64,000 bases of DNA from Gluconobacter sphaericus NBRC 12467 (GTDB lineage: Bacteria; Pseudomonadota; Alphaproteobacteria; Acetobacterales; Acetobacteraceae). The first letter of the stretch is position 1; each line of letters starts with the position of its first letter. This document shows, one piece after another, positions 1-64,000 of the stretch. The notes beneath the pieces were generated by a model that saw nothing but the letters and a program-made list of their open reading frames with translations, did not search any database and was not told where the DNA came from. Both the position numbers and the translations under genes were made by a program. The DNA is taken from the NCBI RefSeq assembly GCF_006539125.1, contig NZ_BJMK01000001.1:1-64000 (forward strand), in the 5' to 3' direction.

Positions 1-50
1 TTTTTTTAGCTTTGACGCCCGATAAAACGCTAATATCATTTCCAAAAAAA

Positions 51-126
51 TGGTGTCCCGTACGGGATTCGAACCCGTGTTGCCGCCGTGAAAGGGCGGT
101 GTCCTAGGCCTCTAGACGAACGGGAC
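51..126 (-). tRNA. tRNA-Glu (TTC)
   Basis: Read on the minus strand, the sequence folds as a cloverleaf. The acceptor arm starts GTCCCGT and pairs with ACGGGAC, and the T-loop GTTCGAATC is present. The anticodon loop CTTTCAC carries anticodon TTC for glutamate. The 3' CCA is encoded (TGG on the plus strand at 51-53). Length is 76 nt. It lies about 40 nt downstream of recJ on the same strand. Confidence 0.95.
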
Positions 127-167
127 TGGAGGCGTGAGCGGGTATATAGGGGGGGCTGCTGCGTCCG

Positions 168-1967
168 TCAAGCGGGGGTAGCGTCAGAAATGAAAAAAGA
201 TAGATTTTTTCTCTCCTGCCATGTCTCGGCCCGCAATGTGCCTGCGACATGCACCAGAGGCATGGAGCGGTCTTCCAGCAGGGCGGCAAAGGGTTTGTCC
301 GCTGCACGGAAGATGAGGCCGCGCAGGCGTGTGCCTCCGTCTTCGCCTTGCAGGATGACGCGCAGGGTGTTGCCGTCCTTGCCGATACGCTCGCTTTTGA
401 CACAACGGACATTGCTGATGGCGAGGAGCGGTTCCTCATTGCCAGGGCCAAAGGGTTCCAGTCGGGCGAGCTGCTCCGCGATTGCGATGGAGGCGCCAGC
501 CAGCGTCATGATGCCGTCGAGCTTCAGGGCGTCCTGCTTCGGAAGGGTGAGGGCGCTGGAGAGCTGTGTGTCGAGCCAGCTGTGGAACTCGTCAGCACGA
601 TCAGCCGTGAGGGAGAAACCGGCGGCCATGGCGTGTCCGCCGCCGCTGAGCAGCAAATTATTTTGGCGGGCGGCGATGATGGCGCTTCCAAGATCGAGTC
701 CAGGGACGGAGCGGGCCGAGCCTTTGATGATGCCGTCCGCGAGCGCCGCGACGAGAGCAGGACGGTTGTAGCGCTCTTTCAGGCGGCCAGCGACAATGCC
801 GACGACGCCCGGATGCCAGTTTTCGCCATGCAGGAAGATGACGGCGTGGCCTGCATCGAGCTGCTGCTGGGCCTGTTCCATGGCGGAGTCGAGGATTGTG
901 GATTCGACGGTCTGGCGCTGGCGGTTGACGCGATCGAGTTGTTCCGCGAGGGCGCGGGCTTCGACGACGTCTTCGGAGAGTAGAAGTTTCAGGCCAAGAT
1001 CGGCCTGTGCGATGCGGCCGCCGGCATTGATACGGGGGCCGAGGGCAAAGCCGCAGGCCATGGCGCTGGCTTCTTCCTTTACGCCTGCGACGGAAGACAA
1101 CGTGGCCAGTCCAAGGCGCTCCCCGCGAGACATGACGCGCAGGCCCTGCATGACCAGAGCGCGGTTCAGGCCGGTCAGCGGCATGACGTCGCAGATGGTG
1201 GCAAGGGCTGTGAGGTCGAGGCGCTGGAGCAGGTCGGGGATGGCCTGCTCGCCGTCGAACCAGTTGGTGCGGCGCAGGAGGCGGATCGTGGCGACCATGG
1301 TGAGAAAGGCGACCGCGGTGGCGCAGATGTTGTTCAGACCCGATGAGCAGTCTAGCCGGTTCGGGTTGACCACGATCCCTTTGGGCAGGGCTGCGCCATC
1401 GGGCTTGTGGTGGTCAAGGACGATGATGTCGGCACGGTCTGTCATGTCGTTGAGGATGTCGACCGCTGCGGTACCGCAGTCGATGCAGACAAGCAGGGTG
1501 GCGCCTTCCGACAGCAGGTTTTCGAGAGCTGCGGTGTTGGGGCCGTAGCCTTCGGTCAGACGGTCGGGGATATGGGTGCTGACGGTGCAGCCGAGTTCGC
1601 GAAGCGTGTCGTAGACGAGGGCAGTGCCGCAGGCGCCGTCCACGTCGTAGTCGCCGAATAAGCCGACATGCTCGTGGTTGCGGACGGCCTGTGCGAGACG
1701 TTCGGCGGCCTGGTCCATGTCCTGCAAGCAGGAGGGGTCGGGCATGGCGTCGCGCAGGCGGGGATTGAGAAACGAAGAGGCGTCGTGGGGTGCGACGCCT
1801 CGTGCCGAGAGGATACGGGCCAGAAGCTCAGGAATGTTGGCCTGCTGGGCAAGAGCGAGGGCCAGGCGGTTGTCTGCTTCTGCCAGCCTGGGATCGCGCC
1901 AGATCCAGCGGCGGCTTCCTGCACTTCGGGTTACGCCGAGGACGGCGCCCGTATCGTCTGCGAGCAT
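168..1967 (-). CDS. recJ: Single-stranded-DNA-specific exonuclease RecJ
   Basis: This is the 5'-3' ssDNA exonuclease used in recombination (RecFOR) and mismatch repair. At 599 aa it has the usual RecJ length. The DHH phosphoesterase motifs are intact: GDYDVDG at 105-111, CIDCG around 161-165 and LDHHKPD at 184-190. The motif GPRINAGGR follows, and the C-terminal DHHA1 domain shows the glycine-rich GGGHAMAAGF. These residues bind the catalytic metals and DNA. It is the last gene of the minus-strand alaC-hom-glpX-recJ run, only 10 nt after glpX, so it is probably co-transcribed. Nothing looks broken. Confidence 0.96.
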   Translation of the reverse strand: MLADDTGAVLGVTRSAGSRRWIWRDPRLAEADNRLALALAQQANIPELLARILSARGVAPHDASSFLNPRLRDAMPDPSCLQDMDQAAERLAQAVRNHEHVGLFGDYDVDGACGTALVYDTLRELGCTVSTHIPDRLTEGYGPNTAALENLLSEGATLLVCIDCGTAAVDILNDMTDRADIIVLDHHKPDGAALPKGIVVNPNRLDCSSGLNNICATAVAFLTMVATIRLLRRTNWFDGEQAIPDLLQRLDLTALATICDVMPLTGLNRALVMQGLRVMSRGERLGLATLSSVAGVKEEASAMACGFALGPRINAGGRIAQADLGLKLLLSEDVVEARALAEQLDRVNRQRQTVESTILDSAMEQAQQQLDAGHAVIFLHGENWHPGVVGIVAGRLKERYNRPALVAALADGIIKGSARSVPGLDLGSAIIAARQNNLLLSGGGHAMAAGFSLTADRADEFHSWLDTQLSSALTLPKQDALKLDGIMTLAGASIAIAEQLARLEPFGPGNEEPLLAISNVRCVKSERIGKDGNTLRVILQGEDGGTRLRGLIFRAADKPFAALLEDRSMPLVHVAGTLRAETWQERKNLSFFISDATPA

Positions 1968-1977
1968 GGTTCTCCGT

Positions 1978-2979
1978 TCAGGACGCGGGTTCTGCCTGTG
2001 GTTTGAAGCTGTGATGGCTCTCTATATAGCGCACCGTGCGGGATTTTGAACGCATCACGATGGAATGCGTGCGCGCGCGCGTGGCGCTCGGACGTTCCAC
2101 GCCCTTCAGGAGCGGGCCGGATGTGACGCCTGTTGCGGAGAACAGGACGTTGCCAGCTGCCATGTCATGCAGGTAGAGCTTGCGGGCTGGGTCGAGGCCG
2201 TTCGCCATTTCGCGCGCGCGCTGGCGCTGGGTGTCGTCTTCGAACAGGAGGCGGCCCTGCATCTGGCCTTCCATGCAGCGGATGGCTGCGGCAGCCAGAA
2301 CACCTTCGGGCGCACCGCCGGAACCGGCGTACAGATCCACGCCGCCGCCATCCACGCAGGTGGCGATGGCAGCCGCCACGTCGCCGTCGCTGAGAAGCAT
2401 CACACGGGCGCCGGCTTCGCGGGCGTAGGCGATCATCTCTTCATGTCTTTCGCGGTCAAGTGCGCAGAGAACCATGTCCGAGACATTGCGCTTCTTGGCC
2501 TTGGCCAGCGAACGGAGATTGTTGCCGATTGAGGCGTCCAGGTCTACCACACCTTCGGGAAGGTCCGGGCCGACGACAATCTTTTCCATGTAGATGTCAG
2601 GCGCGTGCAGGAACTTGCCGCGCTCGGCGAGAGCTACGACCGTCAGGGCGTTGGGAAGGCTCTTGGCGCAGAGATTCGTGCCTTCGAGCGGATCGACCGC
2701 GATATCCATGGCTGGGCCACCGGAGCCGACTTTCTCGCCGATATAGAGCATCGGGGCTTCGTCCATCTCGCCTTCGCCGATGGTGACGATGCCGTCGATG
2801 GCGACGGTGTCGAAGGCGGCGCGCATGGCCTGCACAGCGGCGCCATCGGCTTCGTTCTTCTGCCCGCGGCCGGTCCAGTGGGCGGAAGCGATTGCGGCCG
2901 CTTCCGTTACACGGACAAGCTCGAGAGCAAGATTACGGTCAGTGACGCGGTATGGGAGAACATTCTGAGGGTCGATCAC
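1978..2979 (-). CDS. glpX: Class II fructose-1,6-bisphosphatase (GlpX)
   Basis: It hydrolyses fructose-1,6-bisphosphate to fructose-6-phosphate in gluconeogenesis and sugar-phosphate recycling. The GlpX signatures are GEGEMDEAP (residues 68-76) and the metal-site motif DPLEGT (96-101). I place the start at the GTG at 2979, which overlaps the hom stop as GTGA. This gives 333 aa, the family size. The open frame continues upstream to an ATG at 3108, but that stretch is antisense-like and lies inside hom. Together with the class I aldolase at 21.8 kb it suggests flux through fructose-bisphosphate toward the pentose phosphate pathway. That is inferred from the general physiology of acetic acid bacteria. 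Confidence 0.93.
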   Translation of the reverse strand: MIDPQNVLPYRVTDRNLALELVRVTEAAAIASAHWTGRGQKNEADGAAVQAMRAAFDTVAIDGIVTIGEGEMDEAPMLYIGEKVGSGGPAMDIAVDPLEGTNLCAKSLPNALTVVALAERGKFLHAPDIYMEKIVVGPDLPEGVVDLDASIGNNLRSLAKAKKRNVSDMVLCALDRERHEEMIAYAREAGARVMLLSDGDVAAAIATCVDGGGVDLYAGSGGAPEGVLAAAAIRCMEGQMQGRLLFEDDTQRQRAREMANGLDPARKLYLHDMAAGNVLFSATGVTSGPLLKGVERPSATRARTHSIVMRSKSRTVRYIESHHSFKPQAEPAS

Positions 2980-4265
2980 GCAAAGGCATCCTCGATTTTG
3001 AGCACAAGCGGCTTTCCCGTTACGACAGGAAGGACGGCGAGTGCTGTTGCTGCTGCATGAATGGCTTTTTCTGGAACCTGATGGGTTATGATCGTCAGGT
3101 CGGCACATCCGGTTGCAGCATCATGCTGGGAAACAAAGTGAACGGAGACATCATGGTCCCGGAGAACCGATGTCAGCTCTGCCATTACGCCCGGACGGTC
3201 CTGAACGTTCAGACGTAAATAAAAAGCGCTGTTCAAATCAGCGAGACTGGCGCAGTCGGCAGCGGGCGAAACGGAGGTCGTGCCCCACACCGGAATGGCG
3301 GTTCCCCGCGCGAGATCGATCAGGTCGGCGACGACGGCGCTGGCGGTCGGGCCTTCGCCTGCGCCACGACCGGAGATGGTCATCGGACCGCTGAAGACTC
3401 CTTGGGTGGAGACGGCGTTGAACACGCCTTCAACTGCAGCAATGGGTGCTTTAGCGGGGACGAGGCAGGGGCGGACCCACGCTGCGACGTTACCGTTCTC
3501 AGCCTGGCGGGCCATGCCGAGGAGCTTGATGTGGTATCCAAGTTCGTCGGCGAATTTCAGGTCGGTCGCGGTGATGTCGCGGATGCCCTGAACGGAGAGA
3601 GTGTTAAACGCGATGGGGCGGAAGGCCAGACCGGCCAGAATGGCGAGCTTGTGGGCCGTGTCCCAGCCATCCACGTCCGTGGACGGTTCGGCTTCAGCAT
3701 AGCCCTTGGCCTGTGCTTCGGTCAGGACGTCCGTAAAATCCCGGCCCGTAGCGCGCATTTCGGTCAGGATATAGTTGCAAGTCCCGTTCAGGATGCCGCC
3801 CACGCTGAGAAGACGGTCTGCGGCCAGTCCTTCGCGGACGAGCTTGATGGCGGGAATGCCGCCCGCAACGGCCGCTTCGAACAGGAGGGGGGCGTTCTTT
3901 TCCGAAGACAGGCGGCTGAGGCTGTCGCCATGCAGGGCCACGAGCGCTTTGTTGGCAGTCACGACCGGCAGGCCGCGTTCGAGTGCGGTAAGGACCATGT
4001 CATGCGCTGGACCTTCGGAGCCGCCGATGAGTTCGACGGCCACGTCGATTTCCGGGTCCTGAGCTACGGCGGTGGCACTGTCGTGCCATCGCATGGTGGA
4101 CAGATCCACACCACGATCGCGGGTGCGGTCGCGGGCCGTGATGGCCACGACTTCGATCGGCCGACCGGCCCGGGCGGTAATCAGGTCAGCGTTCTCACGC
4201 AGGAGACGAATGACACCGATTCCGACAGTTCCGAGTCCAGCCAGTCCGATCCGCAGTGGTTTCAC
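2976..4265 (-). CDS. hom: Homoserine dehydrogenase
   Basis: It reduces aspartate semialdehyde to homoserine, the branch point to threonine and methionine. The N-terminal Rossmann motif GLGTVG (residues 10-15) binds NAD(P). The catalytic domain shows NGTCNYIL and EAEPSTDVDGWDTAHKLAIL, with the conserved Asp and Lys. The C-terminal 80 or so residues form an ACT domain (DRPGVMAELTSVLRDHDVSV), so allosteric control by an amino acid such as threonine is likely. At 429 aa it is full length. It overlaps the upstream aminotransferase by ATGA and the downstream glpX by GTGA, so translation is probably coupled. Confidence 0.96.
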   Translation of the reverse strand: MKPLRIGLAGLGTVGIGVIRLLRENADLITARAGRPIEVVAITARDRTRDRGVDLSTMRWHDSATAVAQDPEIDVAVELIGGSEGPAHDMVLTALERGLPVVTANKALVALHGDSLSRLSSEKNAPLLFEAAVAGGIPAIKLVREGLAADRLLSVGGILNGTCNYILTEMRATGRDFTDVLTEAQAKGYAEAEPSTDVDGWDTAHKLAILAGLAFRPIAFNTLSVQGIRDITATDLKFADELGYHIKLLGMARQAENGNVAAWVRPCLVPAKAPIAAVEGVFNAVSTQGVFSGPMTISGRGAGEGPTASAVVADLIDLARGTAIPVWGTTSVSPAADCASLADLNSAFYLRLNVQDRPGVMAELTSVLRDHDVSVHFVSQHDAATGCADLTIITHQVPEKAIHAAATALAVLPVVTGKPLVLKIEDAFA

Positions 4266-5488
4266 GATGATGCAGCTCCAAGAAGGTCAGCGGTTCCGGC
4301 TCCGGTGCAGTGCCGGGTCATGAAGCTCTTGATGGCCCGCGTCGCCTGACGCAGCCGCTGGGTGTTTTCGACAAGTCCGATCCGGACAAAGCCCTCGCCG
4401 TATTCCCCGAAACCAAGACCGGGTGCAACCGCAACTCCGGCTTCCTTGAGAAGTAGCTTGGAGAAGGCGACGCTGCCCATTTCGGCGAAGGCGGGGGGGA
4501 TGGGGGCCCAGGCGAACATCGAGCCTGCCGGCGCGGGAACTTCCCATCCTGCGCTTTGAAGGCCGCGCAACAGCACGTCGCGGCGATCCTTATACATGGC
4601 GCGGATTTCGGAGACGTAATCCTGCGGGCCGTTCAGCGCGGCGACAGAGGCGACCTGAATGGGCGTGAAGGCGCCATAATCCAGATAGGATTTGATGCGT
4701 GTGAGGGCCTGTATCAGCTTCGGGTTGCCGACTGCGAAGCCCATGCGCCAGCCCGCCATGGAGTAGGTCTTAGACATGGACGTGAACTCGACGGCCACGT
4801 CCTTGGCGCCGGGAACTGCGAGAATGGACGGGGGCGGCTCGTTCTCGTTGAAATAGATTTCCGCGTAAGCCAGATCGGACAGGATCCAGATGTTTTCCCG
4901 GCGCGCGAAGGCCACAAGCTCCTTGTAGAAATCGAGGTTCGCGACAAAAGCCGTCGGGTTGGACGGGAAGTTGACGATCAGCGCCGTCGGTTTGGGTACG
5001 GAATGGCGAACTGCCCGCTCCAGTGCCCGAAGCATGTCTTCGTCCGGCGTGGCCGGGATCGAGCGGACGGAGGCACCGGCGATGATGAAGCCGAACTGGT
5101 GGATCGGGTAGGACGGGTTCGGAACCAGGATCGTGTCGCCGGGGCTCGTGATGGCAGCGGCCAGATTGGCCAGGCCTTCCTTGGAGCCAAGGGTGGCAAT
5201 GACTTCGGTTTCCGGGTCTAGCAAGACGTTGAACCGGCGCTCGTAATAATTCGCCATGGCCTTGCGCAGGCCCGGAATGCCGCGGCTGACGGAATAGCCG
5301 TGCGCGCGCGGATTGCCGACCGTCTCGATCAGCTTCTGCACGACATGCGCGGGCGGTGCGCTGTCGGGATTGCCCATGCCCAGATCGATGATGTCGTCAC
5401 CGGCGGCTCGCGCTGCGGCCTTGGCTTTGTTCACTTCAGCGAACACGTAGGGCGGCAGGCGGCGGATGCGGTGGAACTCTTCGGTCAT
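4262..5488 (-). CDS. alaC: Class I/II aminotransferase, AlaC / LL-diaminopimelate aminotransferase-like
   Basis: This is a PLP-dependent fold-type I aminotransferase. The lysine motif SMSKTYSMAGWRMGF carries the Schiff-base lysine, and NFPSNPTA and DLAYAEI are the usual PLP contacts. It resembles the AlaC (glutamate-pyruvate aminotransferase) group often annotated as LL-diaminopimelate aminotransferase. Its place directly before hom suggests amino-acid synthesis in the aspartate/alanine family. I use ATG 5488 (MTEEFHRIRR), where family homology begins. An upstream in-frame ATG at 5545 would add 19 residues with no clear ribosome site. The exact substrate cannot be fixed from sequence. Confidence 0.88.
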   Translation of the reverse strand: MTEEFHRIRRLPPYVFAEVNKAKAAARAAGDDIIDLGMGNPDSAPPAHVVQKLIETVGNPRAHGYSVSRGIPGLRKAMANYYERRFNVLLDPETEVIATLGSKEGLANLAAAITSPGDTILVPNPSYPIHQFGFIIAGASVRSIPATPDEDMLRALERAVRHSVPKPTALIVNFPSNPTAFVANLDFYKELVAFARRENIWILSDLAYAEIYFNENEPPPSILAVPGAKDVAVEFTSMSKTYSMAGWRMGFAVGNPKLIQALTRIKSYLDYGAFTPIQVASVAALNGPQDYVSEIRAMYKDRRDVLLRGLQSAGWEVPAPAGSMFAWAPIPPAFAEMGSVAFSKLLLKEAGVAVAPGLGFGEYGEGFVRIGLVENTQRLRQATRAIKSFMTRHCTGAGTADLLGAASS

Positions 5489-5604
5489 GACCAGCTCTGG
5501 GGCAGAGGGTGAAAGGGAGCAACGACGATAGACAGGTTTTTCCATGAGTGGAACAGCCTGACTGTTCTCGATCTCACAATGTCGTCTTCCGGATGCCCGT
5601 TGCG

Positions 5605-6588
5605 TCAGTCGTTGATCGTAACCCGGACGCCGTCGCCAATGGCTTCGGCCTTCAGAATAATCGCGGATGCGGGCACGCCGCGCGCGATCAGGGCGCGGGC
5701 AACCACGCGAGCGCGTAGCAGGCCCAGCGCGATTTCCCGGTTCTGATCCGCAGGTGCGAGGGCCGCATCCGCGCTCATGAAGGCCCCGAAGCCAAGGATG
5801 GTCAGGTGCCTGTTCCCGCGCAAAGAAACGATGTGCTGGTAATCACCTTGTGGATCACCCGTGACGTGGTCTGTTGCGGGCTGGAAGCGGATCAGGATGC
5901 CTTCGGGCGTGGACGTGTCGATATCCGGGCGAACGGGATCACTGACGATTGCGTCACGCGGCAGGTCGAAGCCGGGGAATTGTGGTGGGGGCGGAGGTAG
6001 CTCTCCAATTTTCGGGAACTGGCCCGGTGGGGTCGGGGGAATGGATTTCGCGACGACGGGGGGGAGTTCGGCTTCCGCAGCCGGAGCAGAGGGAGGCGTC
6101 TTTTTTGCCGGTGCGGAAGCATGGGGGGTCGATGTCGCCGCCAGATCGGGCGCCGGATTGATGGCGGAAGGGCTTTCCGGTTCCGGCTGTCCGACTGTCG
6201 TCATGGTCATGCCGCTTTGTTCCGTATTGGTCGTCGTGGCGGTCGGGGCAGGTTTGGGCGGCGGAGGAATGACCGGCAGGGCGCCCTGGGCTGCGCTTTC
6301 GCGCTGGGCCAGGTTCCGCTGGGCTTCAAGCTGTGTGGTCAGTGACAGACGTGCCTCGGGCGTCGGAAGCTCGGGAGGCTGCGTGGGGGTGCGGCCGACG
6401 TGCGGATAGTGCAGGTTCTCGCCCGGTGGCGGTGCGCGCAGCTTGGCAATCTCGCCGCCTTCGAAGTTATGCCACCAGCCGGTTACGGTGTCCGTTGCGT
6501 CCTGATGCTGACAGGCCGCCAGCAGTGGCGCGCTTATCAGCAGGAGAAACGGGATTTTTCCCGCAGTCCTGCGTGTCGCCGCTGTCAT
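5605..6588 (-). CDS. Lipoprotein with proline-rich linker and OmpA-like C-terminus
   Basis: 327 aa. The N-terminus is a lipoprotein signal (KIPFLLLISAPLLAAC) with lipobox LAAC, so it is predicted to be lipid-anchored, probably in the outer membrane. Residues of about 60-200 are rich in Pro, Ala and Thr with no fold I recognise. The last 100 residues (LTILGFGAFMSADAALAPAD... RARVVARALIARGVPAS) follow the OmpA/MotB peptidoglycan-binding pattern, in which positions are named by a variable-arm and ARVVA-x-LI-x-RGVPAS helix. I infer a peptidoglycan-linked envelope protein. The same frame stays open on the minus strand to 8253, but that part is antisense to clpP and the ferritin-like gene and is not coding. 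Confidence 0.75.
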   Translation of the reverse strand: MTAATRRTAGKIPFLLLISAPLLAACQHQDATDTVTGWWHNFEGGEIAKLRAPPPGENLHYPHVGRTPTQPPELPTPEARLSLTTQLEAQRNLAQRESAAQGALPVIPPPPKPAPTATTTNTEQSGMTMTTVGQPEPESPSAINPAPDLAATSTPHASAPAKKTPPSAPAAEAELPPVVAKSIPPTPPGQFPKIGELPPPPPQFPGFDLPRDAIVSDPVRPDIDTSTPEGILIRFQPATDHVTGDPQGDYQHIVSLRGNRHLTILGFGAFMSADAALAPADQNREIALGLLRARVVARALIARGVPASAIILKAEAIGDGVRVTIND

Positions 6589-6765
6589 GGGCTGCCTGCT
6601 GTTCCCTGGGACCACTGTGCCGTTCCTGCCGTCTGTAGAATGTCCAAATGAGGCGGAGACTAGCGGTTCGTGGCAGGTATGGCGAGAGTTCCTGTCGGTC
6701 CGGATCGGAAGCTCGATCCGAAGGAGGACTTGGCACCGACGCAAACGAAGCGCAGGATAGGGGGT

Positions 6766-7443
6766 ATGAAGATGCATGCTGGATCTGGAAACGATATGGA
6801 TATCACCAGAATGACCCCGACCCGCCTGGACGACGAGCCGGATGCTCCGGAGCCCGAAACCCGGGAAGACGACAACAAGACGCTGAACAGCCCGATCAGC
6901 GAGCTTGAGGGCCGTCTGTTCGATCAGCGGAAAGTCCTGATCTTCGGCGGTATCAACGATAAGATCGCCCGTGATGTCACCGGTCGCCTTCTGGCGCTGG
7001 CCGGGACGTCCGACAAACCGATCGATGTGTATGTGAACTCGCCGGGCGGCCATGTCGAGAGTGGCGACACCATCCATGACATGATCCGCTTTGTGGATTC
7101 GATTGCGCCGATCAACATGATCGGAACGGGCTGGGTTGCCTCCGCCGGTGCGCTGATCTACGCCGCCGGACGTCCAGAGCGCCGCGTCTGCCTGCCGAAC
7201 ACGCGTTTCCTGCTGCATCAGCCGATGGGTGGTGTGCGTGGTCCGGCAACGGATATCGACATTGAAGCTCGCGAGATCATCAAGATGCGCGAGCGTCTGA
7301 ACCGGATTTTCGCGAAAGAAACTGGTCAGACCTACGAAAAGGTCGCCAAGGATACGGACCGTAACTACTGGATGTCGGCTAATGAAGCCATTGCCTATGG
7401 CCTCGTGAATCGAGTCATTCATTCGGCAACCGACCTCAAGTAA
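6766..7443 (+). CDS. clpP: ATP-dependent Clp protease proteolytic subunit, divergent ClpP paralogue
   Basis: A ClpP-fold serine protease of 225 aa from this start. The nucleophile is S126 in [14 protein letters not shown]. The histidine is H151 in FLLHQPMGG, 25 residues on as in E. coli ClpP. The glycine-rich oxyanion motif is [11 protein letters not shown]. The position equivalent to E. coli Asp171 is Asn200 ([14 protein letters not shown]), so the triad reads Ser-His-Asn. The first 40 residues are acidic and unlike the ClpP propeptide. Start is uncertain: ATG 6766 has a G-rich run just before it, a TTG at 6730 follows AAGGAGG too closely, and the frame opens at 6670. No clpX or clpA is adjacent, so the canonical clpP-clpX pair probably lies elsewhere. 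Confidence 0.88.
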
Positions 7444-7497
7444 AACTGCAAGCTCCAAGGGGCACGGCGTGCCTTCAGGCACGCCGCGAAGACTGAC

Positions 7498-8472
7498 ATG
7501 AAAAGCCTGGCCGAAATCTATTCTCATCTTCCCGATGCACCGTCGGAGAAGACGCTCGAGCGTGTTGATTACGAAGCGCGCCACTGGAGCAGCCCGATTC
7601 AAGGGCCGCTGAAGCCCGGTACGGAAGAGCACAAACGGGCTGTCGCTGCGATGTTCCGCGATACGTTCAATCCGTACAAGCCGTCTGTAATCGACTGGCC
7701 GAAGCTGGATCCGGAGACGTTGCATCGTATCACGTCGCTGCCGATCTGGGATATTGCGGTCCAGACTGAAGGCAAGGCCCGCCTGCGCATGGCAGCCTAT
7801 GCGGACATGATTACCGATCCGGACATGAAGGATGCGCTGTCGCGCAATGCCTGGGAAGAGAACCGGCACAAGGAAGTCCTGACCAAGCTGGTCGAGGCCT
7901 ACAACATTCCGATGGCGCCCGAGCCTCCGTATGTGACGCCGAAGGATACGGAATGGGCGTATCTGGTCACGGGTTTTTCGGAATGTGTGGACAGCTTTTT
8001 TGCATTCGGTCTGTTCGCGCTGGCCGAGCGTGCCGGGCTGTTCCCGAAGGAACTGATCGAGACGTTCGAGCCGGTGATGCAGGAAGAATGCCGCCATATC
8101 CTGCTGTTCGCGAACTGGCTGGCCTGGCACCGGGCGACCATGCCTTTCTGGAAGCGTCCTTGGTTCGAACTGCGTGTGATCGGGGTCTGGTTGTTCCTGG
8201 CCTATGAGCGCATAGGCTTGGCCCGTTCGATCGACGAGAACGGGGAAGAGCACACCCAGGACAACAATTTCACAGTCACGGGTGCCAAGGACATAACGGC
8301 GATGGACATCAGTCTTCCTGACCTGATGCAGCTCTGTTTGGATGAGGATGACCGCCGCTTCTCTGGATATGATCCGCGTCTGCTGCGGCCGACGACGACG
8401 CCGGCAATTGCGCGTGCGATCATCAAGGGTGCAAAGCTCTGGAATTGTGTCCGGAGCAAGATTGCCGCCTGA
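7498..8472 (+). CDS. Ferritin-like (di-iron) superfamily protein of unknown function
   Basis: 324 aa, mostly helical, soluble apart from one hydrophobic helix around 210-222. It shows a complete four-helix di-iron ligand set: E91, E121-x2-H124 (WEENRHKE), E162 (FSECVD) and E197-x2-H200 (QEECRHILL). That spacing is typical of ferritin-like oxidases and hydroxylases. I do not recognise a specific family or substrate. It lies 54 nt after clpP on the same strand, so the two may be co-transcribed. A bidirectional terminator separates it from recA. An oxidase, hydroxylase or oxygen/peroxide sensor would all fit. Confidence 0.8.
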   Translation: MKSLAEIYSHLPDAPSEKTLERVDYEARHWSSPIQGPLKPGTEEHKRAVAAMFRDTFNPYKPSVIDWPKLDPETLHRITSLPIWDIAVQTEGKARLRMAAYADMITDPDMKDALSRNAWEENRHKEVLTKLVEAYNIPMAPEPPYVTPKDTEWAYLVTGFSECVDSFFAFGLFALAERAGLFPKELIETFEPVMQEECRHILLFANWLAWHRATMPFWKRPWFELRVIGVWLFLAYERIGLARSIDENGEEHTQDNNFTVTGAKDITAMDISLPDLMQLCLDEDDRRFSGYDPRLLRPTTTPAIARAIIKGAKLWNCVRSKIAA

Positions 8473-8504
8473 GCGACCTTACTTCGCGGCAGTCATCCTG
8501 CATA

Positions 8505-8536
8505 AAAAAGGGCTCCGGAAGGAGCCCTTTTCCGTT
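8505..8536. terminator. Bidirectional Rho-independent terminator
   Basis: The hairpin GGGCTCC-GGAA-GGAGCCC (8510-8527) is flanked by an A-run upstream and a T-rich run downstream. It can therefore end the plus-strand clpP/ferritin-like transcript and the minus-strand recA transcript that meet here. Confidence 0.85.
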
Positions 8537-9574
8537 TTAATCTTCCGGGTTGCCGTCTGCGTCGGGCTCCGGATCTGTCATCAGGGCGTCAGAGAGGACA
8601 CCGGCCTCTGCGCGAATACGACGCTCGATCTCGGAGGCCATTTCCGGATGGTCGCGCAGGAACTGCTTGGCATTTTCGCGGCCCTGTCCAATGCGTTGGC
8701 TGTCGAAGGAGAACCATGCGCCGGATTTCTCAACGATGTTGCCCTTCACACCCAGATCAAGCAGTTCGCCCATCTTGCTGATGCCTTCGCCGTACATGAT
8801 GTCGAACTCGACCTGACGGAACGGAGGCGCCATCTTGTTTTTCACGACCTTGACGCGCGTCTGGTTGCCCACGACCTCGTCCTTGTCCTTGATGGACCCG
8901 ATACGGCGGATGTCGAGGCGAATGGACGAGTAGAACTTCAGCGCGTTACCGCCAGTCGTCGTTTCCGGATTGCCGAACATCACGCCGATCTTCATGCGGA
9001 TCTGGTTCAGGAAGATGACGAGCGTGTTGGAGCGTGAGACCGTTCCCGTCAGCTTGCGCAAGGCCTGGCTCATGAGACGCGCGTGCAGACCAACATGGCT
9101 GTCGCCCATATCGCCTTCGAGTTCGGCGCGGGGAACAAGGGCTGCAACAGAGTCCACGATCAGCACGTCAACGGCTCCGGAACGGACCAGTGTGTCGGCA
9201 ATTTCCAGTGCCTGTTCGCCGGCATCTGGCTGGCTCAGCAGAAGATCGTCGATGTTGACGCCAAGCTTGCGAGCATATCCCGGATCGAGCGCATGTTCTG
9301 CATCGATGAAGGCCACGGTCCCGCCCTTCTTCTGGGCTTCAGCCAGAACGTGAAGGGCGAGGGTGGTCTTGCCGGAGCTTTCCGGTCCGTAGATTTCGAC
9401 GATCCGGCCGCGCGGCATGCCGCCGATCCCCAGAGCGATGTCCAGCCCGATGGACCCGGTGGAAATCACATTGGTTTCCACTTTCGGGCGCTGGCCCATG
9501 CGCATGATTGAGCCTTTTCCGAAGGCACGCTCAATCTGGCTAAGTGCGCCTTCCAGCGCCTTGGTCTTGTCCAT
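8537..9574 (-). CDS. recA: Recombinase A
   Basis: The DNA strand-exchange ATPase and LexA co-protease. At 345 aa it is full length. Walker A is GPESSGKT at 63-70. The ATPase core is followed by the DNA-binding loops, and the protein ends in the usual acidic tail ([12 protein letters not shown]). It is a single gene with its own upstream region that holds a LexA box (9676-9690), so SOS autoregulation is expected. It converges on the ferritin-like gene across a shared terminator. Confidence 0.98.
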
Positions 9575-9675
9575 TCAATCCTCGCAGTAGGTTTGGGCTG
9601 GCGTTTCCAGGATACGATAGACCGGGCGGCCACTCTCGCAAAGAGGCGTGATTTCCGCGATTGTCGGCTTCCTGT

Positions 9676-9690
9676 GTTCGCAAAATGTTC
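9676..9690. promoter_or_regulatory. LexA (SOS) box upstream of recA
   Basis: A perfect direct repeat GTTC-N7-GTTC lies 102-116 nt before the recA start. This is the known alphaproteobacterial LexA consensus (GTTCN7GTTC, read as GAACN7GAAC on the recA strand). Repression of recA by LexA is inferred. Confidence 0.85.
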
Positions 9691-9776
9691 TCTTTCAGAC
9701 ATATCATGCCTGTCCCCCCTGTCGCCAAGGGGTATGGTCGTCTCCAGGAAAGATTTTTTCAGGAACGCGGCTGTGT

Positions 9777-10853
9777 CTATCGCAAGGGAGCAGAGCGGCT
9801 GGCAGGGCGTTTGAGTTTCCAGACATACGCAATAATGGCCGCGACGACCTTGAAATGTTCAGCTGGGATTTCGCTCTCGAGTGGAAGTGTGAAAAGCGCA
9901 CGAGCCAAGGGCGGATTGGTCACAAGCGGGATGCGGTTGTCCTGTGCGATGTCCCTGATGCGGGCTGCGACATCGTCCATGCCTTTTGCGACGATCCTGG
10001 GCGCACCACCGCCACCTCTCTCGTAGACGAGTGCGACGGCGTAATGCGTCGGATTGGTGACGACCACGGTCGCTGTCTTTACGGCCGCCATCATGCGCTG
10101 TCTGGCTGCTTTTGCGCGCAGGGCTTTTTGGCGGCCTTTGACGTGCGGGTCGCCTTCCGTGTTCTTGTACTCGTCCTTGAGGTCTTCGCGGCTCATCTTC
10201 AGCTTGGAAATATGTCGGAAACGCATCCAAAAAATATCAAAGCCGGCGATGACCAGTTGTGCCAAGATCATGGCTGATGCGGCCTTGAAGCCGAGATCTG
10301 ATATTATTTTCAGGAGGGGGGCGGGTTCCAGCCCGACCATCCGAGGCACGCTCGGGATGACATTTTTGGAGATATTCCAAAGGACCACGGCAAAAATCGT
10401 AAATTTTGCGAGTGCCTTAAACGTATCGGGAAGCGTTCCGCCACCGGCAATGCGTTTGAAACCCGCTAGGGGAGAAATCCGTTCGAATTTCGGCAGCAGG
10501 GATTCGGGATGGATAAGGAACCCTGTCTGTAGGAATCCGCCTCCAAGGCAGAGTGCAGCGACACTTGCTGCCATCGGCACAGCCAGCTTCAGTCCGGCTG
10601 CAATGGCGTGGTCTGTACTGTGGAGCAGGCCTCCCTGCGTCATGGGGAGCGTGCCGGCATTGGCCATGAGGACCTGCATGACGTGTATAAAGTCCGTCAC
10701 CAGATAAGGCAGGACCATGAAAATTCCCGCAAATCCGCCAAGAAGAGCTACGAAATTCATGGCCTCGCGGGACATGACGATCTGCCCGTCCTCACGCGCT
10801 TTCTGAAGGCGTTGTGAGGACGGGGCTTCTGTCTTGTCGTCGGAATCAGACAT
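9777..10853 (-). CDS. flhB: Flagellar export switch protein FlhB
   Basis: An inner-membrane component of the flagellar type III export gate. The first 210 residues carry four membrane segments. The cytoplasmic domain contains the autocleavage motif NPTH at 267-270 (VVVTNPTHYAVAL), where self-cleavage switches export from rod/hook to filament substrates. Length is 358 aa, which is normal. It follows fliR by 3 nt on the minus strand and closes the flgB-flgC-fliE-fliQ-fliR-flhB operon. Confidence 0.97.
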   Translation of the reverse strand: MSDSDDKTEAPSSQRLQKAREDGQIVMSREAMNFVALLGGFAGIFMVLPYLVTDFIHVMQVLMANAGTLPMTQGGLLHSTDHAIAAGLKLAVPMAASVAALCLGGGFLQTGFLIHPESLLPKFERISPLAGFKRIAGGGTLPDTFKALAKFTIFAVVLWNISKNVIPSVPRMVGLEPAPLLKIISDLGFKAASAMILAQLVIAGFDIFWMRFRHISKLKMSREDLKDEYKNTEGDPHVKGRQKALRAKAARQRMMAAVKTATVVVTNPTHYAVALVYERGGGGAPRIVAKGMDDVAARIRDIAQDNRIPLVTNPPLARALFTLPLESEIPAEHFKVVAAIIAYVWKLKRPASRSAPLR

Positions 10854-10856
10854 GCT

Positions 10857-11711
10857 TCAAAGTCCTGGAAGGGCCCGGAAGACGTCGAAAGCCTGTCCCT
10901 GCCAGACCGTAATCATGGTGCTCAGTGTGAGGCCCAGAAGTGCGATCCCGCCAAGAAGCTGAAGAGGACTGGCGGCATTATAGATCTGCAGGGTAGGAAG
11001 CAGGCGTTTCATGATGCCAAGCATGCCCTGCCAGACAAGCGACAGGATCAAAAATGGCGCACTGAGCTCCAGTCCGAGCGCGAAGCTATGTTCCGTGAGC
11101 TGGACGATGCCTTGGGCGGAATCGCCCAGTAGGTTCCAGTGTGCGTGAGAAGCAGCGGCCAGCAGGGCTCCTCCGGGCGGAATGATGCTGTAACTGCCGA
11201 GGATGGCGCGGATGGGCAGGATATATGCGCCAGTCACGAGAAGCACGAGAGGGGCCAGCAGGTTCAGGAATCGCGCAGGAGCGGAACTGCCCGACCCCAG
11301 ATCCGGGTCCGGTTGAAGAACGCTCGAAATCCCCATGCAGACCGCGATGATCTGTCCGGCAATCGGCAGGGCCATGCAGATCAGACGCGCCATCCAGCCG
11401 ATCAGAATGCCGGCGAAGAGCTCGACTGCAATCATGCCGCAGAGCGCCAGCGGGGCCAGGGCCTCCAGATGGCTCTGCATTAGCAGGGGGGCAACGAGCG
11501 GAAGGAGCAGGATCGTAAGGGTGATGGCGCATCCTGCACGGATCATCATGGGCATGGACTGTTCGCCAAGGCCTGGCATGGTCATAACGACCGCCCCGGT
11601 GCGGGAAAGGACCAGAACAAAGGTGAGGGCCCAGACGCTTAAGGCTGGCCCGCTGAGATCCAGCCCCTGTAGCGCGCTTGCTCCGCTCGGGCCGGTAAGA
11701 TCAGCATTCAC
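10857..11711 (-). CDS. fliR: Flagellar biosynthetic protein FliR
   Basis: An export-gate membrane protein of 284 aa with about six hydrophobic segments. The pattern around MPGLGEQSMPMMIRAG and the late GMLGIMKRLLPTLQIYNAASPLQLLGGIALL match FliR. FliR forms the FliPQR gate with FliP and FliQ, and both partners are encoded nearby. The start is a GTG at 11711, 73 nt after fliQ, the widest gap in this operon. No strong ribosome site is visible there. An internal ATG would remove conserved sequence. Confidence 0.94.
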   Translation of the reverse strand: MNADLTGPSGASALQGLDLSGPALSVWALTFVLVLSRTGAVVMTMPGLGEQSMPMMIRAGCAITLTILLLPLVAPLLMQSHLEALAPLALCGMIAVELFAGILIGWMARLICMALPIAGQIIAVCMGISSVLQPDPDLGSGSSAPARFLNLLAPLVLLVTGAYILPIRAILGSYSIIPPGGALLAAASHAHWNLLGDSAQGIVQLTEHSFALGLELSAPFLILSLVWQGMLGIMKRLLPTLQIYNAASPLQLLGGIALLGLTLSTMITVWQGQAFDVFRALPGL

Positions 11712-11784
11712 AGCAGAGCGTCTTTTAGACCAGGAAATCCGGATACAGGCATATCAGTCAACTCCGGATCTGGAAGGCGGGGGC

Positions 11785-12057
11785 TCAGGTGGTACCGACG
11801 AGGATCAGCTGGTCGAAGAGATGTCGGGTAAAGCTGATGAGTGTTGCGGTCATGAAGGAGCCTGCCATGACCATGACGGCACCGATGGCCAGAACTTTCG
11901 GTACGAAGGACAGCGTGGCTTCATTGAGCTGGGTGACAGCCTGTATGAGCGAAACCAGAAGACCGACCCCGAGCGCAGTCAGGAGGGCGGGAGCACTCAG
12001 CTTGAGAGCGACGAGAAAGGTCTGCTCCAGAATGGCGCCGAGATCGATGGCCTGCAT
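11785..12057 (-). CDS. fliQ: Flagellar biosynthetic protein FliQ
   Basis: A 90-aa protein with two transmembrane helices, separated by a short loop containing LNEATLSFVPK, as in FliQ. It is a gate subunit of flagellar type III export. It starts 2 nt after the fliE stop and precedes fliR. It is full length. Confidence 0.95.
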   Translation of the reverse strand: MQAIDLGAILEQTFLVALKLSAPALLTALGVGLLVSLIQAVTQLNEATLSFVPKVLAIGAVMVMAGSFMTATLISFTRHLFDQLILVGTT

Positions 12058-12059
12058 GG

Positions 12060-12407
12060 TCAGATCGTCATTTTCATCACGTCCTGATAAGCCTGAACCA
12101 TGCGGTCGCGGATCACGGTCGTGGTCTGAAGGGCAAGCTGCGCGTTAGACACCGCGGTCACGATTTGCGTCATATCACCGCCGCCTGTCAGGCCCTGTGC
12201 AGCCTTGGTTTCGGCATCATGACCGCTGTCGATGACGTTGCTGACGGACTGGGAAAGAATGGATCCGAAATCCGTACCGGAACTGCTGCTGGCGGTCGTT
12301 GCGGATGACTGGATGCCGTCATCGACATTGTCCGTAATCCCCTGCAGGCGGCTCTGGAGACTTTGAACGGCGTAGGCATTATGGGCCTGGGTGAGGGATG
12401 TGAGCAT
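12060..12407 (-). CDS. fliE: Flagellar hook-basal body complex protein FliE
   Basis: 115 aa. FliE joins the MS ring to the rod. The C-terminal half (VSNAQLALQTTTVIRDRMVQAYQDVMKMTI) is the conserved FliE end. The N-terminal half is Ser/Thr-rich and variable, as usual in alphaproteobacteria. It sits 5 nt after flgC and 2 nt before fliQ. Confidence 0.93.
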   Translation of the reverse strand: MLTSLTQAHNAYAVQSLQSRLQGITDNVDDGIQSSATTASSSSGTDFGSILSQSVSNVIDSGHDAETKAAQGLTGGGDMTQIVTAVSNAQLALQTTTVIRDRMVQAYQDVMKMTI

Positions 12408-12412
12408 CGGGA

Positions 12413-12820
12413 TTACTTCAGCAGGTCGAGTGTTCGGGACAGCATGGTCCGGGTGCTCGACAGGGCGTTGAGGTTGGCTTCGTAGGAACGTTCGGCTTCG
12501 CGCATATCCATCATCTCTGTCATGGAATCCACATTGGAAACCTTGACGTAACCGCGTTCATCAGCAGCGGGATGGGATGGGTCGTAGCGGGTGTTGAAGT
12601 CCGACATGTCCTGTCCGACATTTTGGACATCCACAGTCGAGGCGCCCGTTTCGTCGTCTACATGTTCGGCGAAGGTGATGGTCTTGCGACGATAGGGATC
12701 CGCGCCGGGCTGGGAGCCGGTCGTGTCCTGATTGGCGAGGTTTTCCGCGACAATGCGCAGGCGCTGGGCCTGCGCGTCCATGCCGCTTGCGGAAATACCG
12801 ATGGTGGTGGACAGGTTCAT
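12413..12820 (-). CDS. flgC: Flagellar basal-body rod protein FlgC
   Basis: 135 aa. The N-terminal rod motif contains SASGMDAQAQRLRIVAENLANQ, and the C-terminus ERSYEANLNALSSTRTMLSRTLDLLK is the usual FlgC ending. Both ends form the coiled coil of axial proteins. It is a proximal rod subunit exported by the gate encoded downstream. It follows flgB by 12 nt. Confidence 0.95.
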   Translation of the reverse strand: MNLSTTIGISASGMDAQAQRLRIVAENLANQDTTGSQPGADPYRRKTITFAEHVDDETGASTVDVQNVGQDMSDFNTRYDPSHPAADERGYVKVSNVDSMTEMMDMREAERSYEANLNALSSTRTMLSRTLDLLK

Positions 12821-12832
12821 CCGTCAGGCTCC

Positions 12833-13243
12833 TTACTTACCGAGTGCCGTCTGGAACATGCTCAGGTATTTCGAATAGACGTTCACGGCGAGGTGCTGTT
12901 GGTCATTCACGTCTGCGACCTGCTCCATTTGCTGGTCCAGGGAGACCTGATTACCGTCCAGAGACTGTTCGGATGTGGTCTCGATGGTGTGGGTGCCTGA
13001 GGCGCTGTAACCGATATGACCGGGCTGGGTGACGGTGGGCGTGATGTCGAATTCGCCCATCGCTGCCTCGAACGGGGAGACGTCCCTGGCCTGGTAGTCT
13101 GGTGTGTCGGAATTGGCGATATTGCCGGCCAGCACCTGTTGGCGCGCCTGAAGCCAGTTCATGCGGTCACGGCCCAGAGAGAAAAGGTCGGTGCCGCCTG
13201 CGCTGGTTGGGTCGATGTTACGCATCGAGACGGTCTCCATCAT
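12833..13243 (-). CDS. flgB: Flagellar basal-body rod protein FlgB
   Basis: 136 aa. The conserved axial motif RQQVLAGNIANSDTPDYQARD is followed by the usual C-terminal helix. It is the first gene of the minus-strand flagellar operon. The first six residues (MMETVS) may be extra, since a second ATG follows at residue 7. A partial CtrA-like site lies about 50 nt upstream. Confidence 0.94.
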   Translation of the reverse strand: MMETVSMRNIDPTSAGGTDLFSLGRDRMNWLQARQQVLAGNIANSDTPDYQARDVSPFEAAMGEFDITPTVTQPGHIGYSASGTHTIETTSEQSLDGNQVSLDQQMEQVADVNDQQHLAVNVYSKYLSMFQTALGK

Positions 13244-13290
13244 GCAGGTGCCGGAAAAGTCCCGGCGAAGTGCATGATGGCGCGAAATCT

Positions 13291-13305
13291 TTAATAAATG
13301 GTTGC
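13291..13305 (-). promoter_or_regulatory. Degenerate CtrA-like site upstream of flgB
   Basis: On the minus strand the sequence reads GCAA-CCATTTA-TTAA. One half-site (TTAA) is perfect, and the other half keeps AACCAT but has GC for TT. It lies 48-62 nt before flgB. Because the fliO side of this locus has a perfect CtrA box, a weaker site here is plausible, but it is only a partial match. Confidence 0.35.
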
Positions 13306-13351
13306 CTGAGCCGCGGATTCTGCTGCGGGAGAAGAATGTAAGGGGATTTCG

Positions 13352-14272
13352 TCAGGCTTCGTAATCGTTACCGGGCGTAGAGCGATCCATAGCCTCTTCT
13401 AAGGTCCTCCCGGTGCTGTCTTTCCACTTCGTCCAACCGTTGACTGAATGTCCCAGTAGGGCGGTGGCCGCAGGGCTTGGGGCTTTGAACAGTACATCGC
13501 GGGTGAAATAAATGCGGTCGCCTTCAATGCGGAGAAGGCCTTGCTCCAGCATGGTCTGTCGCTTCTGAGCATAATTAAAACTGCTAGAAACTTCAGTGCG
13601 GCCATAAGAGCCTGCCAGTACCACCAGGCCTTCTTGTGTATATTGGGCGCGTCCGTCTACGCCGGATGCATGGCAATAAAATTCGGTTGAGATGGGTTGT
13701 TTCTGTGAATCCAGAACAGATTCAGTTGTCTGAGTGACGGTAACAGGATTCCGGTTGCGAATGAGGGGTTCGAAAATCGGGTATCCCAGGGTTGTCAGCA
13801 GGATGTCTATTGTTTCGAAAATTTCACGACATTCTGCTTCCAGCGCGGGGAGGGTATGGGGTCTTGTTCCGCTTGTGCCATTGTCCATTTCAAAGCGCTG
13901 GGTCTGTGTGGCGCGGCTGAGGGCGAGCCATTCCAGATAGTGCGCGTGTGTGACGGTCAGGCTTTGGGTCAGAGAGTAGGCGACGATGGCACGGTTCCAC
14001 CAGAGGCCCTTCTTCTCGTGGTGTTGCTTCAGGCGGTTTCCGAAATTTCCAGTCTGTCCGATATAGGCCTTCGGTCGTTCCGTTTCGTCGTTTTCACCGA
14101 ACAGGATGTAGATGCCGACCGAACTGGCTTCGGGCCGTTCAAGAAACTCTTCCAGTCGCAGGCGAGGGATTTCGACAACCTGCACGATCCGGGTGGTGAT
14201 GGAGGCGGTCCGGATTCCCTGTGGATCGCCGGAGGGAAGGAAAATCTGGATCGTCAGGGGGTGGGCGTTCAC
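13352..14272 (-). CDS. GIY-YIG nuclease-fold protein with DUF4357 C-terminus
   Basis: 306 aa. Residues of about 50-140 form a GIY-YIG domain: VGIYILFG, then KAYIGQTGNFGNRLKQHH with the catalytic-type Arg, and a Glu in HAHYLEWLAL. The C-terminal part (TALLGHSVNGWTKWKDSTGRTL) matches the small DUF4357 domain often paired with GIY-YIG in restriction-like or DNA-repair-like proteins. The role is unknown. It separates flgB from fliO and does not look flagellar. It is divergently arranged with fliO. It could be a single-gene insertion of a nuclease module. The conserved residues suggest it is active. Confidence 0.82.
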   Translation of the reverse strand: MNAHPLTIQIFLPSGDPQGIRTASITTRIVQVVEIPRLRLEEFLERPEASSVGIYILFGENDETERPKAYIGQTGNFGNRLKQHHEKKGLWWNRAIVAYSLTQSLTVTHAHYLEWLALSRATQTQRFEMDNGTSGTRPHTLPALEAECREIFETIDILLTTLGYPIFEPLIRNRNPVTVTQTTESVLDSQKQPISTEFYCHASGVDGRAQYTQEGLVVLAGSYGRTEVSSSFNYAQKRQTMLEQGLLRIEGDRIYFTRDVLFKAPSPAATALLGHSVNGWTKWKDSTGRTLEEAMDRSTPGNDYEA

Positions 14273-14385
14273 GGCGTCTGGTCCTGCGCAGAAACATTGA
14301 GAAAAATATCTGTGACAGGGACGGGACGCTCAGGACAGGGATTTTCTGCTGTTTGGGCAGCATTTTTGGTAAAACTGATGGGCAA

Positions 14386-14401
14386 TTAAGCGGTCATTAA
14401 C
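14386..14401 (+). promoter_or_regulatory. Perfect CtrA box upstream of fliO-fliP
   Basis: The sequence TTAA-GCGGTCA-TTAAC matches the alphaproteobacterial CtrA consensus TTAA-N7-TTAAC without a mismatch. It lies 42 nt before the fliO start, where a core promoter should be. It is between the divergent GIY-YIG gene and fliO. CtrA control of flagellar genes is well known in alphaproteobacteria; here it is inferred from the site. Confidence 0.75.
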
Positions 14402-14442
14402 TGGTCTTGGGCATCATGTCGGGGAATGAGGATGACTGACCT

Positions 14443-14748
14443 ATGACCCTGCATGAGTGCGTGAACGCGATTGCCGCTCTGATTTTCATTATCGTGCTGA
14501 TTTTCTGTGCCCGGCCCCTGCTGCGTTTTCTGGAACAGAAAAAGAGCGGTGCGCGTGAGGGGCAGGCGGGGCTTTCGCTGGTGGGGCAGATGGCGCTGGA
14601 CCGGACGCGGCGTCTTTCAGTCGTACGATATGGCGCGCGGGAAGTGCTGGTTCTGACGGGCGGCAATCAGGACATCCTGATGGATTGGACGGAGCGAGAG
14701 ACGTTTGATTCGGCTCTGACTGCGTCAGCTGCGGAGGACGTGGCATGA
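14443..14748 (+). CDS. fliO: FliO/MopB-type flagellar biosynthesis protein
   Basis: 101 aa with one N-terminal membrane helix (IAALIFIIVLIFCARPLL) and a small cytoplasmic domain. The domain contains LVGQMALDRTRRLSVVRYGAREVLVLTGG, the usual FliO beta-rich core. FliO helps assemble the FliP ring. It overlaps fliP by ATGA. The assignment rests on fold pattern plus the adjacent fliP, because FliO is poorly conserved. Confidence 0.85.
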   Translation: MTLHECVNAIAALIFIIVLIFCARPLLRFLEQKKSGAREGQAGLSLVGQMALDRTRRLSVVRYGAREVLVLTGGNQDILMDWTERETFDSALTASAAEDVA

Positions 14749-15512
14749 AGAAGGCCGCCTGCGTTTTTCGGGTTTTGCTTCCGGTTCTGGTTCTGCTGGC
14801 ATGTCTGGGAATGCCGCATCTGGCGCATGCTCAGGCTGTGAGTATCGATCTGGGGCAGAATGGTGCTTCTGGAGGGGCAGGGACGACCAGTCGGCTGGTG
14901 CAGCTGACGGCACTGATCACTGTTCTGTCGTTGGCGCCGAGCCTGCTGGTTATGATCACGGCATTTACGCGGATCGTGATTGTCCTGTCCCTGCTGCGCA
15001 GTGCGCTGGGCGCACAGGGGACGCCGCCCAATACGGTTCTGATCGGGTTGGCGCTTTTTCTGACGCTGTTCGTGATGCAGCCGACGCTTCAGAAATCCTG
15101 GGATGCGGGGATCGAACCGTTGATGGCCGGGCGTGTCGGCGAAATGGAAGGTCTGGCGGCTGCGGCCCAGCCGTTCCACGATTTTATGGCGGTGACGGCA
15201 CGTCCTGCGGATGTTGCGACGTTCCTGAACATCGCGCATGAAAAACCACCTGCAAAGATCGGGGATACGCCGTGGCGTGTGCTGGTTCCAGCCTTCATGG
15301 TCGGGGAGCTGCGTCGCGGTTTTGAGATGGGATTTCTGCTCTATCTGCCGTTTCTGGTCATCGATCTGGTGGTGTCCAGCGTGTTGATGAGCCTTGGCAT
15401 GATGATGCTGCCACCCAGTACCGTGTCTCTGCCGTTCAAGCTGATCTTTTTTGTTGTGGTGGACGGCTGGTCTCTGGTGGCGGGAAGTCTGGTGCGAAGT
15501 TTTACCGGGTAG
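14745..15512 (+). CDS. fliP: Flagellar biosynthetic protein FliP
   Basis: 255 aa. A cleavable signal peptide (ending in HLAHAQA) precedes the conserved core: SLAPSLLVMITAFTRIVIVLSLLR, then LVPAFMVGELRRGFEMGFLLYLPFLVIDLVV. These are the FliP signature regions. With FliQ and FliR it forms the export gate. It is preceded by overlapping fliO and followed by a strong terminator. Confidence 0.97.
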   Translation: MKKAACVFRVLLPVLVLLACLGMPHLAHAQAVSIDLGQNGASGGAGTTSRLVQLTALITVLSLAPSLLVMITAFTRIVIVLSLLRSALGAQGTPPNTVLIGLALFLTLFVMQPTLQKSWDAGIEPLMAGRVGEMEGLAAAAQPFHDFMAVTARPADVATFLNIAHEKPPAKIGDTPWRVLVPAFMVGELRRGFEMGFLLYLPFLVIDLVVSSVLMSLGMMMLPPSTVSLPFKLIFFVVVDGWSLVAGSLVRSFTG

Positions 15513-15526
15513 GGGCCCCGGGGTCA

Positions 15527-15567
15527 GAAAACAGCCCCGCCGGTCAGGAGAACGGCGGGGCTGTTTT
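15527..15567. terminator. Bidirectional terminator between fliP and the GGT-like gene
   Basis: A perfect 12-bp stem ACAGCCCCGCCG / CGGCGGGGCTGT (15531-15542 with 15553-15564) has T-runs in both directions. It ends the convergent fliOP and GGT-like transcripts. Confidence 0.92.
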
Positions 15568-15568
15568 G

Positions 15569-16987
15569 TCAGTTACTGCTGTCGTTCGTTGTGCCGGCAG
15601 CGAGGCCAGCTGCACGCGGGTCCGTGGAGCCGCGGCACGAATCGTTGCCGTGGCAAAGGATGGCGTTGATGCGGCCAGCACCTTCGTGCGGGATCGGGGT
15701 TTCATGTGCGACGGCGCGGGCAGCGTCTCCGACTGCGTCTGCGGCTTCGTTCTGGCCCGAGGCCGCGATAACGGCGCGTAGGTTACGCTGATCACGCAGG
15801 ACGGCTGCAGAGAGCAGCGGCTGGGGCGTGCGGGCGGGGGATGCGCCAAGGACGACGCCGGTGCTGCCCGCAATGCGACCGGTTCCGAACAGGTTGTTGT
15901 CACTCAGGACGCAGGCTACGGCCATGCCGGAATGGTCGGTCACGACAAAGGACGTGGAGGCCGGAAGGGCAGGAAGGGTGCCGCTGCCGGAACGGCCACT
16001 GTTGAGAGCCGCCTGGGCAGCGGCGAGCGATGTGTTGCCGGAGGCGCGCCATGCAGCGACGGTGCCTTGTGCGGAGGCGCCGGTCGTGTAGCGGATTGCT
16101 GCTCCAAGGCCACCATCTGCCGGCGGGGCCAGGAACGATGCGTCCACACCGCCCTGTCGGGTTGTCAGGGCTTCTGTCTGGAGGGGAAGCGTCTGGCGCA
16201 TATCGTCATCGTTCAGGCCCCCCCCGGCTTTCTGGGCTGCGGTCACATAGACGTCAGCCAGAGCCCCGTTATAGAGGTCGCCGACGCCAGCAACCCGAAT
16301 GCGCTCCAGGAAGCCTGCGAGGCGCGGTTGGGCCAGGCTGTCACCAGCCACGAGAGTGGAGGCATCGCCGCGACCGAAGATGGCACGGGCGCTGTCATCG
16401 GCCAGAAGGGCCGGGCGCACGGCTGCCAGATCGGCTGCCAGCGTGCGGCTGACAGTGATGCCCGTGCTGGCGAGATTGAGAGCCGGGGCGATCAGATCAT
16501 TGAAATCGACCGTGCCGTAATGGAGTTGCATCAGATACAGCCCACGGAAGTCGGCCGGTGTGGCTGCCGGACGATCGGCGCCCTTGCTGGTGCCAGCGCG
16601 GGTCTGGAACGTAATGGACTGTGCCACTTCACCGGGGCGGCTGACGAGGCAGGCGCCACCGCCGCCGAAAGATGCACGGGACGGCAAGGTGACGCCGAGC
16701 GCCAGAGCCGTCGCGGTGGCGGCATCGGCCGCATTGCCGCCACGGGCCAGCACGTCATGGCCGACCAGGGCAGCCTGCGGTTCGTCAGCGACGACCGTGC
16801 CGATGCTGCCGCCTGCGGGAGCGGATGTTTCATTGATGCCGACGAGATGGACGCCTGGGATCCAGGAGCAGGCGCCCAGCAGAAGGCCCGAGGCGACCGA
16901 CGCCATCAGTGAGGCGGGCAGGCGGGAAGAGACGCGACGGGCCTGTGTGGCGTCCGGGGTGGAAATCTGGTGCTGTCGATGCGCCAC
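15569..16987 (-). CDS. Gamma-glutamyltranspeptidase-family lipoprotein, divergent
   Basis: About 472 aa. The N-terminus ends in a lipobox (GLLLGAC), so it is probably a periplasmic lipoprotein. The N-terminal half has GGT features (ALVGHDVLARGGNAADAATATALALGV). The autoprocessing/nucleophile region is STSFVVTDHSGMAVACVLSDN, with Thr in the right place. Two substrate motifs are eroded. The usual FRETAP arginine segment reads FQTRAG here, and the GG oxyanion loop near the C-terminus is replaced (IAASGQNEAADAV). I choose GTG 16987 because GGAG lies 9 nt upstream; the frame is open to a GTG at 17038. It is divergent from dsbA. True GGT activity is doubtful. Confidence 0.72.
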   Translation of the reverse strand: MAHRQHQISTPDATQARRVSSRLPASLMASVASGLLLGACSWIPGVHLVGINETSAPAGGSIGTVVADEPQAALVGHDVLARGGNAADAATATALALGVTLPSRASFGGGGACLVSRPGEVAQSITFQTRAGTSKGADRPAATPADFRGLYLMQLHYGTVDFNDLIAPALNLASTGITVSRTLAADLAAVRPALLADDSARAIFGRGDASTLVAGDSLAQPRLAGFLERIRVAGVGDLYNGALADVYVTAAQKAGGGLNDDDMRQTLPLQTEALTTRQGGVDASFLAPPADGGLGAAIRYTTGASAQGTVAAWRASGNTSLAAAQAALNSGRSGSGTLPALPASTSFVVTDHSGMAVACVLSDNNLFGTGRIAGSTGVVLGASPARTPQPLLSAAVLRDQRNLRAVIAASGQNEAADAVGDAARAVAHETPIPHEGAGRINAILCHGNDSCRGSTDPRAAGLAAGTTNDSSN

Positions 16988-17219
16988 CTGGCGTTTCTCC
17001 AATGTCTGGTCACGACTGTCCGGCCTCGTGGCCTTCACGGATGGCGGGCGCGGGCAGACGGGTCTGCGCCGTGGGTCCTGGTCCGGTTGTTATTCCCTCA
17101 TAACGGGAATCTGTCGTTTGTGGGAGGGGCGAGTTGGTGTCTTCTCTTTGCCACAGACCTTCTTTATGCCGTATGGACCTGATGTCCTGTCTTTCCTTCA
17201 GCTGATCCGGAGCTTTCCG

Positions 17220-17978
17220 TTGAGATACCCTCTGCTTGCCACAGCGTTTACCGTTGTTGCCGGAATGTCCTTTCTTTTGGGCGGTCAGGCTCTGGCGGCT
17301 CCGGCGGCATCCTTCACACCTGCCCAGCGGGCCGAGATTGTCGGCATCATGCGTGATGCGCTGCAGAACGATCCGAGCATTCTGACGGACGCCATCCGCG
17401 CGATCCGTGAAAAGGCCGAGGAACAAAAGCAGGATTCGACGCTTGCTGCCGTGAAGGCGCATCAGTCCGAGCTTCAGAGTGCGCCCGATTTTGCGATCCG
17501 GGGCAACCCGCATGGCAGGATCACGGTGGTGGAGTTTTATGATCCGCGCTGTTCGTACTGCCGCTCCATGATGGGCGAGGTGGACAGTTTCCTCAGCCGC
17601 CATCCGGATGTCCGGCTGGTCGAGAAGGTTGTGCCGGTTCTGGGTAGCAACAGTGTTCTCGACACGCGGGCGATTTTCGCCGCCAGCGCACAGGGTAAAT
17701 ATGAGGTTATGCGCCGGGCGTTGATGGCAGACACCACTAAGCCGACCATGGAGCGTATCGTTGAGCTGGCCCAGGCCAATGGTATCGACACGAAGAAGTT
17801 GACGGCTGATATGAGCTCACCCCAGATCATGGCGCTCATTAACACCAATCTGGATCAGGCGCGCGCCGTTGGTCTGGACGGAACGCCGACGTTCATTTTC
17901 GGTACGGCGGCCGTTGCTCCGGGCGCGCTTGAAGCGGACCAGATGGATGCGTTTCTGGAGCGTGCCCGAAAGGCGTGA
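17220..17978 (+). CDS. DsbA-family thiol:disulfide oxidoreductase
   Basis: A periplasmic thioredoxin-fold protein of about 252 aa. The active site is C111-S-Y-C114 in FYDPRCSYCRSM, and the cis-proline loop is GLDGTPTFIFG. An N-terminal helical segment (about 30-90) precedes the fold, as in the BdbD/Com1 group. The TTG at 17220 follows GGAG by 7 nt and gives a textbook signal peptide ending in QALA-AP. An upstream in-frame ATG at 17166 lacks a ribosome site. It probably oxidises or isomerises secreted proteins. It may be co-expressed with none of its neighbours, since folP begins 227 nt later. Confidence 0.87.
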   Translation: MRYPLLATAFTVVAGMSFLLGGQALAAPAASFTPAQRAEIVGIMRDALQNDPSILTDAIRAIREKAEEQKQDSTLAAVKAHQSELQSAPDFAIRGNPHGRITVVEFYDPRCSYCRSMMGEVDSFLSRHPDVRLVEKVVPVLGSNSVLDTRAIFAASAQGKYEVMRRALMADTTKPTMERIVELAQANGIDTKKLTADMSSPQIMALINTNLDQARAVGLDGTPTFIFGTAAVAPGALEADQMDAFLERARKA

Positions 17979-18205
17979 GCCTCCAGACGTTTTAATCAGG
18001 GCATTTATTAAGGTGTTAGCGTTTCTCGCTGTCTGCGCCTGAGGCATCTGCGCCCCGTTGCCGTCAAGGATACCGGCGTGGGACGGAGCATCTGAAGCGG
18101 GCTGAACCGTGCGGGTGATCGATGCGACTTCGTTATCGGATGGGGCAGAGCTGAAAACACGGTCATGCTGCCGCAATTCTGGAAAGGCATCTTGAGGGTT
18201 TCCGT

Positions 18206-19033
18206 ATGATAACGACGTGGATGCAGGAAAGTCGGATGAATCTGGTTGGAACCGGGTCGGTGGCAGTGATGGGGATCGTTAACGTCACGCCGGATTCCTT
18301 TTCTGATGGTGGCCGTTTCCTGCGCCCTGAGGCGGCTTTGGCTCATGGACGCACGTTGCTGGCGGACGGGGCAGATCTGCTGGACGTGGGAGCTGAATCC
18401 ACGCGGCCGGGATTTGAGCCTGTTCCGGCAGAAGAGGAGTGGACGCGTCTTTCGCCTGTGGTGGGAACACTGGTGGCGGAAGGAGCCGTCGTTTCGGTCG
18501 ATACGACCAAAGCGTTCGTCGCGAAACGGGCGCTGGAGGCTGGTGCTGCGGTTATCAATGATGTGTGGGGGCTACAGGCTGATCCGGAAATGGCATCCGT
18601 GTTGGCAGATTCGAATGCTGTGGCCGTGTTGATGCATAACCGGCATGAGGTGGATGCGGCGCTCGATCTGCGGGCGGACTGGCGACGTTTTTTTGATCGC
18701 TCGCTGGCACTGGCAGAACGGGCCGGAATGGCGCGGGAGCGGATCGTGCTTGATCCCGGCGTTGGGTTTGGCAAGACGCAGGCGCAGAATGTCGAAGCCG
18801 TAGCCCGTCTTGGGGAACTGAAATCCGAGTATGGGCTTCCGGTTCTTCTGGGTGTGTCGCGCAAGTCGATGTTTGGGTATTTTCTGGAGCGCGCGGCATC
18901 CGAGCGGTTGGCGGGAACGCTGGCGACCCATCTGTACGGGGCCGATCAGGGAGCCGCGATCCTACGGGTGCATGATGTGCGCGAGCATGTGGATGCGTTG
19001 AAAATGCGCCGGATTCTGAAGGATGTCCGATGA
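18206..19033 (+). CDS. folP: Dihydropteroate synthase
   Basis: It joins p-aminobenzoate to hydroxymethyl-dihydropterin pyrophosphate in folate synthesis. The signatures MGIVNVTPDSFSDGG (pterin/pyrophosphate loop), DVGAESTRPG and the late SRKSMFG are intact. Length is 275 aa from ATG 18206, which follows GAGG by 8 nt. ATG 18236, preceded by AGGAAA, is an equally plausible start (265 aa). It overlaps folBK by ATGA, so folP-folBK-folE form a coupled folate operon. Confidence 0.95.
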   Translation: MITTWMQESRMNLVGTGSVAVMGIVNVTPDSFSDGGRFLRPEAALAHGRTLLADGADLLDVGAESTRPGFEPVPAEEEWTRLSPVVGTLVAEGAVVSVDTTKAFVAKRALEAGAAVINDVWGLQADPEMASVLADSNAVAVLMHNRHEVDAALDLRADWRRFFDRSLALAERAGMARERIVLDPGVGFGKTQAQNVEAVARLGELKSEYGLPVLLGVSRKSMFGYFLERAASERLAGTLATHLYGADQGAAILRVHDVREHVDALKMRRILKDVR

Positions 19034-19929
19034 TCGTACCTGCTCTGACTTCCGTTTTTGTGCGGGATCTGTGCCTGTTTGGCTATCATGGCGTGCTGCC
19101 GGAAGAGACGCGGATTGGGCAGCGTTTTGTGGTCGATATCGAGATCCGGGCCGATCTCTCAACCGCGATCGCGGGTGATGATTACGAGCAGGCTGTCTGT
19201 TACGGAACGCTGTGCGATATCGCTTCGGCCGTCGTGACGGGGCTGCCCCTTCAGCTTATCGAAACAGTGGCGGGACGCATTGCTGAAGCCGTACTGGCGC
19301 GGTTGGAGCGTGTGGAATGGGTGCGGGTTGAGGTACGCAAGCCCTCCGCTCCAGTACCGTATGCGGTGTCGGGGACTGCGGTGGCCGTTGAACAGGCCCG
19401 GGCGTACGAAGTTGCGTTCTCGCTAGGGAGCAATCTGGGGGAGCGCGAGGCTGTTCTGGCGGCGGCGGTGGATCGACTGTCGCTTGTGGACGGGCTTGAG
19501 ATCGTGGATGTGTCATCGCTGTATGACAGTGCGCCCTGGGGCGGGGTGGAGCAGCCGGCATTCGTCAATATCTGCACCACAGGGCGGACTACACTGGAGC
19601 CCCACGCGCTGTTGCGGGTTTGCAAGGCGATCGAGGCCGATCTGGGGCGTGTACCCGGTGTGCGCTGGGGGGCGCGGGCTGTCGATATTGACATTCTTTA
19701 TTATGGAGGGCGGGAGATCCGGGACCGGGTGCTGACCCTGCCGCATGCGTGCCTGTTCGAACGGGCTTTTGTGCTTGAGCCTCTTGCAGAAATTGATCCA
19801 GATCACGTCATTGGTGGACGTCGCGTGCGGGACGCGCTAGCAGTCCTGCCGCGGAGCCCGGGGGATGTGACCCGGCGCGCCCCTGACGGCACTGGCCGTT
19901 GGGGCATCAAGGAGCCTGAACCCGCATGA
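19030..19929 (+). CDS. folBK: Fused dihydroneopterin aldolase / HPPK (FolB-FolK)
   Basis: A bifunctional folate enzyme of 299 aa. Residues 1-120 are FolB ([17 protein letters not shown], then [18 protein letters not shown]), which cleaves dihydroneopterin. Residues 124-285 are FolK ([40 protein letters not shown]), which pyrophosphorylates hydroxymethyl-dihydropterin. The two domains join with no obvious linker. Products pass straight to FolP, encoded just upstream. The overlaps on both sides (ATGA with folP and with folE) indicate coupled translation. Confidence 0.94.
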
Positions 19930-20600
19930 CCAACCTGAACGCCACGATCATGACCGCCGCATCGGCACGTCTGTCGGACAGTCAGGATAGCCTTTCTTCC
20001 GAAGAACTGCGCCCCATGGGAGCGTTGCCGCTGCCTGCGGATGCGGAAGTGCGGATTGCGGGGGCTGTGCGGGAGATCCTTGAGGCGCTGGGTGAAAATC
20101 CGGAGCGTGAAGGTCTGCTCGATACGCCGCGCCGCGTGGCGAAGATGTATCTCGAAGTGTTCAGCGGTTTGCATCAGGACCCGCGGGATCATCTGAAAAC
20201 ACAGTTTTCGGCGGATCAGCATCATGGTGCGGTGATCGTCAAGGACATTCGCTTCCATTCGATGTGCGAGCATCATCTGCTGCCGGTTTATGGCAAGGCG
20301 CATGTTGCCTATTTGCCCGCAGGCGGGCGTCTGACGGGGTTGAGCAAGATTGCACGGCTGGTTGAGGGTTTTGCCCGTCGTCCGCAGTTGCAGGAGCGTC
20401 TGACGGACCAGATTGCCCAAGGCATGGAAGATGTGCTCGCTCCTGAAGCTGTGCTCGTCGTGATCGAAGCGGAGCACATGTGCATGAGCATGCGCGGCGT
20501 CCGCTCGCCTGGCTCCACGACTGTGACCTCCATTGCGCGTGGCACCTGGCTGCGGGATAGCGCAGCCAGAATGGAAATTATGTCGCTTCTGCGGGGCTGA
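19926..20600 (+). CDS. folE: GTP cyclohydrolase I
   Basis: It converts GTP to 7,8-dihydroneopterin triphosphate, the first step of folate and also of queuosine synthesis. The zinc site is formed by [11 protein letters not shown] and by the cysteine in [21 protein letters not shown]-like ending is seen in [10 protein letters not shown]. The length of 224 aa and the core match type IA FolE. The first 40 residues are variable. It overlaps folBK by ATGA and is the last gene of the folate operon. Queuosine genes queDCE lie 2 kb further on. Confidence 0.97.
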
Positions 20601-20607
20601 GACAGCT

Positions 20608-20633
20608 CTGCCGACTCCGGGTCGGAGTGGCAG
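20608..20633 (+). terminator. Hairpin after folE (possible terminator)
   Basis: CTGCC-(G bulge)-ACTCCG-GGT-CGGAGT-GGCAG forms an 11-bp stem 8 nt after the folE stop. It is followed by AATTGATTT rather than a proper T-run, so termination is only moderately supported. Confidence 0.5.
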
Positions 20634-20950
20634 AATTGATTTCGTAAGGTTTGTGGACGGGGGCTGGACGTTTGCAGAGACCGTCCGTCACCTTCTGACT
20701 CCAGATTGCGCTTAGCTGCTCGCGCCGCCGGGAGATGATTTCTTTCGGCTCCATGTTTCGAAAACAGGGTCCGGATCGTCCTGCTCGTGCGGAAACGGCA
20801 TGGATCTGTGTGGCGATTTCCACGCCTGCGATGAGGATGGTTTTCATGCTGTTCTTTTAGGCCCTGCGGAGGTTACCCTTATTCTAATGCGCCGGTCAGT
20901 TCCGTTTCTTTCTCCCCGGCACGAATAGCCGCATCTCCGGCATCAGAATG
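20634..20950. other. Intergenic region without a supported gene
   Basis: About 320 nt between the folE hairpin and the acetyltransferase. A minus-strand open frame of 89 codons (20578-20847) runs into the 3' end of folE, has no recognisable domain and no clear ribosome site, so I do not call it. It presumably holds the promoter of the following gene. Confidence 0.5.
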
Positions 20951-20958
20951 AAGGAGTG

Positions 20959-21576
20959 ATGCCTGTGTCATTTGGAAAGAACGTGTTCCAGGCCCTGACG
21001 CGCTATGCGCTGGCGGCGCAGATTGACGAATGGGGCTGGGACATTGGTCCGCATACTTATGGCGCGCCCACTGTTCTGGAAGTTGAGGAAGCGGGACTTC
21101 GCATAGGCGATTACTGTTCGATCGGGCCCGGTGTCACGATCATCCTGGGCAATCATCGTGCCGATCTTGTCAGCACCTATCCTTTCAGAACCCTCTCGCA
21201 TTTCTGGCCCTCTGCTGCAGAGGGAGAGCGCGATCACTCTTCAAAAGGGGACGTCATTATTGGCAATGACGTATGGATCGGGGCGCATGCCACGATCATG
21301 TCCGGGGTGACGATTGGGGATGGCGCTGTTATTGCCGCACAGGCTCTCGTCACGAAATCGGTGCCGCCTTATGCGATTGTCGGGGGTAATCCGGCAAAAG
21401 TGATCCGCTACCGTTTTTCCGAAACGGTCATTGCGCGGCTGTTGGCGCTGGCATGGTGGAAATGGCCGGAAACGTTGGTGGAAGAACGCTCCGGCCGTCT
21501 GATGAGTGACGATATCGAAGCGTTCCTGGACCTTTATGAAAATGCTTCGTACGGGTCCGGGGACGGTTCATCCTGA
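20959..21576 (+). CDS. CatB-type hexapeptide-repeat O-acetyltransferase
   Basis: 205 aa with a left-handed beta-helix. Hexapeptide repeats begin at GLRIGDYCSIGPGVTIILGNH and resume at DVIIGNDVWIGAHATIMSGVTIGDGAVIAAQ. A loop between them contains the catalytic-type histidine region (LGNHRADL, then DHSSKGD). The C-terminus IVGGNPAKVIRYRF is typical of xenobiotic acetyltransferases (CatB/Vat family). The substrate is unknown; it may be a sugar or an antibiotic-like hydroxyl. The start is ATG 20959 or GTG 20965; AAGGAG at 20951 suits the latter better. Confidence 0.87.
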   Translation: MPVSFGKNVFQALTRYALAAQIDEWGWDIGPHTYGAPTVLEVEEAGLRIGDYCSIGPGVTIILGNHRADLVSTYPFRTLSHFWPSAAEGERDHSSKGDVIIGNDVWIGAHATIMSGVTIGDGAVIAAQALVTKSVPPYAIVGGNPAKVIRYRFSETVIARLLALAWWKWPETLVEERSGRLMSDDIEAFLDLYENASYGSGDGSS

Positions 21577-21763
21577 TTTGGTGAGTGGCATTGCGCCTTC
21601 ATGAGGTGGCAGGCTTGCAGTACGTTTTCTTGAAACCCTCCTGCCGGAACTCCCCCGGGTGTCCGTGCGATTGGGCTGTGTCGGAAAGCGTGCCGCGACA
21701 GGGGGTGATCCGTGGGGTCCTTCGGGAGTGGTGACGGTTTTCTCTGTATCGAAGGGGATCTTG

Positions 21764-22663
21764 ATGAGTACCGCGGAAACGATGATGTCTCAGATGACGC
21801 AAAAAGGCGGATTTATTGCTGCTCTGGATCAGAGCGGCGGATCTACGCCTGGTGCGTTGAAACAGTACGGCATCCCTGAAAGCGATTACTCGGGCGAGAG
21901 CGAGATGTTTGCGCGCATGCATGAGATGCGGGTGCGGATCATCACGGCGCCGTCTTTTACGGGGGAGAAGGTGATCGGGGCCATCCTGTTTGAGCGAACG
22001 ATGGATGGAGACGTGAAAGGCGAACCGGTCCCGGCCTATCTCTGGCGCGAGCGGGGGGTCGTTCCGTTCGTGAAGATCGACAAGGGTCTGGAAGCGGAAG
22101 CGGACGGCGTCCAGCTCATGAAGCCGATGCCGGGGCTGGATGAGCTGCTGGAGCGGGCAGTGAAGCTGGGTGTTTATGGAACGAAGGAGCGCTCCACGAT
22201 CCGCCTGCCGTCAGAGAGCGGGATTCGGGCTATCGTGCAGCAGCAGTTCGCAGTTGCGGAGCAGGTTCGCAAGCATGGGCTGGTGCCCATTCTGGAGCCG
22301 GAAGTGCTCATCAAGAGCCCGGACAAAAAGGCCTGCGAGCAGCTTTTGCATGATTATGTTCTGGAGGAGCTTCAGAAGCTGCCCGAAGACGCGCGGATCA
22401 TGCTGAAGGTGACGATCCCGGAAGTACCTGATCTGTATGACGATATTGCGCGTGATCCGCGGATGGTCCGTGTCGTTGCCCTGTCAGGGGGCTATCCGCT
22501 GGATCAGGCCTGCGAAAAGCTGCGCCATAATCATCGGATGCTCGCGAGTTTTTCCCGGGCCCTGATCGGGGATCTGCGCCATCAGATGGATGACGCGCAG
22601 TTCGATGCGACGTTGGGCAGGACGATCGACGAGGTTTACGACGCTTCGGTCCACAAGGTCTGA
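21764..22663 (+). CDS. Fructose-bisphosphate aldolase class I
   Basis: 299 aa, Schiff-base aldolase of the bacterial class I group. Recognisable segments are AALDQSGGSTPGALKQYGI, VPFVKIDKGLEAEADGVQLMKPM, GLVPILEPEVLI and VALSGGYP with the active-site lysines. The start at ATG 21764 follows AAGGGG by 8 nt. The frame upstream to 21659 is not conserved. It is a single gene that converges on queD. With glpX it would allow triose-phosphates to be returned to hexose-phosphates. Confidence 0.93.
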   Translation: MSTAETMMSQMTQKGGFIAALDQSGGSTPGALKQYGIPESDYSGESEMFARMHEMRVRIITAPSFTGEKVIGAILFERTMDGDVKGEPVPAYLWRERGVVPFVKIDKGLEAEADGVQLMKPMPGLDELLERAVKLGVYGTKERSTIRLPSESGIRAIVQQQFAVAEQVRKHGLVPILEPEVLIKSPDKKACEQLLHDYVLEELQKLPEDARIMLKVTIPEVPDLYDDIARDPRMVRVVALSGGYPLDQACEKLRHNHRMLASFSRALIGDLRHQMDDAQFDATLGRTIDEVYDASVHKV

Positions 22664-22686
22664 AAACTCAGGTTCCGGGCCGGATG

Positions 22687-23214
22687 TCAGGCGATGCTGG
22701 CGTCCGGCCTGTTCCACCAGCACTGTTCCGGTTGTCGCGAAATGGTGGGCAGATAATGCTGCGGGTTACCGCCAAGACGGACGGTGTTGGTGGGTGTTTC
22801 TTCCAGTTCGATCTCATGGACACGCAGGATATCGCCCTGATCCGCGAGGATGGCGGTCAGTTTGGCAAGCATGAGAGCGGCCATAAGCTCGGTCGTCGGA
22901 TCGCCGGGGGTAACGACGATGCGTTGGGCGCGCTCGGGCTCGTTCTCGCGGAACCATGCAAGTAGCGGATCGGTTTCTGAGAGCTGGAGCGCGTGGTCGA
23001 GGCTGTTGTCCACGAAATGGTGCCAGCGCGTCTTGGCCTCGGCGAAGGGCAGGATCATGTTCGCATGGCCGTCCAGTCTGGCCTGTTTGGCCGGACGCAG
23101 CGTGACACGAACATATTCGTTATGGCCGTGCGGGATGGCGCAGCGTTCGCTCGCTCCGGTGATGAGCCGGTGTCCCATGCAGAAACGACGGGTAAAGACG
23201 AGTTCAGCAGTCAT
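22687..23214 (-). CDS. queD: 6-carboxytetrahydropterin synthase family protein (QueD)
   Basis: It converts dihydroneopterin triphosphate to 6-carboxy-tetrahydropterin for queuosine. The zinc and catalytic residues follow the PTPS/QueD pattern: His in RFCMGHRL, then Cys and the HGH pair in [25 protein letters not shown] is the conserved helix, and the Glu in [11 protein letters not shown] binds the pterin. At 175 aa it is longer than the usual 120-140, with extra residues at the C-terminus. It overlaps queC by ATGA and is last in queE-queC-queD. Confidence 0.9.
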
Positions 23215-23939
23215 GTGGCGCCTCCGTGCGAATGGCGGCTCTGCTGGTAGCGCCGCCAGCCATCGGCACGCAGGTTACAGGCGGGGCAACTGCCACAGCC
23301 ATACCCCCACTCATGCTGATGGGTTCGATCGCCCATGTAGCACGAATGGCTTTCACGATTGATGAGGTTTACGAGTTTCTGCCCGCCGAGCTGCTCCGTC
23401 AGATCCCATGTCTGGGCCTTGTCGATCCACATCAGGGGGGTGTGCAGGACAAAGCGCTGGTCCATGCCAAGGTTCAGGGCGACCTGAAGCGCCTTGATCG
23501 TGTCATCGCGGCAGTCTGGATAGCCGGAATAGTCGGTTTCACAGACGCCCGTGACGATATGGCGCGCATTGCGGCGGACGGCGAGGGCTGCTGCAAAGGT
23601 CAGGAAGATGATGTTGCGGCCAGGCACGAAGGTGTTGGGCAGGCCGCTTTCGTTCAGTCCGATCTCGGCTTCGCGGGTCAGAGCCGTTTCGGACAGGGCG
23701 CCGAGGGAGGCGAGGTCGATCGTGTGATCTTCGCCGAGGCGTGATTTCCAGTCTGACGAGAAGGCAGCCATCTGCTCGCGCAGGGTCTCGCGGCATTCGA
23801 GTTCGATGGCGTGACGCTGCCCGTAGGCGTATCCGACCGTTTCGACACGATCGAAGCGGGAGAGGGCCCAGGCGAGACAGGTTGCGGAATCCTGACCGCC
23901 AGAGAACAGGACAAGAGCAGTGTTGCTGCTGATGGTCAT
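23211..23939 (-). CDS. queC: 7-cyano-7-deazaguanine synthase
   Basis: It makes preQ0 from 7-carboxy-7-deazaguanine with ATP and ammonia. The PP-loop is [16 protein letters not shown]. The zinc-binding cysteines are in [10 protein letters not shown] and [15 protein letters not shown] start at ATG 23939, 2 nt after the queE stop region, giving 242 aa; the frame upstream to 24185 lies inside queE and is a shadow. Confidence 0.96.
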
Positions 23940-23941
23940 GA

Positions 23942-24583
23942 TCAGGGAATTCCGATCAGCTTGTGGGTCTGGAGCGACAGGCGCCAGCGCGGATGGCGCA
24001 GGCAGTAGGCCACGGCGGCCTGTGTGTTGGCAATGCGGTCGGGACCGTCCATCGGCTGGAGCCAGAAATAGCGGAACGCGAGCTGCTCGAAGAGTTCGGG
24101 CGGGAGTTCCGGCTGGGGATAGACCAGCTTGAGCTCCGCACCTTCGTCCTGCACGATCGCACCGCCCGGCTTGGGGCTGACGCAAACCCAGTCGATTCCT
24201 GCAGGGGCTGCAATGGTACCGTTGGTTTCCACCGCAATTTCGAATCCGCGAGCTTTTACGGCGGTAATCAGGGCGTCATCGAGCTGGAGCAGGGGTTCGC
24301 CGCCCGTGAAGACGACATAGCGCCGCCCGCTGTCATCAGCCGTACCGGTCCAGCAGAACTCAATGGTGGAGGCTAAAGCCTCAGCCGTCTCGAAACGGCC
24401 GCCGCCTTCACCATCTGTGCCGATGAAATCGGTATCACAGAACGTGCAGGACGCAGTGGCGCGATCCTGCTCGCGGCCCGACCACAGGTTGCAGCCGGCG
24501 AAGCGGCAGAACACCGACGCGCGGCCTGTCTGTGCACCCTCGCCCTGGAGGGTCACGAACATTTCCTTCACAGCATATGACAT
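23942..24583 (-). CDS. queE: 7-carboxy-7-deazaguanine synthase (radical SAM)
   Basis: A small radical SAM enzyme of 213 aa. The cluster cysteines follow the QueE spacing C-x14-C-x2-C: the first is in FAGCNLWSG and the pair in [18 protein letters not shown] is the SAM-binding GGE motif. It rearranges 6-carboxytetrahydropterin to CDG. It is first in queE-queC-queD. No preQ1-like riboswitch could be made out in the 130 nt before it. queF is not in the window. Confidence 0.95.
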
Positions 24584-24716
24584 GACCGCAGCATGTCGGC
24601 GAGGTTGGCGCAGGATGCAAGGGAAATCATCATACCAGCCTGATGCAAGGGCAGCCGAGGGTGGTTTCGGCCTTCAGGGGGATGGGCAGGACACGCTTTC
24701 ATGGTAGGGAGAGCGC

Positions 24717-25556
24717 ATGGAAGACATGAATGCCCGTTCTCCTGTCCTGGTTCTTGAACCCCAGCGTGGATGGGGGCTTGTCCGTTCTGCCGCAGCTGAT
24801 CTGAGGGCAGGTCTGCGGTTGTTTCCGCTCGCCGCTGCACTCGGCTGGCTGGATATCAAGATGCGGTATCGTGGTTCCATCCTCGGGCCGCTGTGGCTGA
24901 CGCTCTCCACCGCCGTGATGATCGGCGCAACGGGTGCGGTGTATGGCTATCTCTTTCACATGGACCTGAGGACCTATCTCCCCTTCCTGTCGCTTTCTAT
25001 TGTGCTGTGGGGATATATTGGCACGGTCGTCAATGATGCAGGAACGGTCTTTACGCAGAACACCCCCCTGTTCCATTCGATGCGGATTCCGGCCAGCCTG
25101 CCCGTCATACAGGTGATCGTCCGGAACCTGCTGATCCTGCTGCATAATATGGTGGTGGTTGCAGTTGTGTTTGCCGTCTTCCGGATTTGGCCACACCAGA
25201 TCTGGAGTTTGCTACTCAGCCTTCCTGTCTGGATCGTGGACAGCTTCTGCGTCATCCTGCTGATTGGGATGCTGGGTGCGCGTTTTCGCGATATCGCACC
25301 GATCGTGGCATCCCTGATGCAGATTTTCTTCTTTGTGACGCCGGTCATCTGGAAGCCCGAACTGATTACGACCGGACGCCAGTATCTGCTGCTTGATCCG
25401 TTCTATTCGCTGCTTGAAATCGTGCGCGCGCCTCTTCTGGGGCGGACGGTGGATGCGGTTGTCTGGGAAGCGGCCATCGGGCACAGCGTGTTCCTGTGGC
25501 TTCTGGCGTCCATCCTGTTCTGCCGGATGCGGTCGCGCATTCCCTACTGGATCTGA
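24717..25556 (+). CDS. ABC-2 type polysaccharide exporter permease (Wzm/KpsM-like)
   Basis: 279 aa with about six membrane helices. The segment DIKMRYRGSILGPLWLTLSTAVMIG is the conserved ABC-2 entry of capsule and O-antigen exporters, and LLDPFYSLLEIVRAPLLGR is the usual near-C-terminal pattern. With the ATPase encoded 4 nt downstream it forms a complete exporter. It may export a lipid-linked glycan across the inner membrane. No glycosyltransferase gene is nearby, so the cargo is unknown. Confidence 0.88.
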   Translation: MEDMNARSPVLVLEPQRGWGLVRSAAADLRAGLRLFPLAAALGWLDIKMRYRGSILGPLWLTLSTAVMIGATGAVYGYLFHMDLRTYLPFLSLSIVLWGYIGTVVNDAGTVFTQNTPLFHSMRIPASLPVIQVIVRNLLILLHNMVVVAVVFAVFRIWPHQIWSLLLSLPVWIVDSFCVILLIGMLGARFRDIAPIVASLMQIFFFVTPVIWKPELITTGRQYLLLDPFYSLLEIVRAPLLGRTVDAVVWEAAIGHSVFLWLLASILFCRMRSRIPYWI

Positions 25557-25560
25557 TCTG

Positions 25561-26331
25561 ATGCCCGGTATCGTTGTTGACCGTCTCTGTATCGATTTTC
25601 CGCTGTATCATGGTCAGAGCCGTTCTCTGAAACGGCAGGTCGGCAAGACCCTGACCCGCTTTGCACCGTCCTCGCCATCGGCGCATCTGATGCATGACCA
25701 GCGCGAACGTACAATTGTCAGCGTGCTGCGAGAAATAAGTTTCACGCTGCGTTCCGGCGAGCGGCTGGGGCTGATTGGCAGTAACGGTGCGGGCAAGACC
25801 ACGCTCCTGCGGGCGCTTGCCGGCATCTATGAGCCTGTCGCCGGGCGGGTCCGGCTTAAGGGGACGATGCGGACCCTGCTGGACAGTAGTCTGGGTATGA
25901 ATCCCGATCTTACCGGTCGTGAGAACATCCGTCTCAAAGGCCGGTATGAAGGGTTGTCACGCCAGCAGATAGACCGGATCGAACAGGATGTGCAGGACTT
26001 CGCGGAACTCGGGCCTTACATGGATATGCCGGTGAAGGCCTACAGTGCAGGTATGAGTGTCCGTCTGGCGTTCGGTCTGGCGACGGCGTCTGCTCCAGAG
26101 ATCCTGCTGATGGATGAATGGTTTTTGGCGGGCGACGGCATTTTTATGAACAAGGCCCGCACCCGGCTTGAGGAACTCGTCCAGAAGGCGGAGATCTTGG
26201 TGCTCTCGACCCATCAGCCCGAAATCATGCGTCAGTGGTGCACGCGAGTCTTGTGGCTGGAGAATGGACATGTCCGGATGGATGCTACACCCAACGAGGT
26301 TCTGGATGTCTATCTGGCACACACGAACTGA
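25561..26331 (+). CDS. ABC exporter ATP-binding protein (Wzt/KpsT-like)
   Basis: 256 aa from ATG 25561. Walker A is GSNGAGKTTLLRALAG, the ABC signature is YSAGMSVRLAFGLATA and Walker B is EILLMDEWFLAGD. The atypical signature (YSAGM) and the long N-terminal strand before Walker A are typical of Wzt/KpsT. It has no C-terminal carbohydrate-binding domain, unlike E. coli O9a Wzt, so it is more like KpsT. The frame upstream overlaps the permease gene and is a shadow. Confidence 0.92.
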   Translation: MPGIVVDRLCIDFPLYHGQSRSLKRQVGKTLTRFAPSSPSAHLMHDQRERTIVSVLREISFTLRSGERLGLIGSNGAGKTTLLRALAGIYEPVAGRVRLKGTMRTLLDSSLGMNPDLTGRENIRLKGRYEGLSRQQIDRIEQDVQDFAELGPYMDMPVKAYSAGMSVRLAFGLATASAPEILLMDEWFLAGDGIFMNKARTRLEELVQKAEILVLSTHQPEIMRQWCTRVLWLENGHVRMDATPNEVLDVYLAHTN

Positions 26332-26335
26332 GGCC

Positions 26336-26686
26336 TCAGCCCCCTGAACCAAACCGTGCAAGCGCCCAGGTTGTCCCGAGATACAGCGCGATCGTAAGGG
26401 CACACCCTGCCATCAGGGCCAGCCAGAACGGCACTCCCACCCTCAGCAGCCGCGGAATGAGCAGAAACATCGGTAGGGACGGAAGCACGTACCAGAACGT
26501 CGCTTCCGCATGGCGGCCCATGACAATGCGGTCAGGTTTTTCTATCCAGAGCCAGATCATGCCCAGAACCGACACTAGTGGCAGGGACGCAATCAGGGCA
26601 CCCGCTCCAGGATAGCGTCGCGCAACACCCGAGGCCGCAGCGATCAGAACACCTGAGAGTAGACATTTCAGAATAAAGAAAAGCAT
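26336..26686 (-). CDS. DUF3147-type small membrane protein
   Basis: 116 aa from ATG 26686 with four hydrophobic helices: MLFFILKCLLSGVLIAAAS, ALIASLPLVSVLGMIWLWI, FWYVLPSLPMFLLIPRLL and WLALMAGCALTIALYLGTTW. The pattern fits the DUF3147 family, which has no known function. The frame runs upstream to 26746, but the first 20 residues are polar and lack support. It ends 4 nt from the Wzt-like gene, to which it is convergent, and starts near tRNA-Asp. Confidence 0.78.
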   Translation of the reverse strand: MLFFILKCLLSGVLIAAASGVARRYPGAGALIASLPLVSVLGMIWLWIEKPDRIVMGRHAEATFWYVLPSLPMFLLIPRLLRVGVPFWLALMAGCALTIALYLGTTWALARFGSGG

Positions 26687-26760
26687 ACCCTTACCTATGG
26701 GTAAGCGGTCGTTTTCGAAACTTATTTTTTCTGGGAATGTGGCCAACTCCAGGAAAGGAG

Positions 26761-26837
<77 letters not shown>

Positions 26838-27040
26838 AAAACTGCTTATCAGCAGCTTGGGACCTTCCGTTCGGGAAGCTGTTTGGCTTCCTCTCGGTCG
26901 GTGGCGGTGATTTATCAGCCTACCCGGGGGGTGGCAATAGGGTTTTCTGAAAAAAAGCTTACCTGACCAAAAAAAACTGCCTTGCCCGGTCCGGATGGGA
27001 CGTGTCCTTTGTAACGGATCGAGGCAGATGCGGGGATGTC

Positions 27041-27970
27041 ATGACGCTTGGCCGACTGGGTGTGCTTCTGCTGATGGGGGCTGTTCTTGCCGGGTGTGAG
27101 AGTGGTCCGCGTCAGTGCACACTGATCATAAGCGGTGACATGCCGGTTCTGAATGACTGGGGAAGCCCCATTGTTCGTGCCGCGATCAATGGGCATCCGG
27201 TTGCGCTGATTGTTGATACGGGGGCTTTCTCCACCACGATCGGGAAGAGTTTCGTGGAGCCGCTCGGTCTGGACGATACAGGTGGAACCGTGTTCGTCCG
27301 TGGCGTCGGAGGAGACGAGTACGCGCGTGTCGTGACAATCCGCACGCTGGATATGGGAAGTTCCAAGGCCCTGAACATCGCTGTGGCCGGGGTCGGGAAA
27401 TTTACCGGAAAGATCGCCGGCCTTCCGATTGTGGGATTGTTCGGGCGTGATTTCCTTGGACGCTACGATACGGTTGTGGACATGCCGTCTCATCGGGTGC
27501 GTCTGGTTGAAACCGAAGACTGTGCAACGCCGACGCCGGGATGGACGGGGCGTATTCATACAGTTCCCATCAGCCATCCGTATAACGGTGGCCAAAAAAC
27601 CACGCTGGACATCCGCCTGAATGGCCACGTGACTGATGCTGTTCTTGATACCGGAGCAGGCAGCAGCCTGATCAGCATGGATGGCGCAAGAGCTGCGGGT
27701 GTGACGCGTGCCATGCTGGAAAAGGATCCGGTTACGACCGGTTATGGACTCACGCGGGATCCGGTGAAGAATTATCGTCATGATTTCGATACTCTTCAGA
27801 TGGGCGATATCGTTTTTCGGAATGTCGTCCTGAGGGTCGGGGGTGATCTTCCTGATACGGATGCACTGCTGGGAGCGGATGTTCTCAGGCATTACCGGAT
27901 CTGGATCCCCCGCTGGGGCAACAGGATGTTTGTCCAGCATGACGTCGATATTCCAGCATCAGCCAACTGA
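27041..27970 (+). CDS. Retropepsin-like aspartyl protease lipoprotein
   Basis: 309 aa from ATG 27041. The signal peptide ends in the lipobox VLAGC. Two aspartyl protease motifs are present, IVDTGAFSTTIG near the N-terminus and VLDTGAGSSLIS in the second half, so both lobes are on one chain. This is the gag-pol-like/PF13650 type, found in bacterial periplasmic proteases. Both lobes keep the D-T-G-A core, so it is probably active. Its neighbours (tRNA-Asp and mcp) give no hint of substrate. The frame is open upstream to 27002. Confidence 0.83.
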   Translation: MTLGRLGVLLLMGAVLAGCESGPRQCTLIISGDMPVLNDWGSPIVRAAINGHPVALIVDTGAFSTTIGKSFVEPLGLDDTGGTVFVRGVGGDEYARVVTIRTLDMGSSKALNIAVAGVGKFTGKIAGLPIVGLFGRDFLGRYDTVVDMPSHRVRLVETEDCATPTPGWTGRIHTVPISHPYNGGQKTTLDIRLNGHVTDAVLDTGAGSSLISMDGARAAGVTRAMLEKDPVTTGYGLTRDPVKNYRHDFDTLQMGDIVFRNVVLRVGGDLPDTDALLGADVLRHYRIWIPRWGNRMFVQHDVDIPASAN

Positions 27971-28085
27971 AGAAGTCTGGGAGGCATTAACGGAGTTTCA
28001 ATACACTGTTCTCTAGGAAGGGAAGCATCTGGTCGGCTGTATGAGGCCGGCGGGGTGTGATCTGTGTTTCTGGAGGCGGTCTGGC

Positions 28086-29549
28086 ATGTCCGACATGCGC
28101 TTTGTTCCCATGCAGTTGCGCAGGCGCCTGCTTCTGGCGTTTGCCATCCCTGTCGTTGTTTCTGTCTGTCTGGTGGGATGGCACCTGAAGACTGAGGGGG
28201 GACATGCTGCAGGTATCTGGCAGTTCGTGCCCCCTGAACTGGCTCTTTTGGGTCTCTTTTGTGTTGCTGGAATCGTAGCCTTCTTTCAGGTCGCGGCCTA
28301 TGGGGACGATCTGGCCGGCGCTGTGAGGCAACTTGCGTCGGAAGGAACGTTGCCACGGAATGTCCGTGAAGCCAGCTTGATCCGTTTGCAGGTTCTGCTC
28401 GGTGAAGCTCGGACGCATGCAGAGCGCAGCGATGCCATGACCGCCCAGGCGCAGGCCTCTCTTGCCGCTGTGCGGATTGAGGCCGAAGACGCTCGCCAAT
28501 CGGCAAGAGAAGAAGCGACCGAACATGAGTGCGTCATTGCGGTTCTCGGGAATGCAATGGCCAGTCTGCGCGATGGCGAACTGGACTTTCGTCTCGAAGA
28601 GACCCTGCCGGACCGGTACGACCGACTGCGACAGGATTTCAATGATACCGCATCGTCGCTTCAGAAGATGATGGTGTCGCTGAATGACAGTATTTCAACG
28701 ATTTCGTCCGGATCGGCGGAAATTGCCTCGGCTGCCGACGATCTGGCCCGTCGTACGGAACTTCAGGTTGCCCGGCTTGAAGAAACTACAGTCTCGGTGG
28801 GGAACGTCACGGAGACTGTCCGCAAAACGGCGGCAGCGTCCGTTCATGCCAGTGAAGTTGCAAGCCAGACCCGAGACCGTGCCGAGAGGTCAGGTGAAGT
28901 GATGGCGGCTGCCACCGCGGCCATGCAGGACATTCAGCAGTCTTCCATCCATATTGCGCAGATCCTGAGTCTGATTGATGACATCGCCTTTCAGACCAAT
29001 CTCCTGGCGTTGAATGCCGGCGTTGAAGCCGCTCGGGCGGGAGATGCAGGCAAGGGGTTTGCCGTCGTCGCTGCTGAAGTCCGCGCTTTGGCCCAGCGAT
29101 CGGCTGATGCCGCCAAGGAAATCAAGGGCCTCATCACTTCAAGTACGCAGCAGGTCAGTCGGGGCAGTTCCTTGGTCGAAGAGACAGGGAACGCGATGAA
29201 ATCCATCGTGGAAAATGTCAGTGAAATCAGCGTCCTGATCGGTGAAATCGCGACGGCTGCGCGCAGTCAGGCCAATGACCTTTCGGAAATTAGCGTTGCG
29301 GTCAGCCAGATGGATCAGAATACCCAGCAGAATGCTGCGATGGTCGAAGAGGCGACGGCCGCCAGTCATAATCTGAGCGCGGAGGCTAGGGAGCTAGTCG
29401 GAAGCCTTCAGCGGTTTCGTCTGAAAAGCTTGCATGACGCCGAAAAACCGCTTTTTGGAAGCGAAGCGCCAGCTTCTGATCTTCCATCATCGCAGTGGGG
29501 AAATGAACCCTTTCAGACATCGGATGAAGGATGGGAGGAGTTCCGTTGA
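28086..29549 (+). CDS. Methyl-accepting chemotaxis protein with CheR-tether pentapeptide
   Basis: 487 aa from ATG 28086, which follows GGAGG by 9 nt. Two membrane helices lie at about 17-34 and 55-76 with a loop of only about 20 residues between them, so there is no periplasmic ligand domain. A HAMP-like/linker helical region follows. The signalling hairpin is [21 protein letters not shown] and the methylation helices flank it. The protein ends in GWEEFR, which fits the x-W-x-x-F pentapeptide that docks CheR and CheB. It overlaps the next gene by TGATG and leads the whole che operon. It may sense internal or redox signals. Confidence 0.94.
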
Positions 29550-29818
29550 TGAGCGTTTTGATGCTGCCTGAACTACTGGACACCAAATACGCTGTTCCTT
29601 TTTCGAAACTCCTCAAACAGGAAGAGGGGGAGCTTGTTCTAGATGGACGTCAGGTTGGCCGGCTCGGTGGCCTCTGTTTCCAGTTGCTTGTCTCCGCGTA
29701 CCGAACGGCACGGGTACAGGGTAGCGATTTCGAAATCAGGAATATTTCTGATGCGATGAGAGAAAATCTTCAGCTGATGGGAGGAGATTTTCTTCTGGAG
29801 GCGCGGGGCGACGCATGA
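29549..29818 (+). CDS. STAS-domain chemotaxis protein, CheS-like
   Basis: 89 aa. A small STAS (anti-sigma antagonist) fold: LVLDGRQVGRLGGLCFQLLVSAYRTA is the conserved strand-helix segment, with Gly in place of the phosphorylated Ser/Thr. It lies between mcp and cheY, the position of cheS in the Sinorhizobium meliloti che operon. There CheS binds CheA and speeds decay of CheY1-P. The same role is inferred here from position and fold, not shown. It overlaps mcp (TGATG) and cheY (ATGA). Confidence 0.72.
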   Translation: MSVLMLPELLDTKYAVPFSKLLKQEEGELVLDGRQVGRLGGLCFQLLVSAYRTARVQGSDFEIRNISDAMRENLQLMGGDFLLEARGDA

Positions 29819-30174
29819 ATATTCTGGTCGTTGATGATTCCCGAACCATGCGGGACCTTGTCAGTCGAGAGCTGCGCAAAGACGGTTATGAGGTTGAAAC
29901 ATCGGAAGACGGCGTTGAAGCGCTGGAAAGAATTTCTGATTTTCTGCCGGCAGTTATCATAACGGATCTGAACATGCCGCGTATGGATGGGCTGCAACTG
30001 ACCAGAGCCCTGCGAGCACGGTCAGATACAAAATACGTCCCCATCATTTTTCTGACGACGGAAACCGGTGACGATCTTCGTCGTGCCGCACGCGAAGCAG
30101 GTGCGACCGGGTGGATCGTCAAACCGTTCGACGGTCCCAAGCTACTTGCAGCGGTGAGGCGTGTCAGCGCATGA
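29815..30174 (+). CDS. cheY: CheY-type response regulator 1
   Basis: 119 aa, a single receiver domain. The acidic pair is D7-D8 in LVVDDSR, the phospho-acceptor is D51 in IITDLNMP, the switch Thr is in IFLTTE, and the Lys is in VKPFDG. It is a stand-alone regulator with no output domain. It precedes cheA and may act as the phosphate sink or the motor-binding partner. It overlaps cheA by ATGA. Confidence 0.94.
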   Translation: MNILVVDDSRTMRDLVSRELRKDGYEVETSEDGVEALERISDFLPAVIITDLNMPRMDGLQLTRALRARSDTKYVPIIFLTTETGDDLRRAAREAGATGWIVKPFDGPKLLAAVRRVSA

Positions 30175-32219
30175 GCACTGAAGATTTCACCGATGATATG
30201 GACGCAATCCGACTGATTTTTTTTGATGAATGCGACGAGCAGCTCACGCTTCTGGAAGAAGAGCTGACGGCGCTTGAGGAAGAGCCGGAAAATGGAGAGA
30301 AGATCAATACGATCTTCCGGTGTGTTCACTCCATCAAGGGCGGAGCGGCCGCTTTTGGAATGGAAGATCTGGTAAGATTCTCCCATCTTTTCGAGAGCGT
30401 GCTTGACCGTTTCCGGTCAGGAGAACTGTCCGTAAATGCTGAGAGCATCAGGGTTTTTCTTAAGTGCAAGGATGCGCTGTCGGATATCGTTTCAGGTTTT
30501 AAAAATGGAGCCAGCATTTATGAGGTTGCTCCGGAGATAACCGCCGAACTGGAGCACTATCTCGGGTCTGATGCTTCGGAACCGGAGCCTGCCTCTGAAG
30601 AGGCCGGAACGGAAGATATCTTTGGCATGTCTTTTGCGCCGGTGAAAATTGAAATTGATGAACCCAGTGAGCAGCAGTTTTCAATTGTTCTGACCGTATC
30701 CGCGGAGTTTTATGAGCGCGGAGATGACATCCGGAATATCCTGATGGCATTGGAAGATCTGGGGAAGATTAAGGTACAGGTTGATAGTGATGCTGTTCCA
30801 CTTCTTGCCGATATTTCACCTGGCCAGAGTTATCTGACGTGGCAAATTCTGCTGACAACAGAAAAATCACGAGAGAGCATTGATGAGATTTTTGATTGGT
30901 GTGGCGATGATCTGCACGCCGTCATTAAATCCGTGCCGGAAGAACCTGAACAAACCATAATACCATCTGCTCCGGTTGCAGAAGAGAAAACGGATCCACC
31001 GGCCCGAAAAGGAACCGAGCGCAAGGATTCTGCGACCGTCCGGGTTGATATCCAGCGGATCGACAAACTGGTCGATCTGATTGGAGAACTGGTGATTAAC
31101 CAGGGGGCTATTCAATCTCAGATGCGTCGCAACAAGGTGCCGGGAGATTCATTTCTGGGCAGCGTGGTCACAGCGCAGGAGCAGCTCATCCATGAACTGC
31201 AGGAAAACGTCATTACGATGCGCGCTTATCCGATCAAGACGGTCTTCCAGAAGCTGGGCCGTGTTGTGCGGGAGACGGCCAGACTGACAGACAAGCAGGT
31301 TCGGCTTGTTCTGGAAGGAGAGGATACGGAGGTTGATCGGTCCATTCTTGAAAAGCTCTCCGATCCTCTGACCCACATGGTGCGTAATGCCATTGATCAC
31401 GGGATTGAAAGTCCAGAGGTCAGAGCGCAGGCGGGAAAGGACCCAGAGGGTTTGCTCCGACTTCGCGCATTTCAACGCTCTGGTCGGATCATCGTGGAAA
31501 TTCAGGATGACGGGGCGGGTCTGGACCCTGACAGGATTTACGAAAAAGCTATTGAAAAGAAGATTATTGAAAAGGGTCAAAGGCTAGATCGGGAAGAAAT
31601 CTACGCCTTGATTTTCGAGCCGGGATTTTCGACCGTTGCGGAAGTGACCGATGTCTCCGGCCGGGGCGTGGGAATGGATGTTGTCAAGCAGAGTCTTCAG
31701 CAGATCAACGGACGGATATTCATTAGTTCATCAAAAGGAAAAGGAACAATATTTTCCATTTCTCTGCCTTTTACCCTCTCCGTTATTGAAGGCATTATCT
31801 TTAAATCAGAAGGGCAGGATTTTGTTGTTCCGATCAATAATGTTTCAGAGACAATAATATTTGATAACAGTAAAGCCTTCCATATCGGGGAGGGAAAGTG
31901 TGGATATCCTTATCGAGACGGTTATCTGTCTGTAATTTATGCAGCCGATCTGTTGGGTGTTCCTTTTGATAAGAAAAATCAAAAAATATGCTTCGTTATC
32001 GAAAACGAAAACGAAGAAAAAATGGCATTTATTGTTGATAAAATTATCGATCAATCAAGATTTGTGGTGAAAAATCTCGAAGATAATTATCGAAAAATTG
32101 CCTGCTTCTCTACTGCGACCATTCTAGGGGATGGAAACGTGGCATTTATTCTGGATGTAGAGTTTCTATTTGGTGAACTTTTGAAGAAAAGAGAAAGTTC
32201 ATTGGAGGAAAGAGTATGA
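30171..32219 (+). CDS. cheA: Chemotaxis histidine kinase CheA
   Basis: 682 aa from ATG 30171. Domains in order: HPt with phospho-His H53 (CVHSIKGGAAAFG), a divergent P2-like stretch (about 140-265), the dimerisation helices (IDKLVDLIGELVINQGAIQS), the HATPase (VRNAIDHGIESPEV, DDGAGLDPDRI, GRGVGMDVVK) and a C-terminal CheW-like domain. All ATP-binding boxes are present. The 3' half (about 31.7-32.2 kb) is visibly AT-richer than the flanks. It overlaps cheY and cheW by ATGA. Confidence 0.97.
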   Translation: MSTEDFTDDMDAIRLIFFDECDEQLTLLEEELTALEEEPENGEKINTIFRCVHSIKGGAAAFGMEDLVRFSHLFESVLDRFRSGELSVNAESIRVFLKCKDALSDIVSGFKNGASIYEVAPEITAELEHYLGSDASEPEPASEEAGTEDIFGMSFAPVKIEIDEPSEQQFSIVLTVSAEFYERGDDIRNILMALEDLGKIKVQVDSDAVPLLADISPGQSYLTWQILLTTEKSRESIDEIFDWCGDDLHAVIKSVPEEPEQTIIPSAPVAEEKTDPPARKGTERKDSATVRVDIQRIDKLVDLIGELVINQGAIQSQMRRNKVPGDSFLGSVVTAQEQLIHELQENVITMRAYPIKTVFQKLGRVVRETARLTDKQVRLVLEGEDTEVDRSILEKLSDPLTHMVRNAIDHGIESPEVRAQAGKDPEGLLRLRAFQRSGRIIVEIQDDGAGLDPDRIYEKAIEKKIIEKGQRLDREEIYALIFEPGFSTVAEVTDVSGRGVGMDVVKQSLQQINGRIFISSSKGKGTIFSISLPFTLSVIEGIIFKSEGQDFVVPINNVSETIIFDNSKAFHIGEGKCGYPYRDGYLSVIYAADLLGVPFDKKNQKICFVIENENEEKMAFIVDKIIDQSRFVVKNLEDNYRKIACFSTATILGDGNVAFILDVEFLFGELLKKRESSLEERV

Positions 32220-32644
32220 TTGGGGAAAAAACGCTGGTCTTTTCCTTGGGTAATCAAGAATTTTCCATCCCGATCTCCGCGGTCAAGGAAATCAAGACTT
32301 GGTCAAAAGCAACGCCTTTCCCGGCGGCTCCGGCGTTTGTGGAAGGAGTAGTGAATGTTCGGGGATCCGTAATTCCACTCGTGGATATGGCCCGGATGAT
32401 GGGCGTTTCCGGGAACAGCAATGAGAAGAAAGCTATCATTTTTCTGAAAAATAAAGACAAGGTTATTGGGTTCTCGGTTTCCAATGTAACAGATATTTCG
32501 GATTGGGATGAGGAGGAATTTAAGCCTCTTCCCGAATTGTCTAGCGATGATCTCAAATATTTTCTGAATGGAATTCAGTCTGTATCAGGTCGTTTGATAT
32601 TTTCTGTAAATGTAGATGCGCTGTTCGAAGGAAGTCTGCAGTGA
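32216..32644 (+). CDS. cheW: Chemotaxis coupling protein CheW
   Basis: 142 aa. The two SH3-like subdomains are seen in LVFSLGNQEFSIPISAVKEI and VNVRGSVIPLVDMARMMG. It couples the MCP to CheA. It overlaps cheA by ATGA and cheR by GTGA. Its coding region is AT-rich like the end of cheA. Confidence 0.94.
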   Translation: MIGEKTLVFSLGNQEFSIPISAVKEIKTWSKATPFPAAPAFVEGVVNVRGSVIPLVDMARMMGVSGNSNEKKAIIFLKNKDKVIGFSVSNVTDISDWDEEEFKPLPELSSDDLKYFLNGIQSVSGRLIFSVNVDALFEGSLQ

Positions 32645-33498
32645 CATCGCCCCCTGTGTTCGAGGCAGACGAAATTTCTGATGAAAATTTCCGGATTATC
32701 GCTGGGATTGCCAAGAATTATGCCGGAATTTCTCTGTCGGAAAAGAAAAAGAGCCTAGTCTATTCCAGAATTTCCCGCCGTGTCCGGCAGGAAGGGTTTG
32801 GCTGTTTCGATGAGTACTGTGTTTTCCTGATGAGTGAAGCGGGTTCTGGCGAACGCCAGCGCCTTGTTTCGGCGCTGACAACCAATGTCACCAGTTTTTA
32901 TCGGGAAAAACACCATTTTTCATATCTGGAATCCCTGCTTCGTCAGCAATTATATACCCGCCTTGAACACGGAGAAGAACTTAGGATCTGGTCTGCGGCC
33001 TGTTCGAGTGGTGAGGAAGCATATTCGATCGCCATGACGGTCATAAAGTGTCTGTCCACCATTCCGAATCTGAAAGCGAAAATGCTGGCGACAGATATAG
33101 ATTCCGATGTTCTTCAGCAGGCTCGCCTGGGAAGCTATGCTGTTGTAGAAGCCGAGGCTCTTTTTGAAGATGGAGTGCTGACGTCCTGCCGGCTGGAAGA
33201 CGATCGGGTCGTCATGTCCGAAAAAATTCGGGGAATGATTCGTTTTCGACGTCTCAATTTGGTTGATCCCTGGCCATTTTCATCCTGTTTTCATGCCATC
33301 TTCTGTCGGAATGTCGCGATTTATTTTGATCGTGAAACGCAGGATCAGCTATGGGGCAATCTCTCGCGCCGTATTTTCCCGGGGGGAGAGCTTTATTTGG
33401 GGCATTCGGAGCGGATCGCTCATCCTGAGCGGTTTGGCATGGAAAGCTTTGGACATAACGCCTATCGCAAGATTCCGTCTGGCAGGAGGGGGGCTTGA
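32641..33498 (+). CDS. cheR: Chemotaxis protein methyltransferase CheR
   Basis: 285 aa with GTG start overlapping the cheW stop. The N-terminal all-helical domain (FRIIAGIAKNYAGISLSEKK) precedes the SAM-binding domain: IWSAACSSGEEAYSIAM, LATDIDSDVL and FHAIFCRNVAIYF. It methylates MCP glutamates. The MCP pentapeptide GWEEF seen at 29.5 kb would tether it. Length and motifs are normal. Confidence 0.96.
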   Translation: MTSPPVFEADEISDENFRIIAGIAKNYAGISLSEKKKSLVYSRISRRVRQEGFGCFDEYCVFLMSEAGSGERQRLVSALTTNVTSFYREKHHFSYLESLLRQQLYTRLEHGEELRIWSAACSSGEEAYSIAMTVIKCLSTIPNLKAKMLATDIDSDVLQQARLGSYAVVEAEALFEDGVLTSCRLEDDRVVMSEKIRGMIRFRRLNLVDPWPFSSCFHAIFCRNVAIYFDRETQDQLWGNLSRRIFPGGELYLGHSERIAHPERFGMESFGHNAYRKIPSGRRGA

Positions 33499-34550
33499 GC
33501 GAAGTAAAACCCCTGACTGTCGTGGTCGTCGATGATTCCCTGACGACCCGCGCCCTGATTGCGGCCGCACTCCGGCGGGATCCCAGAGTAAAGATCGTGG
33601 GGACTGCCGGAACACCCTTTGAAGCACGTGATCTTATCGTGCGCCTGAATCCGGATGTGCTGACGCTTGATTTCGAGATGCCGTCCATGAACGGTCTGCA
33701 GTTTCTTGAAAAAATCATGAGGTTGCGGCCAATGCCTGTCGTGATGGTGTCGGGTCATCTTTCCAGTCATCGGGGACTAATTGAGCAGTCGCTCCGGATG
33801 GGAGCAGCGGAATGGTACTCGAAAACGACCACGGTTAACGGGGAGGATCCGTTTACGGGGTTAGGAGATGCGATTGTCCGGGCAGTGGCTGTGAAGAGGC
33901 AGGATCCTGTGTCGCTTTCTACAGCGTCTGCAAATCGGACTGTTCCGAAGATAGGAACTGTCGTCGGGATTGGTGCGTCAACGGGAGGGGTGGAAGCACT
34001 AACCGATGTTTTGGGGCATTTCCCCGTGGCCTGTCCGCCAACGGTTATCGTGCAGCACATGCCTAGGCAGTTTTCAGAAAGCTTCGCACGCCGTCTGGAC
34101 CAGATCGTGAAGCCGGAGGTCAGGCTTGCGGAAGAGGGCGATATGCTGAAACCCGGCACGGTGTATGTCGCGTCTGGTGGAGAGCGCCATTTGCGCGTTC
34201 GCTGTGGCGCACGGTCTGGAGAATATGTCTGTCAGATGGTTGCGGCGCCACCCGTCAACGGACATCGCCCCTCGGTGGATGAACTGTTTTATTCCCTCGC
34301 CACCACAGGCGGAAAAAATGCTGTGGGGGTCATTTTGACGGGGATGGAATGTGACGGGGCGCAGGGTCTGCTGGCCATGCGCCATGCCGGTGCTTCCACA
34401 ATCGGTCAGGATCGGGCGAGCTCCGTCATTTATGGCATGCCCCGGGCCGCATACGAACTGGGCGCTGTCGAGACGCAGCTTCCGCTTTCTGCCATTGGTC
34501 CAGCCATTCTCAATCTTTGTGAACGTCGCTCTTTGGAGACATATCCATGA
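33495..34550 (+). CDS. cheB: Chemotaxis response regulator methylesterase CheB
   Basis: 351 aa with TTG start that overlaps the cheR stop and follows GGAGG. The receiver domain has phospho-site D59 (VLTLDFEMPSMNG). The methylesterase domain has the catalytic Ser (GIGASTGGVEAL), His (VQHMPRQFSESFA) and Asp (GMECDGAQG). It deamidates and demethylates MCPs and counteracts CheR. It overlaps the second cheY by ATGA. Confidence 0.96.
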   Translation: MSEVKPLTVVVVDDSLTTRALIAAALRRDPRVKIVGTAGTPFEARDLIVRLNPDVLTLDFEMPSMNGLQFLEKIMRLRPMPVVMVSGHLSSHRGLIEQSLRMGAAEWYSKTTTVNGEDPFTGLGDAIVRAVAVKRQDPVSLSTASANRTVPKIGTVVGIGASTGGVEALTDVLGHFPVACPPTVIVQHMPRQFSESFARRLDQIVKPEVRLAEEGDMLKPGTVYVASGGERHLRVRCGARSGEYVCQMVAAPPVNGHRPSVDELFYSLATTGGKNAVGVILTGMECDGAQGLLAMRHAGASTIGQDRASSVIYGMPRAAYELGAVETQLPLSAIGPAILNLCERRSLETYP

Positions 34551-34942
34551 TTTCAGCCTCCTCTATGTCCGTCCTTCTTGTCGACGATCAGACATCCATC
34601 CGTTCTATCTTGCGTAATACGCTGAGCCAGATCGGATTCGTACAGATCGCCGGTGCCCGGAATGGACTGGAAGCGCTCGAACATCTCAAAAGCAATCCGG
34701 TGCACCTGATTATTTCAGATTTTAACATGCCGGATATGGACGGGCTTGAGCTTCTGAAAGCGGTCAGAAGTAATGTACGGACTGCAAAAACGGGCTTCAT
34801 CATGTTGACCGGACAGGCCAGCAAGGATCTGGTTCAGCAGGCCATTGCGGAAGGGGTGAACAATTTTCTGGCCAAGCCTTTTACGGCCAGTTCGCTCAAA
34901 TCTCGTATCGAAGCCGTTTTTGGGCCGATCAGCAGTGTCTGA
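34547..34942 (+). CDS. cheY: CheY-type response regulator 2
   Basis: 131 aa. Receiver domain with acidic residues in LLVDDQTS, phospho-site D58 (IISDFNMPDMDG), Thr in FIMLTGQ and Lys in LAKPF. It differs from the upstream CheY and resembles the motor-binding type (FNMPDMDGLELL, as in E. coli). It is followed by a CheZ/CheT-like gene that overlaps by 8 nt. I infer that this is the motor-binding CheY and the first one a phosphate sink, as in S. meliloti, where CheY2 has the motor role. Confidence 0.93.
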   Translation: MISASSMSVLLVDDQTSIRSILRNTLSQIGFVQIAGARNGLEALEHLKSNPVHLIISDFNMPDMDGLELLKAVRSNVRTAKTGFIMLTGQASKDLVQQAIAEGVNNFLAKPFTASSLKSRIEAVFGPISSV

Positions 34943-35273
34943 GGCATCAGGGAAGCTGGCATTGTCGGCAGTTCTGGAAGGCGTGGGTGCACAGCTGTCT
35001 TCAAGTATGCAGAACCTGCGTCAATTGGAGGAGGTCTGTCTGAAGGCGTGTGTGGGCGAAACTGCCACGCAGCTGCAGGATTTCGACAGGATCACGCAGG
35101 TTTTGGGCCAACTGGCGCAGTGTTGTGAGCAGTTAAGTCATGAGAGCGGTGTGAGAGAGGTACAGGTTCAGTGTTCCATAGTGGATCGGCTGACTCTCTC
35201 GGAGGTCCGGCAGCGCCTGCAGAGAGGTGCTATTCAGGTCTCCCCCAAAGCGGGGGAGATGGAATTTTTCTAA
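34935..35273 (+). CDS. CheT/CheZ-like candidate CheY phosphatase
   Basis: 112 aa from GTG 34935; a TTG at 34920 would add five residues. It is helical. The segment LQDFDRITQVLGQL contains D51-x3-Q55, matching the CheZ catalytic helix pattern (QDFQDLTGQ in E. coli CheZ), in which the Gln helps hydrolyse CheY-P. It ends the che operon, where S. meliloti has cheT. I know of no closer named family. The long CheZ hairpin and its C-terminal CheY-binding tail are absent; the tail here ends PKAGEMEFF. It overlaps the second cheY by 8 nt. Function is inferred. Confidence 0.65.
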   Translation: MSEASGKLALSAVLEGVGAQLSSSMQNLRQLEEVCLKACVGETATQLQDFDRITQVLGQLAQCCEQLSHESGVREVQVQCSIVDRLTLSEVRQRLQRGAIQVSPKAGEMEFF

Positions 35274-35292
35274 AATCCCGCTAAGGATTTTG

Positions 35293-35688
35293 TCAGCTCG
35301 GCTTGCTGGCATCATCGGGGTTGGAGCGGATCATGGTCCGTTGTTTTTGCAGGCCGCGAATGATCTGCTCGACGTCCTGCGGGCCGAAAACGATCCCCAC
35401 CGGACCATAAGCCGGGTGTTGGAAGGCCAGCATGGAACCTTCGGTCAGAGCATCGATCTGCAAGGCCCAGTTTGTTGTATAGACCGGTGTAAAGCGCGCA
35501 CCGGCAATAGGGGCCGGCGGCTGTTTTTCAATGAGGCTCGCATGTGCCAGTCCGAGACTGGTGATCAACTGGGAGAGCTGTTTCTCGTCCAGAGCAATGC
35601 TACCTGAAACACCGCTGCCTTCCAGGAAAGACAGGGTGATCGTCTTGCTGTCCTCTGAACGTGTGACTTGCATGCGCGGTGCTGTCAT
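35293..35688 (-). CDS. Conserved hypothetical protein, 131 aa
   Basis: No signal peptide, membrane segment or recognised domain. It looks like a compact beta-rich cytoplasmic protein (TITLSFLEGSGVSGSIALDE, FTPVYTTNWALQIDAL) with a polar, helical C-terminus (DVEQIIRGLQKQRTMI). I start at ATG 35688. The frame runs on to 35934, but that part is antisense to ispE. It follows ispE by 35 nt on the same strand, so it may be co-transcribed with ispE and the TPR gene. It is convergent with the che operon. Confidence 0.6.
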   Translation of the reverse strand: MTAPRMQVTRSEDSKTITLSFLEGSGVSGSIALDEKQLSQLITSLGLAHASLIEKQPPAPIAGARFTPVYTTNWALQIDALTEGSMLAFQHPAYGPVGIVFGPQDVEQIIRGLQKQRTMIRSNPDDASKPS

Positions 35689-35723
35689 GACGTTCGTCGC
35701 CTTTCTGTCTGGTTGCGTTGTGA

Positions 35724-36653
35724 TCAGGTGGAAGTTCCAGTGTGGTGGAAGCCGCCCGCCCATGTCCACCAACCCAGACGTGCGCTCTGCGCATTCAGGA
35801 TTCGAGCTGCGGCAACAGCGCTTTCGGGGCTGGCGAAAATGCCGAAACAGGTGGCGCCTGAACCGCTCATGCGGCTGAGCAGACAGTCTGGCAGGCTTGC
35901 GATTGAGGCCAGGACCGTGCCGATGACAGGGCATTGTGAGAGGGCCGGGGCCTGAAGATCGTTCGTGGTGGCGTTCAGATCTGCCACCATGTCCTGTGCC
36001 GTGTTCCAGCGGTCTGGCAGAAACGGCTCGGGACGCTCAACAATACCGCCGCCTGCCGCGAAGGCCCGGAAAACGTTCGGTGTTGAAACACCAATGCCCG
36101 GATTGACCAGCAGGAGGCCCGCATCTGGCAGGGCCGGAGCGGGGGCAAGAATTTCCCCGATGCCCTGCATCCGGGCTGGGCGTTGGGCAACGCAGACGGG
36201 AACATCCGCCCCCAGTGTCTCGGCGATCGGAAAAAGGGCTTCCTGATCGACATTCCATTCCCGTGCCAGCAGACGCAGCGTTGCGGCAGCGTCAGCCGAC
36301 CCACCACCGATACCGGATGAGACGGGCAGGTTCTTTTGCAGTTCCAGATGAAAGGATTCAGTCAGGCCGCCAATCGTGCTGCCCGCCTGGGCCTGAAGGG
36401 CGCGGGCGGCGCGGAGCACGAGATTCTGGTCGTCCGCTTCAAGGCCCTGTCCGAACGGTCCGTCGATCGTCAGGGACATGGTGTCGCTTGGAGCCGTGAG
36501 GGCAACGCGGTCTGAAGCACCTGCGAATACGGCAAGACTATCGAGCAGGTGATAGCCATCATCGCGGCGGCCGGTGATGTGCAGAAACAGGTTGATCTTG
36601 GCATGCGCACTAGTCTGCGGAGCGGCGGAAGAAGTTGTGTCTGGAAAGGTCAT
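35724..36653 (-). CDS. ispE: 4-diphosphocytidyl-2-C-methyl-D-erythritol kinase
   Basis: A GHMP kinase of the MEP isoprenoid pathway. Motifs: [20 protein letters not shown] at the N-terminus, the ATP-binding [20 protein letters not shown] and the C-terminal [12 protein letters not shown]. Start ATG 36653 overlaps the TPR stop by ATGA and gives 309 aa, normal for IspE. The frame upstream to 36758 is a shadow. Confidence 0.96.
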
Positions 36654-38425
36654 TGTTTCTGTTCGAAGGCTGCGAGATGGGGGCCACCGTTTTGGAGCGC
36701 CTGCATTAGAAGGGCGCGATCCTGCGGCTGGGGATTGTCGTCCAGGGACTGGTTCCATTGATCCTGGGCTTCGGTATGCCGTCCGAGATACCAGTAAGCA
36801 ACGCCCAGATGGTAGCCGATTTCAGCATCGCTGGGCGCATGTTCCGCAGCCTGCACCAGGATGGGGAACGCAGTTTTGATATCCGCGCGATATTTGAGCA
36901 GAGCCCAGGCATAGCTGTCCTGAATGGAGGCGTCCGTTGGCTGAAGATCGACGGCCTTTTTCAGCATGGCAAGAGCCTGTGCCTGATCCGAGTCATGTTC
37001 GATATTGGCATAGCCCACGAAATTGAGCACTTCGGGCTGGTCTGGCGCGAGTTCCAGCGCATGCCTCATGTCATCCTGGACCATCGGCCAGTTGCTGCTC
37101 TCTTCCGCAGCCATCGCGCGGCCGAGCAGGATGGGCCACAGGATCTCCTTGCGGGGCGGGGAAGCCTTGAGGGCGCGGGTATAGAGATCAATGGCCTGAG
37201 TATGGTGGCCGCGCTGGTCTTCGACTTCCGCCAGCTGAATCAGGAATTCGGGATTGTCGGGACGCAGGGTCAGGGCGCGATGCAGGGCATCGGCTTCCTG
37301 CTCCAGGTCGCCCGAGCGCAGGGCCAGATTAATGCGTTCTTGTGCAGCCAAAGCGGCGAGGGGGTCGGAGGACGGGATGCCATCCAGCGCAGCCAGCCCG
37401 CTGGAGATCTGGTTGGCTTCCCGAAAGGTGTCCGCGAGAAAGATGCGCGCGATTGTCAGGCCGGGATCAAGAAAAATAGCCTGTTGCAGGGCAATGATGG
37501 CCGGGTCCCGCGGAATGCCGTCCTGTTGGATGACATCCGTGATCATGAGGGCGATCTGCAGGTTGAGAACCGCGCCGCCAAGGGCCGGGCTCGGGCTTTT
37601 CAGATGCGGAAGGCTCTGCTGGATCGGGCCGATGACGAGAGAGGTCAGAGGAGAGGTTACATCAAGGGCGGCGATGGCGTTACTGGCCTCCTTGTGACGG
37701 CCATGGCGTTCGAGCCAGCTCCCATAAAGCTGTGCATAGAGGATCTGGAGTGTCAGCGGGTCGCCGGAGGCATTTCCTGTTCGGTGATACAGCTGTTCCG
37801 CCAACTGCGGGCTGGGAAGGGATTCCGCGATCATGGCCGCATGCAGAAGATACAGTCTGCGGGTCGTGGGTTGGGCTGCCGCTTCTCCCAGCAGATTCAG
37901 GGCTTTGTCGGCATGCCCCTCGGCCGCAAGGCTCCAGGCCATGAGAGTGGGGGCTGCAATGGCGACGAGTGGGCCGTGATGGGGGCTGCGGGTCAGGATA
38001 CGGCGCATTTCGGCCCAGTCCTGACGGGCAAAGGCATCCTGCGCGAGAATGAGGGTCCCGATATCGCTGCCGATGTCATGATCGGGCAGTGCGTTGGCGA
38101 GTCTGACAGCCTCGGCTTGTTTCCCAGCCATCGCGGCGTAACGCAGAGCATCGTGCTGCAACCGGAGATTGTGTGGGGCGAGAGGCAGGGCATGCGAAAG
38201 CGCCAGATTGGCGGCGGAAATATCTCCGCGTTCCATCATGACGGTCGCAGCCATCATCCAGCCGGTCAGGGATTTTTCAGGATTGATGGCGGGTAGCATG
38301 GCGGGAGGAACGGCTGCTGCGGCGCCCTCCGTGAGGCAGCTACCCAGCATAAGAGCGGGAAGCGCCAGACGGAGCGGACGGGAAAAATCCTCGAATGATC
38401 TGGGCCAGCCGCGTGTGATCTGCAT
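36650..38425 (-). CDS. TPR-repeat lipoprotein
   Basis: 591 aa from ATG 38425. The signal ends in a lipobox (LPALMLGSC), so it is probably attached to a membrane on the periplasmic side. The rest is a superhelix of TPR units; clear ones are [42 protein letters not shown] and [21 protein letters not shown]. It overlaps ispE by ATGA. TPR lipoproteins are usually scaffolds for envelope complexes; no partner is evident. The frame to 38872 is a shadow. Confidence 0.85.
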
Positions 38426-38524
38426 AATGGACGAAACTTTAGCCCTCTTGAGGTCTGACGCCAACTGCTCCCCCTTCCGGGAACGGTGGCTTACAGGTCG
38501 GGAGGTAACCAGAACGGATAGATC

Positions 38525-39370
38525 ATGACGCCCCAGCCGGTTGTGAGCCGGGCCGAACTTCTGGCCGCGCTCCAGCTTCAGTATGAATGGGGAGCCGACG
38601 AGGCTCTGTGCGAACTGCCCGTGGACCGTCTTTCCGAGGCGGCTCCCCGGCTGCCTGTATCCATGCCGCAACGTGGGGAGGAGGGGCAGCGGACGATTGC
38701 GCGGCCTTCGCCGGAAATGTGGGATGGCGCGCGTCCGGCCGGCGCAAAGGTTATCGAAACGGCAACGGGTAGCCTCTCCATGCAGGCGCTTGAGAAGGCG
38801 CATGATTTGCCGACCTTGATGCGGCTGACCGAGGCTCCGGACGATTTGTTTCTTGCCCGGACCGCCACGCACCGGCTGGAACCGGTTTTCGTGGAAAACG
38901 CCCCCTTCATGCTGATCGGCGAGGCACCCGATGCAGACGAGGACCGGTCCGGCACGCTCTTCGCGGGAGAGGCAGGCTCGCTTCTGGAGAAGATGCTGCG
39001 GTCAGCCGGGTTGGAGCGGGGGCAGATTTCCATGGCGCCCGCCCTGCCGTGGCGACCGCCGGGCGGGCGGACACCGAGTGATACGGAGATGCAGGCCTGT
39101 CACCCGCTCCTTCTGCGGACGATTGTCCTGTGTCGGCCCCGATTTCTGGTGACGATGGGCGTGACTCCCCTGAAGATGTTGCTAGGGGCTGATGCGGCGG
39201 TTGGGCGCTTACGTGGGAAGTGGATGGAGGTTTCGCTTCCCGGGCTTGCGACTCCGGTTCCGCTCCTGCCGATGCGGCACCCTCTGCAACTGCGGGCTAG
39301 TGCGGCTGCGCGGCGTAATGCATGGCAGGATCTGCTGATTCTGATGGAGAAATTGGCTCCGGAGGGATGA
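38525..39370 (+). CDS. Uracil-DNA glycosylase-family protein lacking Fe-S cysteines
   Basis: 281 aa, a family 4/5-type UDG fold. The motif-A region FMLIGEAPDADEDRSGTLFAGEAG matches the GEAPGxxED pattern and MRHPLQLR is the motif-B histidine loop. Family 4 enzymes bind a 4Fe-4S cluster with four Cys. Here only the one in MQACHPLLL remains; the KCRPP cysteine is PW (ALPWRPPGGR) and the N-terminal CxxC is absent. The first 60 residues are extra and polar. Activity without the cluster is uncertain. It lies after the TPR gene and on the opposite strand, facing a short intergenic region. Confidence 0.83.
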   Translation: MTPQPVVSRAELLAALQLQYEWGADEALCELPVDRLSEAAPRLPVSMPQRGEEGQRTIARPSPEMWDGARPAGAKVIETATGSLSMQALEKAHDLPTLMRLTEAPDDLFLARTATHRLEPVFVENAPFMLIGEAPDADEDRSGTLFAGEAGSLLEKMLRSAGLERGQISMAPALPWRPPGGRTPSDTEMQACHPLLLRTIVLCRPRFLVTMGVTPLKMLLGADAAVGRLRGKWMEVSLPGLATPVPLLPMRHPLQLRASAAARRNAWQDLLILMEKLAPEG

Positions 39371-39552
39371 GGACCGAACTGGTACAAATGAGGTCATCAA
39401 AAAACTTCGAGAAAACGTAAAAAAACGCGCCAAGACAGGTGTTTGCCACTGGATTGTTTTGGGGTTGGTATGTACAATTGCCCAGTCCATGGTTGCATCA
39501 AAATCCGCAAGATCTTGCCAACGGCATGCAAAGCGGGTAGCAACCCGCTGCT

Positions 39553-41517
39553 ATGCGAAGGACAACCCCTTTCATTTCTGGCAGTAACGCACGGGCTCTG
39601 CTCGTTAGCGTGCTGATTCTGGCCGGTGGCTCACTGTCCCCGGTGCGTGCGGCAAGCACACGAGATCTTCCCCCTCAGCCGGAGCGGGTGGGGGATGAGA
39701 CCGCTTTTGCCGAGGTCCGTCCGTCTCTGGGCGGGGATGGCATTGTTTCGCTTCCCCATCCGCTCACCGCTGCAATGGCCAGCCGCTACCGGCTGATCTT
39801 CCGGGCTCAGCGGGAAGGCAACGCTCGGATTGTTCAGGACCAGCTCCGTCTGGTGACGGATCATGTTCTCCTGCCGGATGTGCTGGCAGAGCGTTATCTG
39901 ACGCCGGGCGCTCATCCGGCCGTCGAGCAGCTTCGGGAATGGTTGCATGACTATGCCTCCCAGCCCGATGCCGCCAGTATTCAGGCTCTACTCCTGAAAA
40001 TCGCGCTTCCGGGAACGGTGCAGCCCCAGTCCTTCGTCCGTCCGCTTGCCGCTGATGCGCGGCCTGAAGACGTGAAGGGCGCATGTGCTCCGGTTGATCC
40101 CCTGCTTCATGCCTTTGTGCGCAATCCGCTTCTGGACCGGACGGTTCAGGAGCGGGTGTTCTCGGGTGTGCGGGGGGCAGAAAGTGCGCTGCATCTTGTG
40201 GATATCACGCCGGGCATGACGGCGCCGTATGCCGCCCAGCTTTATGGCGAGGTTGCGCTTGGGCTGCTATCCCAGGGGGAAACCCTACTGGCCCTGCGGC
40301 ATGGCAGCGTGGGATTTGGCCGCGGCAACAATCAGGTGGGCTTGCCTGCCTATGTTGCGGGCCTGGCGGCCTGGCGTGAAGGCCATATCGAGGCGGCCTA
40401 TGACCTGTTCCAGTCTGCGGCAAACGCGCCCGTGACGACCGTGGAGATCCGCGCGGCCGCTGCCTTCTGGGCCGCACGTGCCGAAGGGCGGCGTCATGAC
40501 ATGGTCGGCTATGTAAAATGGCTCCATCGTGCCGCTATTCACCATGAGACGTTCTACGGTATTCTGGCGTCTCAGACGCTTGATCTCGGACGGCATGGCC
40601 ATGCGCGCCTGCCGGATGGCGGCGTGGAGATCACGCTACACGATCCGGTGCCTGTTCTTGCGGAAATCGATGTCGAGGCAGTCGGGGCTCTTCCGCAGGG
40701 GCGTCAGCTCTTCGCTCTGCTGCAGGTCGGCGAGCGGGTGCGGGCTGAGAAACTGATCCGACGGATGTGGGTCGATGTTGCAGATGATAGCGCACGCTCC
40801 CGCTCGCTTCAGCTCGTAGCGCAGGCGGCGGGCTACGAGGATCTGTCTGAACAGCTCGCCTCTCTCATTATGCATCAGGAAGCGCAGATAACGAAGCCGA
40901 CGCCGCTTCCCCTGCCGTCCCTGAAGCCCAGGCATGGATTTCGCATGAATCCGGCGCTGGTCTATGCTCTGACACGGGTTGAATCCAATTTCGACCCCTC
41001 AGCGACGTCGGGTGCCGGAGCGCATGGTCTCATGCAGATCCGTCCTGTAACGGCCAGCTTCGTCACCGCATCGCACATGACGTATGACTCGCATGGTGTG
41101 GCGGTGATCCCGGTTGCGCCGGACATGGTCAGTCGCTTGCACAACCCATCCTCCAATCTGGAGATCGGGCAGCTCTACGTGTTGTATTTGGCGAACCAGT
41201 CCAGCCGGATCGCGACGGTTAGCCCTCCGGAAGGCGGCGATCTGGTCCGGGTTCTGGCATCCTACAATGCCGGCCCGGGGGCCATTGCCCGCTGGGAAGG
41301 TGCGCAGAAGGCGGAGGTGCACGATCCGTTATTCTTTATGGAAACGCTCCCCAATGGGGAAACGCGGGACTATGTCCATCGCGCCCTGACCTATACCTGG
41401 CTTTATGCGCACCGTATGGGTCTGCCGTCTCCCTCGCTAAAGGCGCTGTCGCGGTCTGAATGGCCGTCCTTCGGGGAAGAGCAGGCGATGGCGCATGAGC
41501 GAATGGTTCTGAACTAA
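39553..41517 (+). CDS. Soluble lytic murein transglycosylase (Slt-type)
   Basis: 654 aa with a signal peptide ending in SPVRAAS. The long helical middle part is the Slt U/L ring. The catalytic SLT domain contains YALTRVESNFDPSATSG, with catalytic Glu at residue 477, and AHGLMQIRP, LEIGQLYVLYLA and SYNAGPGAIARW. It cleaves peptidoglycan to anhydromuropeptides in the periplasm. Length and motifs match the Slt70 type. It is followed by a strong terminator. Confidence 0.94.
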   Translation: MRRTTPFISGSNARALLVSVLILAGGSLSPVRAASTRDLPPQPERVGDETAFAEVRPSLGGDGIVSLPHPLTAAMASRYRLIFRAQREGNARIVQDQLRLVTDHVLLPDVLAERYLTPGAHPAVEQLREWLHDYASQPDAASIQALLLKIALPGTVQPQSFVRPLAADARPEDVKGACAPVDPLLHAFVRNPLLDRTVQERVFSGVRGAESALHLVDITPGMTAPYAAQLYGEVALGLLSQGETLLALRHGSVGFGRGNNQVGLPAYVAGLAAWREGHIEAAYDLFQSAANAPVTTVEIRAAAAFWAARAEGRRHDMVGYVKWLHRAAIHHETFYGILASQTLDLGRHGHARLPDGGVEITLHDPVPVLAEIDVEAVGALPQGRQLFALLQVGERVRAEKLIRRMWVDVADDSARSRSLQLVAQAAGYEDLSEQLASLIMHQEAQITKPTPLPLPSLKPRHGFRMNPALVYALTRVESNFDPSATSGAGAHGLMQIRPVTASFVTASHMTYDSHGVAVIPVAPDMVSRLHNPSSNLEIGQLYVLYLANQSSRIATVSPPEGGDLVRVLASYNAGPGAIARWEGAQKAEVHDPLFFMETLPNGETRDYVHRALTYTWLYAHRMGLPSPSLKALSRSEWPSFGEEQAMAHERMVLN

Positions 41518-41530
41518 AGGATACGGAACA

Positions 41531-41562
41531 AAAAAACCCCGGTCTGAACCGGGGCTTTTTTT
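41531..41562 (+). terminator. Rho-independent terminator after the lytic transglycosylase
   Basis: CCCCGGT-CTGA-ACCGGGG (41537-41554) is followed by a 7-nt T-run after one C. An A-run precedes it, so it may also act on the minus strand. Confidence 0.93.
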
Positions 41563-41659
41563 GTTCTTCTGCTGCTGTGGGGCCGTATCAAAGACCGTAA
41601 ATCTGCTCATGGTCATCAATGGAACCGTGAGCAGATTGTGTAATGATTTTCCTATCCCC

Positions 41660-43498
41660 TCAGGCTCGTTGAGCTGTCTGTTCCTCGGGGAAAGCGGTCT
41701 CTGTAAAATAGGTGTTAGTCGCCAGGACAGTGATGGAAAGAACGCCGAAATGCAGGGGTGCGCGCTCGCCAAGCGGGATGAGACCACTTCCGGTCGTCCA
41801 GCGGCAGCGTGCGTTTTCCGGTCCTGCCCATCCTTCAAGGGGCTGATGCTCCAGGTGAGCCTCAAGGTCGGTGGTGCTTCCTGAATCGAAAAACACGATA
41901 TCGCCCACAAGAACACCAAGGGTGCGGCGGTCATCGACGAAAGGACCGATGGTGTCACAGGGACGCGATGCGCGGGACGTGAGCCTGACTGAGCTGATCC
42001 CTGGCGGGATCATGAAGAGAACCCGGTTTTTCGTCTGTCGCATCGGATAGATGATCTGGCCGTCTGATGCGAGGAGATGTAGATCGGGATCTTCTGTGAT
42101 GTGCGGGGTCTGGTCCGTGCTCGCCATTGATTTGTCCAACCGGCAGTGAGTAAGCGCGCGGGCTTCGATCTGGCGATAGAGGGGCTCGACGAAGGCACGG
42201 CTGACTTCCAGCGGCGCCGCTGCATCTTCCCAGCTTTTGTGTTGGCCGCCGATGGCGAGGATTTTTCCGTCCTGCCGGAAGGTGTGCCGGTTACCCGTAT
42301 CAAGGTAGCTTTCGGTCAGCATTCCGTCGGCCATGATGACGGAATGCTCCTGGGTCTCGACATGGTAGTATTCGTAAGAGGTCAGGGAGCGGTCGTAGAA
42401 GATGGAACTGCCGTTGACCAGCATTCGTGCGGGGACAAAACGGCCGTCCATGAACAGGCAGTGTTCTGCCGTGATCAGCATGTCCTTATGAGGGACATTA
42501 TCTGCGATGGCGTTGGCGAGGACGCGGATGGGATAGCCGGCCTGATCATCGGGAAGGGACGGGTTGGTGGTGGCCTGTCGCCGACCGGTCCAGATGACCC
42601 TGCGGACAGCATGCGTGTCTCCATGCCATGCTAGGATCTCGTCACCCGTACGAAGGTCCTGGATCGGGGTTTCGCCGGATGGTGTACGGATCATGGAGTC
42701 AGCGAGGAAGCAGACACCAATATAGGTATTGCCCTTTGAATAGGTGATGCTGAGCGGGTTATTGTCTGCGCTCAGGGCATTGTAAGTGCCGGTTGCAAGT
42801 GTGGCGTTGCTGGCCAGCGTGACGGTGTAGGTGGCGATTTCTGTATTGCCATTTCCGCCATAAAGCGTGATCGTGCGTGAAGAACCGCTCCCGGCTATTG
42901 TATATCCTGTAATTTCAGTAACCGTATTCTGTAGTTCGATCGTGTCTTTGGTCGGGTTGTAGTTGGTGATCGATGTACCGCTCAGGTCAATGAGCGTTCC
43001 GCCTCCATTGAGGATCAGCGTTCCACCGCCGGTACCAAAATTAATTGTGGATCCGGTCAGGATGCTGGCGAGATTTGACCCGGAAACATAGGAACCGCCC
43101 TCACTGATGTTGATGGTGGAGCCCTGAAGTGCGCTGGCAAGGAGGCCGCTGGAGAAAGTGAGTTCTCCGCCAACGACATTCAGCGTTAGTCCTGATACAG
43201 CGCTGACGCCTATAGTGACAGTCGTGTCGCCACCAATATAGAAGTTTACGGCGCTGAGTGCATTAAGAAGAATATCAATGCCGCCGGTTGATCCGGGAAC
43301 ACTGACATAGGTTCCACTCAGAAGGCTGGCCAGAACGACAACAGAACTGGTTCCAGTGACGATATTACCTGTTGGAACACTAGATAGTGTGGTGATGGTA
43401 GTGCCAGAACTGTCTTTAATGGTGACATTCTGAAATAAGCCCACAAGGTCAGATTGAGTAACGGTATAGGTGGTGGTGGTTCCGGGATATGAAGTCAT
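41660..43498 (-). CDS. Hint-domain protein with N-terminal beta-repeat region
   Basis: 612 aa. Residues 1-255 are Thr/Ser/Gly-rich with beta-helix-like repeats (e.g. ASILTGSTINFGTGGG), typical of secreted or surface proteins, with no cleavable signal. From C263 (GVCFLADSMIRTPSGETPIQDL) a Hint (hedgehog/intein, Hint_2 type) domain runs to about 400, including the second block LITAEHCLFMDGRF. There is no C-terminal intein His-Asn. The C-terminal 200 residues (LLASDGQIIYPMRQ, IVFFDSGSTTDLEAH) are of unknown fold. The coding style is less GC-rich than neighbours. An AT-rich leader and a dyad lie upstream. Related proteins occur in acetic acid bacteria; function is unknown. Confidence 0.85.
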   Translation of the reverse strand: MTSYPGTTTTYTVTQSDLVGLFQNVTIKDSSGTTITTLSSVPTGNIVTGTSSVVVLASLLSGTYVSVPGSTGGIDILLNALSAVNFYIGGDTTVTIGVSAVSGLTLNVVGGELTFSSGLLASALQGSTINISEGGSYVSGSNLASILTGSTINFGTGGGTLILNGGGTLIDLSGTSITNYNPTKDTIELQNTVTEITGYTIAGSGSSRTITLYGGNGNTEIATYTVTLASNATLATGTYNALSADNNPLSITYSKGNTYIGVCFLADSMIRTPSGETPIQDLRTGDEILAWHGDTHAVRRVIWTGRRQATTNPSLPDDQAGYPIRVLANAIADNVPHKDMLITAEHCLFMDGRFVPARMLVNGSSIFYDRSLTSYEYYHVETQEHSVIMADGMLTESYLDTGNRHTFRQDGKILAIGGQHKSWEDAAAPLEVSRAFVEPLYRQIEARALTHCRLDKSMASTDQTPHITEDPDLHLLASDGQIIYPMRQTKNRVLFMIPPGISSVRLTSRASRPCDTIGPFVDDRRTLGVLVGDIVFFDSGSTTDLEAHLEHQPLEGWAGPENARCRWTTGSGLIPLGERAPLHFGVLSITVLATNTYFTETAFPEEQTAQRA

Positions 43499-43928
43499 GA
43501 TAATTCCTTTTTGTTAGTATTTGGCTAACATTTATTTGAATTTCATTCTGCGCTTTGTTTACGATATAAAAACAAGGCTTAGATAATCTTCACAATTTTT
43601 CGATTCTGCTCAACATAAAATAACTCAAGTGTAAGTTACTTCGTCGCTACTTTGGTTTAGACAAAAATTGATTGTCTTTTACAAACAAAATATTTCTTCT
43701 GTGGTTTATGGGGTGTATTATCAATGCGGATTGTAGAAAATTCGCATCGTTCTTTGTGAAAAAATTGCGGAGTTCCGCTATTTGTTTGAGATCATGAAAG
43801 AAATATTTTGATTGAAAAAAAACTAACTTATATCTGTGTTAATATCGTGAATTGCAATATTTTCAGTGGTTGTGCGGCCCTGTTCAGGGAGTGGAGTGGG
43901 CCAATATTCCTCTTTGATAAATTATTTT
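43499..43928. other. AT-rich intergenic region upstream of the Hint gene
   Basis: About 430 nt, clearly AT-rich against the GC-rich surroundings, with no open frame that looks coding. It separates the starts of the Hint gene from the stop of the YqaA-like gene. It probably holds the Hint-gene promoter and a long leader. It contains a TGTTAG/CTAACA dyad (43512-43530). Confidence 0.6.
43512..43530. promoter_or_regulatory. TGTTAG-N7-CTAACA inverted repeat before the Hint gene
   Basis: A perfect 6-bp inverted repeat with a 7-nt spacer ends 14 nt before the Hint-gene ATG. It could be a repressor operator or a weak leader hairpin. No regulator gene is adjacent. Confidence 0.4.
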
Positions 43929-44507
43929 TTAAAAAAACTCGATCAGCATGACACCAGTTGCGATCAGGATCAGGGCTGCGAAGAGGACGAGGGCCAGACG
44001 CTTTTCAATGAAGTCGCGGATGGGTTCGCCGAACGTGCGGAGCAGAGCGGCTTCAAGGAAGAAGCGGGCGCCGCGGGTGACGATACTGGCGGCGATGAAG
44101 GGTAGCAGGGAAAAATGGGCTGCACCGGCCGCTAGCGTGACGAATTTGTAGGGGAGTGGGGTCAGGCCCTTGGCGAGGATGATCCAGACACCGTAATGGC
44201 GGAACATGGCCTCAAGATTCAGGATGCGCTGATCGGCATGATAGAAATGCGCGATCGGCATGCCGACATGCTCCATGAGGAACGCCCCGAGGATCCAGCC
44301 GACCAGCCCGCCCGCAACGCTGGCCAGGGTACAGACCAGAGCCAGAAACCAGGCCCGTTCACGATTGGCGAGCAGCATGGGCACGAGCATCAGGTCCACC
44401 GGCAGTGGAAAGATCGAGGCCTCTGCCGTCGCGACAATGACCAGCCACCATACGGCGCGCGGAGACGCGGCGAGTTCGGTAATGCGCGTATACAGCAGTG
44501 TCAGCAT
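43929..44507 (-). CDS. YqaA/DedA-type (SNARE-associated) membrane protein
   Basis: 192 aa from ATG 44507. Membrane segments include AVWWLVIVATAEASIFPLPVDLMLVP (the FPLP-type re-entrant motif of this family), LALVCTLASVAGGLVGWILGAFL and LIAASIVTRGARFFLEA near the end. YqaA-like proteins are envelope proteins of poorly known function, some probably transporters of lipid carriers. The frame upstream to 44654 has no conserved part. It is divergent from cytochrome b561. Confidence 0.85.
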   Translation of the reverse strand: MLTLLYTRITELAASPRAVWWLVIVATAEASIFPLPVDLMLVPMLLANRERAWFLALVCTLASVAGGLVGWILGAFLMEHVGMPIAHFYHADQRILNLEAMFRHYGVWIILAKGLTPLPYKFVTLAAGAAHFSLLPFIAASIVTRGARFFLEAALLRTFGEPIRDFIEKRLALVLFAALILIATGVMLIEFF

Positions 44508-44652
44508 GGCAGTCGGGTATTCCTGTGAGAGCGTGCAGGCTGTCGTAGCCGTCCTGCTTCCGCTTGAAAATCCGTAACCCAGCGCAACGTGTGTTCCGGT
44601 GTGGGAACGGGTTATAGACAGCGGAACTGTTCTTCTGGAGTGCTGCCGTTTC

Positions 44653-45201
44653 ATGGAAAAAATCCTTCCGCCGTTTCAGCGTTATTCCCTTGTGGCCAAG
44701 ATGTTTCACTGGAGTATGGCGGCGATCATCATTCCTCTGTGGTTGCTCGGGTTTTATGTGGGGCGGATCATGCCGCATGCGGCTACGCCTCAGAAGGCGC
44801 TCCTGCTGCTGATCCACAAGGAGATCGGACCGTTCATCATCGTCCTCACGCTCCTGCGGCTTGTCTGGCGCGCGACGCACCGGCCCCCCGCCATGTCAGC
44901 GGAGATCCCGGAAGAGGAGCGTCTGGCGGTTCAGGTCGGGCATTTCGGGTTGTATGCGATGATGCTGATTGTGCCGCTGACAGGATGGGTGCGGAGTTCG
45001 GTCCACGGCCTGCCGATCCCCATGATGTGGATCGTGAACCTGCCGCCTCTGGCGCACAAGGCGCCGGTTTTCGTACCGCTGGTGAATGTGTTGCACCAGT
45101 TCTCGTCATGGGTGCTGGGAATTCTGATCGCCGGGCATGTGATCGCGGCACTGCTGCATCGTTATGGTCGCAAGGACAGCATCATGGACCGGATGCTCTG
45201 A
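44653..45201 (+). CDS. Cytochrome b561
   Basis: 182 aa from ATG 44653. Four hydrophobic helices with haem ligand candidates His in KMFHWSMAA, LIHKEIGPF, GHFGLYAMM and VLHQFSSWVLG / AGHVIAALLHRY. It is a di-haem membrane electron-transfer protein of the YodB/CybB family; these move electrons from quinol to superoxide or other acceptors. The frame start at 44599 is not supported by a conserved N-terminus. Confidence 0.9.
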   Translation: MEKILPPFQRYSLVAKMFHWSMAAIIIPLWLLGFYVGRIMPHAATPQKALLLLIHKEIGPFIIVLTLLRLVWRATHRPPAMSAEIPEEERLAVQVGHFGLYAMMLIVPLTGWVRSSVHGLPIPMMWIVNLPPLAHKAPVFVPLVNVLHQFSSWVLGILIAGHVIAALLHRYGRKDSIMDRML

Positions 45202-45239
45202 ATCCTGATCCGCAGCGTGTGCCGTTATTTAACCACGTT

Positions 45240-45434
45240 CTATTGGATTATAAAAATAAGAAGAGAAACTATGTAAAAAGCATAAAATATGATCGTAAAC
45301 AGAATGATTATGATGAATAATAGGGTTATGTTTCCTGATGCTTTATAAATGAAAATATTTTTATGATTGAATATAACGTATACAAATAGAAGAACTGAAA
45401 CCGCAGCCAAAATCGCTAACGAAAACTCCATCAT
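45240..45434 (-). CDS. Small hydrophobic membrane protein, hypothetical
   Basis: 64 aa, two predicted membrane helices (FSLAILAAVSVLLFVYVIF and ITLLFIIIILFTIIFYAFYIVSLLIFII). It is AT-rich and unlike its neighbours in base use. No family is recognised. It lies in a 350-nt gap between cytochrome b561 and the S41 peptidase. Either a recent acquisition or a chance frame in AT-rich DNA is possible; support is modest, resting on two adjacent ATG codons after an AGG-containing stretch. Confidence 0.4.
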   Translation of the reverse strand: MMEFSLAILAAVSVLLFVYVIFNHKNIFIYKASGNITLLFIIIILFTIIFYAFYIVSLLIFIIQ

Positions 45435-45550
45435 CGGGTCCGACCTAATTCCATTGATCCATCAATAGATCTGATCACTGCTCTGATAGCCGGCATGTCT
45501 TTGTATCCTGATGAATCAGCAGTCTGCCGACCCATCAGGACTTTTCACGA

Positions 45551-48500
45551 TTAACGAGGCGCAGCGGGCTGCTGCGCCGGGAAGGCCTCGGGCTTGAGAG
45601 CTGGGCGCGGATGATCCGCCATGTCTTTGCGGAGCCAGGCGATGGCGGCGTCAAGCTGCTGGTCCTGCCCGTTGAAGGTGGCGACCGGCATGTTCTCGAC
45701 CTGGATGTCCGGGGAGACTCCCTTGTTTTCGACCAGCCAGTGCCCGTTCAAGTCGAAATATGGGTTCTCGGCTGTGCGGGCATTGCCGTTGTCGATCAGA
45801 CGATCGCCGTCAGACAGCCAGACACCTGCGCCTGCAGTGCGTTCGCCAAGTAATGGGGCGATGTGCAGGGATTTAATGCCCTGCGAGAAAGTCTCGCCAT
45901 CCGAATAGGTCATCTCATCGGACAGGACGATCAGCCGTCCCTGAAAGGACTGTTGCATGTTCACCGAAGGCGCATTGCCATAGCGGCCCCAGAACATCCA
46001 TGGGCGACGCATGAGTTGGGTGAGAACCCAGCTGTCGATATTGCCGCCCGTATTGCCACGGACGTCCACGATCAGACCGTCCTTGTCGATATTGGCATAG
46101 AACTCGCGGGCGAAGGCTTCCATGTCGTCGCCGACCATGGATTGCAGATGCAGATAGCCGATGCGTCCGTGACTAGCACGATCGACAACATTTGCGCGAC
46201 CGACTTCCCAGTCTCGTGCCCGCAGGCCACGCTCCTTCATATAAGGAACGGGGGTTACGATGACCTTGTGTTCCTTTCCGGCGCGGGCGAGCGTCAGGAG
46301 GACCTGCTTTCCGGCCTGATCGGCAAGGAGTGAACCCAGATCGGGCTGTCCAGCCGTGGGCTGTCCGTTGATGGCGACGACAAGATCTCCGTCACGGGCA
46401 TCCACACCTGGAGCCGCCAGCGGGGACTGCTGGTCCGGGAGGTCGCGGTCGCCTTGATAGATGTGATCGATCCGGAAGCCCTTGTCCTCATGCGTCAGAT
46501 GCGAGCCGAGGCCCGCAATGAGGCTGGATGCGGGCTGATCGACGGTCGTGGGCGCGTGGAGCTGTGAGTGCATGGCGCCGATTTCCGCCACCATCTGACC
46601 GAGCAGGTCGTCGAGATCCGCACGGTTCCCGAGACGGTCCACGAAGGGGGCGAAATGGGCGCGCACGGCTTTCCAGTCTACGCCTTGCAGGTCACGGTCA
46701 TAGTAATGGTCGCGGTGCAGGCGCCAGGCATCTATGAATTCGTCCAACCATTCCTGTCCGGGGTCGATCCGCAGGCGCAGATGGTCGAGTTCGATCTTCT
46801 TTCCGGCCAGTTCCTTGGGCTGCTTCTCGCCTGCAGGCGTCAGGAGCAGTTCAGGCGCGTTCTTGCCGCGACGGCTGAGTGTCAGCAGGGTTTTGCCATC
46901 GGGAGTGATGTCGAAATCTGAGATCGTGGCGGCGTAGGTTTCGATCTTGTGTTCGTTATTGTCGATATGGATCGACTTCAGATCGCCCGGCCTATCGCCA
47001 TCGCCTGAGCTGTCGATGGTGAACAGATACTCGTCGGAAACGCCGAGACCACTATAGTCCCCAGCTGGGACCGGAGCCTGATACAGGCGCGTGGCAAGAC
47101 CAGACCATTCGATGGCGGGGAGAGACTTTTTTTTGTCGCCGTCCTTCGTCTTGTCATCTTTCTTGTCGGCATCCGGCTTGTTGTCCGCCGCTTCCAGTTC
47201 GGTGGCGGGCTGGAACGGGAAGCGTGCTCCGGCCTGAAGAGCCAAGGCGTAAATGCCAGTCCGCTTCGGGAAGGCCGGGCCGATATTGCGGTCACCCCAG
47301 GGTGAATCACTGGACAGTGAAAAAGTGCGGTCCGAAAGGAACCATAGCCATTTTCCGTCCGGCGAGAATGACGGAGTATAGGATTCGTAGCGTCCGTCGG
47401 TGACCCAGTTCGTCTGACCGGTGGCGGGAACATAAAGCGCGATCTGACGGCGCAGGTTCGCACCACGGGTCCGTACGAAGGCCAGAACATGCCCGTCCGA
47501 GGACCATGACAGGGAGTCGAAGACGTTGGTGCCATCCTGCGTGGCGTTATCAACGAGCTTATCGGCCTTCGTGGAGAGGTCCGTCAGCCACAGCCGGCCT
47601 AGAAGGTCGGTATGGGCGGCGTATTTTCCGTCCGGAGAAAGCGACAGGATCACGGGCTCGGTCGGGGAGGGCTGGGTGATGGCCTCGCCTTTGCCGCTGC
47701 CGTCTGCTGCAAAGCGCCACAGGGCGGAATCGCCGCCTGCATCGCTGAAAGCAATGATGGATTTGCCGTCCGGCGTGATCTGGGCGAGACGCAGACGCAC
47801 ATTGTCAGGAGTGGCGAGGACGACGACGCGACGCGGTGACGCGCCTGCGACAACGACATGTCCGCGCATGGTGAAGGCCGCAGTTTCTCCCTTTGGAGAA
47901 ATGGTCGAGGACGTCAGGAAGCGCGTTGGCTTTTCCAGCCAGTAGGGGCTGCGGGGAAGATTGTCGGAGGTTAGGTCGATCTTGATGGGAGTGGTCTCAC
48001 CACTCGCCAGATTGAAGTCGAACAGGTCAGCGCCCTTGCGAATCACGATATGGTCGCCGGAAATGGAAGCTTCGAGGACGCTGTAATCCGTGAAACGGGT
48101 GAGTTGCTTTGCGGCCGAACCATCCGTGGCGAGGCTCCACAGATTGTAGCGGCCGTTCTGGTCGGAAATAACGATCAGCCGGTCGCGCCAGGGCATCGGG
48201 CGGATGAGGTTGGCGTCATGCGTGCCAATGCGCTCGGCTTCTTTGCCGTTCTGAAGATCGAAACGCCAGAGCTGGGACAGAGCGCCGCCACGATAGGCGC
48301 GCATGTGATCGCCGGTCGTGGCGAGTCCGAAGCGGACGGCGTAGAGCCAGCGTCCGTCCGGGCTGAGAGCGGCATCGTTGACGCCGGAGAGCGGAAAGAC
48401 GTGCTTTGCGCTGGTCTTCGGGTCAATGGCGGTGACGGTCTGGGTGTAATACGGTCCAGTGGCTGCGGGCGTCGCGTAGAGGATGCCGGCATGGGCGTCC

Positions 48501-48871
48501 CATCCGATGATTTTCAGGCGGGCGACGTTTTCGAAGGTCAGGCGCTGGGGCGTGCCGCCACTGCGGGGCATGATATAAATTTCGGTCGGGCCATCGAAAT
48601 TGGCGGCAAATGCGATCTGGGTGCCATCCGGGGAAATGACGGGGTGCGGATCAATGGCATTAGCGCCCTGCGGTACGCTCGTCAGGCGCTGGGCCTGACC
48701 GCCGGCGAGGGGCACGCTCCAGACGGATTGCTCGGCATTGAACAGGACTGTCTGGCCGGAAAGCGAGGGTTCACGCAGATAGCCCGGCTCGGCCTGAGCG
48801 CCGCCGAGGCTCAGCCCCATCAGGGCGGCGCAGGACAAAAGGGAGCTTCTGAGTGAATGGCGTTTGGGCAT
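45551..48871 (-). CDS. Tricorn-like S41 peptidase with beta-propeller and PDZ domains
   Basis: 1106 aa with a cleavable signal peptide ending in SLGGAQA, so it is periplasmic. Two WD/TolB-like propeller regions (repeats such as PVISPDGTQIAFAANFDGPTEIY) fill about 30-640. A PDZ domain (DGDLVVAINGQPTAG) precedes the S41 domain. Catalytic residues by tricorn spacing are H768, S990 (EMTYSDGETF) and E1048 (WLVENKGVSPD); S990 to E1048 is 58 residues, the same distance as S965-E1023 in tricorn. Tricorn's Ser745 next to the His is Met767 here. It probably degrades peptides in the periplasm. Single-gene transcript. Confidence 0.88.
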   Translation of the reverse strand: MPKRHSLRSSLLSCAALMGLSLGGAQAEPGYLREPSLSGQTVLFNAEQSVWSVPLAGGQAQRLTSVPQGANAIDPHPVISPDGTQIAFAANFDGPTEIYIMPRSGGTPQRLTFENVARLKIIGWDAHAGILYATPAATGPYYTQTVTAIDPKTSAKHVFPLSGVNDAALSPDGRWLYAVRFGLATTGDHMRAYRGGALSQLWRFDLQNGKEAERIGTHDANLIRPMPWRDRLIVISDQNGRYNLWSLATDGSAAKQLTRFTDYSVLEASISGDHIVIRKGADLFDFNLASGETTPIKIDLTSDNLPRSPYWLEKPTRFLTSSTISPKGETAAFTMRGHVVVAGASPRRVVVLATPDNVRLRLAQITPDGKSIIAFSDAGGDSALWRFAADGSGKGEAITQPSPTEPVILSLSPDGKYAAHTDLLGRLWLTDLSTKADKLVDNATQDGTNVFDSLSWSSDGHVLAFVRTRGANLRRQIALYVPATGQTNWVTDGRYESYTPSFSPDGKWLWFLSDRTFSLSSDSPWGDRNIGPAFPKRTGIYALALQAGARFPFQPATELEAADNKPDADKKDDKTKDGDKKKSLPAIEWSGLATRLYQAPVPAGDYSGLGVSDEYLFTIDSSGDGDRPGDLKSIHIDNNEHKIETYAATISDFDITPDGKTLLTLSRRGKNAPELLLTPAGEKQPKELAGKKIELDHLRLRIDPGQEWLDEFIDAWRLHRDHYYDRDLQGVDWKAVRAHFAPFVDRLGNRADLDDLLGQMVAEIGAMHSQLHAPTTVDQPASSLIAGLGSHLTHEDKGFRIDHIYQGDRDLPDQQSPLAAPGVDARDGDLVVAINGQPTAGQPDLGSLLADQAGKQVLLTLARAGKEHKVIVTPVPYMKERGLRARDWEVGRANVVDRASHGRIGYLHLQSMVGDDMEAFAREFYANIDKDGLIVDVRGNTGGNIDSWVLTQLMRRPWMFWGRYGNAPSVNMQQSFQGRLIVLSDEMTYSDGETFSQGIKSLHIAPLLGERTAGAGVWLSDGDRLIDNGNARTAENPYFDLNGHWLVENKGVSPDIQVENMPVATFNGQDQQLDAAIAWLRKDMADHPRPALKPEAFPAQQPAAPR

Positions 48872-48974
48872 GACAATGATCTCGATATGAAACGAATATG
48901 GTCCAGTCGTTTCACAATGGATTCAGGTCGTCAAAGGCCTGCGGATGACATCCTGTTAAGGTATACTATGTCGT

Positions 48975-49640
48975 TCAGCCCACGGCAGCCTTCAGGCCCT
49001 GGCCGGCGGCAAGGGGGCACAGGGGCAGGCATGCAAACAGGCATGCTCCCAGCAGATCCAGACTTGCGGCAGGCGATGTTGCAAGCTGTCCGGCATAGGA
49101 GGAGGCCGCGCCGAAGATCAGCACAGGCGTTGCGAGCGGCAGAACCAGGAGCGGCAGCAGCACGCCGCCGCGCCGCGCGCCAAGCACGATTGACGCAGCC
49201 ATGCCGCCCAGAAGCGACAGGGACATCGTGCCCATCGCAAGACCAAGCAGCAGGAGTGGAAGTTCCGAGCCTTTGACGCCGAGCATGATGCCGAGCGGGA
49301 TGCTGGCGATCAGAAGCGGCAGGCCGGTTGTCAGCCAGTGGGCCGCCATCTTGGCAAAAGCCACAGCGGCCGGAGCCGGGCCTGTCAGCATCAGCAGGTC
49401 GAGGGAGCCGTCTTCGAGTTCCGCTCCGAACAGGCGGTCCAGCGGCAGCAGGCAGGCGAGCAGGGCGCAGACCCAGATGATGCCCGGTCCCATGTGTCGC
49501 AGCAGGTCTGGCGAGGGACCGAGTGCCAGCGGGAACAGGCTGCCACATAAGATAAAGAACAGCAGCGAGGCTAGTGTGTCGGCACCGAAGCGGAAAGCCA
49601 GACGCAGGTCACGGTCGATCAGGGCAAGGAAAGCGGTCAT
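48975..49640 (-). CDS. ccmB: Heme exporter protein CcmB
   Basis: 221 aa with six hydrophobic segments. LLFFILCGSLFPLALGPSPDLL, DRLFGAELEDGSLDLLMLTG and the QGLKAAV ending match CcmB. It is the membrane subunit of the CcmAB release complex in system I cytochrome c maturation. It overlaps ccmA by ATGA. ccmC and ccmD are not adjacent. Confidence 0.93.
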   Translation of the reverse strand: MTAFLALIDRDLRLAFRFGADTLASLLFFILCGSLFPLALGPSPDLLRHMGPGIIWVCALLACLLPLDRLFGAELEDGSLDLLMLTGPAPAAVAFAKMAAHWLTTGLPLLIASIPLGIMLGVKGSELPLLLLGLAMGTMSLSLLGGMAASIVLGARRGGVLLPLLVLPLATPVLIFGAASSYAGQLATSPAASLDLLGACLFACLPLCPLAAGQGLKAAVG

Positions 49641-50272
49641 GATAGCCAGAAGGACTCTACATGCGCGAGCGATGGCAGCTCGTGCGAACGGGTGTTGTCG
49701 AGGGGAAGCGGGACATGCGTTGTGACGATCATGGCACCGCCATTGGCGCGATGGGCGGCCATGACGGCACCGAGGCGTTCGATGCTGGCGACATCCAGCC
49801 CGACGGTCGGCTCGTCGAGCAGCCAGAGTGGTGCACCCGAGAGCATGACACGGGCGAAAGCAGCACGGCGCTTCTGCCCCGAGGACAGCAGACGGGCCGG
49901 AAGGTCGGTCAGATGGGTGAGGTCCAGGGCCTCAAGTGCGTCCGGCAGACTGTTCGTGCCGAGCTTTTCAGCCAACGCAAGGTTCTGCGCGAGCGTTAGT
50001 CCGGGCTTGAGCGCGTCCTGATGGCCAAGCCAGGCAAGGTCTCCATAGCGGATGACCTCGCCTGAATCGGGGCGGCGCAGGCCGGAAATTGTCCGTAGAA
50101 GCGTGGATTTCCCAGCGCCGTTCGGACCTGTCAGGATCATGGCATCCCCGGCATCCAGCGTCAGGGAGACCCCGTCGAGGACCAGCCGGTCTCCGCGGAA
50201 CACCGTGACGCCCTTAACGTCGAGCAGGCGCTCGGGAACAGGGGGTGTGGGGAAGTCAGACGGGCTGGTCAT
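49637..50272 (-). CDS. ccmA: Heme ABC exporter ATP-binding protein CcmA
   Basis: 211 aa. Walker A GPNGAGKSTLLRTISG, signature LLSSGQKRRAAFARVML and Walker B LWLLDEPTVGLD. It releases holo-CcmE in cytochrome c maturation. It overlaps ccmB. This short ABC type and the pair ccmAB identify it. Cytochrome c is needed for the periplasmic dehydrogenases of acetic acid bacteria. Confidence 0.93.
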   Translation of the reverse strand: MTSPSDFPTPPVPERLLDVKGVTVFRGDRLVLDGVSLTLDAGDAMILTGPNGAGKSTLLRTISGLRRPDSGEVIRYGDLAWLGHQDALKPGLTLAQNLALAEKLGTNSLPDALEALDLTHLTDLPARLLSSGQKRRAAFARVMLSGAPLWLLDEPTVGLDVASIERLGAVMAAHRANGGAMIVTTHVPLPLDNTRSHELPSLAHVESFWLS

Positions 50273-50461
50273 CGAAGGGTCTCATGCGCGGGTTCGGCTC
50301 TGTCCCGGTGTGTGTCTTTCTGTTTTAGAGACCCTGCGGGCGTGCTTCGCAAGAGCCGGGCTCCGGTTGGGTGGAATATGATGATCGTATGAATTGTGAC
50401 GTGGGCTGTATTAAGGTCTCGATACACTGGCGCAGGTTCGTTATGAGGGCTTCGCGGTCAT

Positions 50462-51256
50462 GTGATCGTGCATCTCTTTTTTCGAGGGTTTCCGGAACTG
50501 GCTGATCTGGTGCTGCAGGCGAGTGGTATCGCCAAGTCCTTTGGTGGGAACGAGGTTCTGAAGGGCCTGTCGCTCGATGTGGAGCGTGGCGAACTGATTT
50601 CAATGATCGGGCCTTCGGGATGTGGTAAATCCACGTTCCTGCGCTGCCTCAATTTCCTGGAACATCCGGATGCGGGCTCTGTCCGGATCGAGGATGTGAC
50701 GGTCGCGTGCACGGGCAAGCACTGGAGCCGCGCCAACGAGGCCGAGGCCCATAAGCTGCGGTCGCATGTTGGCATGGTATTTCAGGCCTTCAACCTGTTT
50801 CCCCATCGTACGGTGCTGGACAACGTCATGATGGCGCCGCTCCAGGTCAAGAAGATGTCGCGCGATGAAGCCCAGTCCATTGCCTGCGAACTTCTGGCAA
50901 AGGTCGGGTTGGCGGCCGTCAAGGATCGGTATCCGGACAGTCTCTCAGGCGGTCAGAAGCAGCGCGCGGCCATTGCGCGCGCTCTGGCGATGAAGCCGTC
51001 TGTGATGCTTTATGACGAGCCGACTTCAGCGCTGGACCCCGAGCTTTCCGAGGAAGTCCTGTCCGTCATGCGGGCACTGGATGACGAGGGTATGACGCAG
51101 TTGGTTGTGACGCATGACATGCGCTTTGCGCGCGCGGCCTCGGATCGTGTTTTGTTTGTCGAAGGTGGGGAAATCGTCGAGAGCGGTGATCCGGACCTGA
51201 TGTTCGCCAATCCTCGGGAGGGACGGACACGCCGGTTCCTGCGGACGCTGCTATGA
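50462..51256 (+). CDS. Polar amino acid ABC transporter ATPase (GlnQ-like)
   Basis: 264 aa by the first GTG; the GTG at 50510 (VLQASGIAKSFGG) gives a more usual start. Walker A GPSGCGKSTFLRCLNFLEHP, VFQAFNLFPHRTVLDNV, signature LSGGQKQRAAIARALAM and Walker B VMLYDEPTSALDPE are all intact. The closest group is the HisP/GlnQ family for polar amino acids. It overlaps the fused permease gene by ATGATG. Confidence 0.92.
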   Translation: MIVHLFFRGFPELADLVLQASGIAKSFGGNEVLKGLSLDVERGELISMIGPSGCGKSTFLRCLNFLEHPDAGSVRIEDVTVACTGKHWSRANEAEAHKLRSHVGMVFQAFNLFPHRTVLDNVMMAPLQVKKMSRDEAQSIACELLAKVGLAAVKDRYPDSLSGGQKQRAAIARALAMKPSVMLYDEPTSALDPELSEEVLSVMRALDDEGMTQLVVTHDMRFARAASDRVLFVEGGEIVESGDPDLMFANPREGRTRRFLRTLL

Positions 51257-52782
51257 TGAAAAAACTTTTTGCACTTCTGCTGGCGCTTGCCATCAGCCCT
51301 GTTTCCATCGCGCTGGCAGACGCGCCCGCTGCATCACAGGAACTGCTCTGGGCATCGGATGGTGAGGCGAATGTGCCTTACGTCTTCCACGATCCGGCCC
51401 ATGAATCCCAAATGACCGGCTTCGAGTACGAACTGGTTAACGAGATCGCGGCACGGATGCACCGGAAGGCGAAGTTCATCCAGAATGACTGGGATGGTCT
51501 GATCCCCGGCCTGTCACGCGGACTGTATGGGATGGTTCTGGACGGCATCGAGATGACGCCGGAACACAAGGCAGCCGTCCTGTTCTCGCGTCCTTATTAT
51601 GTGACGAGCGAGCGCATCATCGTCCGGAACGACCAAAATGGGCTGGATACGATGGACGCCCTCAAGGGGCATACCGTCGGGACGATCAAGGACACGACGG
51701 CGGAGCGGATGCTGCGTCGGCAGGGCGGCTCGAACGTCCGGTCCTATGAAGAAGAGACGAATGCGTTCTCTGATCTGCGGAACGGGCGGCTGGATGCAAT
51801 CCTGCTCGATGCGCCGATCGCGCTGTATTATGGCAGCATTTCGCCGGATATGAAGCTCGTGGGCGAGCCGATCGGCAGCATGGAATACGGGATCGCTTTC
51901 TCGCCGGAGAACCGCGCGTTGCGTGATCAGGTGGACGCGGCTCTGGGCGAGATCATTCAGGACGGGACGCTGCATCGCATTCTGGCGCGCTGGAATTTGT
52001 GGACGCCGCTGATGGCGAACTATACTGGCGATAGCAGCCAGCCGGACATCGCACCGACGGAATGGGATCATTACCGGCAGGCCATGGCGAACACGACCGG
52101 CAGCGGCTGGCATGTTCTGGTCCGGCGTTATGTGAGTTTCCTGCCGCTGATCGGGCAGGCGGCACTCATGACGCTGGCGGTGTCGGCACTGGCCATGGTT
52201 CTGGCCGTCGCACTTGGGCTGCTGCTGGCGCTGTCGCGACATTACGGTGCAACGCCGCTTCGCTTCGTAGCGGGCGTGTATGTTGAGGTGGTGCGTGGCA
52301 CGCCGCTGCTGATTCAGGTGCTGTTTATCTTCTATGGACTGCCAGCTTTTGGCATCCGTCTGTCGCCGTTCATGGCGGGTGTGCTGTCGCTTGGTCTGAA
52401 TTACGCGGCCTATGAGGCGGAGAACTACCGCGCCGGCCTCCTCTCCGTACCGCGCGGGCAGATGGAAGCGGCGATTGCGCTGAACATGACACACTGGCAG
52501 GCGCTGCGCCTCGTGATTGTGCCGCAGGCGTTCCGGACGGTCGTACCGGTCATGACCAACGATTTTATTTCGCTGCTGAAGGACAGTTCGCTCGTTTCCG
52601 TCATTACGTTGACGGAGCTGAGCCAGACCTATGTGCGGCTGTCCTCCACCTATTACGATTATTTCGGAACGGGGATCATGGTCGGTCTGGCCTATCTGCT
52701 GCTCGGACTGCCGTTTGTGCGGCTGGCACGGATGGCAGAGCGACGGCTGGGCCGTGGGTTCTCAGGAACCGGGCACCACTGA
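51253..52782 (+). CDS. Amino acid ABC transporter, fused substrate-binding and permease protein
   Basis: 509 aa. A signal peptide (ending in IALADA) leads to a substrate-binding domain (residues of about 25-255: GFEYELVNEIAARM, GMVLDGIEMTPEH). After a linker it joins a GlnP/HisM-type permease (about 290-500: VVRGTPLLIQVLFIFYGLPAFG, the EAA loop YRAGLLSVPRGQMEAAIALNM). The fusion links sensor and channel on one chain, as in some lactobacillar GlnP proteins. The partner ATPase is encoded just upstream. A terminator overlaps its stop. Confidence 0.93.
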   Translation: MMKKLFALLLALAISPVSIALADAPAASQELLWASDGEANVPYVFHDPAHESQMTGFEYELVNEIAARMHRKAKFIQNDWDGLIPGLSRGLYGMVLDGIEMTPEHKAAVLFSRPYYVTSERIIVRNDQNGLDTMDALKGHTVGTIKDTTAERMLRRQGGSNVRSYEEETNAFSDLRNGRLDAILLDAPIALYYGSISPDMKLVGEPIGSMEYGIAFSPENRALRDQVDAALGEIIQDGTLHRILARWNLWTPLMANYTGDSSQPDIAPTEWDHYRQAMANTTGSGWHVLVRRYVSFLPLIGQAALMTLAVSALAMVLAVALGLLLALSRHYGATPLRFVAGVYVEVVRGTPLLIQVLFIFYGLPAFGIRLSPFMAGVLSLGLNYAAYEAENYRAGLLSVPRGQMEAAIALNMTHWQALRLVIVPQAFRTVVPVMTNDFISLLKDSSLVSVITLTELSQTYVRLSSTYYDYFGTGIMVGLAYLLLGLPFVRLARMAERRLGRGFSGTGHH

Positions 52783-52798
52783 ATAGGGTGCCCGGTTT
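52767..52798. terminator. Terminator overlapping the end of the amino acid transporter gene
   Basis: A perfect 11-bp stem AACCGGGCACC / GGTGCCCGGTT (52767-52777 with 52787-52797) is followed by TT. The stop codon TGA lies in the loop. An AACC-side A-pair permits weak use on the minus strand too. Confidence 0.75.
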
Positions 52799-52815
52799 GT
52801 CCTGTGCGATCCTGT

Positions 52816-53760
52816 TCAGGCCGGTCGTGGCGCGGACGGATCGTTGATGAGCGGCGGTACGAGCGTTCCGGTATCCAGCGTTCCGTCAAATCCCTGGCGC
52901 AGAACGCGGGACCAGCCGATCATCCAGCGATCCAGAGCATCAATGAACTGGGCGGCATCCGGGTTTTTGTGAACCGATGCTTTGTTCCAGTACTGCGGTG
53001 GCGCCAGAAGCTGGCGTGATCCATGTTCGATCGGAGCGACGAGCGTCTCCACCGTTTCGATATGAGCGGTGCCTTTGCCTGCCGCTGCGGCATAATACCA
53101 ACCGACATTGATCATCAGACTCGGGACTGGAAAGCCGAGTGTGTGCATACGGTTAAACGCAGCCGTGATGAATGGATCACTGCTGACGCTCTGGTTTTCG
53201 AGCACGGCATTGCTAGTGTAGCTGCATTCCTGCGACACACCAGCCCTGTCGGAAATATGGGACGCATAGTCGCGGTCATCATGGCATGGCGTTTCGAGCT
53301 GTTCTGCCAGATCGGCCGGGACGGGCTGTTGCGTGGCACGGACCACGATGACGCCGGAGACAACACCGCGATCAGTGCGGGCCAGAACCTGCTGGGACAG
53401 TTCCCCATGCGTCCCACTCCGGGCTGTCAGGATCGGATGCCAGTCACCGGCGGGAAGTGGGAGGATACGCCCGGCAATTGTCAGGCTCCCGTGCTCGGTG
53501 ATGCCCGGATCGGGCACGCCGATCTGGTCTCCCAGCCCCGGAGCACCGCCAGGCTGGCCGCCCTGTTGTCCATTCGGCTGTGGTGCTCCGGATCCCGCAT
53601 TATACGGTGTCGCCCCGGGCAGGTGGCCTGGAAGCCACGGCATGGCCTTTTTGAGCGCCGGAGTGGGATAGAAGGCGGCCATGCCGAGTGCGCCTACCGT
53701 TACGATCACGCTTGTGCGCCAGAGTGGCGCGCGTCGCCAGAGCCGTCCGAATGCCGTCAT
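52816..53760 (-). CDS. Single-pass membrane protein, hypothetical, in the AAA+ unit
   Basis: 314 aa. One membrane helix near the N-terminus (LWRTSVIVTVGALGMAAFY), then a Gly/Pro/Gln-rich linker and a larger domain, probably periplasmic. Two cysteines (ETPCHDD and SQECSYT) could form a disulfide there. No family recognised. It follows the AAA+ gene by 3 nt and is third in the three-gene run 55.66-52.82 kb. It may be the substrate adaptor or a structural partner of the AAA+ protein. Function unknown. Confidence 0.75.
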   Translation of the reverse strand: MTAFGRLWRRAPLWRTSVIVTVGALGMAAFYPTPALKKAMPWLPGHLPGATPYNAGSGAPQPNGQQGGQPGGAPGLGDQIGVPDPGITEHGSLTIAGRILPLPAGDWHPILTARSGTHGELSQQVLARTDRGVVSGVIVVRATQQPVPADLAEQLETPCHDDRDYASHISDRAGVSQECSYTSNAVLENQSVSSDPFITAAFNRMHTLGFPVPSLMINVGWYYAAAAGKGTAHIETVETLVAPIEHGSRQLLAPPQYWNKASVHKNPDAAQFIDALDRWMIGWSRVLRQGFDGTLDTGTLVPPLINDPSAPRPA

Positions 53761-53763
53761 GGA

Positions 53764-55038
53764 TCAGTGGCTCACCCGGCCAAGTTGGGTTTCTGTGTCG
53801 CTGGCGATCTCGGTGATGACCGTCCCGTCTTCCTGCGTGACGAGACGGACGCGCTTGGCGCCCTGCTGACGGGCGACGATAAGGCTTTCGCTGACCATAT
53901 CCTCGATGGAACGGACAAGATCGCGCGCGCTCGCGCCGGTACCGAGGTTCTTCTGCTTGACCATGACCTGGAACAGCACCCCGGCATCGATGCCGCCGGT
54001 TTCCACATGCAGACCATAGCCTTCGATCATGGCTTCGATTTCGAGTGCCGCGACGCGGGCCAGATCCAGTCCGCGCAGGGCACGGAAAATGAAAATACGG
54101 TCCAGACGGTTTAGTACCTCGGGGGCGAAGCCGGACTTGCGCAGAGCCTCCACCGATTCGGCGCGCATCTTTTCAGGTTCGTTGACGAGGCGATCGGCGA
54201 TTTCGGTGAGAGCCTCGGTTGCAACGTTGGATGTCAGCATGAAGATTGCGCGGGTGGTCGAAACCTGTTCACCCGTGGAGGCTTCCGTAACATGGCCGTC
54301 GTTCCAGGCCGTGAGGAACTTCTTGAAGACGTCCGGATGGGCTTTCTCGATCTCGTCGAGCAGCACCACGGCATCCGGATGATCCTTGAGGCCGCCTGTC
54401 AGCTTGCCGAAGGTGTCCGAACCCACATAGCCCTTGGGTGAGCCGAAAAGCTGGGTTGCAGCATGGGCGCTCGACATCTGCGTCATGTCGAAATGCAGCA
54501 GGGGGCGTTCCATCTGCTTGGCCATCTGCTTGGCCAGATATGTTTTTCCGGTGCCTGGAGGGCCAGCGAGCAGGAAGATGCCGACGGGTTTGCCCCGGAC
54601 CTGAAGGGCCAGGCGGCGGCGCATCTGCTGGGCGATGTCCTCGCAGACCTGATCCTGTCCGATGACGCGGGCGCGCAGCGAGGCGGCCAGTTCGTCGGCG
54701 TCGATGACGGTTTCGCGCTGTTCGCGGGCCATGAGCTCTTCAAGGGCTCCGCGGTTTGTCAGACGGCTGAGAACATCCATGATGAGACCTTTCCTGCGGC
54801 GCAGTCCGCGACGCGCCAGTTTTTCGGCTGACGTTTCATACGCCAGTCCCGTGACAGCCAGCAGGGCACTGATGCCTGCCAGCGGAAGATAGAAACGCCT
54901 TCCCCATTCGATGGCGGCCCACAGCCCGTTCAGCGACAGGTGTAGCATGACCGCGACCTGAATCACTGCCAGAATGAGGAAGGCCGCCATCATCAGCGGC
55001 ATGGCCCGGTTGAGCATGGGAACGAGGGACTTGAACAC
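53764..55038 (-). CDS. Membrane-anchored AAA+ unfoldase, ClpA/ClpB D2-like
   Basis: 424 aa. Two membrane helices at about 15-33 and 50-67 anchor it. The AAA+ domain is of the Hsp100 D2 type: Walker A GPPGTGKT at 159-166, pore loop GYVGSDTFGKL at 203-213, Walker B VVLLDEIEKAHPDVF at 224-238, sensor 1 FMLTSNVA and the Arg-finger region FAPEVLNRLDRIF. It has a D2-small-like C-terminal domain. There is no Clp N-domain, no D1, no middle domain and no visible IGF/LGF loop for ClpP. It is the centre of a three-gene unit with two single-pass membrane proteins of unknown role. It could pull membrane proteins or act as a chaperone at the membrane. Confidence 0.88.
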   Translation of the reverse strand: MFKSLVPMLNRAMPLMMAAFLILAVIQVAVMLHLSLNGLWAAIEWGRRFYLPLAGISALLAVTGLAYETSAEKLARRGLRRRKGLIMDVLSRLTNRGALEELMAREQRETVIDADELAASLRARVIGQDQVCEDIAQQMRRRLALQVRGKPVGIFLLAGPPGTGKTYLAKQMAKQMERPLLHFDMTQMSSAHAATQLFGSPKGYVGSDTFGKLTGGLKDHPDAVVLLDEIEKAHPDVFKKFLTAWNDGHVTEASTGEQVSTTRAIFMLTSNVATEALTEIADRLVNEPEKMRAESVEALRKSGFAPEVLNRLDRIFIFRALRGLDLARVAALEIEAMIEGYGLHVETGGIDAGVLFQVMVKQKNLGTGASARDLVRSIEDMVSESLIVARQQGAKRVRLVTQEDGTVITEIASDTETQLGRVSH

Positions 55039-55050
55039 CGGGGCGGTTCC

Positions 55051-55662
55051 TTACTGGACGATCACGTTGAGCAGGACGCGCTGGTCGAGCGTCATCAGGG
55101 CGGGCAGGGCTTCGGGGCCGAGGGCTGTCAGCGCTCCGATGATCAGGGCGGGGGCATGTGGCATGCTGACAGGTGCGATGAGGATCTGCCCGGCTTCGAC
55201 AATGGGAATGACCAGATGCTGGAATTTGCCCGTCAGGACGACGCGCTGTGTCAGGCCCGAGACCGTGACGTCAATAGTCTGGCCCACTGCTCCTGACGCA
55301 TCCAGAACCGGCATTTCCACAAGCCGCATCTTGCCGTCCTTCACTGCTGCGAGAATGCGGGCGCGGTCGGCAGGGCTGAAGCCGCTTTTTGCGAGCGCGG
55401 CCGTGGCCTTTGCGGGAGGAAGCATGGAAAGCTGGACCGCGGCTGTCTGGGCGGCCGGTACGGCTGGCGTGCTCTGGGACTGCGGTGCGACTGCAGGGGC
55501 TGGCGGAGTTGCTGTATTATGTGTGTAGAAAAAGGCCCCGGCCCCGACCGTCAGGGCAGCGATCAGCCCGCCTCCGCCCCACAGCGCCCGGCTGCGGGAT
55601 GCCGGTTCGGAGGGCAGCGGCTGGGCGCGTGGTTCTGGACGGGGCTCGTACTGGGAAGTCAT
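55051..55662 (-). CDS. Single-pass membrane protein, hypothetical, first gene of the AAA+ unit
   Basis: 203 aa from ATG 55662 (the frame opens at 55701). A polar Pro-rich N-terminus precedes one membrane helix (GGGGLIAALTVGAGAFFY), then an Ala/Pro-rich linker. The C-terminal part (about 85-203) is probably periplasmic and includes LAKSGFSPADRARILAAVKDG and TGKFQHLVIPIVEAGQILIAPV. No recognised domain. It lies 12 nt before the AAA+ gene. Alternating exposure of such domains on either side of the membrane suggests a membrane complex. Confidence 0.7.
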   Translation of the reverse strand: MTSQYEPRPEPRAQPLPSEPASRSRALWGGGGLIAALTVGAGAFFYTHNTATPPAPAVAPQSQSTPAVPAAQTAAVQLSMLPPAKATAALAKSGFSPADRARILAAVKDGKMRLVEMPVLDASGAVGQTIDVTVSGLTQRVVLTGKFQHLVIPIVEAGQILIAPVSMPHAPALIIGALTALGPEALPALMTLDQRVLLNVIVQ

Positions 55663-55850
55663 TTCAGCACCATACTCACTCCCGACGGCGTTCGAAGACA
55701 AGGGCTTTCGAGATATGGGAATGTAAACAAATCTTTCGACTCGCCCAAGGGATAAGAGCTTCAGGAATAACGGGATTTGCGTTGCTCTTGCGTCTTGAAG
55801 GGAGGTGACTTACATAAGGCGAATTCCATTCATCTTCCGCTCATTTGGGG

Positions 55851-55876
55851 GGTGGCCCTGACGGGCCGCCTTTTTT
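55851..55876 (+). promoter_or_regulatory. Terminator-like hairpin in the rimP leader (possible attenuator)
   Basis: GGTGGCCC-TGAC-GGGCCGCC forms an 8-bp GC-rich stem with one G-T pair, followed directly by six T. It has all features of a Rho-independent terminator and lies 3 nt before the rimP start, so read-through is needed to express the whole operon. NusA, encoded next but one, modulates such sites. Confidence 0.7.
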
Positions 55877-55879
55877 GTC

Positions 55880-56491
55880 TTGTCTCAGCAGAACGCCTCT
55901 TCCGACATCGAACTGCCCCATCTTACGGGGCTGGAAGCCCGCATCGCGGAGCGGATCGCACCGACGCTGGCCGATCTGGGCTACGAGCTCGTGCGTCTGT
56001 CCGTGCTGGGACGTGACACTCCGACGATCCAGATCATGGCGGACCGTGCAAACGGCTCCCTGATTTCGGTGGAGGACTGCGAGCAGATCAGTCACGCTGC
56101 TGGCGCCATTCTGGACGTTGACGATCCGATCCCCGGTGCGTGGATGCTGGAAGTTTCGTCCGCCGGAATCGATCGTCCGTTGACGCGCGCCAAGGACTGG
56201 GAGCGATTCGCCGGCCATCTTGCGAAGGCCGAGCTGGACGTGCCGCTCAATGGCCGTCGTCGTTTCTCGGGCACTGTCATGGGGGCACGGGACGGTAATG
56301 CCATTATCCGTCTGGATGATGGGACCGAGGCTGTGCTGCCGCTGGTGGACATCCGCAAGGCCCGTTTGGTCCTGACCGATGCGCTGATCGAAGCGAGCGC
56401 TGCTCTTGCAGGGGTCAGCTCCGAAGGGGAAGATGGCGGGGAAGCGCGCCAGGCGCCCAAACTGAATCCGAAGAAGCCGGGGAAAAAGTGA
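55880..56491 (+). CDS. rimP: Ribosome maturation factor RimP
   Basis: 203 aa. [27 protein letters not shown] and [15 protein letters not shown]-like segments (here [15 protein letters not shown]) are the RimP core; the Sm-like C-terminal domain contains [15 protein letters not shown]. The last 30 residues are basic and variable. It assists 30S maturation. The only workable start is TTG 55880 after a T-run, with no ribosome site outside the hairpin. First gene of rimP-nusA-ylxR-infB-rbfA, as in most bacteria. Confidence 0.94.
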
Positions 56492-56525
56492 TGACCCGTC
56501 TCATGCTGGCTGGAGGTCCGATCTG

Positions 56526-58079
56526 ATGGACACGTCTGTTACACGTCCCGAACTGCTGCTGGTTGCCGATGCAGTATCCCGCGAGAAGAACATTGATCGC
56601 GAGGAAGTGCTCGAAGCTATGGAGCAGGCCATCCAGAAGGCTGGCCGCGCGAAGTACGGGCATGAAAAAGACATCCGCGCGACGATCGACCGCAAAACCG
56701 GCGAAGTCCGCCTGAGTCGCTGGACCGAAGCGGTCGAATATGTGGAGAACGAGGACACCCAGATCCCGTTGCATATTGCGCGTAAGTTTCAGCCGGAAAT
56801 TCAGCCTGGCGAGCATCTGGTTGATCCGCTGCCGCCGATCGATTTCGGCCGCATCGCAGCACAGACGGCCAAGCAGGTCATCGTACAGCGCGTGCGCGAA
56901 TACGAGCGCAAGCGCCAGTATAACGAGTTCAAGGATCGCGTGGGCGAGATCGTTAACGGCACCGTCAAACGCACAGAGTACGGCAACCTCATGGTCGAGA
57001 TCGGTCATACGGAAGCCCTGTTGCGTCGCGATGAGCTGATTCCCCGCGAATCCTTTCGCAATTCCGACCGCATTCGCGCCTATATTTATGATGTGCGTGA
57101 CGAGCCGCGTGGTCCGCAGATTTTCCTGTCCCGCACCCATCCGGCCTTCCTCGCCAAGCTGTTTGCGCAGGAAGTTCCGGAAATCTACGACGGGATCATC
57201 GAAATCAAGGCTGTGTCCCGTGACCCTGGGTCGCGAGCCAAGATGGCCGTGATTTCGCGCGATGCTGCGATTGATCCGGTCGGTGCCTGCGTTGGTATGC
57301 GTGGATCACGCGTTCAGGCTGTCGTGGCCGAACTGCAGGGCGAAAAGATCGACATCATCCCCTGGAGCCCTCAGGCTGCGACGTTCGTCGTCAATGCGCT
57401 GGCACCTGCTGAAGTCAGCAAGGTGGTGATGGATGAGGAAGCGGGGCGCGTTGAAGTCGTGGTGCCTGATGAGCAGCTTTCGCTCGCCATTGGCCGCCGC
57501 GGGCAGAACGTGCGTCTGGCCAGCCAGCTGACCCGCTGGGACATCGACATTCTGACGGAGGCCGAGGAATCGGAACGTCGTCAGGAAGAGTTCCGCAAGC
57601 GCTCCTCGCAGTTCGTTGAGGCGCTGGACGTTGATGATGTGATCGCGGGCCTGCTGGTGACGGAAGGCTTCCACACGGTCGAGGAACTGGCCTACACGGA
57701 TCCGGGCGAGCTGAACGATATCGAAGGCTTTGACGAGAGTGTGGCTGAAGAGCTCATGCATCGTGCTAACGACTATCTTGCCAGCAAGGAACAGGCCCTG
57801 GACGACCAGCGCAAGGCGCTGGGTGTTACGGATGATGTGGCCGATCTGGGAACATTTACTAACCAGATGCTGGTGACGCTTGGTGAGAAGGGCGTGAAAA
57901 CGCTTGATGATCTGGCAGATCTGGCCGGTGACGAGCTGGTGGAGATTCTCGGTGAAGAGGCCTTCGATGAAGATGCCGCTAACGAGATCATCATGGCAGC
58001 ACGTGCGCACTGGTTTGATGGTGAAGAAGCCGACTCGGCAAAGCCCGAGAATGGTGACGGGGAGTCGACCGACGTCTGA
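56526..58079 (+). CDS. nusA: Transcription termination/antitermination factor NusA
   Basis: 517 aa. The N-terminal RNA-polymerase-binding domain is followed by S1 ([23 protein letters not shown]), two KH domains ([33 protein letters not shown]) and, near the C-terminus, two acidic helix-hairpin-helix repeats ([35 protein letters not shown]). Acidic tail [17 protein letters not shown] is typical of alphaproteobacteria. Modulates pausing, termination and antitermination. Probably self-regulates the operon. Confidence 0.97.
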
Positions 58080-58731
58080 TATTTCTGATACTGATAATGG
58101 TCCCGTTCGTGGTGCTCTAGGGCGTCGCGGCTCGGAGCGGCGATGCATCGTTACGCGAGAGCAGAAGCCGCCTGAAGGCATGATCCGTTTCGTGGTCAGC
58201 CCGGATAACCGGGTTGTTCCCGACCTCGCCGGAAAACTTCCGGGTCGGGGAATGTGGTTGAGTGCCAGCCGGGATGTGTTAGATAGCGCCCGCACACGAC
58301 AGGCTTTTGCCAGAGCGGCCAAAGCCCAGGTGATCGTACCGGACGGTCTGGCCAACTTGGTTGAGGCCGCGTTGGTGCAACGGATGCTGGACGCAGTCAG
58401 CTTGGCTCGCAGAGCGGGTCAAACGGTCTGCGGGTTTCAGAAGTGCCGGGAGTGGCTCACTTCAGGCAGGGTAGGGGTGGTGATCCGTTCGGAAAGCGCA
58501 AGCTCGGACGAGTTCTCCAGACTGGTGTCAGGCCGGCGTTCTCTGCCGGTGGTGACAGTTCCCGATCGGGTCCTGGAATCGGCGTTCAGCCGGGACCGGG
58601 CGGTCTATGCGGTGATGGCGCCAGGAGCGTTGGCACAGCGCCTGATCGCCGAACATGAGAGATTTTCGGGAGTGGCAGGACGTCCGCTCCCAGACCCCAC
58701 AGGGGTCAGTAAGGAACAGGCGGAACTATGA
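58051..58731 (+). CDS. YlxR (DUF448) fused to an L7Ae-like RNA-binding domain
   Basis: 226 aa from ATG 58051 (GTG 58054 also possible); it overlaps nusA by 29 nt because no start lies after the nusA stop before the conserved motif. Residues of about 20-90 are YlxR ([34 protein letters not shown]). Residues 110-210 resemble the L7Ae/YlxQ family ([21 protein letters not shown]). YlxR and YlxQ are separate genes in Firmicutes; here they are joined. An RNA-binding role in ribosome or mRNA control is inferred. It overlaps infB by ATGA. Confidence 0.88.
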
Positions 58732-61487
58732 GCGACGGCAACGAGCGCAACCAGGACGGAAACAACACCCCATCACAGGGCGGCGAACAGACCAGAAGCA
58801 GCCGCCTGTCGCTTCGCCCTGCTGGACGTCAGGAGGTCGGGCGTACTGTGGATGCCGGCTCCGTGCGTCAGAGCTTCAGCCATGGCCGTTCCAAGGTCGT
58901 GCAGGTTGAGGTGCGCAAGCCCAAGCGCAATGCGGCTGGCCCGGGTGCCGGTGCGGCAGGCCGTGGTGGCCGTGCGGGTGGCCGTGCTCTGACGGCAGCC
59001 GAACTGGCAGCCCGCCAGCGCGCCCTTGAGCTGCAGCGTAAGGCTGCGGCCGAAGAAGCTGCACGGCGCGAGGAAGAAAAGATCCAGATCATGTCTGCCG
59101 CCGAGGCCGCGCGTCGCGCCGCTGAGGAAGAGCGTCTGATCAGCGAACAGAAGGCTGCGGAAATCGCGGCTCTGAAGGAAAGCGAGCAGCAGGCTGCCCG
59201 CGAACAGGCTGCTGCTGAAGCTGCGGCACGTGCTGCCGAGCAGGCCGCGGCCGAGGCCGCGGCTCGCGAGGCCGAGGAGGCCGCTCGTTCGGCTCCGCTC
59301 GATCCGCGCAGCCATTCGACCGGCGGTGTGCAGCTTGCCGCTCCGGTCCAGCGTCTGCGTCCGCTTGCCGAGCGTGCCATTATGCCGCCGCGTCCGGTTC
59401 AGCCGTCCCGTCCGGCCGCCGCCGCTGCTGCGCCGGCCCGTAACAATGAGACGCTGCATCTGCGTTCCGGCGCTGCCGCCGGTGGCGATGACGAGCGTCG
59501 TCCCGCACCGCGCCGTAGTGGCCCTGGTGCCCCGCCGGCTCCGGCGCGCCGTCCGTCTGCGCCTTCCCGCAAGGGTGGTGGCAGCGATCGCCGTTCGGGT
59601 CGCATCGACGTCCGCGCCGCGATCGAAGGTGATGACGACAAGACGCGTTCGCTGGCTTCGGTCCGCCGTCAGCGCGATCGCGAGCGTCGTCAGGCCGAGC
59701 TGGAGCGTCTGCGCTCTGATCAGGTCCGCGTCGTGCGTGATGTCATCGTGCCGGAAACCATCACGGTGGCCGAACTGGCCAACCGTATGGCGTCCCGTCA
59801 GGGTGAAGTTATCAAGGCGCTCATGAAAATGGGCGTCATGGCAACGGCTGCGCAGAGCATTGACGGCGATACGGCCGAGCTGGTGGTTGAGGAATTCGGC
59901 CATCGCATCAAGCGTGTTTCCGAGAGCGACGTTGAAATCGGCATTGAAGGCCTGGAAGACAGCGCCGATGAGCTGTTGCCGCGCGCTCCGGTTGTAACGG
60001 TCATGGGGCATGTCGATCACGGCAAAACCTCCCTGCTCGACGCCCTGCGCACCACGGATGTGGCTGCAAGCGAAGCCGGTGGTATCACGCAGCATATCGG
60101 CGCGTATCAGATCACGGCGCCGTCCGGGAAGAAGATTACCTTCATCGATACGCCGGGTCATGAGGCCTTCACCTCCATGCGTGCCCGCGGTGCGTCCGTC
60201 ACCGATATTGTGGTGCTGGTCGTGGCAGCCGATGACGGTGTGATGCCGCAGACGATCGAAGCCATTAAGCATGCCAAGGCTGCCAATGCTCCGATCATCG
60301 TTGCGATCAACAAGATCGACAAGCCGGGTGCCAATCCGAACCGTGTCCGCCAGGAACTCCTGAGCCACGAGATCGTGGTCGAAGAAATGGGTGGCGATAC
60401 CCAGGACGTCGAGGTTTCGGCCCTCAAGCGGACCGGGCTGGACAAGCTGGAAGAGTGCATCCTGCTTCAGTCCGAAATGCTGGATCTGCGCGCTAATCCG
60501 GATCGTGTTGCCGAAGGTGTGGTGATCGAAAGCCGTCTGGATCGTGGACGTGGCCCTGTTGCCGCTGTTCTCGTCCAGAAGGGAACGCTGCGTCGCGGCG
60601 ATATCCTGGTGGCCGGTTCCGAATGGGGCCGTGTCCGCGCCGTGCTCGACGATCGTGGTCGTCAGCTCAAGGATGCTGGCCCGTCCATGCCGGTCGAGGT
60701 GCTCGGCCTGACGGGGGTGCCGGGTGCGGGTGAGCCGTTCGTCGTTGTTGAAAATGATGCCCGGGCCCGTGAGATCAGCGAATTCCGTCAGCGGAAGATC
60801 AAGGAGAAGGAAGCCGCGTCGCAGGTTGCGGCTCGTGGAACGCTCGATCAGATGCTGGCCCGTATTCAGGCTGGTGTGCAGAAGGAAGTTGCTCTTCTCA
60901 TCAAGGCTGACGTGCAGGGATCGGCGGAAGCTATTTCCACGACCGTACAGAAGCTGGCCCATGAGGAAGTTGCGGTTCGCGTGCTGAACGCCAGTGTCGG
61001 TCAGATCACGGAAAGTGACATCCAGCTCGCCAAGGCGTCGAATGCCATCATCGTGGCCTTCAATGTCCGTGCAACCACGCAGGCTCGTGAACTGGCCCAG
61101 CGCGAGGGTGTGGACATTCGCTACTACTCGATCATCTACCAGGTGGCAGATGATGTGGAGCAGCTGGTCAAGGGTAAGGTCGCGCCGAAGCATCGCGAGA
61201 AGTTCCTGGGCTACGCCGAGATCCGTCAGGTCTTCAACATCACCAAGACCGGCAAGGTGGCGGGTTGCTACGTCACCGAAGGCCTCGTCAAGCGCGGCTG
61301 TGGCGTGCGTCTGCTGCGTGACAACGTGGTCATTCATGAAGGCGAGCTGAGCCAGCTCAAGCGTTTCAAGGATGACGTCAAGGAAGTGGCACGCGGTTAC
61401 GAGTGTGGCCTGTCGTTTGCGGGTTACAATGACCTGCGCGAAGGCGATGTCGTCGAGTGCTACGAAATGGAAGTGATCCCGGCTTGA
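58728..61487 (+). CDS. infB: Translation initiation factor IF-2
   Basis: 919 aa. The first 400 residues have a long Ala/Glu/Arg-rich coiled coil (about 95-190) and a basic, low-complexity stretch. The GTPase domain has G1 [11 protein letters not shown] at about 427-437, G3 DTPGHEAF and G4 NKIDKPG. Domains II-IV with the initiator-tRNA binding C-terminus ([24 protein letters not shown]) follow. Long N-terminus is usual in alphaproteobacteria. A long antisense open frame lies under it but is not coding. It overlaps ylxR and rbfA. Confidence 0.98.
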
Positions 61488-61912
61488 GTTCGCGTTCTAA
61501 ACATGACCTGAAAGGCCCCGCTGGCGTCACCGCCCAGGGGCCAAGCACCCGCCAGCTCCGGGTGGCTGAGGAGGTCCGTCGTGTTCTCGCGGAGCTGTTC
61601 GCGCGGACGGAGTTCCGTGACCCGGAACTTCTGGATGTGCGGATCACGGTCACGGAAGTCCGCATCTCCCCGGATTTCAGACACGCCACGGCTTTCGTGA
61701 CGCGTCTGGGGCGGAGTGATGTGGAGGTTCTGCTGCCTGCTCTGAAGCGGGTGGCGCCGTTCCTGAGAACGGGTCTTTCCAAGGCCCTCAATCTCCGGAC
61801 GGTGCCTGAGATCCACTTCCAGCCTGATACTGCGCTGGATAACGCCATGGAACTCGACGAGATTATGCGGTCTCCAGAAGTCCAGCGGGATCTGAACTCC
61901 AAGCCCGACTGA
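61484..61912 (+). CDS. rbfA: Ribosome-binding factor A
   Basis: 142 aa from TTG 61484, which overlaps the infB stop as TTGA. The frame opens at 61457, inside infB. Core motifs: [39 protein letters not shown] and [18 protein letters not shown]. It binds the 30S subunit in maturation and cold. It is the last gene of the nusA operon and has a terminator. Confidence 0.93.
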
Positions 61913-61916
61913 CTTT

Positions 61917-61952
61917 TAAAAAGCCCCTCACTTCTGGTGAGGGGCTTTTTTT
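61917..61952 (+). terminator. Terminator after rbfA
   Basis: A stem AAGCCCCTCAC / GTGAGGGGCTT with loop TTCTG (stem from 61921 to 61947) is followed by a T-run. It ends the rimP-rbfA operon before truB. Confidence 0.93.
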
Positions 61953-62008
61953 GCATTCCGTGCCTCTGCTGGTCTATCAGCGGCCCTTCAAAAGTAAGGA
62001 CGGGATGT

Positions 62009-63010
62009 ATGGGTAGGAAACGTGGACGCGATATCGACGGGTGGCTGATTCTCGACAAGCCGCTGGGGCCGACCTCCACGGATATGGTCAACAAGCTGCG
62101 ATGGGCTTTTGATGCAAAAAAGGCCGGCCATGGCGGAACGCTCGATCCGTTGGCCTCTGGCGTGCTGCCGATCGCGTTCGGCAAGGCCACGCGGACTATT
62201 CCCTACATTATGGACGCGACAAAGCGTTATCGTTTTACCCTGACTTTCGGCGAAAGCCGTACGACGGATGACCTTGAAGGCGAGGTTCTGGCGACGTCGC
62301 CAAACCGCCCGACCGATGAGCAGATCCTAGCCGTCTTGCCTGCGCTGACGGGCAATGTCATGCAGGTACCCCCGGTTTTTTCGGCGCTTCGGGTCGGGGG
62401 CGAGCGGGCCTATGACATGGCGCGGGCCGGCCGTCCGCCGGAACTTCCGCCGCGTCCGGCGCGGATCGATTCGATAACGTTAGTGGAACGTCCGGACGCA
62501 GATACGGCCGTCTTTGACGTCCAGTCCGGCAAGGGCGTTTATATGCGTTCTCTGGCGCGGGATATTGCGCTGGCCTGTGGAACGGTCGGACATATTTCGG
62601 TGCTACGGCGGACGAAGTGCGGGCCGTTCGATCTGAGTCACGCCTTGACGATCGATCAGATATCACTGGACAAATCGTCTCAAACTGTGGACAACGCCGA
62701 TGCTCTTCCGGCTCCTCTGCTGGATGCGGCGACCGCGCTGGTCGACATCCCGGCGCTGGCCGTCACCGATGCGGAGGGAAGGATGCTTGTCTGGGGGCAA
62801 TCGATAGACCCCGCGGACCTCGTGCATCCTCTGCCGGCGTCGTCGCAGGTGGAAGACCATCTGTGGCGCGCGATGATCGGAGAGCACGTGCTGGGTCTGT
62901 GTCATGTCCGTCATGGGCGGCTCAGGGCAGCGCGTATGCTGGAAAACCACGAGTTTTTTGGAGAACACGATGTCGATTACCGCAGAACGCCGCACGGCAC
63001 TGATTTCTGA
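62009..63010 (+). CDS. truB: tRNA pseudouridine-55 synthase
   Basis: 333 aa from ATG 62009, with AAGGA 8 nt upstream. The catalytic motif is [15 protein letters not shown] with D46; [13 protein letters not shown] is the TruB start motif, [16 protein letters not shown] and [13 protein letters not shown] follow. The PUA-like C-terminal part is longer than in E. coli. Its end overlaps rpsO by 41 nt in another frame. Confidence 0.96.
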
Positions 63011-63239
63011 GTACAAGCAGAGCGAGACGGATACGGGTTCGCCGGAAGTGCAGGTTGCAATCCTGTCCGAGCGTATCGTCAACCTGACCGAGCACCTGAA
63101 GACCCACAAGAAGGACTTCCACTCCCGTCGTGGTCTTCTGATGATGGTCGGTCAGCGTCGTAGCCTGCTGGACTACCTGAAGCGCAAGGACCAGGCTCGT
63201 TACCAGAGCCTGATCGAGCGTCTCGGCCTGCGTCGCTGA
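62970..63239 (+). CDS. rpsO: Ribosomal protein S15
   Basis: 89 aa, exact family size. ATG 62970 has GGAG 7 nt upstream. Motifs [21 protein letters not shown] and [16 protein letters not shown] (16S rRNA binding) are intact. The first 41 nt lie within the truB 3' end. It is followed by a hairpin and pnp, the order found in most bacteria. Confidence 0.98.
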
Positions 63240-63247
63240 GCTAGATC

Positions 63248-63271
63248 TGTCCGGGAGCCTGCTCCCGGACA
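63248..63271 (+). promoter_or_regulatory. Long perfect hairpin between rpsO and pnp
   Basis: TGTCCGGGAG-CCTG-CTCCCGGACA is a perfect 10-bp stem 9 nt after the rpsO stop, without a T-run. It is the place where E. coli has an rpsO terminator and, before pnp, an RNase III site. It may stabilise or process the rpsO-pnp mRNA. Role is inferred. Confidence 0.6.
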
Positions 63272-63435
63272 TCCCGCCATCGCCTGTCCGGCGGTGCGGG
63301 TGCGCGACCGGCGTTTCAGGCCACATGGTGTCGTGCCGGGGACTTCCCGCCATCACCGCCATGCCGTCCGAAACGCTGCTCCGCCACCTGCCGGACACCC
63401 GGAGATGGTTTCACCCTTAATTTGGGAAAACATGC

Positions 63436-64000
63436 ATGTTTGATTATTTCCGCAAGGAAATCGAATGGGCCGGACGTCCTCTGATCCTGGAGACCGGGAA
63501 GGTCGCACGCCAGGCAGATGGCGCCGTCATGATCACTTATGGCGATACGGTCGTGCTCTGCACCGCCGTTGGCGCCAAGAGCGTCAAGCCGGGACAGGAC
63601 TTCTTCCCGCTGACGGTCAACTACCAGGAAAAGGCTTACGCCGCCGGCAAGATCCCGGGTGGGTTCTTCAAGCGTGAAGGTCGTCCGTCCGAAGCCGAAG
63701 TTCTGAACGCCCGTCTGATCGACCGTCCGATCCGTCCGCTGTTCCCGGAGAACTTCCGCAACGAAGTTCAGATCACCGCAACGGTTCTGAGCTACGACAA
63801 CGAGAACGATCCGGCTCTCGTGTCGCTGATCGGCTGCTCTGCTGCGCTGACGCTCTCCGGCATTCCGTTCTTCGGCCCGGTTGCATGCGCCCGTATCGGC
63901 CGCATCGACGGCAAGCTGGTTGTGAACCCGGTTCACGATGAACTCAAGGACAGCACGCTCGACCTGATGGTCGCCGGTACGGCCGAAGGCGTGCTGATGG
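63436..64000 (+). CDS. pnp: Polynucleotide phosphorylase (partial, cut by window end)
   Basis: First 188 residues of PNPase, truncated at the window edge. ATG 63436 ([19 protein letters not shown]) matches the family N-terminus; an ATG at 63432 in another frame stops at once. Motifs: [29 protein letters not shown] (first RNase PH domain). It degrades RNA 3'-5' phosphorolytically in the degradosome. Expected full length is about 710 aa. Confidence 0.96.

Follow-up and report, generated by a model that had tools for sequence, protein, structure and literature searches.

What would an AAA+ protein of the Hsp100 type, apparently anchored in the inner membrane, be doing together with two partners of no named family? 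The question is raised by three closely packed genes, here called A, B and C, in the first 64,000 nt of contig NZ_BJMK01000001.1 of Gluconobacter sphaericus NBRC 12467 (the window). A sequence-only reading of the window had proposed a membrane protein unfoldase or extrusion machine. According to our analysis the A-B-C unit points to an undescribed envelope machine.

The ORFs confirmed the packing (gaps of 12 nt between A and B and 3 nt between B and C), the common strand and the gene order given by that reading. The features are as follows, the coordinates of the motifs of B being derived from the ORF.

55662-55051, minus strand: gene A, 203 aa, ATG start; Pro-rich N-terminal tail, weak hydrophobic segment at about 27-46, linker, C-terminal domain 71-203
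55038-53764, minus strand: gene B, 424 aa, GTG start; two N-terminal membrane helices, linker, single Hsp100 D2-type AAA+ module
54541..54564, minus strand: Walker A of B, GPPGTGKT, residues 159-166
54421..54432, minus strand: aromatic pore loop of B, GYVG, residues 203-206
54337..54369, minus strand: Walker B of B, VVLLDEIEKAH, residues 224-234
53760-52816, minus strand: gene C, 314 aa, ATG start; N-terminal LWxxAPxWR segment and hydrophobic helix, Pro/Gly-rich linker, domain at about 90-294 with two invariant cysteines and the motif LPLPxGxW
53689..53742, minus strand: residues 7-24 of C (LWRRAPLWR and start of the helix), probable AAA+-partner element

A divergent rimP gene flanks the unit on one side and a fused gene for a glutamine-type ABC transporter on the other. 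An uninformative promoter scan returned no promoter-like site on the minus strand near A.

The assignment of B to the D2-type AAA+ proteins held: besides Walker A, the pore loop and Walker B, we located the sensor-1 TSN and the arginine-finger region VLNRLD. Among the best 25 of 39 Pfam families with E ≤ 1, AAA_2 scored highest (128 bits against a cut-off of 27) and no peptidase domain appeared; the Torsin Pfam model reached 25.6 bits, under its cut-off of 27. The NCBIfam scores were 169.7 bits for ClpB (cut-off 1232) and 165.5 and 145.5 bits for ClpA/ClpV (cut-offs 993 and 885), about one-seventh of the cut-offs, and B aligned with the D2 part only of these proteins. With 424 aa and one AAA+ module, B has no room for an N-domain and D1, both of which had been described as missing. 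The IGF-type ClpP loop, also said to be missing, was found at 0 of 145 B loci when sought as the pattern [LIVM]G[FLM] in the stretch from sensor 1 to the arginine finger; as positive controls, the pattern recovered IGFG in the genome's own ClpA-like protein and in Sinorhizobium ClpA. The proposed membrane anchoring of B is supported by hydropathy, which predicted two N-terminal helices in 10/10 orthologues tested. In nine of the ten a net positive charge follows the second helix, which predicts a cytoplasmic AAA+ domain. Of 145 loci, 138 have the ATPase motifs, the aromatic pore loop and the arginine finger intact, and the finger is NR in 137 of these 138. Five B proteins of the trio and a Microvirga plasmid protein stood apart, on a branch with support 100/100, in a tree that also contained the D2 domains of ClpA, ClpB and other Hsp100 proteins. 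Judged by sequence, B forms a clade of its own, outside every named Hsp100 family, and curated cut-offs place it in no known family of secretion or quality-control proteins.

B resembles ClpB, ClpA, ClpC and ClpV in its AAA_2 domain, Walker A and B motifs, GYVG pore loop, arginine finger and C-terminal small domain, but differs from them by its lack of an N-domain, D1, middle domain and IGF loop, by its two membrane helices and by its separate clade. Human CLPB (SKD3), according to the accessible part of PMC9934407, is likewise a single Hsp100 D2 ring next to a membrane compartment; however, it has ankyrin repeats and resides in the intermembrane space, whereas B is distinguished by its membrane helices and its partners in the operon. 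In PADLOC, the AAA+ domain of B (and this domain only) matched the defence proteins PDC-M37B (E 1.9e-24) and DolB (E 1.2e-19), which also have a single Hsp100-D2-like AAA+ domain. In contrast to the PDC-M37B and Dodola systems, the trio has ATPase partners (A and C) without a match to any PADLOC model, and it is a fixed chromosomal operon rather than a variable island.

The earlier statement that no named system has this composition agrees with the library searches, in which B stayed under the cut-offs of the named Hsp100 families and A and C matched no family in Pfam, NCBIfam or PADLOC (the last searched to E = 1), nor any named Pfam family when every row of their alignments was searched. A PDB sequence-profile search had no hit for either A (best E 0.19) or C (best E 1.3), and Foldseek gave no match at E ≤ 0.001 for either model. 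Domain 71-203 of A is predicted to be an Ig/CBM-like, periplasm-type beta-sandwich with a helical hairpin. In structural comparisons A was aligned with vCBM60 (Z 5.5, rmsd 3.4, 85 aligned; within the stated background) and C with Mog1p (Z 8.1, rmsd 4.3, 152 aligned) and CyanoP (Z 7.9, rmsd 4.1, 135 aligned), the background for C being 7-8; the likeness of the C domain to the periplasmic sensor RseB was weak (Z 6.9, rmsd 3.4, 93 aligned). Since these Z-scores lie within background, a fold family is claimed for neither protein.

Both neighbours of B had been taken for single-pass membrane proteins, and by pattern they may be treated as such. AlphaFold predicts a helix at 12-30 of C; in its model of A the N-terminal third is a low-confidence coil. 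The N-terminal hydrophobic stretch exceeded the threshold in 4/8 orthologues of A and 8/11 of C, and the window's own A and C fell below it. Both of the candidate periplasmic cysteines of C (159 and 179) are present in 37/37 aligned rows; their periplasmic location is presumptive. A ends in VIVQ; of 73 named orthologue ORFs, 70 close with V[IV][VA]Q and the stop.

The C-terminal domain of C (PLPxGxW and the two cysteines) is also found elsewhere without the N-terminal segment, as in the secreted-type proteins of L136-L138. A C-type domain lies behind a weakly ClpP-like domain at L139 (NCBIfam 19.7 bits, far under the cut-off) and adjoins DUF2061 at L140 and L141. A plasmid of Microvirga, one of 72,556 plasmid records searched at a coverage of at least 80%, carries a relative of B with an intact ATPase and without A. 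A direct search of the plasmid collection gave no match to A or C. Behind the AAA+ gene lies an unannotated 64-aa ORF (L114:13221-13414) that matches only the first 38 positions of the C profile (20 bits, i-E 1.7e-5), a mini-C that consists of the LWxxAxxWR-plus-helix part alone. This N-terminal segment of C is probably an AAA+-partner element. Given the mini-C in Microvirga and the C domain elsewhere without the segment, C resembles a fused protein in which an AAA+-partner anchor has been joined to a domain of periplasmic type.

A scan of the genome collection yielded 116 confirmed relatives of B, of which we kept the best 80 ('named' relatives); judged by their titles, all 80 are Acetobacteraceae. 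The genomic-context survey found A, B and C together, adjacent and on the same strand, in 80/80 of them; B and C were detected in all 80, and A in 75 by tblastn and in all 80 by profile. The co-occurrence of B with its neighbours, on which the sequence-only reading had made the novelty of the system depend, thus stands. Over 145 loci, duplicates included, A is adjacent to B on its strand in 137/137 cases and C in 145/145, and at 41 of 69 named loci measured A and B overlap by 4 nt. The order and strand of the trio are conserved across the acetic acid bacteria and some other Acetobacteraceae. The genes rimP-nusA-infB lie beside the trio at 80/80 named loci, and we rejected a mobile or defence island on account of these fixed neighbours. 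At six loci (L119, L122-L126) the trio is kept amid differing flanking genes, and the flanks (rimP-nusA-infB, the glutamine-type ABC transporter, ccmAB) vary among loci.

In a sample of 200 Acetobacteraceae genomes, B was found in 47 at 1e-60, each with a match to C. C was matched in 53 of the 200 at 1e-3, and in 105 of 397 at 1e-12; among the 53 are four other secreted proteins with the same domain (G011, G063, G076, G156), a match at a contig edge (G049) and one genome, G070, with a degenerate B (see below). A was present in 24 of 120 family-sample genomes, all 24 with B and C. No B was found beyond Acetobacteraceae in the class sample (2/385 matched at 1e-70, both Acetobacteraceae) or in the phylum sample (the same two, 2/398 at 1e-60). 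C occurred in 3 of 289 class genomes, two of them having domain relatives only. Phage and viral collections gave distant Hsp100 matches only.

Seven genomes (G116, G136, G061, G158, G580, G070 and G714) have a 'dead' B, in which the Walker A lysine-threonine, the Walker B acidic pair and the pore loop are changed or gone. In 7/7 of these genomes A is deleted, with no match by profile, and C is present in 7/7. Among distinct B sequences, 116 intact ones occur with A and C, seven dead ones without A and with C, and one intact one, that of Microvirga, without A. A accompanies all 116 distinct intact Acetobacteraceae B, frameshifted in one case; neither a dead B with A nor an intact B without A was found among 123 distinct Acetobacteraceae sequences (one A frameshifted). 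The gap between B and rimP is 249-292 bp at the seven dead loci versus a median of 822 bp at 132 other loci; two of the latter (249 and 255 bp) duplicate loci already counted as dead, and the rest have at least 650 bp. The association of A with the ATPase gives a Fisher p of 1.4e-11, which ignores relatedness and for that reason is not used as proof.

Both states occur within three genera (G029 and G116; Saccharibacter-type G101 and G158-G580; Bombella-type genomes and G714). In a NusA-RimP phylogeny of 36 loci, five changes account for the dead state on the best tree, of which supported branches force three, and a single origin was rejected (AU test, p 3e-43). The joint loss happened independently at least three times, five times on the best tree. 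A sign test with three to five independent pairs gives p 0.25 and cannot reach 0.05; the three supported pairs go in the same direction. The dead B is under purifying selection, as is C, by dN/dS in the one pair measurable, G158-G580 (0.057 for B and 0.058 for C), dS being saturated in the other dead pairs; on the value for B in this one pair we rejected the idea that the dead B is a pseudogene. From Walker A to sensor 1, dead B has lost a larger share of its invariant residues than ahead of Walker A or in the small domain (in L117, 18/78 kept versus 15/21 and 19/33; the count leaves out the N-terminus of L132).

The ATPase is thus intact in Acetobacteraceae only with A, so A would be a partner or a client of the powered step. 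The persistence of B and C without A and the ATPase predicts a further, ATP-independent role for B-C. A few loci deviate. In Saccharibacter sp. 17.LH.SD, a sister of G158 and G580, A carries a frameshift and the ATPase is intact, which would fit a loss of A ahead of the ATPase. G126 has frameshifts in C and in the N-terminal part of B, but its A and its ATPase domain are whole; in G165 (L119), B loses its reading frame close to the end. These three cases and Microvirga could represent a transition, an error or another arrangement.

Our best guess is an inner-membrane unfoldase or remodeller acting on or through A. The motifs and the pore loop make unfolding or threading plausible, as the sequence-only reading had suggested; still, the unit persists with a dead ATPase in seven genomes, so ATP-driven work would not be its only role. 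That A, B and C make up one inner-membrane machine, with A tied to the ATPase, C as the constant partner and B-C as a scaffold where A is missing, is the reading we tentatively prefer, at a little short of an even chance. B would anchor a ring of Hsp100 D2-type AAA+ domains on the cytoplasmic side of the inner membrane; C would dock on B via its LWxxAxxWR segment and membrane helix and put its disulfide-type domain into the periplasm. Through the GYVG pore the ring may engage or thread the flexible N-terminal tail of A, or a client borne by A, and in this way may remodel or extract an envelope protein or complex. Once A is lost, the ATPase would have no work and decay, with B-C staying as a scaffold. 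The sequence basis of this model is the conserved trio, the intact motor motifs, the joint loss of A and the ATPase motifs and the retention of B and C. A bolder version, possible though on the doubtful side, is a new class of trans-envelope motor in which cytoplasmic ATP would pull, set or release A with its periplasmic domain and C would couple the two, the loss of A having led to an ATP-free scaffold several times.

The correlation of A with the ATPase might merely reflect shared genome reduction in insect-associated lineages, with no coupling, and indeed all seven dead-B genomes are small (1.9-2.4 Mb). However, congeners of like size keep A and the ATPase (G029 versus G116; Bombella-type g33 versus G714), B and C are retained, and the mismatched combinations are missing from the 123 distinct sequences mentioned above; we regard this explanation as improbable. 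The joint-loss data can also be read with A as a protein that activates or regulates the ATPase of B, B-C then working on general clients: with the activator gone, the ATPase would be useless. The precedent is that of LAP1/LULL1 and the torsins, which the accessible part of PMC5425593 describes as Clp/HSP100-related and membrane-associated, and as run by membrane-anchored cofactors; the likeness extends to a single Hsp100-D2-related AAA+ ring. But torsins have no aromatic pore loop and receive their arginine finger from the cofactor (same part of PMC5425593), whereas B has both an aromatic pore loop and its own NR finger, so that it needs no cofactor-supplied finger and, unlike torsins, should thread or remodel polypeptides. 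Its partners have no predicted AAA+ fold, and the domain of A is by prediction periplasmic, far from the active site. An activator role for A is, on these grounds, unlikely, if less so than genome reduction.

Membrane-anchored cytoplasmic AAA+ motors are known in Msp1 and FtsH, and the unit could be a general quality-control extractor of this kind in the inner membrane, in which A and C would receive misfolded proteins of the membrane or the periplasm on the periplasmic side. The membrane anchor, the cytoplasmic AAA+ domain with its pore loop and the weak likeness of the C domain to periplasmic sensors such as RseB would suit such a role. We nevertheless give it a small chance only: B belongs to the Clp/AAA_2 branch, has two dedicated partners and carries no peptidase domain (FtsH combines a classic AAA domain with M41), the Z-scores of C are at the usual background, and the range is narrow, with no match beyond Acetobacteraceae in the class and phylum samples. 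The physiology of acetic acid bacteria rests on periplasm-facing dehydrogenases, and it is mostly acetic acid bacteria that carry the trio; a dedicated assembly or maturation chaperone of an envelope complex in these acidophilic oxidising bacteria, for instance such a dehydrogenase or a cell-wall enzyme, can thus be imagined. This is very unlikely, however, as no client gene is linked, the flanking genes vary, and the accessible parts of the G. oxydans and Acetobacteraceae papers searched (PMC8602642, PMC12041372, PMC11302035 and PMC10727944) contain no passage on the unit.

Full-text literature searches, supplements excluded, found no paper on the A-B-C unit in the text available. The AAA+ module is of a known kind; its anchoring, its two partners and the repeated conversion to a pseudo-ATPase are undescribed in the literature searched. 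Membrane-anchored Hsp100-type motors are, to our knowledge, rare, and here one is found with two partners of unnamed families in bacteria of industrial and ecological importance. The repeated loss of A together with the ATPase motifs is a natural experiment that shows which partner the ATPase serves. If it is true that cytoplasmic ATP moves a periplasmic partner, the unit would represent a new way of sending work across the inner membrane.

Relatives of the C-terminal domain of C, an operon partner of the AAA+ protein B, were found both in secreted-type proteins and joined to other domains:

L136 7011-8654, L137 7683-8675, L138 7854-8798, and loci L134 and L135: unnamed secreted-type family with PLPxGxW and two cysteines
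L139 7293-8675: the same domain behind a ClpP-like N-terminal domain
L140 7419-9410: the same domain together with DUF2061
L141 6550-7524, minus strand: the same domain together with DUF2061

Five proteins of the secreted-type family were tested against Pfam, with no match. In L136 such proteins form two tandem copies, with gltBD nearby. The ClpP likeness in L139, whose N-terminal domain we take to be of COG3904 type, is suggested by a single weak NCBIfam match. The combination with DUF2061 occurs twice in L140.

Similarity to C is confined to its N-terminal segment in one short ORF:

L114 13221-13414, plus strand: unannotated 64-aa ORF, Microvirga sp. VF16 plasmid pMVF16-3

This ORF lies directly 3′ of a membrane-type AAA+ gene and is preceded by a good ribosome-binding site; the PLSDB gene table places an opposite-strand gene just past it.

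In the window itself, the amino-acid ABC transporter gene at 51253-52782 is one ORF fusing solute-binding protein and permease, adjoined by the ATPase gene. Another gene encodes a large protein:

45551-48871, minus strand: 1106-aa protein, judged from its sequence to be presumably similar to tricorn-type periplasmic proteases

Several members of the three-gene unit are frameshifted: in L133 (genome G126) both C and the beginning of B are affected, in L033 (Saccharibacter sp. 17.LH.SD) it is A, and in L119 (genome G165) it is B. These frameshifts may represent real decay or else assembly error.
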